The position numbers were made by a program, and so were the translations under genes. Below, one piece after another: positions 1-64,000 of a stretch of 64,000 nucleotides of DNA (its first letter is position 1; the number at the start of each line of letters is the position of its first letter). Under the pieces are notes generated by a model. The model had not been told where the DNA came from, searched no databases, and saw only the letters and a program-made list of their open reading frames with translations. Where the stretch lies: the NCBI GenBank assembly GCA_022592435.1, contig JABYQS010000171.1:1-64000 (forward strand). The letters run 5' to 3'. Origin of the DNA: Cerioporus squamosus. Lineage: Eukaryota > Basidiomycota > Agaricomycetes > Polyporales > Polyporaceae.

Positions 1-907
1 CGAGGATCTTACAGAACCCAAGTATGACATGATCCACAAGGTCAGGACCCCCCCTCTGTCTCGTCCGCTCGAACGTGCATTCACGTAATAGCAAAATCTA
101 TCCTCCCGCTGCTCTTCCAACACTATGGAACCTTTCTGTGTCCGTACCGGTCGTCGACACAGCGGGCGGGCCAGCTGATCAAGGCGTGGAAGCAAGCAAT
201 CCAGGAAGACGAAACGGCGAACATCGTCGCCGCGCCTGTGGCAGGCACAAAGCGGAAAGCGGTCAGTACCCATGCGCCACCGCCATACCATACGTACCTG
301 ACCACGGGATCGGTTACTTGTTTCCGCATCGCGGTATATGCGCCACACAGGACGTGAGTGTGGACGAGGCTGAGATTCGCAGCAAGTGGGAAGCGGGCGC
401 ACTTAACAAGGTATGTACTATAGCCAATTACACCCATTCCCAAGCCACTCCCACCGTCGCTGCATTCGAGCCGGGATCCCCGCCCTCCTGTCTCCCGCTC
501 CCCGCTGTATTCTCCGATGTATGGACCCCTGCTGACTTGGCGCATCTCCACAGCTCCGTGTCGACCAGCTCAAGGTTCGTATCCCATCTGTCCATGTGAT
601 GCTCACGGCTGCGACGTCGCTGGCGCAACCTTGTATTATTATCGTGCGCCGCACGCGCTGCCGAGTGCCAAGTCTGTCGGTCTACCTCCGCGGCGACCGC
701 AACGCTCGACGTCGAGGTCGCCCGTGAGAGTCTTGCCTATGGCAACGCACGCACCCCGGCCCTTCCCCTTGTCTCAATTTGATACCGCAGCGGCTCGCTG
801 ATGTGCATGTCATGCAGGAGTTCCTCAAGAGCAAGGGCGAGCCCGTGTCCGGCAAGAAGGCGGAGCTCGTCGAGCGGGCCTCGCAATGGCTGCAAAACCA
901 TCCGTAA
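1..907 (+). CDS. KU70: KU70, C-terminal part with SAP domain (5' partial)
   Basis: This is the 3' end of the gene for the Ku70 subunit of the Ku heterodimer, which binds DNA ends in non-homologous end joining in the nucleus and helps maintain telomeres. The gene enters from the left edge. Exons by splice signals are 1-40, 163-261, 351-410, 554-574 and 818-907, all joined in one frame. The joined tail contains the fungal Ku70 linker (VDEAEIRSKWEAGALNK), then LRVDQLK and EFLKSKGEPVSGKKAELVERA, a typical SAP DNA-binding helix-extended-helix, and ends at a TAA. The 21-base exon at 554-574 lies inside the SAP domain, between introns of about 143 and 243 bp; the second is long for this genome. The core and N-terminal von Willebrand-like domain lie outside the window. 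The family assignment is from the SAP tail and linker only, but these are characteristic. Confidence 0.88.
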
Positions 908-3847
908 ACCCAATGCGTTGCTCTGCACAGCGCCCGTTCCCGCACATCCCAAATTGCCCTCCGGCGACCCGGGGTGGGATGCACGGCGCAGTGCGGTTCC
1001 CGCGACTATCGTGGCCGTCGAGCACGAACTTGGACTTCCTTTCCAGAACCCGGCCTTCTCGCGATGGGCACCCAGTGCCTGGGTACTATGGCCACACTGT
1101 ATCATACCGTTCCCTCGTTCCCGGCGCCGCCCCTCGTAGTCTCTCGGTGCCGGAACGCGATAATAATAAGCAGTACTCTATCTTGGCCGTTCCCCTTGTG
1201 TGCTCTCACGCGCTGTGACGTTCTCACCGAGCGCAATCTCCCGTCTCCTGGGTCCTGAGGCCTGAGGGTCTGAAGACAGTGCGCGCCTGCGTGTGTAGCA
1301 ACGTTGTTTTCCCAGGCACGACAGTCGTCACCGGGCATGTGAGTGGGATCAGAACACGTCGGCCCATGCGGGGAGTGCGCTCTTGTGAACGCAGGTACAT
1401 ACCGTCGTGCGGGCCGGGACAGAAGGTGCGGCCGAATTGACCGATAACAAAAGGCTAGCCCGATGGTAACGAGGGCCGGAACGACAACATTGAGTGGTGT
1501 TCACAGGGTATGGTTAACGTTGGCACGACCCCTGGCAGCGGGCCCTCACGAACCACTTGCCCTGGTTCCTCTCTCGCTCCATGCGTTGGACAGTCAGTAT
1601 CTGACCACTGTTATCCGTTTTGACTATGTTGCCGAGTGGTAATTGCTAACTGTCCAGTATGAGATATCTCGTCCTGAGGTGAGCAAAGGAGCCGAGCTGG
1701 GCGCGCGCCGGGATGTTGAGTTCGGCGGATATTTGGTGCGTCAAGTTGCTGAATACTGCCTCGCAAGCGTGCTGATGGGAGAGCATCACCGCCGAGTGAA
1801 ATCTACCGAGGACATCGTCAGTGTCGAAGAAACGATGCTCAACCCTCAGCACGTCCCCTCGTCGACGAGCCCTACGAGAGGCCCTGATTTGAGAAACGGG
1901 TAAGCTGCATGTTTGCGCCGGAGGTCCCCCACTTCTCCCCAAGTCTACCGTCAACTAGCCAAGTGTCCACCGCCGCCCGAAGCGCTTTGGCTGAACGTAA
2001 TGGTTGCGACAATACCACGTTAACGTTGCTCCAACTCGAGCATGAGTCCGAGTACAATGCAAGGCGAGGCCGATTATCTACATACCTGTCCAAGCAACTA
2101 CTGACGCCTCAACGACCGGACGCATACCACACCCCGGGCATGCAGTAGGACTGCTCGCCGTCGCGTGTATGCGAGCTGCGCGCCCTCGCTTGGCGATGGT
2201 TGTCTACCGGCCGAGGGAAGGAACATGAGCAGACACATTCTCGCGAACGACGTTGAAATTTGATGAGTGGACGGGGCCCTTGCTCTGCGAGGCTGTAAAA
2301 GCGAAGCCGTACTCCCTTTGCCTCGGGTGCATGGCCTGGATCACCGCAGCCGAGGCGAGGGACCAACTGCGCGGGCTTGCGTCCCAGCAGTGATAGGAGG
2401 CCCGGGGCTCGCGCAGTGAGGGTAATAGACGAGGGGGGGCGGCGGCAAATATGATGGTGCCGTGTGTGCTCAGGGTACAGGAGGATTGATATACCCCCGA
2501 CGCTCTCTGCTAGTGTCGAGTTCGACCTATCGGAACTGCAGAGTCGGAGAGCACGGGGTGAGGGGATTGTACGCGAAATGAGCGGAGCTACACCCACCTA
2601 GAGACGTTGCACTCACCTCCGTGCGTTTCCAGCGTAGTGAGATGCTCGTATGGTTGCAGTGCACGCTCTGCTGGCGCAGAGAGCTGACAACTGAAACTGC
2701 GTACGGACTGACATAGGGATAGACTGTGAAACTAATGAGCTGTTGAGCCCCGTCTGTGGCGAATACCTAGAAATGAGACTCTTGGGGTCCACGATCTGTC
2801 CCAGACGCTATCTCGCACTCACCCCTGCATTGGCAGACACCTCTCGTCAATGGCGTCTGATTTGAGACTATAACGAGCGTTGACAGCTAACTTCGGAGCC
2901 ACTGGATGCTGCAGGAAAATCGTATTCTGGTCCATGTCAGAGCGGCCTACTTGAATCCTTGAGCCGAGTACCGTACGTACCGGGTCGTGGCTGCAGGTCT
3001 CACAATTTCCTACGTTGTTCAAGCTCACTCGAAGTACCGAAAGGACGGACTCAGCTGAACGTGCTCTACATTCAATTACCTGGAAGATGTACATGCATTA
3101 GTTGCCACCGCCTAGTTCCGCCAGCGGGGCCGTCTCACCGTGTCTTTCGATGGACGCCTGTACGGCTTCATTGAATCTGGCAAGATGGGCGGTAGTAGCG
3201 GGGACAGTACCGCTTCCTGGGTGCTCCTCGCCATTGTCCAGCAGTATGACCGGATATGGACTAACCATCGTGTCCGCCGCTCGGGGACTCCCAGGATACC
3301 GAGTCGGTAATTCACAGGCTCTGTACATAAGTTGTACGACTTAGCACTACCACGGAACTAGGAATGTGCGACATCGAGCACATACCTGGCTAGTTTCCTA
3401 TCTTTGTTTTCTGATTAGCTTGACCCACGACGTCAGTTTACCACCAGCCTGGGTTTGTCGCAAGTCGTGGCCGGAATAAACCCGAGTTCGAACGGCCAAG
3501 CGATGAGACAGTTCTCAGAGGCGCGCGCCGAGTATCTGATAAGATAAGTTCTCTCACAGAGCGATTGCGCCATAATCTCAGGGAGTGTGTTATCAGATAA
3601 CGGCATCCCCGCGCGATTGTGTCATCCCCGTGCTCTGACTTGACCACAATCTTCGTCCTCATCCTCGCCGAGCTCTCCTCTGTTCTCCGGTCGCCGCCTG
3701 TTCACCGTCTCGCACTGCGCGTTTGCACCAAAGTTGCGGTAATTAACTTGCTGCCCTATTCATTTACTGCGCCTTGCGAAGGCTCGAGACCACTGCAACT
3801 ACTGCCCGAATCTTGTCATCTGGAACGGAACGAAGAAAGAGAACGCG
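908..3847. other. 2.9-kb intergenic stretch without a recognised gene
   Basis: Between KU70 and the glutaredoxin gene I see only short unlinked open frames (the longest about 160 codons on the minus strand, 2109-2597), with no recognisable motif, no consistent splice pattern and no plausible start. It may hold the remains of a decayed gene, but nothing can be named. Confidence 0.5.
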
Positions 3848-4695
3848 ATGGCCGACGCCGCACCTACGAATTTCCTTGACGTGCAGTCTCCGGAACACTT
3901 CCAGAGCCTGCTCTCACAAGATCTGCAACGCGTCTCCCTCATCAACTTCTGGGCACCATGGGCAGCACCGTGCAAGCAGATGAACGAGGTCGTGCTCGAG
4001 CTCGCGAAGAAGTACCCCCAGATCCTCGTGCTCCAGGTATGTCTCCGTCAAAGTTCATGTAAGTTCACCTCCGAGTCTCTTCGCCCAACCAATCCCTCCG
4101 CGCACAGGTAGAGGCCGAGACACAAGCGGACATCGCAGAGTCGTTCGAGGTTGAAGCCGTACCAACATTCGTCATCCTCCGGGTACGTTCCCGCCACCCC
4201 CCGAGCATCCCCCAAATACCTAACAGATTCATGCAGGGCCACACCCTCCTCGGGCGGATATCCGGCGCCGACGCGCCCGCGCTGACCAAAGCCATCGCCG
4301 AACACACCCGCGCTCCCTCCTCCATCTCCCCGCAATCACACACCGACCGCGCGCCCGCCGCACCTTCCGACATTACGTCCGGCCCAAGTGAGAAGACCGA
4401 GGAGGAGCTGCGGGCGCTCATGAACCGCGAGCGCGTGATGCTGTTCATGAAGGGCAGCCCGGACGCGCCGCGGTGCGGGTTCTCGCGGCGGATCGTCGCG
4501 CTGCTGCGGGACCAGGGCGTCGAGTTCGGGAGCTTCGATATCTTGCAGGACGAGGGCGTGCGCGCGGGCCTGAAGGTGCTGAACAACTGGCCGACGTTCC
4601 CGCAGCTGGTCATTAAGGGCGAGTTTGTTGGCGGGCTGGACGTCGTCACGGAGATGGTGGAGAACGGCGAGCTGAAGGAGATGCTGGAGTCGTGA
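3848..4695 (+). CDS. GRX4: Monothiol CGFS glutaredoxin with N-terminal thioredoxin-like domain (Grx3/Grx4 type)
   Basis: Cytosolic/nuclear iron-sulfur-cluster-binding glutaredoxin of the Grx3/Grx4 (PICOT) family, which delivers and senses iron rather than reducing disulfides. Exons 3848-4036, 4108-4182 and 4237-4695 give 240 residues. Residues 1-100 form a thioredoxin-like domain with the degenerate active site WAPWAAPC (C42; the first Cys of a thioredoxin WCxxC is Ala), normal for this family. A Ser/Pro/Thr linker follows, then a glutaredoxin domain with the cluster-ligating motif CGFS (C168), the WPTFPQ loop and a GG-LD glutathione-binding motif near the C-terminus. The start is the first ATG in frame and gives the usual length (240-250 residues). 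In yeasts these proteins control iron regulators; in this fungus the same role is inference. The gene symbol could equally be GRX3. Confidence 0.93.
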
Positions 4696-5087
4696 TCTTA
4701 CGCGTTCGGTGCTGGGTGTATGAGTGTCAAGAGTGAAGGTTGTACTTTTCGCGGTGTACGTTCAATGCTAGGAGTTCTTTTGGGTTACTCAAGTTGTTCG
4801 GACTACTGTGGCGAGTTCAGACGGCCACGCGAACAGTGGCGGCATTGCGTGTATGGTATGTCTGCGCCTCCTCTTCTGCAGCCCGGGCATCTGACGAGTC
4901 ACGCTGCAAAGAACAGATTGGACGTGCGACATCGCGCCTGCAGCTACATGCCCGTCCGACGAGTCAAAACGATGTCTGATAATACAACAGAAGACAAAAG
5001 TACCAGACGAAGATGATGCGATATATGGTACAACGAGGCATGTCCTCCACAAATAGATACACCGCCGCCTCGAACACGGACGCTCCC
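4696..5087. other. Convergent intergenic region
   Basis: Region between the 3' ends of the glutaredoxin gene (+) and the small minus-strand gene. It should hold both 3' UTRs. I see no coding signal in it. Confidence 0.5.
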
Positions 5088-5426
5088 TCACAACACCACG
5101 AAACACCCGACCAACGCCGGGTCCACCCTCCACAGCGGGTACGCGTACGAGATGATTGCCCTCGCCGTCTCAGCGTCAACGGGTGCGGGCGGCGACGACG
5201 GAGGGGTACCCACGGCCCGGTCGCTGAGCGTCGAGGACGAGGAGGAGGAAGTGGCCTTGCGGTCGAGATGGGGTACGGGGGGTACGGGGACAGGGAGCGC
5301 CGCTTCGTCCTTCCTGGAGGACGAGCGCTTCAACGAGAGACTGCTGAATTTGCGGCTGAGCTTCTTGCGGAGCGTGGGCCGCTCGGTCACGGTGGCGGCG
5401 GATTGGGACTGAGCCTTGGTGGGCAT
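5088..5426 (-). CDS. Small basic, Ser/Pro-rich hypothetical protein
   Basis: An uninterrupted 112-codon frame with a good ATG at 5426 and strongly GC-rich third positions like its neighbours. I do not recognise a family. The N-terminal half is basic (LRKKLSRKFSSLSLKRSSSRK) and would suit membrane or nucleic-acid contact; the middle has a Ser tract (SSSSSS) and PPSSPPAP; the C-terminal end (AIISYAYPLWRVDPALVG) is hydrophobic and may be a short conserved patch. The last codons could be intron read-through, so the true C-terminus is uncertain. A possible minus-strand TATA-like run lies at about 5702-5708. Confidence 0.45.
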   Translation of the reverse strand: MPTKAQSQSAATVTERPTLRKKLSRKFSSLSLKRSSSRKDEAALPVPVPPVPHLDRKATSSSSSSTLSDRAVGTPPSSPPAPVDAETARAIISYAYPLWRVDPALVGCFVVL

Positions 5427-6443
5427 GATGCAAGTCGGGGAGGTTAGGTTAAGGAGTGTGGAATGACTGGAACTGGTGTGGCATGGTCAGTGCGAGTGTC
5501 CTTCAATCCCGATCGAGAGGAACATACCTGAACGGAAATGTGGCGCACTGGGGGCTGTCTGGGGACGTAACGGCTTGCAAGCGCAAAGCTGCGGCGCTGT
5601 GCGCAGCGATCGGGACTGAATCAGAACAGCGAAAGCCTGAAGAAAGGCGGTGGTGGGAGAGGTGATGAGGCCCCGTCGAGATGCTCTCTTCGTCAGGGGA
5701 GCTATATACGAGCGGGGGTCCGTGCGTGCGTGCGCAGGTGAGACAAAGCCCCTGAGCCGAGTGGACCCTTTAGCTCGCAGCGGGAACTCGTTGTCTGATC
5801 ATGCCCCATCGAACCCAATCCACAGAAGGTGATACTCCCGCCCGCGCCCACTTCGGAAGCTGTTTCGAGTGCGCTCGAGAAGCATGGCCCTATCAGTGTC
5901 CTATTGCCAGAACCGACGCGTCCCGCGGATGTATGGACTCGGAGACGTTGAGCCTGAGCCTCAAGCTAACGTTCGGACTTCAAGCTTCGAGCTTGAGCCT
6001 CAAAAGCTTGATCAAGAGCGTCGGTCAGTCAGCTTGTAACCTCGGCAAACCCGGCCTTCGTTATCGTTCGGACGCACCTGAACTCGAGCGCGTGATGTGA
6101 GTCTTGATTGCATGCCAAGGCTAAGGGCTTGAAGACACTGCACTATCGAGAGTCTGTCGACAGTTCAAACAGGCCGCTTCGGGGATGTCTGAGACGCATA
6201 TCAAGTCCAACAGAGCGTCCGAGGATACGCGGAAAGTTGTACGCGGCTAACCTGTCGTAATAGGCGTCCAACGTCCATTTGTATGGTGACCGATAAGCGC
6301 CAAAGCCTTCCATTGTGGCGCAAGGTTCGAGTCGGGTTTCAGGAGTCCGCCATCTGACTTGAACCTTTACCACATAACCTCAGTAAGATTACCTTGCTGT
6401 CCTGGTCTCTCGATTGGAAATTGATACAGTATAACGCAGCGCC
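5427..6443. other. 1-kb intergenic region upstream of the Maf-like gene
   Basis: Divergent promoter region between the small minus-strand gene and the Maf-like gene. Apart from the AAGCTT-rich short repeat at 5945-6017 nothing stands out, and no frame here looks coding. Confidence 0.5.
5945..6017. repeat. Short imperfect repeat rich in AAGCTT and GAGCCT
   Basis: About 70 bp with three close copies of a GAGCCTCAAGCT-like unit and repeated AAGCTT palindromes, so that parts can fold back on each other. Seen directly; function unknown. Confidence 0.5.
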
Positions 6444-7604
6444 ATGATGAGTTTCTTCGGCTCGAAGAAAGTCGAGCTCCCCGACCGCAACTGCGTCCTC
6501 CCGCACGCCCTCAAGATCCCCGCGCTCGAGAAGCTCGTGGGTAAGCGCGTCGTCCTGGCATCGAACAGCCCGCGGCGGAAGGAAATCCTGAAGACATTCG
6601 TAGGTCTTGGCCTCTCCTGCCATATATGATTGGACGATAGGAGGCAAGGCTAACCCTCTCGATCGTGTGCGCGTGTAGGGGCTCGAGCCGGAGATCGTTC
6701 CCTCGACGTTCGAGGAGACGCTTCCGTTTGGGGGATTCTCAGACCCGCATGAGTATCCCGTTGCGACCGCGACGCAGAAGGCTGTCGAGGTCTATGAGAG
6801 GATGGTGGTAAGCTGATCATTCCGCAGCCCGAAGGTAGAAGACGTCCTGAGCATAGCAGTAACTGACCTGCTCGTCTGCAGACAGAGAATCCCGACGACG
6901 CTCCTGATCTCGTCATCGCAGGTTCGTCCATGCTAGGTTCTCTCTTACCTTCACCCAGATACTGATGCGATGTGCAGCCGACACGGTCGTGCTGACCCAC
7001 CCACCGGAGGGACTCAAGAGCATGAGGTTCGCCGACGAGCCGACAGGGCCGCAGGATATCCTCGAGAAGCCAACAGACAAGGAAGACAACATGCGCATGC
7101 TCCTCGACCTCAACGGCGGGATCTGCGAGGTCGTCACCGGAGTCTCAATTGGTGCGTCCAGGCTGTGCGGCGCAAGCACCTGATGCTGACGTCGTTTGTC
7201 ATCCAGCATTCCCGGTGCTCGAAGCCCCGGGGTACAAGATCAAGTAAATGATGTGCTGCGATGCGTTGCTGGCACACACGGCTGACACGACGGCACAGGT
7301 CGATAGAAGAGCGGACAAAGGTATACTTTGCGCAGAACGACGAGTCTCTCTTGAGAGCCTACGTCGAGAGTGGAGAGGGTATTGATCGGGCAGGCGGATT
7401 CGCTGTTCAGGTGTGCTTCTGACCGCCCTGGGTGGGGCTCGTTCACACTCTCACTGACGTCCGCGTTCTCTTCAGGGTCTCGGCGGGATGCTGGTCAGCA
7501 AGGTGGACGGCGACTACCAGAACGTCGTCGGCTTCCCGGCAGCGTCGTTCTTCAAGTGGCTGGATGTGCTCATCGAGGAGGAGGTGGACTTCCTCTCTGA
7601 CTGA
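6444..7604 (+). CDS. Maf/septum-formation-like nucleoside triphosphate pyrophosphatase
   Basis: Maf family house-cleaning pyrophosphatase, expected to hydrolyse modified or non-canonical nucleoside triphosphates (dTTP/UTP type) to monophosphate and PPi; eukaryotic relatives include the N-terminal part of ASMTL. Seven exons (6444-6599, 6679-6807, 6882-6921, 6978-7151, 7207-7243, 7299-7410, 7476-7604) join without frame breaks to 258 residues, a normal length. Visible motifs: the phosphate-binding start LASNSPRRKEIL, GLEPEIVPSTFEET, the catalytic ADTVV segment, a kinked-loop region ending VVTGVS, the FA..DE...AYV.SGE motif, and the RAGGFAVQGLGG signature near the end. Introns are 54-78 bp with normal GT-AG ends. 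All conserved parts are present, so the gene looks functional. Location is presumably cytosolic. Confidence 0.92.
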
Positions 7605-9180
7605 GCGTACACGTCTCGTGCAGCACCTGGATGGACGCTTGTGATATGAATGTGATGTTCATGCATTCCGACGTAGGCATTGGTGGTCCTGTGTGCGTAG
7701 ACGACAGTGAAGACGCAATGGGTCGTAGTCGCAGAGTGCTGATCGTAGGTAAGCATAGTTGCATTGTACCTGCTCTTCTGCGACCTCACGACCTCTTGTC
7801 TTGTTCCACAGCCCATGACGTGAATGCTGACTGCTCATCTTATTCGAGCTGCTTGCAGCTATCCAATGCATCGTCTCTATCGACCCTTCTGTGCTACGTC
7901 CGATTCAGAGGCCGCTTCTTCTATCTGAACTGCGGTTCGGGTGTGTCCTGGCCATGCCGAAGGACTCGTCCAGCGGCATCGGATCAGGCTTTGGTCAATT
8001 CACTTACAGCTTCGTCAGTGTATTGCGATCGCACTTCTTAAGACATTCGGTGTTCGGAAGTGGGTTATGAAGGTACGTATCATTTCTATGATATGAGGAT
8101 GTCTGTCAGTGACCAGGGACATTCGGACATTGAACTCGTCGTCCGTCGCGGCCTGTGTATGCCGTCGAAGGCCCAGTAAGCTTGTCCGATCCTTATAACC
8201 TCCCTTCACGGCGCTGCGCTGAAGTCCTCATTCGCAGGCTGGCAGAGTTCTGGCTCTGACATGTCCATTGTCGACCACTTTTTCCGACTCGGCCGAAATT
8301 CACCGCATGCCTTCAACAGCTCCAAGTCAAGCTCGCTGCACTTGTACGAGCGCCATAGCCCTCGATTTCATGCGACTGGGGCTTAGTCATGCGCCCTTAC
8401 GAACGAACAGGTATTCGAGTGCCGCCATGCGCGAGGGCTACGGCCGTCGACGTGCGCGGGCCCGCGAGGTACGGATCCTGTGGAACTCCTTGTGTCCTCG
8501 CTGACGCATTTCATGATCTTTCAATATAGTACTGTATAGCGGCACATTGGCTCCATCACCGGGCCGACATATCATTCAGCACAGGACACGCAAACTGCCC
8601 TCCGCTTGCATCCTACGCCGCTTCGTGGACAGTACTAGTACCATAGGCGGGTAACCGACGGAGCGTGGTGGACAACTTCGCTCCGTGATCCCGGAGAGGA
8701 TACTCACTGAGCAGGTGAGTATGAACAGATGAGTGGTCTTCGACACCAAAGCTTAGCAGTTCCGCATAGCTTTCGATGTTGCGCGCAGCGGGTACTGGTG
8801 AGGCTCCGGTGCCCCCTTTAAATCAAACCTGTCGTGTTGTGACTCATCTGTGGATCTTTTGACACATTCATTGCAGGATCTGTCACACATGGGTCTTCAG
8901 TGTCCGAAGGTACACCCAAACCACGACCGCCCAGAGATTGCTCGCATTGCGCATCAAGGCCTTTACACTGAGGTACCCACAGACCACTGCGCACAGCGAT
9001 AGCTTACAAATTCGTTAACGTGTTGCGACCACGAAAATTCAAGCTGCGACCATGTCTTGTGCGACTTCATCGCATCACACACTCGAGGCTGACCTTTGAA
9101 GCATCTGCAAATACGAGTATAAGAGGCGTCCATCGTTGCACTATCGACGACAATCGCCTGCTGTTAACAGTCTGAACGCA
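7605..9180. other. 1.6-kb intergenic region
   Basis: Between the Maf-like gene and the first reductase gene. It contains several unrelated short frames and no recognisable motif, repeat or RNA gene. The last 70 bp hold the likely core promoter of the reductase. Confidence 0.5.
9118..9123 (+). promoter_or_regulatory. TATA-like box of the first reductase gene
   Basis: TATAAG, 58 bp upstream of the ATG at 9181. This is a plausible core-promoter position for a short 5' UTR. Position and sequence are seen; function is inferred. Confidence 0.45.
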
Positions 9181-10462
9181 ATGTCTCTCCCGAAGCAACA
9201 GAAAGTCCTTTACCTGTTGTCGAAAGGCGGCGCCCTACAGGTCCAAACCGCGGATGTTCCCTCTCCTGGCCCCGACGACGTCCTGCTCAGGGTTGAGGCC
9301 TCGGGCTTGAATCACATCGACGGGGTGATGCAGGACAGGGGTCTCTTCATCACGACATTCCCCACGATTCTCGGCTGGGATGCCGCCGGGGTAGTTGCTG
9401 CCGTTGGCTCGAACGTCGACAGGCTCAAGGTCGGAGATAGAGTGTACGGCCGTATCTTTGCTACCCAAGCTTAGTCTGCTGATGCTCGTTGTCTATATAG
9501 GCTCGCTCAAGGGCACTTCCCGGTTTCGTTTAGGGCCCTTCAACAGTATCTCGCCACCGCTGCTGACTTCGTTGCGAAGGTGAACAACTCCGCGAACTCC
9601 ATCCCTAACGCGCGCTTACACTGAGCTACTCAGATCCCCGACACCTTGTCGTTCGACGATGCTGCAACTATGCCGGTCTCGGTCGCTACAGCCGCCATCT
9701 CGCTGTATAATCAGCATGAAGCCTCGAAGAGCGCGCACCTCATCCCTCCTTGGGAGGCAGGCGGAACGCGCAAATATGGGCAAGGCAGCTGTCGTCCTTG
9801 GTGGAACTTCCGCCGTTGGACAAGCAGGTACTGGTTCTGCGTTCGCCCCGTGCCCAAACCGTCAACTCATCGTCACTCTCTCGTATAGCCATCCAGTTTC
9901 TGAAGCTGTCCGGGTTCTCTCCCATCATCACCACCGCGTCTCTGCGCAACACGCAGTTCGTGAAGTCACTCGGTGCAACCCACGTCGTCGACCGCACCCT
10001 TCCTCGCGCCGAGCTCGTGCAGACAATCCAGAACATCGCCGGAGGCCCGATCGAGCTGGTCTACGATGCGATCTGCGTCGCTGAAACGAAGGAGCTCGGG
10101 TACGAGATCACCTTGCCCGGAGGCGCGCTCGTCGTCGTCGTCCCCGAGCACGTCGACCAGTACAAGATGCCGTCGACGAAGGACGTGCGCGTCGTCGAGG
10201 CGATGGGTGAGCTGACTGTCCCCCCGAACAGGGAGTTCGGTGTAAGGTTCACGGTGGAGTTCGAGAAGCTGCTTCAGGACGGAGTGATCAAGGTATGTGC
10301 CGTGTGTTGATGACCATGGTTTATATTCTCAACGTGCGGTAGCCCGGTATTCCTGAGGTCATTGAAGGCGGCCTGAACGGCGTCCAAGAGGGATTGAACA
10401 GGATCAAGACCAATAAGGTCAGCGGGCAGAAGCTTGTTGTCCATCCGCAGGAGACTCTTTGA
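9181..10462 (+). CDS. Medium-chain zinc-type alcohol dehydrogenase/enoyl reductase (ToxD-like), one frame break
   Basis: NAD(P)H-dependent oxidoreductase of the medium-chain reductase superfamily, closest in pattern to the fungal ToxD/trans-enoyl-reductase-like group. Exons 9181-9443, 9501-9579, 9634-9827, 9889-10292, 10343-10462. Seen: the N-terminal GroES-like fold with SGLNHIDG and GWDAAGVVAAVG, KVGDRV, then a Rossmann part with VLGGTSAVGQ, KSLGATHVVDR, and an FxxLLQDGVI...VIEGG tail. No zinc-ligand set is evident, as usual for this group. At about 9769-9776 (TATGGGCAAG) the frame shifts: two bases are missing relative to the family pattern KYAGK, and adding two restores the frame to the TGA and 353 residues. 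This is either an assembly error or a recent null allele. The substrate cannot be told. The start at 9181 is preferred to upstream non-ATG codons. Confidence 0.82.
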
Positions 10463-10621
10463 AGAGTGGTAGGTCTCGAGATCATGAGACACATTTTGGA
10501 AAAAGGATTGTCGTTCGTGACACGGGTCGTTCTTGAGCGCATACAATTCAACGCGGTAATCGTACATTTGAGGGCGTCAGAGCTATGAACCTGCGCGGAA
10601 CTGAAGATACTGAAAGATTTA

Positions 10622-11577
10622 TCAATGTTTAGGCCCTCCACGTCCCCTGAGGAACTTCGGTTTCTGCCCCTCCTCGATATGCTGAACAAAGGACTGCTTC
10701 CACGTATCATGCAGCACTTCCCCTCTCAGCCCATGCTGCGTCATCGACCCGAAAGGCACATACTGCACTCCCAACGGCGGGCACTCGACCATCACAGCGG
10801 CCATATACCCTCTCTGATTACGCTCCGCCGCCGCGCACATGTCGCGCAGCTGGATGATCGACTCCGGCCACGGGCTAGCCTTCCTCATGCCGTCCTCCGT
10901 CTCGATGACCTCCGCGTCCAAGACACGGAAGTACTTGCCAGGGGCGCCCTGGTGCTCCGCTTGTGAGCGGGCTTTGAGCTTGACATAGAGCAAGTGCGTG
11001 TGCGCTCGCGTGACGTTCTCGGGGAGCCGTAAAGCCTGCACGGTCGCGACCATGAGCGTCCCATTGTGCCAATGGACCCATTTCTCGAGCCGCTGGTCGA
11101 GCTCGTACATGGACATCCCGTCGACGAGCTTTAGCCGGTCGAACAGGCCCATTGGCGTACGTTCGTGCTCCTTGAGCGCGGACTCGAGCTTCCCGTTGTT
11201 CTCGCAGATTGGCTTATGATTCTGCGTAGATAGCAGGGAGCATCAGAGGATAAGTATCAGGCACTGACCGGAACCACGGAGTCGACAGACCTTCCAGTCG
11301 GCTTTTTGACACTCCCTCGAGCAGTATGCCTGAGACTGGGCTTTGGCGGTCAGAAACACGCGGTAGCTTCTAGCTTGAACATACCGCGCTCACCTTACAT
11401 CTCGAGCAAGAGAAAAGTTGCTTCTGTTCTCCACTGACGTAGCAGTTGTTGCACTAATACATACGATGCGGGATGACATCGACATCAGTTTTGAAGCTAT
11501 CGGTCTAGATCAGCAGATGGTACGAGTGACTTCACCTTGCGAAACATGCGCTTTATCTTCCCAGTGCTGGTAAACAT
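10622..11577 (-). CDS. MYND-type zinc-finger protein
   Basis: Four exons (11577-11536, 11453-11394, 11335-11291, 11221-10622) give 248 residues with all phases matching. Residues 15-55 form a complete MYND finger with ligands C15, C18, C30, C33, C39, C43, H51 and C55 (CNNC..., CSRC, YCSRECQKADWKNHKPIC); a MYND finger usually mediates protein contacts. The finger is spread over four exons. The remainder (FDRLKLVDGMSMYELDQRLEKWVHWHNG onward) is a region often seen in agaricomycete MYND proteins but without a named function. It shares the narrow interval 10463-10621 with the reductase gene, converging on it. No SET domain is present, so it is not an SMYD methyltransferase. Confidence 0.85.
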
Positions 11578-12080
11578 GGTGTGCCTTTCTATCCAGTATC
11601 CCGGTCCAGTGCTGGGTATGCCGTGCTAATTCGTCTGAATTCTGGAGAGGGATCGAGGAAGAGTGTCGGGACCGCGCGGCTCGAGAAGCCACAAGCGATA
11701 TGTAAGCGATGGCTATCTCAGAAGTTTATGGGACTCCCACGTTCGAGTATCGTCACCTACGACTCGGAACATGCATGGTCGAACGTTCCGAAGTGTCTCT
11801 GTACTTGTCAGCCACAGCGACCTTCATTCATCTTTGTTCCGACGTGTGCTACACGAGGTCGTCCGCGACTCCATTGTGACAACAGCGAGCAGAGCAAGTG
11901 TCCAATGTCACACGTAAGTACAACAGATATAGAAAAGGTATAAGGCCATTCCGGTCACAGAGGGATAAGAGGGGATAACGGATATGTGCATGTGAGGTGG
12001 GGTATATGTTGCGCATGGTCGACATCTACCCAGGCGGACCATTGCGAGCAGAAAGTGAGTATATAAGAGCATAGAGGACC
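11578..12080. other. 500-bp intergenic region
   Basis: Promoter region of the MYND gene and 3' flank of the membrane-protein gene. A TATATAAG at about 12058 lies on the plus strand but no plus-strand gene begins there. No coding signal seen. Confidence 0.45.
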
Positions 12081-13962
12081 TCATAACTCTTCATAATGAA
12101 CGAAACCGATCGCGACGAGGATGACGGCGAACATCTGCGCAAAGAAACCTACACGAACCATCGAGAGGACCCTGAGTCAGCGTCCCAGAGCCCAGCAAGA
12201 TGATGAGGACTTACCTCCGATGGCGAACCCCGTCGACCAGTCATTCAGCTTGATGCTGGTCACTATCGCGATAACCATCGAGAGGAACGCGAGCATGAAG
12301 ACAAGGAAAGCGACGCGCCACACTTGCCACTGCTCTACGAACTCGATGCCCACATCAGCCCGTTTGGTAAGTGCGAGCATCAATTCGCGCTTGCCGCGCA
12401 CCCGCTCTGGGTGCTTGAGCAGGTACTGGGTGCGCAGAGTGCGGTGCGCAGTGATTCGGGCGGGCCCTATTCGTTGAGGATATATGAAGGATTCGTCGCC
12501 CTGAGATGTAGTGAGTGGTGCGACATGTACCGGGGATGACAGCCACATACCTGCCAGTGCACTGGCGTGATGTATCTGTAGGAAGATGGTAAGCCTCCGC
12601 GGCGGGTACTAGCGACGGAAGGAGAGAGAATACCTGGGCCCCTTGAGCGATAACAGCCTCCTCCATGAGCGCAAACGATCATAGGTCTTCTTAAGCTCGC
12701 GTACGAGGTCTTCGTCATCCCAACCCGGCTTGACTTCGATAGACTCGTGCTTATCCTTGCGCCAGACATCGAGCCTGAAACTGTCCCACTTCGGATCCCA
12801 GGGCGTGGCAATGTGCTGCTCGACGGGAGTCACCGAGGAACAATTCGAACTGTTCCTGGCATGACGATGCACCGGTACCGCCGCATCGTCGAAGTGTGGC
12901 GCTGCAGGCGGGGCAAGATACGGATCCGACCTCGTACTCGCATACGCGCCCCCAACTGGAACAGGGTCCGCAGACTGGGGAGGGAGGGGCGATATCTGCT
13001 GACGTGGGGTCTGAAAAGGAGTGCCGATGGTTATACCCAAGGCAGTAGTCATGTCATGATAGATCGCGTAGTGGCTGTAGTTGGGGTGTGCCATCAATTG
13101 GCTCGGAGGACGACGATTGGCATTGACGGCAGCACCACTTTGCCGCACAAATTGTTGGGACGGCACGATGGTTTGCGAACCTCCCGATGCCACGATGGGG
13201 TAAGTGACCATTCGAGCCAGCTGGTGTCCATCCGAAGCACTGTGAGTGATGAGAATCGAGGATCCGGACGAAGACTGTCTCGACGGAGGTTGGCGCAGCG
13301 AAACGTACAAGCGCGGCTGAACGCCCTGAGAGGATGTCGCCGTACTCTCCGCTTGACGATCTACAAAGATAGATTGGGGTTTGGCTGTGACACTCAGCCC
13401 AATGAGGTCATCTCCGGCGTGGTTACCCAGCGCTGCTTCCTGCGTCTGCGCGGCGGGCTCGGGGAGCAAACTGGGTACTTGTGTGGGGGACGATGTGAGG
13501 ATGACCGGCCCACGACGTCGAGCTGAGCTCCGTGTGTCGATCTCGGCGTCGAGCACGGAATCTGCACGAAGGGAACCTCATCAGATAGCAGCTCTGCACA
13601 GTAAGCATCGTGAGCGACCACGTACCAAGTTCATCTCGTCCTCCCCGCCCAGTGTTATCAACCGTCCATAGCGCGCCGCTTGCTAACGTCTCCCGGCCGT
13701 CATCGTGAACGATGCCAGCATAAGAATCCGGCGAACCCGACCTCGGTATCCACACGCTGTCGGAATCTGATTCCACCTCCGGAATCGGCGTCAAACTGCG
13801 CTCTCGCACTGGCGCATCCAGCGTCCCTGGCGGACTGGGGGCTTGGACGTTGATGTGCACCAGGACCACATCTCGAATGTCGGAGTTGGCGCTGCTGTCT
13901 CTAGGGTCTCTGAACTGCGCTCTACGAGGGTGCGGTTGTCGGGTGGGTTGTGGGCGGTTCAT
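12081..13962 (-). CDS. Unknown two-pass membrane protein with long low-complexity N-terminal region
   Basis: Five exons (13962-13626, 13561-12634, 12575-12551, 12500-12215, 12148-12081) join in frame to 547 residues; one is a 25-base exon. I do not recognise a named family, though the C-terminal block resembles an uncharacterised agaricomycete group. The first 400 residues are rich in Ser, Pro and Gln and probably disordered. From about 390 comes an ordered block (DDEDLVRELKKTYDRLRSWRR, then FIYPQRIGPARITAHRTLRT and GIEFVEQWQ). Two hydrophobic spans follow, about 492-513 (VAFLVFMLAFLSMVIAIV) and 525-542 (MFAVILVAIGFV), with a four-residue tail. The start at 13962 is the first ATG of the exon; an extra 5' exon inside 13989-14378 could not be joined in phase. 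A TATATA at about 14260 (minus) may be the promoter. Confidence 0.65.
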
Positions 13963-15040
13963 GCCTCCTGCGAGCGACCGTCAAGTGATCAGCTCGAAGC
14001 AGGATGACTGGCAATCCATACTAACCACCAGTCGTATCCCGCTCTTCTGTAGGGATCGAGGAAGACCCTTGGCGATCGGACACGCTTGATGTGCCCTTTG
14101 GGGCGGGTTTCGGAGATAGCAACATGCGTAGTCCTCGACGCCTCGTCAGATGTCTGTGAAGAGAAAGAGAGTCTCAAGGGTCGGTAGGAGGATGCCAATC
14201 TGGGGTCAAGGCGTGGTGCCAGGGAGGGTAAATCATAATCAGTCTCGATTGCACCGCATATATAGCCAAGGCAGAGGGCTGCCAGCATAGGGAAGAGCAT
14301 CCTCGTCCTATGCGCTCTGAGGAGGTGCCTGAGCCCAGAAGGCTGTGTGGGGATTGCGCCCACCACTTCTAGAAGCACTTCGTTATCCGTTCGTGTATAT
14401 TCGAACCGGCGCGTGGTGGTACGTACCTCGCGGTTTGACGAGAACTACGGTGAGGATGATGGTTGTGCTGGTAGCGTTGGTTACTTGACGTAACTCACCT
14501 GCGTTAAGACTTGTCGGTCTGGCAGATAGACCATGTTCCTGCATCCTGCGCTACGCTCAAGCCGCCGGCGTCGTCTTCACTGATCCCAGGACACATGTAT
14601 ACGGGGGCACGTGGGAGAGTGCTCCATGCGCGGTACTATCCCATGGATCTTCGTGGCTTCTGACAACGCTCAGCGGGCTCTAGACTATCAGAAGCAGCAC
14701 CGGCGGGCCCGTGAACGACGATATGAGCTTGAGCAGCGGTGGTGTCGCATCTCGCCCGTCACCGGTACGCGTGCATATCAGTGACCCTGAACGAGAAGCA
14801 GTCAGCATGGTGCGGGAGACGGACGATGCTCACCAATGCAGTATGCTTGGGAGTCGGGACACGGTCGTCTGACACGAGAAGTCTCCCGCGAGTATCTCGG
14901 GCGGTGCACAGATGCAGTAACGCCTTCAGGCCGAGGCAGTACATACACAGTAGTCTGTCCGCGCGTCGTCTAACCATTGCGTGACAACATATCGCATACG
15001 TATGCGCGCAATGTGAACATCGAGCTTTCGCATTGCACGC
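13963..15040. other. 1.1-kb region between two membrane-protein genes
   Basis: Contains the probable promoter of the 12-14 kb gene and the 3' flank of the next. A 129-codon minus-strand frame at 13989-14378, with a hydrophobic start (MLFPMLAALCLGYICG) and TATATA inside it, could be a small secreted or upstream exon, but no splice to its neighbours keeps phase, so it is not called as a gene. Confidence 0.4.
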
Positions 15041-16465
15041 TCACAACTTCCCATCTCCATCCCCAAGCACCCGAAAAACATACGACAACAGACTCGACAG
15101 CGCGCGCCATATCAGTGACGCATGCACCGACGACGAGTTCGACGAAGATGCGCGGCTCCCATAACCCGCACCACAAGATAGCACACCCGCGACGCCGAAG
15201 CTCAGAGACACGAAGAGCAGGATAGCCGCTGCGAGGGGGAGCAGGAAGGAGCCGTACGAGGCCGCAGAGTGTTTCCGGGCCGCGCAGCCGGGCTGCAGGG
15301 CGATGGTGACGTGCATAGCGTGGGGGAGGGAGTGCGCCCCCAACAGAGAGGATTGGATGGGAACGTGTGTGTAGCTCGAGTGGGAATGCGGACAGGCCGG
15401 GAGGGGTGATGTCGAGGACGGATACGGTCCGCCGGCCTGCTGGATGGTGAGCCCGAGACCCGCAGCTGCCCCGTCGCAAGGTAGGTGGGCGCTGCAGGAC
15501 TGGACGGCTGAGCTGTAGGCAGGAGGACTTGATCGCCAGAGGTCTGAATAACACCGCTGGCGGTATGCGGTCGGCGACGGAGGATACGAAGGCGGCCGAC
15601 ACTGGGGCGCCTCCGCCGCGACGAAACTCGGAGGGTACGCTCCCGGTACAGGGCACATCTGTGGGCTCATCGACATCTCGGCGTAGGACGGAGGAGCGTC
15701 ATCATATGCGCGACCTGTCGCGGGATGAGCTTGCGCAGAAGGGTTCGGTATTGAGGAATGACGCGAGGCAGGTTGCGGCGCCTTGCCGGGCACTGTTGCT
15801 GGAGGAAATGCACAGCGCGTAATCGAAGGCCGCCTCCATGGAGGGAGGTCCTCTCTGTCCCGAGGGGAGGAGGTGGGCGTGACAGAGGTGGACTCTCGCG
15901 CGACGTCGTCGACGCTCCACAGCAGAGGCCGCGCCCGCATGTACACGCCAGCTGTGTTCGGGCTCGAGGTACACTTCTCCGAGCCGCCAGCGCTTGTTGC
16001 TCCAGCGGCGGTCGCAGGTCCTGGGGATTATAGGCCGACAAAGGCGTTTACCAATCAGCGGAGGATGCCTCATGATCATTGACATAACTGACCATTTCCC
16101 AAGGCAGACTTGGTGGGCGCATATGGGGATTGTCGAGTGGGACTGTCCCGTGAGGCAGAACCCGGGATCGAATCTGCATTAGACCCAAACGCGCCATCGT
16201 CATCATACGACGGTGGAAACGTATCCCCTTCGAGGCCCAAGCACGACTTGGACGCCCTAGCATCGGGACCTGTACAGAGAACCTTGGTCAGTGAACAGGA
16301 ATGCGATAACAGCGCGAGCCACTCACGCGCAATGGCATTCATCTGCTTAGCAGGAGGAGCCCGCGCCGATCTCGACGAGGGGGGTGTTTGGCATACATCC
16401 GTGTCCGCCTCCTCGGCCACCCGGATGGCCCATTCTTGAAGGAGCGAGTGCGAGTGCAAATCCAT
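15041..16465 (-). CDS. Unknown single-pass membrane protein with four PPxY motifs
   Basis: Three exons (16465-16327, 16269-16093, 16020-15041) give 431 residues in phase. There is no recognised domain, but the layout is telling: a long Pro/Ser-rich cytosolic-type region with four PPxY motifs (PPSY at about 65, 215 and 248, PPAY at about 271), then one clear transmembrane span at about 362-385 (LPLAAAILLFVSLSFGVAGVL) and a short tail with an NSSS glycosylation-type site. PPxY motifs bind WW domains; in fungi the main partner at membranes is the Nedd4-like ligase Rsp5, so an adaptor role is a reasonable inference. The tail orientation is not proven. The 16465 ATG is the first in a frame opened by no visible upstream splice acceptor. 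Lies head-to-tail with the previous unknown membrane gene. Confidence 0.62.
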
Positions 16466-16879
16466 GACGGACGCTCAACAGACAGCAGGGCAGGACAGAA
16501 AGCACGGACGGAGACGCGTCGCTCGAGGCCACAGCAGACCAGGATGCGTACTTGTAGTACATATACTCCATGCTCTGTGGGCGCAAGCGCTCTGTTGGCG
16601 GGTACTAGGTCTTCACAAGTTTCGACACGTTCTTTCTTTGCGGTGCCTACGGAGGGAATCCTGATACCCGGATGCAGTAAGTGCGAGAACCCGTGTGATA
16701 TCGAGGATTGACATGCTCACCTCCAAGTTCAGGGCTGCTTCCAGCAGCTTGCAACCAATTGGAGGCTCACCAAAGGCGCTCTTAGCTGCACTTGCACTGG
16801 CAGCCTTTGATTGTGCCATACGTCTGGAATTGATCAATGTACGCGGAATACTGACGACCGAGCGACTGATTGCGTCAAA

Positions 16880-17390
16880 GCGCACTCGTCCGTCGCTCGC
16901 CCAAGCCTTCCGACTGCGTCTGAGAACGAGCACAGACGATCTCGCACGAGGCGCTCCTCAAGGCTCAGAAGCATCGCGAAATGAAGTCCTTCGACAGAGG
17001 CATTCTGCGAAGTCGGAGGATTATGCAACATGATGGTGTCGCGATGCGATCGATAGCTCGCGCTCCCCCTCCGCGAGGGATCTGAGCGCCACGGGGAAGA
17101 GCGTGGAATCCACATACATACTGCTCGCGCGATGTTTGGGTATGGACGCGATCGATGCCAGGCGGAGGGGGTAGCGTCTCACGAGACCCGGCTAGTCCGC
17201 GACATGGCTCGCACCCGGACTTCTTTCCTTGGTCGGCCTCCAGCGGTGGCGGGAGATGGACCGGGTGTGGAGACCTCTTCGTCCTGGGTCGCACATTCAT
17301 CCTGAGATGGGGAGAACTAGTCAGAACATAACATAGGCCCCTCCGTTTAACACTTACCAGATCGCATATGCCCTCGTGCAGCAGGCGCTC
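16880..17390. repeat. Diverged direct repeat, copy 1
   Basis: Corresponds to the block at 17,395-17,850 at an offset of 500 bp: for instance AGTCGGAGGA at 17011 and again at 17511, followed in both by a GCGATnCGATCGATAGC run and later GAATCCACATAC. Both copies contain a similar intron-like stretch ending in a minus-strand GTAAGTGTT donor-like site in this copy. Probably two halves of a duplicated, now dead, minus-strand gene. Confidence 0.6.
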
Positions 17391-17394
17391 TTCG

Positions 17395-17850
17395 ACCATC
17401 TACGCAGTAATTTCACCTGGTGAGAATCTGCATGCCCCATGCGCTGAGCTATGCAGCAACACAGATGATCTCGGACGAAGCCCTCCAGTCCCTCCGACCG
17501 CTATACACGCAGTCGGAGGATGGCACAACATCGTCGCGATACGATCGATAGCTTGCACGCATCTCAGCGCCGCGGAGAAGAATGCGGAATCCACATACGA
17601 CTAGCGAGATGTCTCGGGAGTGCATGGAGTATCCCGGTCAACATCTGCTCTCACGGGACCCGAGTACTCCGCGATATGGTTCACGCTCAGGCTTCTTTCC
17701 GAGTTCGGTCTCCGGCGGTGGATAGCTGAGAAGCGAAACCTCACTTTGCCCCAGTGCGTGTCGCGAGTATACTTGGGTGACGAAGACTGCTCAGAACACG
17801 TGCAGGGGGCAGTTTATAAACACTCACCAGGGCGAATCTGTCTTCAAGCT
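17395..17850. repeat. Diverged direct repeat, copy 2
   Basis: Partner of the block ending at 17,390 (CACAGATGATCTCGGACGAAG here, CACAGACGATCTCGCACGAGG there). Frames are broken in both copies, so no protein is called. Confidence 0.6.
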
Positions 17851-18038
17851 GTGCACAACTTGCGTTCTTCGGTAGTTACGGCCGCGCAAAACGGTGACGT
17901 CACTCGGCGAAGGGGGAGGAAGAGCGGTCCTCTCGCAGCGATACTCTTATAACTCACCGCCGATTCAACCGTTCTCGGATGGCCGGGAGAGAACATCTTA
18001 CTGATGCGAAACGTAGTCATATGATCGGCTTGCTATCA

Positions 18039-18826
18039 TCACATCAACACAAGAGCGACCGTGCCGACAGCGGTCGCACCGAGGACAGCGTAACCGGACG
18101 CGTACGCGCCCTTGAGAGTCAAGACTTGCAGGAAGGGTGGAGTTAGGGTAACTGAGACGCGAAGAAGTCCGTACGACACTCACATTTGCCCATGTCCCAA
18201 CCCAAGTGGCGAAGACCGTTGAAGGAGTGGAAGGCGAAGGGCGCCGCGAGGAGGACCTTGCCGGTGTACTTCACGGCGTCGGGGAGGCCCGCGATGAACT
18301 CGACGACGTGCGTCGAGTCGAACGTGGTGGGTGCAACGAGGTAGGCGAGAGCGTAGCCATAGAGCACTGAGACGACTGTTTGAACGGGGGTCATTTTGGA
18401 ATAGTAGGGTGTTACTCACAAACACTGAGCGCGGCACCAGTCATGCGGTTGGCAATGGAACCGATCCAGGTGAGCTGGGGCTGGTAGATGGTGAAGTGCG
18501 GGGAAGAGGGGCGGCGAAGACGTTGCTGGTTGAGAATCTGTTGAGCAGCGGAGGGAGGCAAAGACTCGGTTTGAATGGTGCTGTATCGCGCATACAGCCA
18601 CCGTACAAGTCGTCGACAGGGCGCATACAGTCAGCGAAAGTCGTCGACATGGCGCATACAGCCACCTCACTCACCGCTTCAGCATCACATTGCGGAGAGC
18701 GACTGCAACGCGACGTTCAACTCCTATCCGCACAACGACTTCAACGGCTTACGACGCACCATTCCTGGGCCTCAAGGCGGCCTGCCTGAGAGCGGGACCA
18801 AAACCAACGGCGCGGGTGGAGAGCAT
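18039..18826 (-). CDS. SDH3: Succinate dehydrogenase cytochrome b560 subunit (SDH3)
   Basis: Haem b-binding membrane anchor of complex II in the mitochondrial inner membrane; it takes part in ubiquinone binding and links the TCA cycle to respiration. Five exons (18826-18760, 18702-18675, 18580-18420, 18366-18184, 18124-18039), all phases checked, give 174 residues. Residues 1-35 form an arginine-rich, acid-free mitochondrial presequence ([19 protein letters not shown]...). Then come the SDH3 signatures [10 protein letters not shown]...[11 protein letters not shown] and [12 protein letters not shown], the latter holding the haem-ligand histidine region, and a last membrane helix ending in VGTVALVLM. 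Exon 2 is only 28 bases. The second intron holds a small tandem repeat. A CCAAT element lies about 130 bp upstream of the start. Confidence 0.93.
18591..18669. repeat. Intronic minisatellite in SDH3
   Basis: Three units of about 30-33 bp built on GCGCATACAGCCACC and AAGTCGTCGACA, inside the second SDH3 intron just upstream of its 3' splice site (GATACAG). The repeat unit itself contains the ATACAG string used at the true splice site, so extra cryptic acceptors exist. Confidence 0.65.
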
Positions 18827-18950
18827 GGTGGGCGGAGGAGGAGAGATGATGAGCTCGTCGGCTTTCACGACGACCTCGACGGTCTCTGTCGGCTTTCCGG
18901 AATCGGCCGTAACGCGGGGTCGCGTCGCGCACGTGAATCCTGTCAAGCAG

Positions 18951-18960
18951 CCAACCAATC
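18951..18960 (-). promoter_or_regulatory. CCAAT-type element upstream of SDH3
   Basis: CCAACCAATC on the plus strand, i.e. GATTGGTTGG read in the direction of SDH3, about 130 bp before the ATG. The HAP complex binds CCAAT in fungal respiratory genes (established knowledge); use here is inferred. Confidence 0.45.
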
Positions 18961-20190
18961 ACAGCTCGCCCATTTATGCGTGGGCTGCACTTATATTGCC
19001 TAGAAATCCTGAAATTGGTCCGGGACTTCTATATGTACCCGACAACGACAGAGGATTGCACTGTGACATATCCTATAGGTTAGTGGACAGCGATACTTAC
19101 TGAGAAGTCTGGGAAGACTGGTGTTGTGGCACCCGGGCCAGACAACCTCGCGCGTCTAGACTACCATATTCGGCTGCACCACTCTACCATCGGCGCTCCG
19201 ACGTCTACCGTCGTCTTCCCTTCCATCAGCTGCTAGATCTGTCACGACTGCTGAAGAACTATACTGGTCTTGTATTCGCAAGTACCCACGCGCTCGCGTG
19301 TCTACTTCAAGGACACCTGGTATTGTTAGGACTCTGCAGGCGATTCACATGCAAAGATTGCATTGAGGGTTCAGGAGAGTCCGGGAACTAGATACTGTGA
19401 GTCTCACTATTTTTCTGACTTGAAACTGCGGCAAGACCTCTCGGGTACCGCGTACTGCGTTGCTGTTGATGTTGTTTGGCGGCAGCATTAATATTGCTTG
19501 CCACAGGATACCACGGACGACGTCATGACGTTGGCCTCCGAATTGCAACACACGGTACTCAATTCATGAGGCCACACGGCTCGATGGTCAGCCATAGACT
19601 TGACGTTCTCGCGTTTGCGTAGTGGACGTCTAATTAGTCAGTCGTATGATAGACGGTGACAATGTCCCATCTCACCATCTAGCATCTGAGCTTCCTCGAG
19701 TTCCTTCCTCTATCTGCCGCATCCTTCGGAACACACTCGGTCGTGTTTGTATGGGTTCGTACCATCTTACAACCTGGGGCAGCATGCTCATGACTGTGTC
19801 AGACGCATCCATAGTGGGTTTGTCAGCAAGGTCGGTATCTGATGACTGTTCACTTCTGCCTAACCCTCCACCTTAGAGGCATCCGACCGGCTATCTTCAA
19901 TGCATTCGATGGTTCCGCAAGCTATCCGAACTCACGAAGACCTGCGCCCAATGAATGGTAAGAGCCCGCTGCGGCTTCTGACCTATGTGCGTCTCTACTG
20001 ATACTCCTCATTGTCATTCACATAGAAGGCACGATACTGCGGCTCTTGAGGCGGATTGTTTCACGGTCGCCGGTCGATCATCGTCTTTTGCGCTTCTGGA
20101 AGATCCCCGCCGAACTCTGAGTAAGGTCTTGTGTCGGAGAGCGTCATGATTGTCTTGGGAAATGTTGTCGTCACGGACGCTGAAGCGTGG

Positions 20191-20197
20191 TATATAA
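20191..20197 (+). promoter_or_regulatory. TATA box of the second reductase gene
   Basis: TATATAA, 70 bp upstream of the ATG at 20267. Good match and spacing; function inferred. Confidence 0.5.
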
Positions 20198-20266
20198 CCT
20201 GTGTCCCGTGCAGCGACAATTCCCATCACCTTACGCTCCCTCCCCCAACATATCACTGCAATCGCG

Positions 20267-21899
20267 ATGGCTCCTGTCAAGAACGGCCGTGTTATCTACA
20301 ACGAAATCCCCACGGGTATGTCCCTGCTGTGCCACTTCCAGTCCGCGGTCTGACGTCATTGCCGCTATGGTACGCAGGTTATCCAACCCCGGCAAGACGC
20401 TAGTCTACGACGAGTCTCAGACGATTGATCTAGACAACGAGCCCTTAAATGGCGGTATACTCGTCAAGATACTCGTTCTCTCCATCGACCCGTACCTACG
20501 GCGGAAGATGCAGGATCCCAGCATCCCGAGCTTCTTCGTAAGTTCCACTGCTTTGCAGTGTTTGCGATGAGCTCACTGGACATCCGTCCGAAGCCTGCCT
20601 TCAAGGTCGGGGAACCGTGAGTACCTGTGCTATACAACATTTGCGAATCCCATTCTAACACGCGCATGTGCAGTCTAGAGAACAGCGGAGTCGGCGTTGT
20701 CATCCGTTCGGAAAGCCCGAACTACAAGCCTGGCGACCACGTACTGGGAACGTTCCGTGAGTCCCGCAGCTCTCCAGCGTTCTCGATACTGACCACTTAC
20801 TATGTAGCCGACAATTTACCGTTCCAGCACTACTTGGTCATCCCTGATCCCCACTTGCGGATCCTCGAGAACAAGGAGAACCTCTCCTGGTCCGCGTATC
20901 TAGGCGTGTGCGGCATGCCGGGTGAGTGTGCTGCATGGTTGTCGTCGGAAACTCTGAGCTGAGATGGATGCGTCTTTCCTGCAGGCAAGACGGCGCATCA
21001 CGCGTGGAAGGAGTATGCGCAGCCTAAGATCAAGAAGGTGAGCAGCAGGCTCAGCCTTCGCTGTCTTTTCTCGTGGCTCACGACTTGATAGGGCGACGTC
21101 GTCTTTGTTACTGCTGCTTCAGGTACGTTCTAATTATCCACGCCACGTTATGGACTAACCGGGATCATCGATCTTCGTTCCAGGCGCTGTCGGAGCGTGA
21201 GTTCTTCCCTTCAAGCTCCCCCGCCGCTTGACCTGAGCGTGGAATCTACAGGATTGTCGCTCAGCTCGCCAAAGCGGACGGTCTGAAGGTCATCGCCTCT
21301 GCCGGATCTGATGAGAAGGTCGACTACGTACGCTCTCTCGGGGTAGACGTTGCCTTCAACTACAAGAAAGTAAGCACGCGCGAGGTGCTGCAGAAGGAGG
21401 GTCCCATCAACTTGTGCGTATTCATGTGTCACAGTCACCTTTGCCTCACATCCTGACCGTCGATCGCTCAGTTACTGGGACAACGTCGGAGGCGAGTCCC
21501 TTGAAGCAGCCCTCGAGTTCGCTGCGCAGAAAGCGATCTTCATCGTATGTCGCTCTCTTCTCCTCGTGCACTTCTCTCCTAGTCCCAAGCAGCTAACATT
21601 AATCATCGTCACAGATATGCGGCATGATCTCGAGCTACAACACCAAGGAGCCGTACAACGTGAAGAACCTCCAGCAGCTCGTCTGGCGCGAGATCACGTT
21701 CAACGGCTTCCTCATCGGCTCCCTCATACCCAAGTACGACGACGAGTTCTACGCGACGATGCCGGGGCGCGTCGCCAAGGGCGAGATCAAGTACAAGGAG
21801 CACCTCGTTGAGGGCCTCGAGAACACCGGCCAGGCGATGCTCGACGTGCTCCATGGGAATAACTTCGGGAAGAGCGTCATCGTCGTCGCAGAGGAGTAA
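20267..21899 (+). CDS. NADP-dependent alkenal/leukotriene B4 dehydrogenase-like reductase, one frame break
   Basis: Medium-chain reductase of the prostaglandin reductase/alkenal double-bond reductase group; relatives reduce the C=C bond of alpha,beta-unsaturated aldehydes and ketones with NADPH, in the cytosol. About a dozen short exons. Seen: the N-terminus MAPVKNGRVIYNEIPTG, SIDPYLRRKM, a VGEPLEN...GVGVV block, CGMPGKTAHHA, the nucleotide-binding VTAASGAVG and IVAQLAKADGLKVIASAGS, YWDNVGGE, CGMISSYN, and the C-terminal GQAMLDVLHGNNFGKSVI. No zinc ligands, as expected. At the start of exon 2 (20387-20390, CCCC) one base is missing: five C would give GYPTPGKT in frame, whereas the sequence as given shifts. 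The rest is intact to the TAA at 21897-21899. A TATATAA lies 70 bp before the start. Confidence 0.85.
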
Positions 21900-22036
21900 G
21901 TGTGTACTCGATTGGCAGCTGGTACATAGTGACAGAAAGTATCGAGGCCTCTCGCGGGGGCTACTACATATGCATCGGGCAAGGATTGAAGATGTACAAT
22001 ACAATACAATAGCAGGCGACAGACGTCATAACTTCA

Positions 22037-24380
22037 TTATTTCTGCATCTCATCGATGCAGCACCGCTTTGCCGCCGGACCTTCACGCCCCCTCTCAGAC
22101 GATCCGCGGGAGGAGGACGAAGCGGCAGAATGGCTTGAGCGAGGCCGTTTACCGCCATGACAGCGTGACACATCCCCGTCACTGTCCGAACGCTCCGCAA
22201 AGAGATGATACTCGACCCATTGTTCCGACGCGTCGCTCGGCATAGGGGAGTCATCCGCGTCGTCGCTGAGACTCGCTTCCCACTCGGCAAAACTTCTGGC
22301 TCGCTCAGCGCGCGCAGGTCTCTCCTTGCAGCATGTGCGCTTGTGCGGCAGTGCTGGCGGAGATCCCGAGTTGACTTGTGGTTTCGGCGTGTATGGCACA
22401 GCTGCGTCGCCTTCGGGCCAGTCATCGCGCGCGAGCGAGGCTGTGAGAAGGTCGATGACCTCTCCGTAGTCCAGGGGATGCCACGGAGCCTTCTCCAAGA
22501 CCAGGTTCCCGAACTGCTTGATGAGGTCCTCGAGGGGCGGGTTATTAGGAATGGAAAACGAATCCATCTCGCCTATCAGCCACATATGCTTGGCACCGAG
22601 TTGTTTGGTAAAGTCGGAAGGAGCAGGAAAGACCCAGGCGTGTAACCAGTTCTCGGACGACTCGTTATGAGCGGTATGAGCGATGACGACCCAAACGAGG
22701 ACCCAGTAGAACGACTCAAGGTCGTCGCCCGAGTTGTGAACCTGGTCGGTCCTGTCTAACAATAGACGGATGGACATGAATGGGACGTCCCCTGGATGAC
22801 AGGCGATCAGGAATGAGCACTTTGTGGAACAGAAGGTTGTAGTTGTAGTACTCACCGTCCGCTGTCTGATTTCTTTCGGGTTTGCCTCTGCAACCAGACG
22901 CTCAGCTTCGCCCAGCTTGCGGGGGACGACGGTTCGAGGTTCGGGGGCTCCGCGCTCATTGAAGAATAGTCGAAGTCGTGTAGGAACCCTCGAAAATGGA
23001 GTGCGTCTCATCTTCGACGATGAGAACGTTCCCGACGCTGATATCACGATGCAAGATACCCGCCCTAGTCAATGCGATGCGATGTCCTATGAGCATAATG
23101 AGTCAAACCCTGCCACATCCTCGGGATTGCATAAACGACTCACCAAAAACGGCATCCCGCAGCGCAGTAACCAACTCCTTGGTACTCCGGAATTGCGTGA
23201 GCGGTCTTCCGACAGTGTCGACGACAATACGCACGTGACTGCGTTCGTAAAGATGGCTTCCTCTTGTTGTTCTCCATGAGAACGTCTGCTGATGTGGACG
23301 GTGTCGAGGAGGGAGTGCGCGACTCGTCGTGGCGAGAAGAGATGCAGGGGCATCGAATGGGATGGTGTCGAGCGTTTTCACGCTCCGGAGTCGAAGGCGA
23401 GAACGGTGGTGACTGTCCTCGTCGAGAGGTGTCCGCTCGTAATCGACACCATAAAGTGCGTCCTCCCACAGTCGCACCTCACGCTCACCAAGGTCCCTGC
23501 CGCATACTAGATGAGGAAGACCGACTTGCTCTTCTTCAGGGATACACTTGACTAGCCGATCGTAGAAGGCGTCCTCTGAGCGATGATCTAGTGGTCGCCA
23601 TGCATCCTTTATGACCTGCACTCGCGGACTGGCAAATTGAAGATCGTCGACAGAGTGGTCGCCGACGGAGAGGCGAGTATCGCGGATCCCAAGCCACACT
23701 GCGGTCGACCGGGAGAACAGTCGATGGTCGGAGGCCAGTGATTTGAAGATGATGTACGATGCTTGTTCTCCTGTCTTGCTATACACGCTGATTGACCTGG
23801 CGTTCGAGATATCGGCGCTCCTCCCGAGGAGATTGAGGCGGTCACGGAGCCACTCTTCGTCGACGCTCCTCAACAAACGAACTGTGGGATCCCATCCTAC
23901 GAAAGGAACGTCTTCGCACGGGTGCACGAAGTTCCAGAAGAAAGTCTTGAGGAGGTGTACATCGCTCTGCTCCCTCAGAGAGAGCGTTCCGGAAACAACA
24001 AGGGCGGCAGTGTCGACTCGTGCTATGCGCGCAGTGTCTCCGTAGATGCCGACAACGAATGCAGCGAGGAGCGAATGAGATTGCATGAGAACACGCGCGC
24101 TGTACACCGTGTTGAGGAGCGACTTGCAGTTCCGGAGTCCGTGTAGTTCACCAAAGGGATCCTCGTCCTTAGTCGCCTTGACGTCGATGAGGAGAGAAAC
24201 ACGTGCAGGCTGCCCAACGTCACCACCAGGGAAGCTCGCAACTATAGGGGCAATCACGGACGGATGGCGGCTGCGAGGGGAATGTGTCGAAAGTCCGGAA
24301 AATGTTGCGGCGCGCCCATCGACGAAGGTGAGACGCTTATCATGAGGAAAGTAGACAACGAGATCGTTCAAAGCTTGCAC
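22037..24380 (-). CDS. FunK1-type fungal protein kinase A (two frame breaks, 5' exon not found)
   Basis: Member of the FunK1 family, a eukaryotic-kinase-fold group expanded in Agaricomycetes. Recognisable exons are 24380-23144, 23086-22856 and 22791-22037. Exon 1 carries the N-terminal FunK1 region (FPHDKRLTF, LLAAFVVGIYGDTARI, RLFSRSTAVWLGI, RIVVDTVGRPLTQF). Exon 2 has the catalytic loop GILHRDISVGNVLI; the FLHDFDYSS metal-binding motif appears only after adding a base at the AA of 22985-22986. A second correction, at GGGGG 22921-22925, is needed to reach EIRQRT; with both, exon phases are exact. Exon 3 has DDLESFYWVLVWVV and ends in a basic Ser/Arg tail, probably nuclear. The first exon seen in the other copies is not recognisable upstream (24455-24754 has an open frame of doubtful meaning). 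Either a pseudogene or a sequence with assembly deletions. Confidence 0.75.
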
Positions 24381-24992
24381 CTGTAAAGAAACCCTCAGAA
24401 TAACCGCAACACAGCCATGGGAATCAATACGCGCCAGGTTCTGAAGATTATCCTCTACATTCCCTGCAGTTGGTCTCCACTCGTGAAAGATGGGTCGAGG
24501 GTCACGCCCTGGTGGATAAGGCGTCCTGGCAGGTGAATATGCTGAGCCTTAAAGCCATCCTCGTAAAAGCGAACGCGGTCCGTGAGAGTATCCTTCCAAG
24601 GTAGAAGGACTCGGAGTGGAAGGTTCTCTTCGCTATTGTATTGATAGGTTGCTAACCACCGTTTCAGACGGCGAGAACCTTCAGCAACTGGGATGCCGCA
24701 TATGCATTCGAAGGTGTGACTTACCGAAACTGCAAGAGCAGAAGAAGCAGTCATCTACTTCGCTGGTTGAGATGGACATCCTGGTCGACGTTGGTCGTGG
24801 TGTGAGGAGAACAATGGTGTCCTGAAGCGCTCGAGACCCGCGCACTGCGAATCGCGTAGATCACGAGACCGCGCGACGCCAGAGCGATGCGGTGCACCGT
24901 CTTCAGGGCACTGGCAGGCGACAAGCAGGCGAAGACTCAGGTTTCCGGCCGCGCTCAGCGTCCTCAAGCTCGCTCATCCAACTTCGCACAGA
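24381..24992. other. Divergent region between FunK1-A and the F-box gene
   Basis: Should hold the FunK1-A 5' exon and both promoters. A 99-codon minus frame at 24455-24754 (LPLRVLLPWKDTLTDRVRF) looks non-random but does not resemble the 5' exons of the other three FunK1 genes and lacks a clear donor. Confidence 0.4.
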
Positions 24993-26728
24993 ATGAGTAA
25001 CAATCCAGCTTCGTGAGTCCCAATGGAGCATTTGCGCTATCAGCAGTGAGGCTTACGCATGATACAGCTTACTTGACTTGAATTCGGATGTTCTTATCCA
25101 CATATTCGAAGCACTAAGGCCCAGCCGGCGGTTACGGCCATTGTCGGAAACCTGTCGTTATGTCAGATCCCTCGCTATGCCTGTGCTTTTCCGCGAGTGC
25201 AGAGTATTCATGAGAAAACCAATAACAACTGCGTTTCTCCCAGAGACGATGTGGCCCTATGTCTTGTACGTTGGCTCCATTTGTGAACGGAGTTCCGACA
25301 CAGCACTTACTCCAGACGCAAGCAGTTCCCTCCTACTTGTCGATGCATGTCCAGGTAGATCGCCCAAAGAGTCAGCGTACAGGACCGACAACTACGCGTA
25401 CTCTCTCCGGTATACGGACGATCCCATGCTCTGCGGCATCCTCGATGCATCGGTTCTCAGGCGATCGCTACCCGCTATGCCTCGGCTGCGACGCATCTCT
25501 CTTGTGCTGCGATTACGTGAAGTGCACGGAGTACACGGAGACGTCGCTGCTGCCATCCTCTCAACGCCGCAAATCCGAGACGTCACTGTCTCATTGTTCG
25601 TCTTCTGCCCTCGACGACAGTCGTTCCCTCGCGACGTTGTCGGACAGATTCCCCCATTGACTTCCTTCCAATACATCCAAAGTTCGTTCCGGGAACCACC
25701 TATGGCGTATCCTGCCGAAGTTGAGGCAATTGGTTTGGTGCTAGGCGAGTTGCATATGAGCCTTGAAGTGCTCGAGCTTCCCGCCGAAACGGCGCCGCTG
25801 GAGCAAATGTCCCGGCTTGACTGGCCCCGGCTGCAACGTCTGACCCTTAGGGGCGAATTTCCCAACATGTCGCCTATTCCACTCATTGGAGTCATCATCC
25901 GGATGCCGTGCTTGCGCGTCCTAATCCTGTCGTTCACCTATGTCCCGAGTGTGGATAGACAATGCTTATGGCCGCCTGGCTGGGGCGTAGTAGTCGACTC
26001 CCTGCCGGATATTGAGGAGCTGACGGTGACCCATCCGTCCCCAGAGGACCTCCTGTATACCCGCCTGCCTACGTCCATTCGCCGGCTATCGCTTTGCTGC
26101 TCGCCGCGTTACGCGCTACAAGTTTGGGTGCCTGATCGGTATAGCCGATGGTCGTCTCCCCTTCCCGCTGCATCTGAACTACTCCGGATACTATCTTCAA
26201 CGCCGCTTCTGCGCCTCGAACACCTCAACATCGAGTACAAGCCAGACGATCAGGAGGAAGACCTCTGGCGATTCTTCTCAAGCTCCTGTCCTCAACTGAC
26301 TTCGATGGAGTTGCATCGCATGGATAGCTCGTCGGTCACTTGGCCGGCCGTTGACATCATCGTCAGTGTCACATTCCGGCCAGCGCAACATTCTGATCTT
26401 TGAGCAGACTCCTATCGCCTGTGCACTATCGCGCCTTCATTGCTTGTGCGAGATCAGCCTCAACCTCAATCTATGCTACCCTGGAGGACCACACGATCCT
26501 GCTGATTACCACTTGTGGCGCTGCTCAAAGACGGACGAGGCAGCAAAGGAGATTGCCCCCATGTTGGGTTCGTCTGTCACTCTTCTTTCTCTCCTGATAA
26601 AGCGGCCGTATGGGGCGGAATGGGTCAGATATGGCATCACTACCACGACGGGATCAAAGCGCATGGTCTCGGGTGCTCTGTCTCGCGAGGTATGTTTCGA
26701 GAGATCGTTGCATATGTGCCTATGCTAA
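24993..26728 (+). CDS. F-box protein with leucine-rich-type C-terminal region
   Basis: Predicted SCF ubiquitin-ligase substrate adaptor. Exons 24993-25012, 25068-26361 and 26408-26728 join in phase to 544 residues. The tiny first exon supplies MSNNPAS, and the splice creates the F-box start LLDLNSDVLIHIFEAL (residues 8-23), followed by the usual LSETCRYVRSLAMPVLFREC. After the F-box, blocks of leucine-spaced hydrophobic strands (LEVLELPAETAPLEQMSRL, LRVLILSF, IEELTVTHPSP, LRRLSL-like, LEHLNIEY, LTSMELHRM) suggest an LRR-like solenoid, typical of basidiomycete F-box expansions. Exon 3 (ALSRLHCLCEISLNLNL) continues the pattern. The C-terminal dozen residues may be intron read-through if a further exon exists after GTATGT at 26691. 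Substrate unknown. Confidence 0.85.
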
Positions 26729-26949
26729 TGCTTAACAAGCATGTCGCCTTTTAAATTATCCTTACATCATGTACATTGACTATACTCCGAGAAATGCTCG
26801 CACCGAAGTGCCACATGAGAGCAAACGACGGCTTCAATGCCATACTATTCCCCCAAATCGACCGGTACTCCAGGTACTATGTATTCACGCAGATATAATT
26901 TCCTGGGACTCTTGACTGTGTGCATATCATTCGTGGGCATGGACCAGAC
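26729..26949. other. Short intergenic gap before the formamidase fragment
   Basis: About 220 bp with a long frame running into the pseudogene but no recognisable motif. Confidence 0.4.
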
Positions 26950-27290
26950 AGCCCGGAGATCGGACTGTCTAGTAGTCGACATCCTTGATGGTACTCAGCC
27001 TACTCTACATCGTCGTAGGTTCCAACCCATCTTCGCGCGTGCTACTGTAAAGGAACATGACCGCAGGACTCTCCGAACGCCTGCGTCACGCTCGCCCTTC
27101 CACTCGGGATATCCAAAGACGTCAGTCGCAGCCTGCATGCCACGTCTCTTCGATATGTTTGCTCATGATGCTATGTTTGAAATATTCTCCCGAAACATAC
27201 AGACCCTGTTCTGCCCTTCAAGGATCGCGAAGAATGTGCACTCCGTACTGCTCCGTAGTGATGGTGTTCGCAAAGATTCTTAGGTTGCAT
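26950..27290 (+). pseudogene. Formamidase pseudogene fragment
   Basis: Two separated pieces of the formamidase gene found complete at 54187-56787 lie here in the opposite orientation. The first (26957-27000) encodes DCLVVDILDG, identical in protein to the internal formamidase sequence. The second (about 27010-27290) matches the last intron and last exon (CATCGTCGTAGG donor region, then CTCTCCGAACGCnTGCGTCACGCTCGCCCTTCC). About 1.5 kb of gene between them is missing and the frames are broken. It is the left end of the inverted segmental duplicate. Confidence 0.78.
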
Positions 27291-27511
27291 GTGGGGCATT
27301 GCTGGCATAAAAGCACCGGGTAAGTTGCATGTCAGTACTGATATGCGCATCCGGTCGGACGAAGAAGTAGGAAGCATACACTTGTAACTGTACCTACTTA
27401 CTCATCTTTGACGAGCAATGTGAAGGATGCACATGATCAAATTGAGTATTAGTACAAGCATGCGTAGCAATTAGTACAGGGGTATTCACGAGTAACCAGA
27501 GAGTCCGTTGA

Positions 27512-30300
27512 TTAGTCTGTGCGCTCGCTGCGCCGACTACCTTTCGACCTCTTGCTCGACCGGCTCCTGCCACTCCCTGAGACTTGGGGGTCAGCCGGTT
27601 CCTCAGCCTTGCGCTTCCTGGAGGACGAGGATGAGCTGGGCCTGCCATCTGAGGGAGCGGCCACCGTTCCACTGCGTTGCCCTTTCGAGCGCAGATGCGC
27701 CTTGTAGCTTGATGGTGTCTCGGAAGGTGGGGGCATCTTCTCGGCATCGGATCGCGGAGCGCCAGAACCTGTCTTCTTGGAGGGTGGTGAAGGCTTCGGC
27801 TCGGCGTGAGTGTCGTGGATGACTCCAGGTATGCTGGTATGTGACTTGTCGAGCCACTTGCAGGGGACGAAGTCGATGTCTGGCCAGCCCGGGGATGCAA
27901 GGGCTTCGTCAAAGAGCTGAAGTACATCGTCGTAGGTCATCGGTTCAGGTTTTGAGATCTTGGAGCCGACGCTCTTGATGACAAGGAAGGCCATGTCACG
28001 CAGGAGCTTGATGAGAGGTTGGTTGTCGGGAATATCAATCATATCCACTATCGTTTCGAGCCACTCGCTCTTGTTCCCGGCGCTGGTCAAGTCGTCTCCG
28101 TACGCGAATACTTTCTGGGCTTTGGCCTCTGGGAGATTGTGAACCGTATGCCGCAGGACCACCCATACTAGGATCCAGTAGAACGATTCGAGATCGTGAT
28201 GTACGCCGTGGACGACGGGACGGCGGAGAATCTCGAGAGCCATGAAGTAGTAGGTGCCCTGTAGATATCGTTAGTAACACACCGTGGTATGATGAGGCAA
28301 AGATACCGACCTTTCGTTCCCTCCGCTCATCATTTTTGTATGTGACCGCTACGCCCATACTCTCGAGGCCGTCAACGTCGGCACGATCTGCATCTGCGGA
28401 CGGAGGCACTTCGTCGCCAGGGGCGACATCCGTCATGGCGCTGTAATCGAAGTCGTGAATGAAACCGACAAAGCTTCCATCCTCGGCCTCGTCCAGAATC
28501 AAAACGTTGCCGACACTGACGTCACGATGGAGGACGCCGGCCTTCTCGAACGCCAGCCTATGACCTGGCCCCAAGTTAGCACACATCCAAGTAGAGAGCA
28601 TTTGAAGACCAACCTATCACCGCATCTCTGAGAGCGAGGACAAGCTCCTTCGTGTTCTTCGCCTTCGTAAGGGTGCGCCCAACATCTTCAATGACCAAGC
28701 GCATGTGGCTGCGTTCACGGCATGTCCACTTCTTTCCGCCCCCGATGGCCCAGGAGAATGTCTGATGTTGAGGATACCGGTGAGGGTAGGTAGGAGCTGC
28801 AAGTAGGGGGTGATGAGCTTATCTCCGAGGAACAAAGGTGGCGACGTACCTTGGGGCCCGATTGCCTTTGCTATACCTGCAGACGACGCTGCTGGCATCG
28901 GATAAGAGGGCAATCTAGTCTCCCGTTTCCCATCCATGATGGACACGTCTTCACTCGACCTCTCCCATTGAAGAACATCGAGCTGACCGAGATCGCCACC
29001 ACAGACGAGCTTTGAGATTCCAAACCGATCCTTCTCTGGAATCTTGTCAGATAGTCTCTTGTAGAACACCTCCTCGGGGTTCCGTATGACCTGTCGCCAC
29101 GCCTCCTTCAAGATCCTTGGCTTCGTCTTCATGTCCTTGTCTCGATGGGGATCGTCGATGAGGCGGCCATCAGGGCCAAGGATCCGCGTGTCCTCGATGG
29201 TAAGCCACACTGTTGTCGCTCGAGAGAAAAGCCGTGAGTTCACATCGAGCAGACGGTACAAGAGATACGGCTGCATGATGGTCCCATCCGCGCCGCTCGG
29301 AACCAAGACCCTACGGCCCTTATGAACCTCTTTGAGCGCGCTGCTGACGTCGCGGACGCCAGCGCGTTCAAGCTGTTCCGTGATCCAGAGCTGATCACCG
29401 ACTGTAAGTCGTCTGACAGTAGGATCGGCACCCGCAACGATAGCATCAGGAGAAGCGGGATGTGTGAAGTGCCATAGGAAGCGCTGGAGGTACTGGGGGT
29501 GTTCGTGGATGGGGAAAGCAGGGGAGACGAGCGCGGACGTGTGATCGTACTTGATCACCCGTACAATGTCGCCATAGATTCCGATGACGAAAGCGGAAAG
29601 GAAACCGTGGGCCAGAAGGAGATTTCTTGCACTTCGGGCACTCTGGACGGCGGTAGTGGCATTCAGACCACCATCTCTAGGGTAGGGATCTTCTTCGCGG
29701 GTCGGCTTGGCCTCGATTATCATCGCGATGTGTTGCCAGGGTGAGGTCTTCATATCTCCAGAAGAAATGGGGTTTCCCGGGAAGGAGACACAGACATCGG
29801 GTAACGTCCAGGAGTTTGGCTTCACGAAGTCGCCGAAGGGAAAGTACATGCGGGTGCCATGGGTGTTATAGAAGAAGAGCTTCTTGTCGCCAAAGTGCGA
29901 AACAAGTTGGTCCAATCCGGCGATCTGCAACCACCTCAGTTGAGTACAGCGGCGAAGGACAGACTTCACTCACCAGCCCATTATAGCTCCAAACTTCCTT
30001 CCCTTTCTCCGGGTTGAACGCCGAGAAGGCGTTGTCGATGTCGTTCGTTGGCTCGTGCGGGACCGATGATGGGAGAAGATCGTCAAGGAATTGGTCGAAC
30101 TGACCAGGAAACCAGTGGATGCGACCGGTGATCTCGGCGCGCCAGTTCTCGGCGGCGGCTTCCTTGGTTGAGTGAACGTCTGCGGGGCGGACGGGGTGAG
30201 CATTGCCCTTCTGAGAACGCGGGGAGGCGAAGGTGTCCGCCATACCTGAGCTGCCGGAGCAGCTGCAAGCGCTGCTAATTGAGGCGGTAGAGATGGACAT
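27512..30300 (-). CDS. FunK1-type fungal protein kinase B (intact)
   Basis: The only one of the four FunK1 genes here with no frame break. Exons 30300-29974, 29924-28850, 28796-28614, 28564-28311 and 28258-27512 give 861 residues, all phases matching. Kinase motifs: HRD at 541-543 within GVLHRDVSVGNVLI, N548, and the metal-binding motif as HDFD (D566) rather than DFG, typical of FunK1; then DLESFYWILVWVVLRH after the activation-segment region. The C-terminal 120 residues are Ser/Pro/Lys-rich with RKRK and SSKRSKGSRR, likely nuclear signals. Substrate unknown. TATAAA directly abuts the first ATG; the Met at codon 20 (MADTFASP) is a credible alternative start. It lies in the left arm of an inverted duplication; FunK1-D is its sister copy. 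Confidence 0.9.
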
Positions 30301-30306
30301 TTTATA
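30301..30306 (-). promoter_or_regulatory. TATA box touching the first FunK1-B ATG
   Basis: TATAAA on the minus strand, immediately followed by ATG at 30300-30298. If this is the real TATA box, transcription would start downstream of that ATG and translation at the Met 57 bp further on. The same arrangement is kept in the FunK1-D copy. Confidence 0.5.
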
Positions 30307-30503
30307 GGTGAGGGTGGTGGTTGGGATAGAGGTGCTGGCTGCGGCGAACAATGGGTCGGTGCGTAAGCGCTAGTCGTGAAGACCACGATGCACTTCTCAT
30401 AAGCGAGGCAACCCCTTCCGTTGGTTCCGGTGTGTGAGACAGAGATAGGGCAAAGAGCTCACATTGTGATTCGAAGCCCGCCGTGGTAGAATAGGTCCAG
30501 AGG

Positions 30504-30509
30504 AATTGG
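30504..30509. repeat. Target-site duplication (left)
   Basis: AATTGG next to the left end of the TIR element; repeated at 31308-31313 after the right end. Confidence 0.75.
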
Positions 30510-31307
30510 CAGGACCCCTGATAATACGGGCGTCACTCTCTTCTGCGTACGGACCAGGATGGGTGGGCCGGCCGGTGGGAGGTCTCTTCAAAGTACGGAC
30601 CGAAGTGGGCTGAGGAGGGCCCGGGAGGTCTCTTATTTGTACGGACCTGATGGGCGCCTCCAGGCGACGGCGGGAGCAGTCTCTTCAGATGACGGACCAT
30701 TGACAGGGCGCTTGACTTGCCGAGGTGGCCGTGCTTATCGGAGTTTCGTCTCAGTAAGCATTGTAGTTACTGTTTAGACGGAGTTTGTATTCTACTACGG
30801 TGTGCAATACTCAGAAGACATGCGTTGGTCACTCGCGCGACATTGTTTTGCAAAGCTAAACATACGCCGAGAGGGTACCGGGGCTGATCAAGAGAAGTAC
30901 AAGCTGTCCGTGAAGGACATGCAGGATTATGTCTTGCTGCAGAGGGCCCGCGCAAAGATCCAGGAGGTCGCGAAGGAGTTGGGGAAGAAGCGGCGGCGGC
31001 AGGCCTCAGACGCCGATGCCAAAGAGCATGAGGACGACGAGGATTGATATCACACATGGACGTTCTACTGTGCTAGTACGTTCTGTTGCATTATAGGAAG
31101 CATCCACGACTGTCGCAATGTGTATACGATGTAAAACGCGCTCACGCGCACTCTCTTCGAATATACGGACCTTCGCGGGCGCTTAGCGGCAGTCTCTTCA
31201 ATGACGGACCAAAATTGGCTATATAAGGCAGGTTGGCGTACGGACCAAAATGGCTGGGGACAGCCTCGACCTTGAAGAGAGTGTCGACCGTATTATCAGG
31301 GGTCCTG
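30510..31307. mobile_element. 798-bp non-autonomous DNA transposon with 34-bp terminal inverted repeats
   Basis: The ends are inverted copies of each other: the first 20 bases (CAGGACCCCTGATAATACGG) match the reverse complement of the right end exactly, and the match continues to 34 bp with two mismatches. It is flanked by a 6-bp AATTGG duplication. The corresponding place in the right arm (near 50828) has no element, proving insertion. Inside, a TCTCTTC...TACGGACC motif is repeated about seven times in the same orientation, four near the left end and three near the right. An 80-90 codon basic frame lies in the middle. No transposase catalytic motif is visible, so it depends on another copy. 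Superfamily unassigned; a 6-bp duplication excludes Tc1/mariner and does not fit typical hAT. Confidence 0.9.
30778..31047 (+). pseudogene. Truncated basic frame inside the TIR element
   Basis: An 89-codon frame following a good splice-acceptor-like TACTGTTTAG: it begins TEFVFYYGVQYSEDMRW and ends with a Lys/Arg run and an Asp/Glu tail (GKKRRRQASDADAKEHEDDED region) before TGA. It looks like the last exon of a larger protein, either a transposase tail or a captured host gene. There is no start codon of its own except GTG or an internal ATG. Not recognised. Confidence 0.4.
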
Positions 31308-31313
31308 AATTGG
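31308..31313. repeat. Target-site duplication (right)
   Basis: AATTGG, the second copy of the duplication flanking the TIR element. Confidence 0.75.
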
Positions 31314-32200
31314 CCCGAGTAGAGAGGGCCAGCTGAGCTTCAAGCAGGTGATGCGAGAACAATGGTCCAGAAACAGGGCGATGACGAGGTTGCTTGACTA
31401 GTCCACAGCTCTCTTAAACGGAACACGTCAGCGCTGTCTCGATAACCTGCGACAATGCGCTTTGCGGAACCATGTGCCAGCGGAACTTACCACGATCGGA
31501 CACAATCGAGTTCTTTGTGTCAGAGCCGAGCAACGCTGGGTTACGGGTAAGAGGATGCAACCGTATCAATCGATAGCGCGTGGTCTCGATGGCGGAGGTG
31601 GGAGACGGTGAGCCGGGGGACGATGTTCAAGTCCAAGTTCGGAGTCTCGAGCGCTCTGCCCCCTAACATGCCGAGTCCTGCCGAGCGCCCAAATGCTTAA
31701 CCACCCGGGATCGCGGCCTGTCGGTACGACTCTCAGGGCGTATCTCATTGCATGCTGTTATGCAAAGCGGTTCCCTGAGACACACTACAACCCAAGATAT
31801 CCGGAGCCACATAAGGGGATACTTGTTGCACAAGCACCGCCAAACCATTCGACTCGGAGTCGGCACGCGGTGGGGCCTACCCGACAGGCGGAGCTGCGTG
31901 AACTCGGAATGTGAGGAGGCGAGTTTGCGCGGCATGAGTGCTTTAGCGATCCGCGCTCGTGTTATCTGATGATCCCTTCATCGGGAACGGATTGTCGAGT
32001 GTTGAGCTTCATGCTTCAAATTGCCTGAGGCCTAGGCCCTAGGGTGGACCGACGTCCGTGCTGGTGAGGTCCATTTTCGTCGTCAAATTGGAGCGTTCTC
32101 CCATCCTGCGCCTAGAGAAACGCAGGATGAGAGCCTCGGAGAATCCAGCAAACAGACAATCTGTTTCGCGTGAATCGCTGCCTCAGGTTACCATCTGCCT

Positions 32201-32886
32201 CAACACCCGGGGCAAAGACACGCGCAGATATCCTGACTAAACGATTCACGGCTTTACAGTGCGTCGATGAGTTCATCCCTCAAGGATGCGGCCCCTCGGG
32301 GAAATGCAAGTAAACTCGGAGAAGTCGCGATGTGTCAAGCAGGCGAGTGCCGCTGCGATAACTTCCTACGGATGATCGTCAATAGCGATCGAGGTAGAAG
32401 CACCGTCAGTACGCACAAAGAGGGCTCTACGTTGGTTGAGACGTTGAACGGGTGTCGCTTCCGCTCTGGCGATAGCGACACAGAGCCAACACCTCTAAGT
32501 TTGGGGATGCGCTGTGTTTTGCCGAATGCATGGGCGATCCTGGTCGTATTCAAGGAGTTCAATATCGCGTTGAAACAGTGGGCATTGTCGCACTGGCGTA
32601 TTATACGGGAGCCACGCCTCGCGAGTGTGATTCACAGGTCGTTACAGGGGATAGCGCCTGCCAAGAGGTGCCACGAAGGTTGCACGGCTCGAACGACGAT
32701 TGTCAATGACGGTGGACTACTTATGCCAATTGACCCGCTTGCGTTCCCATGTACAAATCGAAGTCGCAGATAAGTGTACAACACCCCAGCGCACTGGGTC
32801 AAAGAAACATAGTGTCCCATCCAGGATGCCGATCTACACACATTAGTCCAAGAGGTAATTAGTAAGCGCTAAGCAGTAAGATAGAT
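32201..32886. other. 700-bp region right of the left arm
   Basis: A 168-codon plus-strand frame at 32267-32773 is present but shows no motif, odd composition and no splice context. Nothing else seen. The TBC gene ends at its right border. Confidence 0.4.
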
Positions 32887-35800
32887 CTACGCCATGTACT
32901 CTCGCAGCTGCGCGATGTGAGCGTCTCGCCGCTTCACGATGTCCGCATGGACGATAGTGCTACGCAGCTCCGCCTCCACCTGCCAAGCTCTCTCAGCCTC
33001 CAACAAGGACAGGTTAGGGGCATCTCAACGTACCTGAATCAGCCGATCTGCCTCCCACATGCGATTGGGCAGACTCTCCAGAGCGACATAGACGGCCGGG
33101 ATGGATGAACTTCGCAGCAGTTCCTGCTCATTGATACGCAGGATGGCGAACGCGATGCGGAACAGGACATCCACGCCGTCGACCATGAAGACGTCCCACA
33201 CGCGGAACAAGGTCTGCAGCTCCGCGTCAGATGCACATGTCCGAGGAGGGAGACAAGGAGCTAACTCACCTCAATGGGAAGGCAGTCCGTGAACAACGAG
33301 AGGAACCACGAGAAACAGATCGCGCCAAGATCTACACTGAGCTCGGAGAGGTGTGCCGACAACTTCGGCATCAGCTCCCGCACATAGTCAAGGAGCACCA
33401 TGGGACATGCGCGCGAGCTTAGGAGAGAAGGCGAGAAGAAGTCTTCGGGGAGGATACGCTCGATGATGGCTGTGAGGACCCAAAACGCCTCCTCTTGGTC
33501 TGCATGGACGAGGAGCAGAGTCGACGTGACGAGGTTCATGCCTTGACAGTAACCCACAGCAGGATTGCGTCTGGTAGGCAGCATGAGTCAGCGCGGCAAT
33601 ACAGAACAGTTCACGGATGAGCACTCACCGGCTGTAAGCCATCAAGACCCGCCGCAACTTCTCCACCCCAGCGCCTGTCCGACCAAAGAAGATGTTCAAG
33701 GGCATGGTTCTACACACGTCCTTCTCTATCTCCCTGACGACGCTGCTCGTAGGATCGCACTCGGCGAGCAAGTCCGCGAAGACGCCAGGTTCGCGCATTT
33801 CCAGTGCCCCGCTACACTCTAACCATGCCTTCGATCTATACGCGAGAGGGATGCCATTCCGCACAAGCCGGTCGAACTCCTTCTTCTCGTCCTTGCTCGA
33901 CGACAGCCCAAACTGTGCAAAACCGATGAGGCCTTCGCTATGTTCGAGTTCCTCAGCCTCATCCGCTGTGCCAAGGCCCAGCAGCTGCGCCGCCCCACTG
34001 ACGACGGTAGAGCGGTTCCCCGACGAGAGCGATTTGTTCGTGGTCGCTTTGCTCCGATTCTTCAGGAATAAGTCCCACTCCTTGCGCTGTGCTGCCTGCC
34101 GCTGGTCATGTATGTCTCTGAGCTGCTGGAGCAGCCGGCTGATCGTGTTGTGGCAGATATGGCGAGGGGTGTCGGAGTCAACTGAGAGAACCGACGACGA
34201 CGACTTGAGCGTCGCAGCGCTGAAGACCGTCGACGTTCGCTTCACCCGTCTGGAAGAGGCGGGCGATGCACCGCGCGAGCGCTGCGAGGAGGCCGAGATG
34301 GAGTCGCCACCGGGCGTGCGCGTCGTTGGGCGCGTGCTCGTGGACATGATACTGACAGAGTCTGCGCCGTCGTCGCCATCGCAGTCACAAGGCACCTTGA
34401 CAATGTCAAGAGTGACAGCAGCCGCGTCCTCGTCTTCTTCTGGCCAGCTGTTATCCTCCCTCCGATCCGCGACCTTGATGCCAGTGAGGCAAGCAGGTGC
34501 GGTATTCTTGCACTCCTTCGCGCGCATGAGCAGCAGGGCGTCGTACCGCGCGACGTCATAGATGAACCCGAAGCGATCTGTCATGCCCTCGTGGTTATCT
34601 TCCTGCGCCGAAATGGACGACGCACTGTCGGGAAGCGTGATGGAGAAGTGGAAGTCGCGTGCTGTCAGTGGGGTGTACTGTCGGGAGAGGTACTGCGTGG
34701 GTGGTTTGGCTTCTACGGGGATAATGGACTCGAGCGGGACAGAGCCTGGCTTGCTGGTGGTCGGCTGCGACATCGCAGGAGCACTCTGTTGTGGGGAATC
34801 CGTCGCTGAGCCCTGCTTGCTCCCATCAGGGACAACCGGGGGCTTCTTCTGTTGCTGGATCGCGAACGAACCGAAGAGAGGGGAGGCAAAAGATGGGAGG
34901 TTAACGCTAGGCTTGCGGCTCTTTGGTGTCCGTCGCGCCGCCTGAGCAGTCGTCAGTGTCCGAGAAGCAGCGGGAGTGGCGTCGTTGTCCACAGCAGGGG
35001 AACCATGTCGCTCGCCGACCGCCGCTTTCCTCTCCTTCCGTTCCTTCGGTCTATCGCGGAGTTCGAGGTTGCATTCACGAGCATTGCGCACGAGGTCGAA
35101 GGCCATCTGTGCAATGACAGGACTCGTTTCCCGCCCCTGGTCAGAGAGAATGCTGTTTGCGTCCGAGGTCATGACACGCGTCGCCTGTATGATCGCCTGC
35201 AGTGAAGTGCCCTGAGGTGGTTTCGCGTCCGCCAGGGTGACGCTCGGTGATGGAGATGCGACGTTTGAGGGAGGCTTGGAGGGTTCCGAGAGGAGGGCGG
35301 TGGGCGAGAGCAGTGGGCTATTAGATGGCGAGACGTGCGCAGACTTGACTGAGAGCGTCTCGGGGCGTTCAGGTGGCAGATCCAAGCCTGAAACGTCCGT
35401 GACAGACATGTTACGTCGCTTCTTCGCAGCCAGCGAGGATGACGACGGGTTTAATATTGAGAACCCCAATGTACCGAAGACACTGCGGGTCTGTTTCCGC
35501 TTCGACGGAGCTGCCTTGGTGGGCGTTCCAGGAACAGAGTGCGCGGAAGAGACTTCATCACTGGCAGAAGCCGTGGATGCGGTCTCCTTTGTTAGCTCGT
35601 CGGAGCCGTCTGCCGTGGGGAAAGGGAGCTTCGGAGCTCGACTTTTACTCCTCGGCTTCGCCCACCACGTTCCCATCCAGTCTCCCAGTGACGGCCGTTC
35701 CGCCTTCGCAACACCGTCTGCTGAGGCATCCTGATCTGTGCTCGTCGCAGGACCCTGCTCTACCGTACTCTCTGCGTCTGAGGACTCTATAGTCGGCAGA

Positions 35801-37199
35801 GAGGTAGGCGCGCTCGCGCGGGGGGACGTGGGTACAGCCTGGGCGGTCACAACAGTAGTCGATACTGTCGGGGATGAGGGCACCATAAGCGTGGATGCCA
35901 TGGGCGTCAGGTCATCCTTTGGTGCGCTGCGCGAGATCGGCACTTCGTCCTCGATGGCTTCCGTCAATGACTCGGTGAGAGACTGCAGCAGGCATGAGCG
36001 AACATGGAAAGCCAAGGAGAGCGCGATCTTACCATCAAGCTTTGCTGCCGCTGCACTCGGTGGACCTGGTGCGTGGTCTCATCGTCGTTCGGGAACAGAG
36101 ACTGCAGGACGCGACTGGCGACGTCTTTATCTGAGAGCTGGAGTTCCTGCAGCAATTGCTCTGCACGTTCCCTCCGCGCGGCCTCTTTCTCCATCAGTTC
36201 ACGTCTGCTCTCCTCGAGTTCCTGTCGCACCCGAGTAAGGCTGTGGACGGCAGATGAGAGAACACGGATAATTGAGTAGCAAGGGTGGTCGGCGGGAATG
36301 TCAGGAGAAGACGATGCGAGTTCTGACATGGCTGCACGCATAGCGTCGTCCGAGTGGTCGTACCACCTCGTGTTCAATATCTTCCCTGAGGTCGTAGGAG
36401 CAGATAGGCTGGTACCACTACCGTTGGGCATCACGTCGTGCACGATCTGGTAGCTGGAGCCCGCGTTGGCCGCAACATCTTCGCTAGATGACTCGACCAC
36501 AATAAGTGGTGGAGGCTTCGCTGACCTAGGTGGGTGCTGCAGTCAGTAGGTGTAGGCACAAGATCGAGAAGTGAAGACTGTAATGTTGACGCCGCCGAAC
36601 ATTCCGCGCAATCTGATTGGGAAAGGCGGGCACGTAAGAGTGCAGCCTGAAGAGCTGAAAGGGCGGTCTCGCATGAGGTCGAACTCCTTGTCAACCTCGA
36701 ACCCTTTGGGTCGTGTCGGAGGACCTGTCTCATAGACTCTGCACCCTGTACGTCTCCCCCGGTTGTCGAGCGACAAGAAGTAGATGCGACTCGACATACC
36801 CAACGTCGGTAGTCGCGGCAGACACAAATGCGTTTGCATGGAAGACGCGTCCCGGTATGTATCCTCGTTCTAACCACAAACGACAAACGTATCAAACTTC
36901 ATTCGACGGCACCTCGTCTTGCGCGGCAGTGTCCCGAAGCTACTTAGGACAGAACACAGTACTCACCTACGGTTTCCCTTGCCGTAACCGCGCACGCTTC
37001 CGTCCCAATTCCCGTTTGTGTATCTCGTCTGCTCCTTGGAGGTATCATCAAGCTTGGCCTTAAGCGTGAAGTAGTCCGTCTGTGGTCTAGGGCTATCCTC
37101 GTTCGCCTTGCCTCGCGACCGGCGACCACGCGACGGCCCTTCGTCCTGCGATAGCGGGTGGGAGTGTGCCGGTGTCGTTTGGGTCGACGAAGACGCCAT
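32887..37199 (-). CDS. TBC-domain Rab GTPase-activating protein
   Basis: Predicted RabGAP that stimulates GTP hydrolysis on Rab GTPases in membrane traffic. Exons 37199-36967, 36525-36033, 35982-33629, 33570-33270, 33213-33034 and 32979-32887 are all in phase: 1217 residues. The N-terminal half is low-complexity. A coiled coil (RVRQELEESRRELMEKEAARR) lies near 190-220. The TBC domain begins near 930 (RLVRNGIPLAYRSKAWLECSG), with the catalytic Arg in IEKDVCRTMP and the glutamine finger in GYCQGMN, then FWVLTAIIERILPEDFF and LFRVWDVFMVDG. The C-terminal exon is a short helix. Both catalytic residues are present. The first intron (36966-36526, 441 bp) is far longer than any other here and may hide a small exon. 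Residue numbers are approximate. Confidence 0.9.
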
Positions 37200-37490
37200 G
37201 TCGGCGACGTCTAGCTGAGCGTCGCGCTGAGGATAGAGCCAGGGTGGTAGATGGTCGTGGTCGTCGTGTAGTACTACCAGGAGATCGTCGTCGCCGAGCC
37301 TAGTTAGCGACCCCAATTACATCGCTATGTCCATATAAGGGGTTACCGAAGACGGACCGGCAGCAGTAATTATTTCTGCGCTAAGTGCGGGTTATCCGAA
37401 AATGACTGGCAAATCGCGGACCGCGGTCGTGCTCTTGTCCATCTACCACCACTCACATCTCCTTGCTGTCTCTAGCTTTCGTCGGTTCCA

Positions 37491-37831
37491 ATGGGCTGGT
37501 TTGGTGGAAAACCTGAGACACCGGATCCAACATCGAGGGCGGACCGTCAGAAGTGTTGGGAGAGCCGTGATGCGTACTTTGCCTGCCTCGACGGTGCCAA
37601 CGTCGTCAAACCTGGGGACGAGGGGACCGCTTGTGCCGATGTGCGGAAGACGTACGAGAAGAACTGTGCCAAGAGCTGGGTAAGTACAGTGCATATCCCT
37701 CGACTACAGGATTCGGAACATTGACACCTGTTCAGATCGACTACTTCAATAAACGAAGAGTTTTAGCTGAACAGCAGCAAGGCGTACTTGCGCAAGCACG
37801 AACACAAGCCGACTCTACGAGGGGCAGGTAG
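37491..37831 (+). CDS. COA6: Cytochrome c oxidase assembly factor COA6-like CHCH protein
   Basis: Small twin-cysteine protein of the mitochondrial intermembrane space, needed for copper delivery to cytochrome c oxidase subunit 2. Exons 37491-37679 and 37736-37831 give 94 residues. Seen: CWESRDAYFAC (Cx9C), then CADVRKTYEKNC (Cx10C), then SW-IDYFNKRR, the arrangement that separates COA6 from Cox6b (which has a different spacing and N-terminus). A short N-terminal segment (MGWFGGKPETPDPTSRADRQ) precedes the fold and is typical of fungal COA6. Import is expected to use the Mia40 pathway, with no cleaved presequence. The ATG is 291 bp from the divergent TBC gene, so the two probably share a promoter region. 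Confidence 0.9.
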
Positions 37832-39824
37832 TCCGAAAGTAGGCAATCCCCATCGTTTGTGTCGAATGCCACATACCACGTCCCTGCGGCAGAATGCCTA
37901 CTGTCCACTTTATACGTACTAGTCATGTCTTCACCACTCATCTGTACATGTGAGTTTCCGCTCCTTAGCCCAGACATGTACACTCACGATCCGCCTTCTT
38001 CGCAGTGTAATCAATTCAATTCATGCATGCGCTACGAAGTGACATTGTCGGTGTCGGTCAATGTCGCCCCGGAGACAATGCGTACGGATGTCTGAAGTGA
38101 CCGAACAGGGCTCTTGAGTCTCTTGGTACGCATATCTCATACACCCATAGTCATCAAAGCATCGCCCTGCTGCATCATCTCGCTGGTCCAGGCACGGGCC
38201 GTCCTTCAAGTTTCGATAGGAGCGAATGTCCCAGTTAGGGACGGGTCCCCCATAAGCATCGGCGCGGTTGGCACATATTCTCTTGTTACGACCGGTCTGC
38301 CTGGATAGAGAGCAGTCTCGAAATGTAGCCAGGTTCACAGACGATATCACTACCTATCCACGCATCTCCTACGACGTCACCGGAGAGCGTCGACCTCTAA
38401 CGGTACGCCAATAACAGCTGTCCATCAGGCTCTCAAGCTCGGCACCTCGTCAGGTACGCCCTGGACAATCGACAGCATACCGACATTGATCACTCATTCA
38501 GACACGCAAGACGCTGACGGGGCCGCAAGGAGTCGGCCTCAGCAAGCCCCACTTGGACGATCCTCGCAAACGAAACAGACTACAAGACGACAGACCCTTC
38601 ATCTACATGGACTCCCGGTGCGGGCCCGATGCGACCATCGTAGCGTAGCGGATCGCACCCCTGAACATGATGCGCGGACGCTAAGTTTAGGTTGTTACGG
38701 ATCCGGTGAGTACAGCTCCTTCGCCGATAGTATAACGAATGTGCGTGGCATACATGCGACGAGTACGGTGCGGGAAAAGCGTATCGATCCACGGGCTTCA
38801 GGGTGTTCCCATGGTCTGGACCTCTCTGGTTGACATGTCATCGCATCAAGTACTAACTCGTTGCCATCCTTGCAGATCGCGAACGTGCAGCTGGCCTAAG
38901 TTCCTTCTACACGCGCTAGTACGGGTCCTATGGATGATGTTGTTCAATCCGTTCTGTTCGTAAGTACGGATGGCGTGTTCTGGATTGATCCTTTCTGACT
39001 AGTACTTAGGTGACCCAGTACCAATTCCGGCAGACAAGGTATCCTATGCAGGATCGGTCGCGGTGTTTTCGCACACCGATGTCATGACCTGTCGCACCTC
39101 ACTCTTCCTGCTGTACATGGCAAGACGTGGGTCAGCACAGTGTCCGGACAGTCTGGACGTTTCTACCAATACTCTGCGCAAACAGCATGAACATGAAGGA
39201 TGGGTGTGAATGACACCTTGAACACGCGGCGTTCATAGGGGTGCTGTACTCTACTCATCGGCCGGTATCTTCGGTACAAGCTATCCCCATCGCATGCACC
39301 GTTTCGCAACGACACCAATCTCTCCCTACTTATTGCTCCCTCTTTCGGGATTACTTCCGTTGAATTCCTTGTACTAACTGCTGCTATGCGCACAGGTTAG
39401 TTGGCAACCGCGGTCGCCGGCATCTTCCGAGGCCTAACATAGACAGCGAACATCATATTCATCAAACATCTTCTGACATCCGTCGACTTCGAGGTTGATG
39501 CACGGACACCCTGCGCACCCTTCTGGCGATTGGGATGCGAGAGTAACGCTGATGTTTCCAACTCCGGGATGCGTGGCGGGGATGCCTTGGAGACAGAAAA
39601 CACCAGCACCGCCTGCCGTGCTCACCTCTGCCGTGGTTGACGAGGACCGAGCACAGCATCCTGGAGGGTGAGAAGCTCCCTTCGCTGGACTCGGTCGGAA
39701 GAGGCTCACACCCGGACAACATCTGCACCGCAGGCCCTGCGCATTCTCATGCAGAAAAGCTCATATAGCAAGTCGTGGGCATGGACGATCCGTGAGAGCG
39801 CCACCGCCCTCCACGCCGTACACC
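37832..39824. other. 2-kb intergenic region
   Basis: Several short frames on both strands (for example minus 39434-39728) without motif, plausible start or splice pattern. No RNA gene recognised. Confidence 0.5.
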
Positions 39825-40907
39825 ATGAGCTACCTCGAGTCAGATGCGCTCACGTCCACTTCCCCCGCCCACGTTCAAGCTCTCACGTCAACCGCCCGTC
39901 GCAGGGGGACGTCTCTGATAGCGCCTCCGTCTACACATGCCAAACCCGAGCCGCCCGCGGGGCGAAGCCTCCTCTCAAAAGGTCCCGCACACATGCACAG
40001 GAGAACCCGAAGCCTGAATCTCCCGACCTGCGGTCGCTACCCCGCCCCCTCTCCTGCATCCAACCCTTCACCCATCCCCGCTCGTGTCGCCCGCTCGCGC
40101 CCCCGCGTGATGCTATCCAAGATCAACACCAGCAGCATCGGCTCCCCGGATAGGCCGTCGCGTCGTCCCCATGGTCCCCGTTCGGCGTATTCTCCGTCTG
40201 GCGGGTCTGCAAAGAGCGCGACCAGGGCTCACTACCACGACGCGTGGAAGGTCAAGGCGGGTCCCAGCACGATCCGCACGTCGCCCCCACAAACGTCTCT
40301 GCCATCGTGCGTTGCGATCTTCCTCATCAATGAAGTGATCTGACGATCGGCCGACAGCGATGCGGACCACGAGCAGGATCCGTTGTTCAACATCCTGGTC
40401 GATGAGTGCATCGCGCAGGCTCCGCGGCGATACCACCTCAAGCTGGTGGACATCGACCCCTTCTCGTCAGACGACGACAGCCCGTTCGACTCGCTCTTCT
40501 CCTTCACCGCGTCCCCAGTGGACAGCCCGCCCTATTCCGCCACGACGTTCGCTACGCGCCAACCGACGCGTCCGGCTCCGCTGGTCCTCCACAAGCACAG
40601 CTATAGCGATGCGAGCGACACGTCGTGCTACAGCGACATGTCCTTCTTCTCTCCGCTGAGCCCCGAGTTCGTCATACGGCCGTTCAGCTACGGGAGTGGG
40701 GACAAGGTCGACAGGTGGATTCACGGCGGCGGGCTGGAACCGCTGATGACGCCGATGGTCATGGACAACAAGTCGCACGAGCACTGGGATGAGGACGGGC
40801 AGTCGGACTGGCGCGAGATTATCGACCAGTTCCTCCAGCATGCGGATGGCGACGCGGACGAATCCCTGTTCCCGCCGACGCCGAGCTTCGGAGGGAAGCC
40901 GCGTTGA
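39825..40907 (+). CDS. Hypothetical Ser/Pro-rich protein
   Basis: Two exons (39825-40306, 40358-40907) join in phase to 343 residues. The ATG sits in a good context and codon use is like the neighbours. I do not recognise a named family. The N-terminal half is low-complexity and basic (SARRRG, MHRRTRSLNL). The second exon starts a more ordered part (DPLFNILVDECIAQAPRRYHLKLVDIDPF), then an acidic/Ser run, several aromatic Pro-spaced patches (FFSPLSPEFVIRPFSYG) and a C-terminal helix-like WREIIDQFLQHADG. It lacks a signal peptide or membrane span. A regulatory or scaffold protein is possible but not shown. Confidence 0.62.
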
Positions 40908-41865
40908 CAGAGTTGCGCCTGGGCTCCGGAAATGAAGCCGGTTGTTCCTCTGTCACTGCTTGTCGGACGTTCATTATGATTTATCACGTCATTCATTGAG
41001 TCTGTTTTCTCTCGGCATCTGTTGTGTTACTTAGACATGGGACTTTGGGATGGACAGATCATCACACACGCTCACTATTAGTAGACGGGATTGTACTTGT
41101 GTACCTGCACTCCTTCGCATTATTTACTATTACGGTCTCCTCGATGCTCCTTGTAAAGTTTTAAACCTACACGTTGCAATGCGAGTCTATTTTCTGTCCA
41201 CGCAGACCGTCGCTTCTATAGTAAATCATCTCGGACAGAAAAGGAAAGGGCACTTTCCAGAGATGGTAAGTGGGCGTGTTTAGCTGTACAGGCTGCGCTC
41301 TTTCATCCAATTCTCCGATGCAACAGAAGCATAAGTCCCTCTCTATCGCCTGTAAGCATTGCGGAGGCAGTCCAAGAGGTGGCAGGGGAAAAACGTCGAC
41401 AACTGCGAAGCGCCGGGCAGCGCTTGAATTGGGGGTTCCGTTCCCGAAAGCCAACAGATAAGCGGACTTCTATAAGACTCTTGATCGGAGTTAAACTCTC
41501 CATTGGGCGGCATGATCTCCGCTTGACCTCGCCCTCACTGACAAGGGACGATAGCGATCGAAATTGAGTCTCACGACTTTCAAGTTCCAGCTCGCAGTCG
41601 CTGAGAAATGCAGACGGCGGCGCGCGAGGGGGGGCGCAGCCCACCCGAGTGCGCCGGTGTTATGGATGAGTAGCTCATAGCCTCGTGCACCTTAAGTTGG
41701 CCTTGCCGTGACAAGGGCACGGGTAGACGCTAGTTCGTGACAGAAATGCAACCACACAGATTCGAATACGCGGACGAATTCGGCGTCTATAAACTGGACG
41801 AACTTGACCAAGAACCGTCCTCGTCGATCGCACAACGGTCAACCATAGCCGTCCTTCGAATCAGC
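40908..41865. other. 950-bp intergenic region upstream of POP5
   Basis: Holds the 3' flank of the hypothetical gene and the POP5 promoter. An in-frame ATG at 41746 would add 40 residues to POP5. No other gene signal. Confidence 0.5.
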
Positions 41866-42573
41866 ATGGTCAGGTTCAAGGTAAGAAGACAGAAAACGCA
41901 AGAGAATATACGCTGATACCTTTCACACAGAATCGCTGGCTGCTGGTCGAATTATTACCCGTCCCGCCTCCAATACCCGGTCAAACTCCTCGCGCCCAAG
42001 AAGACATCACAAGCAAACAAATATGGGCTGCACTCAAGCAAAGCGTCATCACGCACTTCGGGGACACTGGCTGGGGTGCAGTAGGCTCCTCGCTGACAAG
42101 TAGGCTCTTCCTTTCCCGACGTTGGCCCTCAAGAAAGTTGATGAAGCGATTTTACCAGTCAAGTACTTCTCTCCGCGGACGAACTTGTGCATCATACGGG
42201 TCGCTAGAGACCCGCACAAGCTTGCATGGGCGAGCGTGTCTCTTATGACGACTATAGACGGGAGGAAGTTCATCCCACACGTTGTTCACGTCTCCGGTAC
42301 GAGCTCAGTCAAGTCCGCGCCGCGGGGCTGACTTCTGACTCTGCAAAACTCAAATCCGCAGGAACCATAAAGCAGGCGCAGCTGGCCGCAATTCGACACA
42401 ACCGAGAAGTCGTTGCGAGGTATAGAGCCCGGGCGAAGACTCCCGGTGGGTGCTATGTGGTGCATGATGTCTCTCGCCCACCATCTGACGGCGCCTCCAT
42501 AGCTGGTTACCAGGACTCATATGAGGAGTTTCTGCAGACAAGCACACAGGAAATCGAAGCGTTGCAAGACTGA
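41866..42573 (+). CDS. POP5: RNase P/MRP protein subunit POP5
   Basis: Shared protein subunit of nuclear RNase P (tRNA 5' processing) and RNase MRP (pre-rRNA processing). Exons 41866-41880, 41931-42099, 42159-42296 and 42362-42573 join to 177 residues. Seen: the family's invariant start MVRFKNRWLLVEL, then KDI-like IWAALKQSVITHFGDTGWGAVGSSL, IKYFSPRTNLCIIRVARDPHKLAW, and HVVHVSGTIKQAQLAAIRHNREVVARY, the RNA-binding core. I chose 41866 because POP5 proteins normally begin MVRFK; the upstream in-frame ATG at 41746 is an alternative. The second intron is best read to the CAG at 42156-42158, because the nearer AG sites break the frame or insert extra residues. Confidence 0.93.
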
Positions 42574-42673
42574 GCATGATCCTTGTTAGCGGTGAGTATA
42601 GCAAGTGGTTGTTACGTTGTTCCTATAGATCCCTGACTAGTCACTGTTTACGCCATAGCAGTTTCTGTTGTGT

Positions 42674-44104
42674 TCATAGCTTCGCCTGCACCACGGGGCC
42701 ACGCTCGACTCCTGTCTCCGACTTCCCGTTGTTCTGCGCCATCTCCCAACTCTCCGCCCATTCTATCATCCCGTTCACGAGCCTATCGACGTCTTCACGG
42801 GTGTTGCGCGCGTGCAGACATACGCGTATTCGGTCTGCCCCCTTGGGTACGGTCGGCCAGGTGATTGGGCGGGCGTTGAGGCCTCGGACGCGGAGGTGTG
42901 CGGAGAGTGGGCGGGGGTGCGGTGTTAGGACGGGGATGATCGGCGTCGGGAGGGTCGACGGATCAGACCTTGTCTCTGGACGGGGGAGAGCCAGATGCGG
43001 CGGGAGGAAGAGAAGGGCGGGAGAAATGCGATGTTCTGCTAGTTGTTTACGAAGGGTGTCTAGGAAGTACGTGCTCGTATCCAGGAGTTCCCTGGAGAGC
43101 TGAGAGGGAGCCGATCGTCAGCCCGGGACCGAATGCGAGCATGTCTCGAGGCGTACCTTCTCTGCTTCCCCGTCTTCCAGCAAATCGAACGAGCAGTCTG
43201 CTGCGACGATGTTCGCATAACTCAGGGAGGTGGTGTAGATGAGCGATCGTGCATAGTTCAGGAGATAGTCGCGCACGAGAGGCGTGATCAAGATCACAGC
43301 TGCAATGCCTCAGTTGGAGATCACCCGTGCTGAATAAGATTATGCAGACGCACCTCCCGTCCCTGCAAGGGCTTTGCCGAATGTGTGCAGACGCGCGAAG
43401 ACCCGGTCTTCGAGACTGTATGCGGCGACGAGTCCCCTACCTTGCGGACCGTAGATACCCGTAGAATGAGCCTCGTCGACGACGACATAGCCGTTCCCAA
43501 GCGGGAGAAGCTCCTCGACCGTCTCGACGATCTGCAATAGGGGCGCAAGCGTCCCATCCATGCTGTACAACGTCTCCACCGCGACGAACGCGCTGCATTC
43601 TCCCGTGTGCAGCCCAGGACGCGTCGCGATCAGCTCCTCCAGTGTGCTCCGGAGGCTGTCGACCGAGTTGTGCCGGAAAGAGACCCGTGCGTCCACGCGC
43701 GACGCGCGCATCCCGTCGTGCACCGACGCGTGTATGTGTTCATCATACACGAGCACATCTCCCGGCTGCGGGACACTGGAGAAGAAACCGACGTTGGCGT
43801 CGAAGCCGGAGTTAAAGAGGAGCGCGGCGGGCGCGCGGAAGAACGCCGCGAGACGCGCCTCGAAAGACGCGTGCGCGTGTCCGTTGACGAGGAGCCGCGA
43901 TCCGCCAGAGCCAAGGACATGGGGCGAGGTTTGTAGTTTGCGCAGGAATCGCTCGCGGAGGTCAGTCGAGTGCGAGAGCGAGAGATAGTCGTTCGTGAAG
44001 AAGTCGACGAGGTGATCGTCCGCGGTCGGATCCGGGAGGCGGCGGCGGATGAGCCGCTTTTCGCGCGAGGCGAGTGCTGAGTTCAGCTTGTCGTGGAGAG
44101 ACAT
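42674..44104 (-). CDS. AONS/BioF-type PLP-dependent alpha-oxoamine synthase
   Basis: PLP enzyme of the alpha-oxoamine synthase family, best matching 8-amino-7-oxononanoate (KAPA) synthase of biotin biosynthesis, which condenses pimeloyl-CoA (or a carrier-bound form) with an amino acid. Exons 44104-43354, 43299-43157 and 43099-42674 give 439 residues in phase. Seen: NDYLSLS, LGSGGSRLLVNG, LFNSGFDANVG, the DEHIHASVHDG histidine that stacks on PLP, VVDEAHSTGIYG, and the Schiff-base lysine in HTFGKALAG (about K244). It is not clearly ALA synthase (no haem-regulatory motif, no presequence) or serine palmitoyltransferase. No BIO1/BIO3-like neighbour is in the window, so the biotin role rests on similarity alone and a ketobutyrate ligase or secondary-metabolism role remains possible. 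Confidence 0.87.
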
Positions 44105-44742
44105 CGCTTTAATTCAAGATCCTCTTTCAACCCAGTGCTGTTCATATACATGAGCTTTCTGCGTACAGGGATCCAGAGGTTGAGTACACCGACTTACTCA
44201 AGAGAAACCTCGCCAGTACTGCAGGCGCTTCCGACCTCGAATCCTCGGAAACTCGCGCTGTCTGTTCACAATCTGTAAGTCTGGCCTCAAGGGTCTGAAG
44301 TGCTGCCTTCGCCTTCACAGATGTCAGGAGGATGTGAGAGTAGTTTGCTGTCGATTGCATCTGTTCGAGAGTACTTGGCCAGAAAATATGGGGTCCCGAT
44401 CGGATCTTGCGCCACAGCGTCGGAACCCCGAGCGCAAAGTACCACTGCCGCGGCAAAGCTGAGCAAGGCTGACTTGTACCAGACTTGTACTCTGGTTTGA
44501 TACATGGACCGTACCACTCTTGAATCACAGCTTAGCTCTGGCCCGATGGGCTCATGTGGTTTCTACATGGTCTAGTGGTGCCACGACTACCGGAGTGGTA
44601 TGCGGCCCCCAGGGGCCAAGCCACCCTAGTGCTGGCGAGTGCGGCGACTGCGTCAAAGCCATAGTTGTTCCATGTCCGTTCTAAGTCTCCATACACTACA
44701 ATACCTGTACAAGATCAGCCGGTGGTCAAGGTATAGGGCTGC
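44105..44742. other. 640-bp intergenic region
   Basis: Between the AONS promoter and the end of the MINDY gene. A minus-strand frame at 44142-44528 contains GVPTLWRKIRSGP, reminiscent of a phrase common in fungal F-box proteins, but too little follows to call a gene. Confidence 0.4.
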
Positions 44743-46428
44743 TCACATTATGATGCAATCCGACTTCTTCTTGGGCCGCATCGCACCGTCCAAAGCACGC
44801 TGACGCTCGTCACGGCGGCCGCGCTCCCTGCGCTCGCGCTCAGTCTCCTGCTCCGTGCGTTCTCTCTCCATGCGCTCGAGATCCCGCCGAGCATAATGGT
44901 CATGCAAACGTGCGTTCTCTTCGTCTTGCAGTTGCCTCGCCAAATCCGCGCTTGTTGAGAAGTCGTCAACAGTGTGCAGAACGCTGTATGCCAGGCGAAA
45001 AGTACTCACTCCGCGCGCTCAGCAAGTGTCAGTGCACCTGTCTGCTGTTCCAGAGCAGCGAGAGCACTTTCGGCCGTGTGTCCTGCGTAGTCGCCTCCTG
45101 CGGGACTGGAGCGCACGAAGTCGGAGTCGACAAACGTGGACCATCCGCCGTCGATGTCTTCGAGGCGCTCCCACACAACAGATGCCTCATGGAGAAAGAC
45201 CTGGTCAGTCACGAGGGTATACAGCGCGCCGTCCTCTCCTGGAGACTTATACAGGACAGAAAGGTGAGAATTCCGGAAGAGCGCTGCCAGTGTGTTCGGC
45301 TCCAGTGATGCCGCGAGGTGGAAGAGCCCGTAGTAGGTGATCTGGGAGGGTGCGTTCTCTATGAAGCTGCGTACGACAAGCGCTGACGAGTGGCCGGCTG
45401 TCAGCGTTCGAGTCGCATGCGCGCCAGCGGATTCTCCTCACCGTCTTCTACTTTCTTCTGCTCTTCTGGGCTCAGGTTGTATGTCGACTGGCGGCGGGAA
45501 GGGCCTTGAGACGACGAGGGCTCGGCCTCGGAGACGACAAAGTGGCCTTTGGTGAGGTGATCAACTTCGACGAGCAGATTCATAGACGTGTCGTAATCCT
45601 CGGTCCGCGAGAGGACCTCGTATTCGGGAGTGGACGGGTCCACGAGCCAGCCATGCACCAACTTGATACCGGCTTGCTCGAATAGTTTGAGTTCGCCTCC
45701 GGCACCGGCTGGGCGGAACGAAGTTGACCCAGTAAAGAGCGGGTTGAGGTCCAGACCCTCTGGGGGCCACGTCAGCGGGGTACACGGTTCGGGTGAGGTA
45801 TACGAACTGCGGGTGGCAGGCATGACCGATAATGCCGCGGAGATATCGACGTCCGGACAGGTCAGCAGAAGGTATTCTGCGACAAGCTGGGACAGGTAGT
45901 CGAAGGATACTGATGTGCGCTCATATGGGAGGATCTGTATCTTGTCTCTCAAGATGAGGATGTTGCCTGTGAGTACCCTTCTTTAGTCAGCGTCATGTCG
46001 CAAGAGAAAGACTTCCTACAGATGGCTATGAATGAGCACGGCCTGTCGTCTCAGCTTTAGCTCAAGTACTCCAGTTGTGTGAGCCCACTTACCCGTTGAA
46101 GTTCTGGGTGATAATCTTGAACCGTCGTGGTGGTGATTGCGGGTCGGGGCGGAAGGTTATCTCTTTCAGATACCAGGCCTCCTCGATAGACGACTGGAAC
46201 CCCTGATGGTTGTCACGTCTTCAGCGTAATCTTGTGCTTGTGCGTGAGAAGTGCCGTCGATCTCCTGGGCAGGTTCTTGCGGAGGGATGAGACCGCGTCT
46301 CTCTCTGAGTCGTTAGCAGCCTAGGTGAAGTTGAGCGACGTCATGAGCCTGGCTAGGAGGCAGAATGTCCGCTTACCTTGTGTTAACGGCAAGCTTGCCT
46401 CTGTAGCAGAGACATCCGCTGACGACAT
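44743..46428 (-). CDS. MINDY-family deubiquitinase with C-terminal CaaX box (two frame breaks)
   Basis: Cysteine protease of the MINDY/FAM63 family, which trims Lys48-linked ubiquitin chains. Exons 46428-46377, 46302-46093, 46042-46020, 45966-45010 and 44950-44743. The catalytic Cys lies in NGPCSFIAICN, encoded partly by a 23-base microexon. Further motifs: GLDLNPLFTGS, LFEQAGIKLVHGWLVDP, SQITYYGLFHLAASL, LFRNSHLSVLYK, LYTLVTDQVFL, VWERLEDIDG, and a ubiquitin-interacting-type DADLARQLQDEE. Adding one base at CCCC 46200-46203 and one at TT 45407-45408 makes every exon phase agree and yields 483 residues. The C-terminus is a highly charged ERER/RRER helix followed by KKKSDCIIM, an ideal CaaX prenylation site with a basic patch, as in some MINDY homologues. 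Membrane anchoring is inferred. The breaks look like sequence errors. Confidence 0.86.
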
Positions 46429-47123
46429 GATCTTGCAAGACGTGAGCTTGAAGGATGGCTTGATGTGGTTCGGAGGAAAGGGTTGCTACGGCGTCAACTT
46501 CGGACTGACTAGAAAGGTGGCAGTGCAACCGATAACAACAGTTAAAAGGAGTTAGTCATGTTACTAACTACTTCAGTACTAACGAAGTAAGTATTACTTA
46601 CCGTGAGCACTGCCTTAGGCTAGAACTACTCAGTCGCGCCTTCAGCGCATCGTTGCGACCATGTCAGTGCGCACTCGACTTCCTCCGAACCAACCTGATA
46701 GGCAGCCATGTTGGCTACAATAAGCGTGAGTAGTATATAGTGCAGCATTTTCGAGTAAGCATAGCAGGAACTGTTGAACTCAGAACAAGGTGACGCGCGT
46801 CGCACTCGCGGCCTAGTACAACTCAGGTACAGCAGGCACTGTGCGGGACGTACACATGTACCGCGATAACCATGACTTGACCGCACACCCCATCACGGCG
46901 ATTTTCATCAGGAAGAGGATGATAGGGAAAACTCACGGGCTTGCGGATCGCCCAGATGCCACTGCGGGCGCTCGTCATACCCCATTGTTCATCCCACTAT
47001 TGCTAGTGCCCTTCCCGCAACCACTACATCGCTTCTGACGACAGGATGTCCATCTCAACTCGCACGTCGAATCTGACCTCAGGTATCCTCCAAACACGCC
47101 GTAATGAGTGGCTCGTCGGCTGA
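46429..47123. other. 700-bp divergent intergenic region
   Basis: Promoters of the MINDY gene and FunK1-C. No coding signal or repeat seen. Confidence 0.5.
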
Positions 47124-49746
47124 ATGGTTCATGCAGATGCTTCCTCGTCACAGCAGCCCGCAGGATGGTCGGATTTTGAAGCCAGAATCAACACATTCGA
47201 GGGAAGCATGGAACAATTCATGAATGCCTTTGTACCAAGCTCTGCGACCTCTCCCCCGGAAGCGCCTCTTAGGACACCCTTCTCGAAGTTCAAACCGCAA
47301 CCCGGTCAGGAAGTCAGGAGTTACAGTGGCTTGGTACGTCTCCGAGCCAGTCTTACCAATCAACACAGCTGACATCTATGTTCTGTAGCTCTCTGGTTTG
47401 CGGAGGGTGACCTCAAGGTTTCCCGTTGGAAAGCGACTGACATTCCTGCCAAACTACCGAGAGAAGCTGGTCTTTCCCTTCAAAGCATTTGAGCACAAAC
47501 ACCGCGCTGCCTTTCCCGACATTGCCGTTTCCTTCCCCGGCCAGGCGTTGAGCAAGCCTGTCTGGAAGAACATTGCTGCTTTTGTCAACATCAGCGCGAG
47601 CCCCGCCGACGATCCCTTCCAAGAGCAGGGAGAGAATCGCTGCCGTACCCTCATACAGTTCGCCTTCGACGCTCGCGGCCTCATGGTAGCACACGGCCTC
47701 TTGGCTGCCTTCATTCTTGGAGTCTTTGGCGACACTGCCCGCATAGTGCGTTATGATCACTCGGGCATCGTCGCATCTCCCGCGTTCTCTCTACGTCAAC
47801 AACCGGAACTCCTGCGCGAGTTCTTCTGGCGATTCGTCCACCCCTCCGTCGGCGATACCACCGTCGGCTGCGATCCCACAAGCCGGAGTCTGACCCGTCA
47901 CGAGCTCGCATGGGTGCAAGATCGTCTACAGTGCGCAGGCAAGGACCCTCTCCAGGCGTCTGACGAGTGTCGCAGGGTTGACGTGTACTCAGACGTGTCT
48001 GCTGACGGTTCCCCCGCGCGGTCGCAATCATATTTCTTCTCCGGCTCATCGACATCAACGCTCGTCTGTTCTCCCGCTACACGACGGTCTGGCTAGCCAT
48101 TGAAGATCCTCGAGAGCGGGTGGATGGAAAGCTGCCGGACTTCCCGGACTGTGCAAGCCGAGACCTGGAGCAAGTGATCATCAAGGACGCATGGCGCACG
48201 CTACAGAATAGAAGCGAGAAGTTGTTTTACGATAGGCTGGCCTATGCGATCCCGGAGGATGAGTACTACGGACTGCCGCGCATCCTCTGCGGAGGCGATT
48301 TGGGAGAGTTGGAGGCCATGCAGTGGAGAGCAAGCAGACGTGTTCTAGACCATCCATCCGATGTCCCACCTCAACAAGACCTTTTAGAGGATTGTGTTCG
48401 TGTCCAGGACCAAGTTCCCCACTCCCCGTTATCTTCCGCACCTCTTGCCAGGTCAATGAAGAGCGCTCCCCTACTCCCTTCGCCGACTCCACTTGGCGAC
48501 CGGTCAAGACACTCGTCGAAGATTGCTGACTTCGGCACAGACCTGACTAACACGACTCTCCCATCTCAGCACGCCGTTCGTGTCCTTGAGCCTCCACCGC
48601 AGGCTCACGCACCGGAGGATATGGAGGTTCCGGACTCGGACCAACAGCCCGCTACATTCCCTCTCCCTTATCCGCAACACCAGACATTCGCATGGAGAGT
48701 CCTCCATGGCGACGAGCGACGACACCGCGAAAGGAGCCACATGCGCTTTGTGGTCGATACTGTCGGACGACCCCTGACAAAGTTCCGCAGGACCCGCGAG
48801 ATGGTGCTCGCGATGCGCGATGCAATCCGAGGTACGTCTGAGCCTTCTGCGGAACTATGGGCATTAATTAATTCAGCAGTATAGGACACAAGCTGGCCTG
48901 GGCGCACGGGAAACTCTTGCATCGTGACGTGAGCGTCAACAACATCCTCATTGTCGACGAGCCCGTAGATGGCGGGTTTTACGGGTTCCTGCACGACTTC
49001 GACTATAGCTACATGGAGGACCTCGAGGCCGAGGTCGAAGATTATGGCCCACCGCCGACTTGTGTTGATGAGGTCTCTGGTTCCGGTACGATGGTCTCGT
49101 CCCCTCGGACGGGAGACGTCTCCCAGCTAAGAGAACGCACGGTAAGCATTCTCTTTCTCGTCTATCATGCTCATCCTAGTAATCCTAACGTCATTTTTGG
49201 TTACAGGGAACGTACGCCTTCCTATCCATCGGGCTCCTGAAGAACAAGAATGCAATTCACACGGTTCACGACGACTTAGAATCATTCTTCTGGGTCCTTG
49301 TGTGGCTGGTCCTGCGTCATACGGCATATGTCGATACATCTGGCGATGAGAAAGCGTACGAATGCACCTTCGTCTGCATCAACGACGGCAGGAGTTACGC
49401 AGCGAAGAGCACATTCCTGTGGTTCGAAACCGAAATCACCGTTAGGGGTAATGCTCCGCTGACGCAACTCATGCGGAAGCTCAGGGATCTCGTGCTGTAT
49501 CATTCTGACACGCACGGGGATGACAAGTGCGACTTCGAGTTTCCGCCTTTCACGCACGACACAGTTCTCGCGCTCTTCGACGAGGCACTGGCCCTGGACA
49601 CTTGGCCAGCCGATGACCCTGCCCTCCCTCGGCTGGACCCCGCGTTGACCCGGACGGCTGGCAATGTCGAGTCAGCATCGAAGAAGCGCAAACCTGAGAA
49701 CAAGGGATCACTGAACATCCGACCACAGAAACGGTCGCGAAAGTGA
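47124..49746 (+). CDS. FunK1-type fungal protein kinase C (one frame break)
   Basis: Diverged FunK1 kinase, not a copy of B or D. Exons 47124-47333, 47389-48831, 48885-49141 and 49207-49746. Seen: an N-terminal helix region (FEARINTFEGSMEQFMNAFV), FPVGKRLTF, HGLLAAFILGVFGDTARIVRYDHSG, RLFSRYTTVWLAIEDPR, DAWRTLQNRSEKLFYDRL, RFVVDTVGRPLTKFRRT, the catalytic loop KLLHRDVSVNNILI, FLHDFDYSYM, RERTGTYAFLSIGLL, DDLESFFWVLVWLVLRH and a basic C-terminus (KKRKPENK). One base is missing in the run TTTCTTC at 48033-48039; adding it gives 816 residues with exact phases. The linker at 48350-48640 is long and Ser/Pro-rich. Function unknown; the nuclear signal is inferred from the basic tail. Confidence 0.83.
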
Positions 49747-51032
49747 ATGGCGAACCATCGAACCAGCGGGGGACTGGGGAGGGTATGTTACAGCATTCCG
49801 GTTGTGACGTTCAACCGATAACATGTCGTACATAAGACGTTCCCTGGCCGTCGCCATATGTCGCTCCGCTAACAACCATGGCATCGCGGTCCCGATGCAG
49901 TAGTGCCAATTACATGACGCCTATTACTGAAACGGCGGTTTACGCAAAACATATTGTCTGTTTTGGATCATCCGAAACCCATACTGCGTGGCACTAGACG
50001 CAGAATGAGAGAACGATCTACCTGACTCACATTAGCACTGGTTGCACTTATTGCACATGAATTCAGCTTTGACAACGAAAATGGACCTCACCATGTCGGA
50101 CGTCGGTCCACCCTCAGGCAACTTAAAACATGAAGTTCAACACTCGACACCCCGGCTTCGATAACGCGATCATCAGATAACACGAGCCCGGATCGCTAAA
50201 GCATTTAAGTATGTCGCGCTATCTCGCCTCCTTTCATTCCGAGTTCACGCAGCTCCGCCTGTCGGGTAAACACCGCCGCGTGCTGACTAGTACTCCTTAG
50301 GCTCCAATGGTTTGGGGGTGGTTGCTAGTACTTATTGTCCAATAAGTATCACCTTTTGCAGCTCCCTTTATCTTGGGTAATTGTGTGTCTGAGGGAACCG
50401 CTATGCACAACAGCATGCAATGAGATACGCCCTCGCATCGACAGGCCGCGATCCGGGGTGGTTAGGAATTTGGGCGCTCGGCAGGACTCGGCAGAGCGCT
50501 TGAGACTCCGGACTTGGACTTGAACTTGAACTTGAACATCGTCCACCCGCTAACCGCCTCCCACTCCTGCCGTCTAGACCACGCGCTATCGATTGATACA
50601 GAGTCGCTTCTTTATAAACACAGTGCACGCAAAGGACTCGATTGCGTCCGATCGTGGTAAGTTCCGCTGACATATGGTCCCGCAAAGCGCATTGTCGAGT
50701 CAGCGCTGACGTGTTTCGTTTAAGAGAGCTGGGGACCAGCCAGCCAACCTCGTCATCGCCCTGTTTCTGGGCCGTTGTCCTCCAATTACCTGTTTGAAGC
50801 TCAGCTGGCTTTATTCACTCGGGCCATAATTCCTCTAGACCTGTTTTACCACGGCGGGCCGATTCACATGTGAGCTCTTTGCCCTTTTCTCTGTCTCACA
50901 CACCGGAACTAACGGAAGGGGTTGCCTCGCTTATGAGAAGTGCCTCGTGGTCTTCACGACTAGCGCTTACGCACCGACCCATTGTTCGCCGCAGCCAGCA
51001 CCTCTATCCCAACCACCACCCTCACCTATAAA
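49747..51032. other. 1.3-kb region upstream of FunK1-D, mostly right duplicate arm
   Basis: From about 49,930 this is the counterpart of 30,300-32,200 in the left arm, without the TIR element. The empty site is near 50,828 (AATTATGG on the minus strand against AATTGG in the left arm). No gene of its own. Confidence 0.6.
51027..51032 (+). promoter_or_regulatory. TATA box touching the first FunK1-D ATG
   Basis: TATAAA directly followed by ATG at 51033, as in the sister copy FunK1-B. Confidence 0.5.
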
Positions 51033-53839
51033 ATGTCCATCTCTACCGCCTCAATTAGCAGCGCTTGCAGCTGCTCCGGCAGCTCAGGTATGGCGGACAC
51101 CTTCGCCTCCCCGCGTTCTCAGAAGGGCAATGCTCACCCCGTCCGCCCCGCAGACGTTCACTCAACCAAGGAAGCCGCCGTCGAGAACTGGCGCGCTGAG
51201 ATCACCGGTCGCATCCACTGGTTTCCTGGTCAGTTCGACCAATTCCTTGACGATCTTCTCCATCATCGGTCCCGCACGAGCCAACGAACGATATCGACAA
51301 CGCCTTCTCGTCCTTCAATCCGGAGAAAGGGAAGGAAGTGTGGAGCTATGATGGGCTGGTGAGTGAAGTCTGCTCTTTGCAGTGTAACCAACTGAGGTGG
51401 TTGCAGATCGCCGGCTTAGACAAGCTTGTCTTGCACTTTGGCGACAAGAAGCTCTTCTTCTACAACACCCACGGCACTCGCATGTATTTCCCCTTCGGCG
51501 ACTTCGTGAAGCCGAACTCGTGGACGTATCCCGATGTCTGCGTCTCCTTCCCCGGAACCCCGGTATCTTCTGCTGATTTCAAGAGTTCACCCTGGCAACA
51601 CATTGCGATGGTCATCGAGGCAAAGCCGACTCGTGAAGAAGACCCCTACCCTAGAGAGGGTGGTCTCAACGCCAATACCGCCGTCCAGAGTGCCCGAAAT
51701 GCAAGAAACCTTCTCTTGGCCCACGGCTTCCTTTCCGCCTTCGTCATCGGTATCTATGGCGACCTCGTACGAGTGATCAAGTACGATCACACATCAGCTC
51801 TCGTTTCCCCTGCTTTCCCCATTCATGAGCAACCCCAATACCTGCAGCGCTTCCTATGGCACTTCACGCATCCCTCTTCCCCTGACGCTATCGTTGCCGG
51901 TGCCGACCCTACTGTCAGACGGCTGACTGTTGGTGATCAGCTCTGGGTCACGGAGCAGCTCGAGCGCGCCAATGTCCGCGACGTCGACGGCGCACTGAAA
52001 GAGATCCACAAAGGGCGTAGGGTCTTAGTACCGAGCGGTGCGGATGGGACTATCATGCGGCCGTTCCTCCTCTACCGTCTACTCGACGTCAACTCACGGC
52101 TCTTCTCTCGAGCAACGACGGTATGGCTCACCATCGAGGACACACGGGTCCTTGGCCCCGATGGCCGCCTTATCGACGATCATCATCGAGACAAGAACTG
52201 GAAGCCCAAGCCCAAGATCTTGAAGGAAGCGTGGCGACAGGTCGTGCGGAACCCCGAGGAAGCGTTCTACAAGAGACTATCTGACAAGATACCCGAGAAG
52301 GATCGGTTTGGACTTCCGAGGCTCGTATGTGGTGGTGATCTTGGACAGCTCGATGTCCTCGAGTGGGAGAAATCATCCGCGGACGTATCTATCATGGATG
52401 GGGAGCGGGCGACTCGGCTACCCTCTTATCCAACACCAGCAGCGTCATCTTTGCCTGAGGCTCCAGCGGATAAGGCACCCCAAGGTACGCATCTACCTCT
52501 CGCTTCATGATTATCGCTCATCGCTCTCTACTTTGGCTCTCTACTTGCAGCTCCTACCTACCCCCACCGTTATCCCCAACATCAAACGTTCTCCTGGGCG
52601 ATCGGTAGTGAGAAGAAATGGACATTTCGTGAACGCAGCCACATGCGCCTAGTCATTGACGACGTTGGACGCTCCCTCACGAAGGCAAAGAACACGAAGG
52701 AGCTTGTTATCGCTCTCAGAGATGCGGTGATAGGTACGTGCCTTATGGTCAAATGCTCCACCGCGTGTATTGACTTGCGGCTAGGTCATAAGCTGGCGTT
52801 CGAGAAGGCCGGTGTTCTCCACCGCGACGTCAGTGTTGGCAATGTCTTGATTGTGGATGAGGCCGAGGATGGGAGCTTCCTCGGTTTCATCCACGATTTC
52901 GATTACAGCGCTACGACGGACGTCGCACCGGGTGATGAACCCGTCGCTTGCCGAGAGTACGGACAGCGACGGCTTGGACAGTGCCGGCGTGGTTTTGATA
53001 TACAAGAACGACGAGCGTAAGGAGCGAACGGTCAGTCCTTTCCACAGCCTTGCGCATCTCATTACTTACCGTTTAGGCAGGGCACATACTACTTCATGGC
53101 GATGGAGATACTCGACGGTCCGGTCGTCCACGGCGTGCATCACGACCTCGAGTCGTTCTACTGGGTCTTGGTATGGATCATCCTGCGACACACCGCTCAC
53201 AATTTCCCGGTCACGCAAGCCCAGGATGTGTTCGTCTACGGCAAGGACGCGCACAGTCTTGGGATGAAGAGTGTATGGGTCAATAGCCAAGTGGGTCGAT
53301 TCGACATTCCGGGCAACCAACCTCTCGTCAAGCTCTTGCGCGACATGGGCGACCTGGTCATCAAGAATTACGGTTCGAAGTTCATGAAGCCCGAACACAT
53401 GACCCACGACGCGGTGATTCAGCTCTTCGATGAGGCGCTTGCATCGCCCGGCTGGCCCGAGATCGACTTCGTCCCCTGCAAATGGCTTGACAAGTCACAG
53501 GCCAGTATCCCTGGGGTCATCCACGACCCCAGCACCAAGCCGAAACTACCCCCCTCCAAGAAGACAGGTTCTGGCGCTCCACGATTCTATGCCGAGAAGA
53601 TGCCCCCACCTTCCGAGACCCCGTCGAGCTACAAGGCGCATCTGCGCTCAGGCTCGAAAGGGCAACACAGTGGAACGGCCGCCACTTCTGTCGGGCCCTC
53701 AGATGGCAGGCCCAGCTCGTCCTCGTCTTCCAGGAAGCGCAAGGCCGAGGAACCGGCTGACCCCCAGGCCTCAGGGAGTGGCAGGAGCCGGTCGAGCAAG
53801 AGGTCAAAGGGTAGTCGACGCAGCGAGTGCACAGACTAG
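51033..53839 (+). pseudogene. FunK1-type fungal protein kinase D, sister of B with two frame breaks
   Basis: Close paralogue of FunK1-B in the opposite arm of the inverted duplication. Exons 51033-51358, 51407-52484, 52551-52733, 52785-53030 and 53081-53839 use the same splice sites as B. Exon 1 has CC at 51260-51261 where B has CCC, shifting the frame after FLDDLL; exon 4 lacks two bases near 52934-52942 after PGDE, where B continues VPPSAD. Otherwise all FunK1 motifs are kept: HRDVSVGNVLI, FIHDFDYSA, DLESFYWVLVW, and the basic tail SSSSSSRKRKAEEPAD. The kinase core would not be made from the sequence as given. Whether these are true mutations or assembly errors between near-identical copies cannot be decided here. 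Many differences from B are synonymous, suggesting it was under constraint until recently. Confidence 0.8.
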
Positions 53840-54186
53840 TCTATGGACTTTCTCGTCGTCCGAGAGTACTTTTGTACCGTTTGTCACGCATACTTGTGCT
53901 TATACTGTCCATATACTGTAGACTGATGTTGAAGATTTTTCGTCAGACATGCAGCGAAGGCAATGCTCATCAAGTGAGCTGACAGACTTTTCGCATCACA
54001 CTTCATACTTCTCGTCAAAGTCATCTTGGATAGTTTGATCGCCAGATGCATAGGTACAGTTACAAGTGTGTGGTTCCTGCCTCGTTCGACCGGGTGCGCA
54101 GATCAGCACTGACATGCGGATTGACCCGGCGCTCTCATGCCAACGATGCCCTACATGCAACCTAAGAGTCTTCGCGAACGCCGTCA
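53840..54186. other. Short region between FunK1-D and formamidase 3' ends
   Basis: Convergent 3' flanks, about 350 bp, inside the right duplicate arm. No gene. Confidence 0.5.
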
Positions 54187-56787
54187 CTACGGAGCGCACA
54201 TTCTCCGCGGTTCTTGAAGGGCAGAACAGGGTCTGTATGTTTCGGGAGAATATCCTAGAACATAGCATAGTGAGCGAACATATCGAAGAGACGTGGCATG
54301 CAGGCCGCGACTGACGTCTTCGAATATCCCGAGCGGAAGGGCGAGCGTGACGCAAGCGTTCGGAGAGTCCTGGGACCATGTTACTGTACAGCATCACGCC
54401 CGAGGGTGACTTGGGACCTACGACAATGGCTCCTACATGGCTCTCGACCGGTGCCGCAGATAACAGAAGGTCTGCACGAAGCTGATCAGGATACTAAAAC
54501 AATAATATCCGTGCAGGCTCAAAACTCACAAGCCTGCTGGCGAGCTGTTCCCCGATAGGGTCAGCGTTATGACTTCCAGTTCGAAGGACACTCACTGTAT
54601 CCGAGCTGCGCGACGTACGTCAGTAGAGTCCTGATAAGGTCGAGACATACTGACCTTCTGGAGGTACGCAATCGCATTGAGCGCAGCTTGCTTGTACGCC
54701 ACGGTACTGGTGGGCGCGTCAGCTCCAAAGAGTGGGAAGAGGATAAAAGGCACTCACGCGTCCATATTGTACTGTTTCCCGTCACCATCTGTACAAGTGC
54801 ACATATCACCCTCGGGAGTAGAGACAAGGGTCCGAACAACATACGATAGTCGACGCTGATACCCTCGAAGATGATCTGCCACGCATCGGAGACACAAGTC
54901 AGTCCATGTCCATTCCTTATGCGAGAAAACCTCACTACTCACCTTCGATGAGTAGAGCGGATCAACAGGAGATGGCTGGGATGTCCGCATCGTAAGACTT
55001 TGACCAGGATGCATAGAATAGCACTCACGAGGAAGATAGGCTGCTTCAGTCCAAGCTTGTCCACGCCACCCTTGATGATGCTGCAGCTAAAGGTGACAAT
55101 ACCCGCCTACATCTGTGTTCAATACGGCGTCGCAAAGGCTTGAGTCCGAATGTGTCTTACCATCTCAATCGCACCGCAGAACGACATCTTGTTAGCGATC
55201 GTCAGCATGCCCCACTGAGAGAGTAGTTTGACATTGTCACCTCGCCCTACGGGATCCATAAGTCAAAAATCGCGCCTGTGACACGAGAAGGTTCCTTACA
55301 TCGCCCTGAGAGAAGTGCAGGTCACCGACCGACAGGTTTGCACCCTTGATGAAGACGGGGAAATAGCAACGTGAACCCCTGGAGACCAGTCGTCAAAATA
55401 CGTGGGTGAGTATGCGCGACCAACCACAAATCCTTACTTTGAGAGGTTCTTGATCTAAAAAGGACATCCTCAGGATTCACGTCCAAACAAGCAAGCTAGG
55501 ATACGCACGTCGCAATTACCACCGTGCTCCCGGCCTGGGATCGTCCTAGCACCCTCCGCGTAGATCTTCCTCCTCACGTCCTCCGGGATCTCCTGTCCGA
55601 CGTACGCACCGTGGGTCTGCGGAGGGAATGCCACCGGAGGAACAGCACCAGGGTGCGCGTCGATCAGCTCCTTCTCTCGCTTGTTCCAAGTGTCGAGGAG
55701 CTCCTGAGACGGCGCGGTCCCGATCAGACCGGGGTGGGACACTCCAGCGAAGCGTACGCCAGGGATGTGGCGAGAGGTTGCATATACACCTGCGGCCAAT
55801 CGTGAATGATCGAATCACGTTGAAGGGATCGCCCAATCAGAAATACCATGGAAATCCCAGATAGCCTTGGCTGCACGACTCTGGAACTCTTGTGCGAACA
55901 AACCTCCACCATTGTTCAGCTCGAAGATGCCCTAAAAATGCGTGTCAGCTTTTCTCATCTTCAATCCTGGCGAAGGATAGGGCGAGACGTACAGTGTAGC
56001 CCCAAGGCATCTTGTCAAAGGGCGTCACTAGCATGAGTGTTAGCAAAAGCATGGTCACCCGTCGTAGAAGATCCCACCATCCAAAATGTCGACGACCAGG
56101 CAGTCTCCGGGCTCTGCGCCCTCGACCGCGACCGGTCCCGAGAGGTTGTGCACTTTCGAGAGATCGACATCCCGGATATCATCGCTGGCTGCAACCAAGA
56201 CGTCAGATACGTGTCGCTCCGCCCTGCGATACCGAGACTCACTATCGTTGTTGCCAATCTGCGCTCCCGTCCAATCTTTCACAGACGATGTCAGCGACCA
56301 ACCCATGCCGGCGGCGAGAATATGTAGCGTACCGACGCACTGGACCTTGAAGACCTGTAGTATGTCCTGTGAGTTAGAATCAGAGCACTACCAGGCGAAC
56401 GTGCAACGTACCTCTCCAGGTTTGACCGTTGCAACCGGAGGGATGTCAGGGCTGGGATGCACTGCTGTTGGCTGGGCCGAAACGCAGGGCGAACGATGAG
56501 CACTTACTGCCACCGATTGTGAATACCCTGCAGAGAGAAACCATGAAGATAATACACAATCGAAAGATTGAGTATCAATGGCACTCACCTGTTGCTCATC
56601 TGCAGGACTAAGCAAAGCTCTCTAGTCACTGCCCGAAAAGACTTATGCGGCACGAAGCTTACATGAAGGGGTCGACCTATGGACCCCGCCAATGCATTAG
56701 CGTCGCCCGCAATCGACATATACCAACCGCAAGCAGATCCACCTCGATCAACGTCTTGATCGGAACAGAGTTGATTCTGGTGGCCAT
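54187..56787 (-). CDS. Formamidase (FmdA/AmdA acetamidase-formamidase family)
   Basis: Hydrolyses formamide to formate and ammonia; in fungi it serves nitrogen use and detoxification of cyanide-derived formamide. The gene is broken into more than 20 very short exons, separated by introns of about 50-65 bp. Joined pieces give HNRW/HPDIPPVATVKPGE, VDWTGAQIGNNDS, DDIRDVDLSKVHNLSGP, GDCLVVDILD, TPFDKMPWGYTGIFE, RHIPGVRFAGVSHPGLIG, ARTIPGREHGGNCD, IKNLSKGSRCYFPVF, GANLSVGDLHFSQGDGE, FCGAIEMAGIV, SVDYHGDGKQYNMDA, YTRQQAYLLLSAAPVE and DSPNACVTLALPLGIFE, which cover the family from end to end. No frame break is required, though small exons near the start (56600-56730) are less certain. The stop at 54187 follows a tail longer than usual and lies in the right arm of the inverted duplication. 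Confidence 0.88.
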
Positions 56788-57539
56788 GTCGTACTCTTGC
56801 AGTCTCACTTTCGAGGCGCAGCAACGTCCCTACCACTGCGGAAGGGAACGAGAGCTTCAGAATCAGATGAACCCTCGTGAGCCTTCGTTCGCGCTTTATA
56901 CTCTATCTCGGCTTCCGCTCCCACACCACGATAAGGGGCGGGAGTCCGATGGAGAGCTGCATACGGGCGCCGTGGAAGCGCACTGACGTCCATGTCAATG
57001 ATAAGATAGTGTTTGTTGGAGGATGAACAACTCACCGACGCCTTGCTCGCTGCGGGAACGCGGGCTCGCACGGGCGGGACCAGATGACCTCTTGGGGGAA
57101 CGCTCGGTCAGCACGTGGTGAGGGCTACGAGGTGAGGGATATCGGATGCCGGCATGTCCTGGGATAGTATCTGTATGTTGGGGCGGTGTCGCGGAGATTA
57201 GCCTGCGTAGTGAAGATGGGACGACGCACCACGATATCCGGGATATGTCGAAGGACAGAAACTGGGAATGGTCGATGAAGTACTACTTCGTTGTATTCGG
57301 TGCTACAGGAACAGACATGAGATCGTGACGGGTCGTAACAAGAGGTATCAGCGAGCGAAGGGAACCGTGGGCTAATAAGTCAGCGTGTAATATGACCGGG
57401 AGGAGATTGATGTGATACATTAGATATATGAGCAGTTCATGGAGAAAGGAGAAAGATGGAGGAGTGAGCAGATAACCTGACAAGATGCAAGACAGTCGAC
57501 ATAGTATGTGCTAAAAGAAACGTAGTACAACGCAGATAG
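56788..57539. other. 750-bp intergenic region
   Basis: Formamidase promoter and 3' flank of the arrestin-like gene. No coding signal seen. Confidence 0.5.
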
Positions 57540-60500
57540 TCATGACGGGTTCACTTGTCCTTGGTATCGCTTGATCAGTTCTCTCAGACGCGCCTGTCCG
57601 AAGGCATACTCGTTCTTCGCCGGAGGCGAGCCAGGCGACTTGGCAGGAGTAGACGCAGCAGTCTGCGAAGAGGTGTCGGTGCGAGAATCCGCCTCGGAGA
57701 TAGTCGGGGGCAGCTTCGCACTGAGCTTGAGGCGATCGACGCGTGCGGGCGATGGTCGAGCAAGGGATGCCGTGGAGGAGAGCATGGGGATGGCAGTGGA
57801 CGAAGATACGACAGCAGGGACGGAAGTCGACTTGATCATGCGTGCACGCTTCGCGGTCAGGTCTCCGACAGAGGTGGCCATCGGTTCAGCGGCGGGCGAG
57901 GTCAGACCAGGCGATGAAGCCCCAGACTTGGGTGTTGGCCGCATTATCTTCGGACGTGCGTCAGCAGGCGGAGAGATTGCCGTTGGCGACCTCAAAGCGT
58001 CCGGCTTCGGCTTTAGAGTCGGTTTGATGGGGTCTAAAGGTTTGGGCGCAGGCTTCGTAGCATCTAACGAAGTCTTCGCCTTCCACTGTTCCGCGAGCTT
58101 GGCAGGTTTGACTGGTGGCTTGACAGGGCAGGCTTCGGGGCGGCCGCTTTGTCAGTAGGCTGAGCGGCAGATGCCCAGAGAGCGGCGACAGAGGTGACGA
58201 TACCACCCTTCCCGCCCCGTGCCGAACGGACATCGTACTTGACTTCCGGATCCAGAGGACGAGGAGGGTAGATACCGAGGCGAGGAGCTGCTTTCGACAT
58301 GAGGTACGCGTCGAAAGGCGAGGGTCTGCTCCCAGCCTTGGAGATGTTTGCGTTGCCGGTCGCAGTAAAATGCGCACGCATAGAACCAATGGGGAGGAAG
58401 CCAGAGGAGCGCGGATTCGGCGCAGCTTGGTTATCCTTAGGCTCCTCATTCTCCTTCTCCTTCTCCTTCTGCTCCAGGGGCGCATCCTTCAAGACCATCT
58501 CCGCGCTCTTGTTTCCCGCAGAGGAGTCACGGGAGGGTCGGGTGTGACCTGTCCACTCCGTGCGGGACTATGTGCAGGACTCCTCTCAGGCGACCTCCCC
58601 ACGCGCACCGGGGACCGCCCACGTCTCGGCGAAGTGGAAGCAGGCGGCGGAGTCGGCGTCTCGGGCGGAGGAGTCGCAGACTGCGGCGGCTCGTCGGGGT
58701 CGATGTTCCCCAACCACGCCGCAATGCGGCCCTGCGCCGCCTTCCTCAACTTCTGCAGCTCCTTGTCCTTGTCCTTATCCTTGTCCTTGTCCTTCGCACT
58801 CGCAGCCTGGTCCACGGCATGCTTCTCGCTCTTCCTCTTCGCGCCACCCGACGCTCCGACAGCTTTCTTCGTCTCCCTGCTCTCCCTGTCCCGCCCGCGC
58901 GCGGTCGCGGTCTCTCTGCTATCCCGCGCACGCGCGCTGCCGCTGACGTCGAGCTCGCGATCGCTCCCCCCGCCCCGGCTGATCCCGCCGCGCTTGAGCG
59001 TCTTCTCGTCCGCATAGTCGTCCAGACCCGGGAGCGTGAGGCTCGAGATCGCAGAGTCCACGGGCGGCTCGACGTCCTGCGCGCGCGGGATCGCGATGGG
59101 CGCGACGGAGAGCACGGTGCGCACGTCCGGGGCGCGCTCCTTCTCGGGCTTGCGCGTGCCGACTTCCGCGAGGAGCTTCGCCTCGAGCGCGTCCAGCCCC
59201 GAGGAGTCGTTGCCGACACGCAGACCCCGCGGGACCTTGAGTGAGGTCACCGCAGCTGCGAGCGTCGGCGTCGGCGGAGTCTCGTCAGGTCCAGCGGCGA
59301 CGAGGTCGGGTGGGAAGAGCGAGTCCGCCCGACCACGCGGGGCGGGGACTTGCTCCTTCCCAGTGGGGATCGGGGGCTTGGGCAGCGTCTTCTCTCTGCT
59401 CTCCCCGTTCAAGCTGCGCGCAGGCGAGGGGATGAGGCGGGGCGAAGTGCCGACTGCCTCCTTCTGCACGTCTTCTCGTTCGGCCAAGCGCTCCAGGTTC
59501 TCGACCTGCGTCACCTGCTCGAACGGATCCTTGGAGAACGACAACTTCGGTGAGAGCATCGGGCGCGGCGAGACAACGTCCCCTCCTGTCGGTAATGGGG
59601 AGAGCGTGAGGTTGGGGCGGGCGTGCAGTTCGGGAGACGAGGCCGGGCTCGTGGCACCATCCGCTGGGAGGCTGGGACAGCCGCAAGCGCGATGGTACTG
59701 TGCGCGGGGGCAGCAGGAGGGGCAGCAGGAGGGGCGTCAGCGAGGTGATAGCGGTGCGCGGGCGGGGACGCGGAGCGATGGCGAGAAGACATGCGCAGAT
59801 GGTGTGCGATGCGCGACGCTCGCTCGCCTTTGCCTTCTTCCCGCTCTCCGACGGTGTGTCCTCCTCCGGTTGGCATCGGGATGAGTGGTGGCGGCGGGAC
59901 AACTGTGGGCATGACCGAAGGCAGTCCATAGAGAGGTTGAGAGGGCGCAGGTTCTGCACTCGATGGTCGTGGAGGAGGGACGAAGGGGACGGCCATGGAA
60001 GCGTATTGTGACGCAGGGTAGCCATAATGCGAAGGCGGGGCGTAGACGTTGGCGGGCATTGGTGTCATCGAAGGGGGCGGGAGCCAGACCTGGCCTTGGT
60101 CTATGTAGGGCGCTATGGGCGGAGACATTGGCGGCACGGGGTATGCGTAAGGACTCAACGGTCGGTCGAGGTATGGCGCAGGGGACATAGGTGGCTGGTA
60201 TAGCATCCCCGACGCGGGATCATACAGAGGGGCGCCCATGGAGGCTGGAGGTATCGCGTACATGTCTGGCGGAGGGTATTCGGGAGCGACGGAGGGATGG
60301 AGGATCATCACGGGCAGATCAAGCCTGATATCTTTGCTGCTCATGACAATGTTAGAGAGCTCATCTCGCGCAAAAATCGAAGGCCCACCTTCCGATACCC
60401 ATAGCGAGCTTGATGCCTAGTATACAACGCACTTCGAACAGACACGCCGCCGATTTGGCGCCGTCTCCCTGCCTCTGGCCGCCCTTCACGCCTCGTGCAT

Positions 60501-61793
60501 GTTTTGGCACATCGACCACCAGGTTGGCGACGCCTTCGACTCCCGGTGGTATGATGTACTCGGGGCCTCGAAAGGAGACAGTGGTCACAGTATCCGACAG
60601 TTGTAACGGCTGCTTCTGATTCGACGGGACGTTCGGCAAGTACAGCTCCCGGGTCAAGGTGACGGAAAGCCCGGTATTCTGTCAACGATGAGCTAGAGGT
60701 CAAACCGCAAGACGTATCGCTGCTCACCTTCTTGCTCGAGTGGTTCTTGACTTGGAGCTCGATGCACGCAGGGTGACCAGCGACTAGGAAGCCGCCGAGC
60801 ACCTTGCCCTGCATCCAGATCTTTCCGTTCTCCCCGACGATCACACCCTCTGGATCTACGCGGTTGAAGTCGTCCTCCAAGCGTTCGATGACGTCTATCG
60901 GCTTCTGGTCTGTCACCAGCTTCCTTTCGCCCTTCCAGAACACACCGACGCTAGCTCGGACTTCGTACCGCAGTCGAGCCAGTCCTGAACCGAAGTCTAT
61001 GGACGACGGCGACGATTCGGGTAGCGGAAACTGGAAGAGGAAAGTGGTGATACCGCGGCGTGCATGGTAGTAGTGGGACGGCAGTGGCGGGTCGCCGGGA
61101 GCAGGGTAAGGGTGGACTGAGTTAGAGGGAGGAAGGCCGGGTCCTTGGAACAGCCGCTTCGTATGCAGGAACGTCGATGTGGCGGAGTGGTCCCGGGACG
61201 TCAACTCTGTTGGGCAATGTAAGCACCATTATCTGCGTGCCATTGAACATAACCGTTGCAAAGCCCCATCTGAGACAGTCGTTGCTGGGTCAAACCACAC
61301 CATGCAGGCGGATATAGGGCGCTTCGCCCGGCACCTGACATCATAAGTGTGGTTTATGGCAGCTATAACTTGGCAAGATCGCTGCGAGGTGCTCGCGGTC
61401 GCTCGGGAGCTCTCGCAAGATGATGAACGAGCCACGATATTGCACGCTTAGCCAACAGTGGGTTTATATACGGTACCACACGCTCAAGCTCACCGTCGCG
61501 ACCCCAGTGTAGCCTCGCGGTCTGAGACGACAGAAGATACGATGTCCGGTAGCCCAAGAGTTCGACAAGAGGTTCCGGGGTGGATCGTCGTAATGAAACT
61601 CACCTTCAACGGCGTATAATTCCGCCATGATCACGCTGATCCCGAGGCCCTTCTCCGCCTTGCACTCCAGCTCCATCTTCCCAGTTACCGTACTCCCGGC
61701 TGGGAATTGGGTATCGGCGAACCTAAGAGTCACCTTAACCTTCGAATGGTAAGGCGATGCGTTCATCGGCTCTGGTCTCGTCTGCGAAGCCAT
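57540..61793 (-). CDS. Large arrestin-fold protein with disordered charged C-terminal region (three frame breaks)
   Basis: Exons 61793-61604, 61206-60728, 60678-60389 and 60336-57540. Residues 1-320 form an arrestin-type beta-sandwich (VKVTLRFADTQFPAGSTVTGKMEL, RGITTFLFQFPLPE, RLRYEVRASVGVFWKGERKL, CIELQVKNHSSKKNTGLSV, YIIPPGVEGVANLVVDV, FEVRCILGIKLAMGIG). Fungal arrestin-related proteins recruit Rsp5-type ligases to cargo; no strict PPxY is present, only Pro-Tyr-rich stretches (SPAPYLD, IAPYID). The remaining 930 residues are low-complexity, with a KD repeat (KDKDKDKDKDKELQ) and Arg/Ser-rich parts, ending in FGQARLRELIKRYQGQVNPS. One base is missing at each of GGG 59674-59676, GG 58523-58524 and GGG 58126-58128 (plus-strand view); adding three restores the exact phase to the stop and 1252 residues. 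Intron 1 is about 400 bp. Confidence 0.82.
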
Positions 61794-63152
61794 GGCGTAT
61801 CCCAGAGAGAGATTGGCGGTATTGCGAGACAACTATGTTCCGACCATGGACTGACAGCGAGAAGCGGGATCCAAGACAGCAAGGACTCAACAGCAGGAAG
61901 CTTAGGCAATAAAGATGTCCACACGGCGCAGGTATTCGTGTTCGAGCAAGCGCAGAACAACCGGCAAGCAGCAGGAAGGACCGAAGCCTGACAAGCCTAG
62001 CAAGCCAGAAGAGTGACATACAGTGACGTGACTGCGACAGTCGCAGACGCGCGACGTCATGCCCTCGCGATCGCTCTCGAGTCTCTCGCCGCCGCCGTCG
62101 CTGTCGATGCTCGCCCTCGGACGCTCTCCAGGGCAGTTCTTCTCGCTTCTGCTCTCAGCCAGCACTCGTCCGCCCCGCCCGCAACCGTTTCCCGCCTGGT
62201 CGACACCTGCGCGACATCGCCTCCAAGATCTCGAGCCGTGCGCTCCGTCGCACCTCACTGGACGATAACGGAGAGACGGACCTCTGGCGTGGGGTCGGGC
62301 GTGCACAGCGTACCGCGCACAGGTGCGTCTCCTGCAGTCGAGCTCTGGCGACAGCTCCTCCGTGTCGCGCGCATAGGGGTGCAGACGCGCGCACCGTCCG
62401 CTCACGTTCTGCTTGTCCATCCCCGTCCCTATGCCACATCGCGGGCTGCTCACGTTGTCCATTTCTCGCATTCCTCCTGTGCCCATCAACGTCCTCGCCT
62501 TCCTCATCATCCGTACTTATACTGTACACAGTACTGTCCTCCGTGCCCCGTTTCCGCGTCTACAACAGCGCTCTGTTCTCGCAACCGCGCCCGCCTCACA
62601 TCCCTGCCCGAGAGTCCAGTGAGCAGCATACCCTCAGCAACACGTCTGGACCCCTCACGCCCGAGCTGCATAGCCGTCAGAGCTCACAGGACGCCGTCAG
62701 AGCTCGCAGGACGCCGCCAGTACCTCGACTCCCAAGGACTGCCTGATCCACGCTGTCGTCAGAGGTGCGTACGACTCCCGTATTGAGCAGGGACCTGTAG
62801 TCGACGCTCGCTGACTTGCTTGACAGCACGTCGCCTTTGTTCCTGTAGACCATACAAGTGCGCGAGCTGCGCTTGCGCTCTTCATGTGCACGCCATCCCC
62901 CCTCTCACTGCCCGTCGACTGCGCCCGACGTGCTCGAAGTATGGCGACAATTCTGCGGGACACATGCGATATTATGAGGCATGCTTCTCGTGTCTTATCA
63001 CTGTGCTAATACATGTAATAACCGCGCTACCGCCGCGGTGTCCCTCCCGCTTCCCTCCCCTCCTAGTAGCCGGCCACACGCCGCGCCGAGAGACGCGTCC
63101 ACTCGCCCGCGACAACCCGCCCACATCACTACATACACCCGGCGACTACTCA
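61794..63152. other. 1.36-kb divergent region
   Basis: Promoter region of the arrestin gene and of whatever starts at 63153. A minus-strand TATAAG lies near 62513. Minus-strand frames at 61902-62510 and plus-strand frames around 62013-62786 are long but overlapping, Arg/Pro-rich and without motifs, so I regard them as chance frames in GC-rich DNA. A 22-bp GCGTCAGAGCTCGCAGGAC-type unit is repeated twice at about 62680-62722. Confidence 0.4.
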
Positions 63153-63480
63153 ATGAACGCTAGCGCAAGCTCGAGGCGGTCAGCAACACGTCCAGACCTG
63201 GAGCCTCGACGCACGCCTGATCTCCACGCAGGTCATTACCTGGGGTACCAAGACTACTTTGCGCGGTCGCTTCATTGGGCACAATCGCGACAAGCCCTCG
63301 TCCACGGTATGTACGAGACACTCAACTGTACCGAGCGCGAGCCACAGACACGCAGGGCATGCGGACACACCTCCTCGACGGGTCAGCAGCAAGTCGAGCA
63401 CGTCCGAAGATCGCGCAGGGATGTACGCACCGCCCAGTCGCACCTGTGCCAAGAGCCCTCGGTTGTCAGAGACGAGCAAG
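63153..63480 (+). CDS. 5' part of an unrecognised gene
   Basis: ATG at 63153 with two exons that join in phase, 63153-63306 and 63356-63480, separated by a 49-bp intron with normal ends. The product starts MNASASSRRSATRPDLEPRR, followed by an aromatic patch (GHYLGYQDYFARSLHWAQSR) and, after the splice, a Ser-rich stretch (SSKSSTSEDRAGMYAPPSR). A donor (AAG/GTGCGA) follows at 63481, so further exons lie to the right, perhaps 63587-63670 and 63711-63755, but I could not join them in phase. No family recognised. Confidence 0.4.
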
Positions 63481-64000
63481 GTGCGAGTCAGGCAAGTACT
63501 CACTCGGCACTCGCTTCCGGGGTTTGCGAAGGCCGGCGGAGGCGTAGCGTTGCAGGGACATAGGTGAGCCTGCATGCGCGATGTCAGCTCTGAGCAGACG
63601 TCTCGAGCCTGAGCCGAGCTTATCCTGTTGCCCTGCACGAGGACTCCGACCGTTGATTCCCGGAAGCCTGGTGCGAGTTACAAGGTCAGCAGTGAGTCCG
63701 GAGTGCAAGAAGAATCGGCGGGCTCACCAACAGAGCTTCGTCGCTCGCCCGAAGGTAGGACATCGCTCGCCCGAAGGTAGGATGGGGACAGCGACAAGCA
63801 GGAAGGACGAGCGAACGAGGGAGAGCACAGTGATCCCCGCTGCCATTCGTCGCGTGCTACTTATACCCCACATGTTTAGGGTCGGGCGAATGCGATCTTC
63901 GCCCCGCTCTTCGTGAGCCCGCATCCGACGGCGACATCCCCGAGTCCGGTATCGAGCGGCCGCGCTCACCATCGCTCTCGCGGCTCGCCTCTGCGTACTA
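63481..64000. other. Right edge, exon structure unresolved
   Basis: May contain later exons of the gene starting at 63153. Includes a 22-23 bp direct duplication of TCGCTCGCCCGAAGGTAGGA at about 63737-63781; each copy carries a possible 5' splice site (AAG/GTAGGA). Confidence 0.35.

What the first reader, a model, noticed from the sequence alone, without database searches (positions are those of the whole stretch)
30510..31307. 798-bp TIR element with ordered subterminal repeats and a clean empty site in the sister arm
34-bp terminal inverted repeats (two mismatches), a 6-bp AATTGG duplication, and about seven same-direction copies of TCTCTTC...TACGGACC near both ends. The paired duplicate at about 50,828 lacks the element, giving a direct insertion test. 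The subterminal repeats look like transposase-binding sites. A 6-bp duplication is uncommon among known fungal DNA transposon superfamilies, so this may be an undescribed non-autonomous family.
Basis: seen in the sequence. Interest (0 to 1): 0.8.

Follow-up and report, generated by a model that had tools for sequence, protein, structure and literature searches.

The report
Fungal P-element-type miniature transposon
This is a small, coding-dead jumping gene in a fungus that groups with the fruit-fly P elements, and it carries an unusual, precisely spaced row of repeats at both ends that is shared by other jumping-gene families in the same genome.

The parts
30503..30510 (.). left target site duplication GAATTGGC (8 bp)
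   Evidence: identical to 31307-31314; border set by copies whose preceding base differs
30511..31306 (+). 796-bp non-autonomous P-type element; orientation taken from the transposase remnant
30511..30543 (+). left 33-bp terminal inverted repeat, AGGACCCCTGATAATACGGGCG...
   Evidence: 31 of 33 pair with the right end
30549..30698 (+). left subterminal array: four ACGGACC repeats starting at 30549, 30595, 30641, 30692
   Evidence: CGGAC at +40, +86, +132 is matched within 3 bp in the C170, C1/C57 and C423/C162 elements
30778..31047 (+). remnant of the C-terminal end of a P-type transposase gene (89 codons open, then TGA at 31045); no start, not a functional gene
   Evidence: 55-aa tail 95% identical to the C185 copy; C185 copy matches the C170 gene at E 1.1e-6; aligns with C-termini of four homologues
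31165..31246 (+). right subterminal array: three ACGGACC repeats, same direction, starting at 31165, 31204, 31240
   Evidence: last base of CGGAC at -137, -98, -62 from the right end
31274..31306 (-). right 33-bp terminal inverted repeat
31307..31314 (.). right target site duplication GAATTGGC (8 bp)
50826..50828 (-). element-free counterpart in the inverted sister arm (reads GAATTATGGC across the site)

Best explanation
The insertion is a non-autonomous, internally deleted member of a fungal branch of the P-element superfamily. It keeps both ends, with TIRs and subterminal repeat arrays, and the 3' tail of its lost transposase gene. A P-type transposase made elsewhere, for example by a C170-like element, is taken to bind the CGGACC arrays (perhaps through its N-terminal H-x2-C-x17-H-x3-C finger), pair the two unlike ends, cut the element out with its DDE active site and join it to target DNA with an 8-bp stagger, which gives the 8-bp duplication. 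Shown by sequence or model: borders, 8-bp duplications, copy number, recent spread, the transposase remnant, the related coding element, the P-like predicted fold of a homologue, the conserved repeat spacing. Inferred: that the arrays are the binding sites, that the finger binds them, cross-mobilisation by a C170-type enzyme, GTP dependence, cut-and-paste chemistry.
Against: No autonomous copy of this exact family was found: 17 of 18 tail hits lie in copies of the element, the 18th (E 0.3) is C170, and C170 shares only the outermost ~11 nt of the TIR. The fold was predicted for a homologue from another fungus (39-45% identical to the C170 gene), not for C170 itself. By sequence alone the link to P is thin: PF12017 in 3 of 41 and PF21787 in 2 of 41 homologues at E up to 0.1, the latter at best 0.016; C170's own exon is below the PF12017 cut-off (15.7 against 23 bits); the profile does not find P transposase in the PDB; PF12017 finds nothing in the own genome. 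C113, C162, C423 and the palindromic C10 lack duplications. GTP-contacting residues were not compared. C170's right array fits only partly (-60, -87). The CGAATGCG family (C54, C44) has no CGGAC ruler, 0 of 6, though it has same-direction TCGGGG repeats.
Confidence: 0.86

Rival explanations
1. It is a hAT (Ac-type) non-autonomous element; hAT also makes 8-bp duplications.
For: 8-bp duplications; hAT genes are present in the genome, 28 matches to PF05699.
Confidence: 0.05
2. It belongs to the KDZ group (Zisupton or Dileera), which also makes 8-bp duplications in fungi (PMC12730594, passages seen).
For: KDZ transposases are numerous in this genome, 92 matches.
Against: None of the 92 lies on C170 or C196; in a coarse scan (up to 6 of 19 mismatches) no paired copy of this TIR was seen in the 30 KDZ loci held, though their 1.5-kb flanks may not reach the ends; the C170 homologue's model is P-like.
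Confidence: 0.04
3. The coding tail is a captured gene fragment, so it says nothing about the transposase that moves the element.
For: The tail is short and broken by frame changes in several copies.
Against: Its direction, its place beside the right array and its distance to the end resemble those of the transposase gene of C170, which has the same outer TIR, duplication length and left array spacing.
Confidence: 0.06
4. It is a P-type element as above, but the subterminal repeats are promoter or other regulatory sequence, not transposase sites.
For: No binding data exist here; in C170 the left array lies upstream of the first long reading frame.
Against: Repeats lie at both ends, are kept in short elements with no recognised gene, and hold fixed distances from the termini.
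Confidence: 0.15

Closest known systems
Drosophila melanogaster P element (PMC7776569, passages seen)
   Same: 8-bp duplications; 31-bp TIRs against 33 here; transposase sites inside the TIRs with unequal spacing at the two ends (9 and 21 bp); smaller internally deleted non-autonomous copies; predicted transposase fold, residues 39-507 of the model against 138-565 of P
   Different: No THAP domain found but an H-x2-C-x17-H-x3-C motif; several sites per end in arrays, all in one direction along the element; coding relative 6.8 kb instead of 2.9 kb, with a possible Ulp1-like protease gene (E 0.017, below cut-off)
Zebrafish Pdre2/THAP9 (PMC10983969, passages seen)
   Same: P-type transposase, 8-bp duplications, internally deleted copies
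   [quoted passage not shown] THAP9 transposase
Galileo, P superfamily of Drosophila (PMC4168063, passages seen)
   Same: P superfamily; tandem repeats can occur in the ends
   Different: 7-bp, seldom 8-bp duplications with consensus GTATTAC; TIRs that can be very long
'P-Fungi' label of repeat annotation (table passages in PMC8594854 and PMC6136362)
   Same: Shows that a P branch named for fungi is already used in repeat tables
   Different: The passages describe no ends, duplications or proteins; whether this element falls in that class was not tested
Zisupton/Dileera (PMC12730594, passages seen)
   Same: 8-bp duplications; Dileera found in Basidiomycota
   Different: KDZ transposase, no match on C170

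Membership tests
P-element superfamily | 7-8-bp target site duplication | tested here: met
   8 bp in 8 of 9 copies of the family; 12 of 12 read in two sister families; C170 1 of 1; not in C162, C423, C10
P-element superfamily | RNase H-type transposase core with helical insertion domain before the last acidic residue, as in Drosophila P transposase | tested here: met
P-element superfamily | P transposase HTH domain (PF12017) | tested here: inconclusive
   over cut-off in P0010 (26.5 bits) and P0118 (28.2); 3 of 41 homologues in all at E up to 0.1; C170 exon below cut-off, 15.7 against 23 bits; none in the own-genome scan
P-element superfamily | N-terminal THAP domain (animal members) | tested here: not met
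   no THAP family match up to E 1 for the C170 exon; no C-x2-4-C-x35-53-C-x2-H pattern in C170 or P0121-P0123 (pattern recalled). The review says THAP domains are not found in fungi, so this limits the claim to 'P-type', not 'animal P'
P-element superfamily | GTP as cofactor | not testable with these tools
   insertion domain present in the model; residues not compared
P-element superfamily | autonomous copy with the same ends encodes the transposase | tested here: inconclusive
   only the related C170 element (shared outer ~11 nt) found; no full-length copy with the exact ends
hAT superfamily | hAT transposase / hATC domain in the coding member | tested here: not met
   no PF05699 match on C170
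KDZ group | KDZ transposase in the coding member | tested here: not met
   no PF18758 match on C170 or C196 among 92
Superfamily with 6-bp duplications (e.g. IS3EU) | 6-bp duplication | tested here: not met
   duplications are 8 bp

The most novel reading that the evidence does not exclude
A fungal branch of P-type transposons uses another zinc finger in place of the animal THAP domain and uses asymmetric, same-direction repeat arrays (about 45-bp steps at one end, about 37-bp steps at the other) as a built-in left/right code, so that only unlike ends pair, an elaborated analogue of the 9/21 spacing of P and the 12/23 rule of V(D)J recombination. Because the ruler is shared, one transposase could drive several miniature families.
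Probability: 0.4. Interest if true: 0.75.

Novelty: new variant of a known kind. Interest (0 to 1): 0.58.

Why it matters
The experimental work on P-type transposons that I saw is on animals, where THAP domain and transposase go together. A fungal branch with a different putative DNA-binding finger, copies identical enough to be recently mobile, and a repeat ruler kept across families gives a natural comparison set for how P-type and RAG-like enzymes tell one end from the other. It also gives annotation of such genomes a clear signature: AGGACCCC ends, 8-bp duplications, spaced CGGAC arrays.

Tried and rejected
Rejected: the 6-bp duplication (one search shows the border). Rejected as the autonomous version: the 5.83-kb C185 copy, which is the same short element with a ~5-kb insert that looks like a retroelement, and the 2.39-kb C46 copy, which has a hAT-like element inside. 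Not placed: C196, a second, distant transposase (27-33% identical) in which I found no matching TIR in the 7.8 kb read. C423 and C162 share the ruler but have no duplication and the same right flank, so they may be one old insertion copied with its surroundings. C10 looks like a plain palindrome. C113 lacks a duplication for reasons not resolved.

Led nowhere: Pfam on the remnant; sequence searches of the PDB; PF12017 over the own genome; the model of the N-terminal part (mean pLDDT 46, only about residues 141-200 at 74-85, with a strand pair and a helix), too weak for a fold search. Most subscription papers are not held, and one review asked for was not held, so I make no wider claim of novelty. 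Recalled, from no call: that Drosophila P binding sites face each other in inverted direction, the THAP pattern, the labels 'DIRS/Ngaro-like' and 'Ulp1-like by motif', and the class of the named fungi.

Dropped before counts: C615 (same site as the window copy); from the pair list, everything beyond the first 100 places shown of 195 (control 85); from the 123 homologues, all but 41 picked by hand for the alignment. For C423 the better of the two directions was used in the ruler test (forward scored 0 of 6). The tolerance of 3 bp and the six reference positions were chosen after seeing the data.

Full report
What is there. The window holds a 796-bp insertion at 30511-31306 between two copies of GAATTGGC (30503-30510, 31307-31314). 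Its 33-bp inverted ends begin AGGACCCCTGATAATACGG and pair at 31 of 33 positions. The copies elsewhere settle this: the base before AGGACCCC is C, T, G or A depending on the copy and end, so it belongs to the target. With the border moved in by one base the duplication is 8 bp.

Copies. The whole genome (54 Mb, 988 contigs) gave 20 matches to the 20-nt end at up to two mismatches and none to the reversed control; such counts are lower bounds. They make ten places of this family plus a related end on C423. One place, C615, is the window locus again on a second contig, with the same duplication (98.4% over 4.9 kb). Of the 9 independent insertions, 8 carry exact 8-bp duplications: C81, C634, C6, C866, C46, C358, C495, C185; C113 does not. 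Flanks of the 9 copies (~290 nt each side) do not resemble each other at E 1e-3. The seven short copies at separate sites are 92-100% alike; C866, C358 and C495 are identical, so movement was recent. Two copies are longer because other elements sit inside: C185 (5,830 bp) and C46 (2,390 bp).

The sister arm. The window has an inverted duplication, 27008-32186 against 54428-49927, 75-84% alike. The second arm lacks the element. It is a usable empty site but not a perfect one: GAATTATGGC against the expected GAATTGGC.

The coding remnant. One frame near the right end (30778-31047) ends ...KLSVKDMQDYVLLQRARAKIQEVAKELGKKRRRQASDADAKEHEDDED-stop. In a search of the own genome 17 of 18 hits fell in copies of the element; the eighteenth, E 0.3, was on C170. 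Searching back with the C170 peptide found the C185 copy at E 1.1e-6, and an alignment with the C-termini of four longer homologues supports the match.

The coding relative. C170 carries an element of 6,825 bp (L081:210-7034) with TIR AGGACCCCCGAAAG... (34 nt, 79% paired) and duplication CACGTCCC. Inside are a possible Ulp1-type protease gene (PF02902 E 0.017, below cut-off) and a multi-exon gene whose main exon finds 123 proteins at E up to 0.001 among 7,999 candidates scored (120 listed); those with a name come from basidiomycete fungi such as Athelia, Trametes, Mycena and Agaricus and are called hypothetical or uncharacterised. Three consecutive blocks line up with residues 11-618 of homologue P0010. 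C170 and the distant C196 are the only places found with this transposase in the assembly.

A wider group. The 11-nt outer end AGGACCCCNGA occurs 195 times against 85 for the reversed control. Among the first 100 places shown are 20 inverted pairs, five of them of the window's family. I read the flanks of the other 15: 8 of 8 of a CGACAAT family and 4 of 4 of a CGAATGCG family have exact 8-bp duplications, as has C170; C162 and the palindromic C10 do not.

The ruler. In the window element CGGAC starts at +40, +86, +132, +183 and ends at -137, -98, -62, all in one direction. C170: +41, +85, +131, +171 and -87, -60 (and -231), with further copies in the other direction. C1 and C57: +42, +86, +131 and -136, -95, -60, with further copies in the other direction. 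C423 read in reverse: +40, +87, +134 and, from starts at 214 and 250 of 316, -99 and -63. Between the window element, C170, C1 and C423 BLAST (word 7, E 0.1) shows nothing beyond at most 29 nt of TIR. Taking six window positions (+40, +86, +132, -62, -98, -137, tolerance 3), C170 matches 4, C1 6 and C423 reversed 5; none of 2000 dinucleotide shuffles of each reached that (largest 2). C1 and C170 reversed, C423 forward, C54 and C44 match 0. The positions and tolerance were set after seeing the data. C54 and C44 have same-direction TCGGGG repeats instead.

How it most likely works. Shown: several near-identical copies with target duplications, each seen so far without a complete transposase gene. 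Inferred: a P-type transposase from elsewhere binds the arrays and TIRs, pairs the two unlike ends, cuts and joins with an 8-bp stagger. Drosophila P has TIR-to-site spacings of 9 and 21 bp at its two ends, and its smaller deleted copies are non-autonomous (PMC7776569, passages). Here the first CGGAC lies 6 bp inside the left TIR and the last one 28 bp inside the right TIR (my count). The same-direction layout means the right array faces its end the other way round from the left array, which could serve to tell the ends apart. That is the boldest reading and needs binding and end-pair assays.

Known or new. The P superfamily is known and a 'P-Fungi' class is named in repeat tables (passages). 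I saw no description of these ends or of the finger-bearing fungal protein in the listings of nine searches of the held library (named under Tried and rejected), which lacks most subscription papers. I therefore call it a new variant of a known kind.

Noticed in passing
window 27008-32186 and 49927-54428: Inverted duplication, 75-84% identical, each arm with pieces of a fungal-type protein kinase gene (PF17667, E 1e-5 to 8e-5, three of the four pieces just below the cut-off); another such kinase at 23103-24380.
   Followed up: partly
L029:760-6589 (G000:C185:16759-22588): A copy of the element holds a ~5-kb insertion with frames that look like reverse transcriptase plus tyrosine recombinase (DIRS/Ngaro-like by eye; Pfam integrase only E 0.084) and no duplication seen at its borders.
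   Followed up: partly
L030:804-3193 (G000:C46:441603-443992): A copy holds a nested ~1.6-kb hAT-like element with TAGTGTTGCCGC ends, 8-bp duplication GTTGGGGA and a PF05699 match.
   Followed up: partly
G000, many contigs: 92 matches to KDZ transposase in a 54-Mb genome, a large KDZ load.
   Followed up: no
L102 (G000:C196:1-7800): A second, distant P-type-like transposase (27-33% identical) with a C-x2-C...W-x2-H-x3-C motif by eye and no TIR found.
   Followed up: partly
L101 (G000:C10:1251-1722): AGGACCCCAGA-ended palindrome whose flanks continue the inverted repeat; probably not a transposon copy.
   Followed up: no
L004/L013 (G000:C113:320885-321680): Copy 99.6% identical to the window element but with unlike flanks and no duplication; possibly recombined.
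   Followed up: no
L031 (G000:C615): Second contig of the window locus with the same insertion and duplication, 98.4% identical, with 49 gap openings in the alignment; second haplotype or assembly error.
   Followed up: partly
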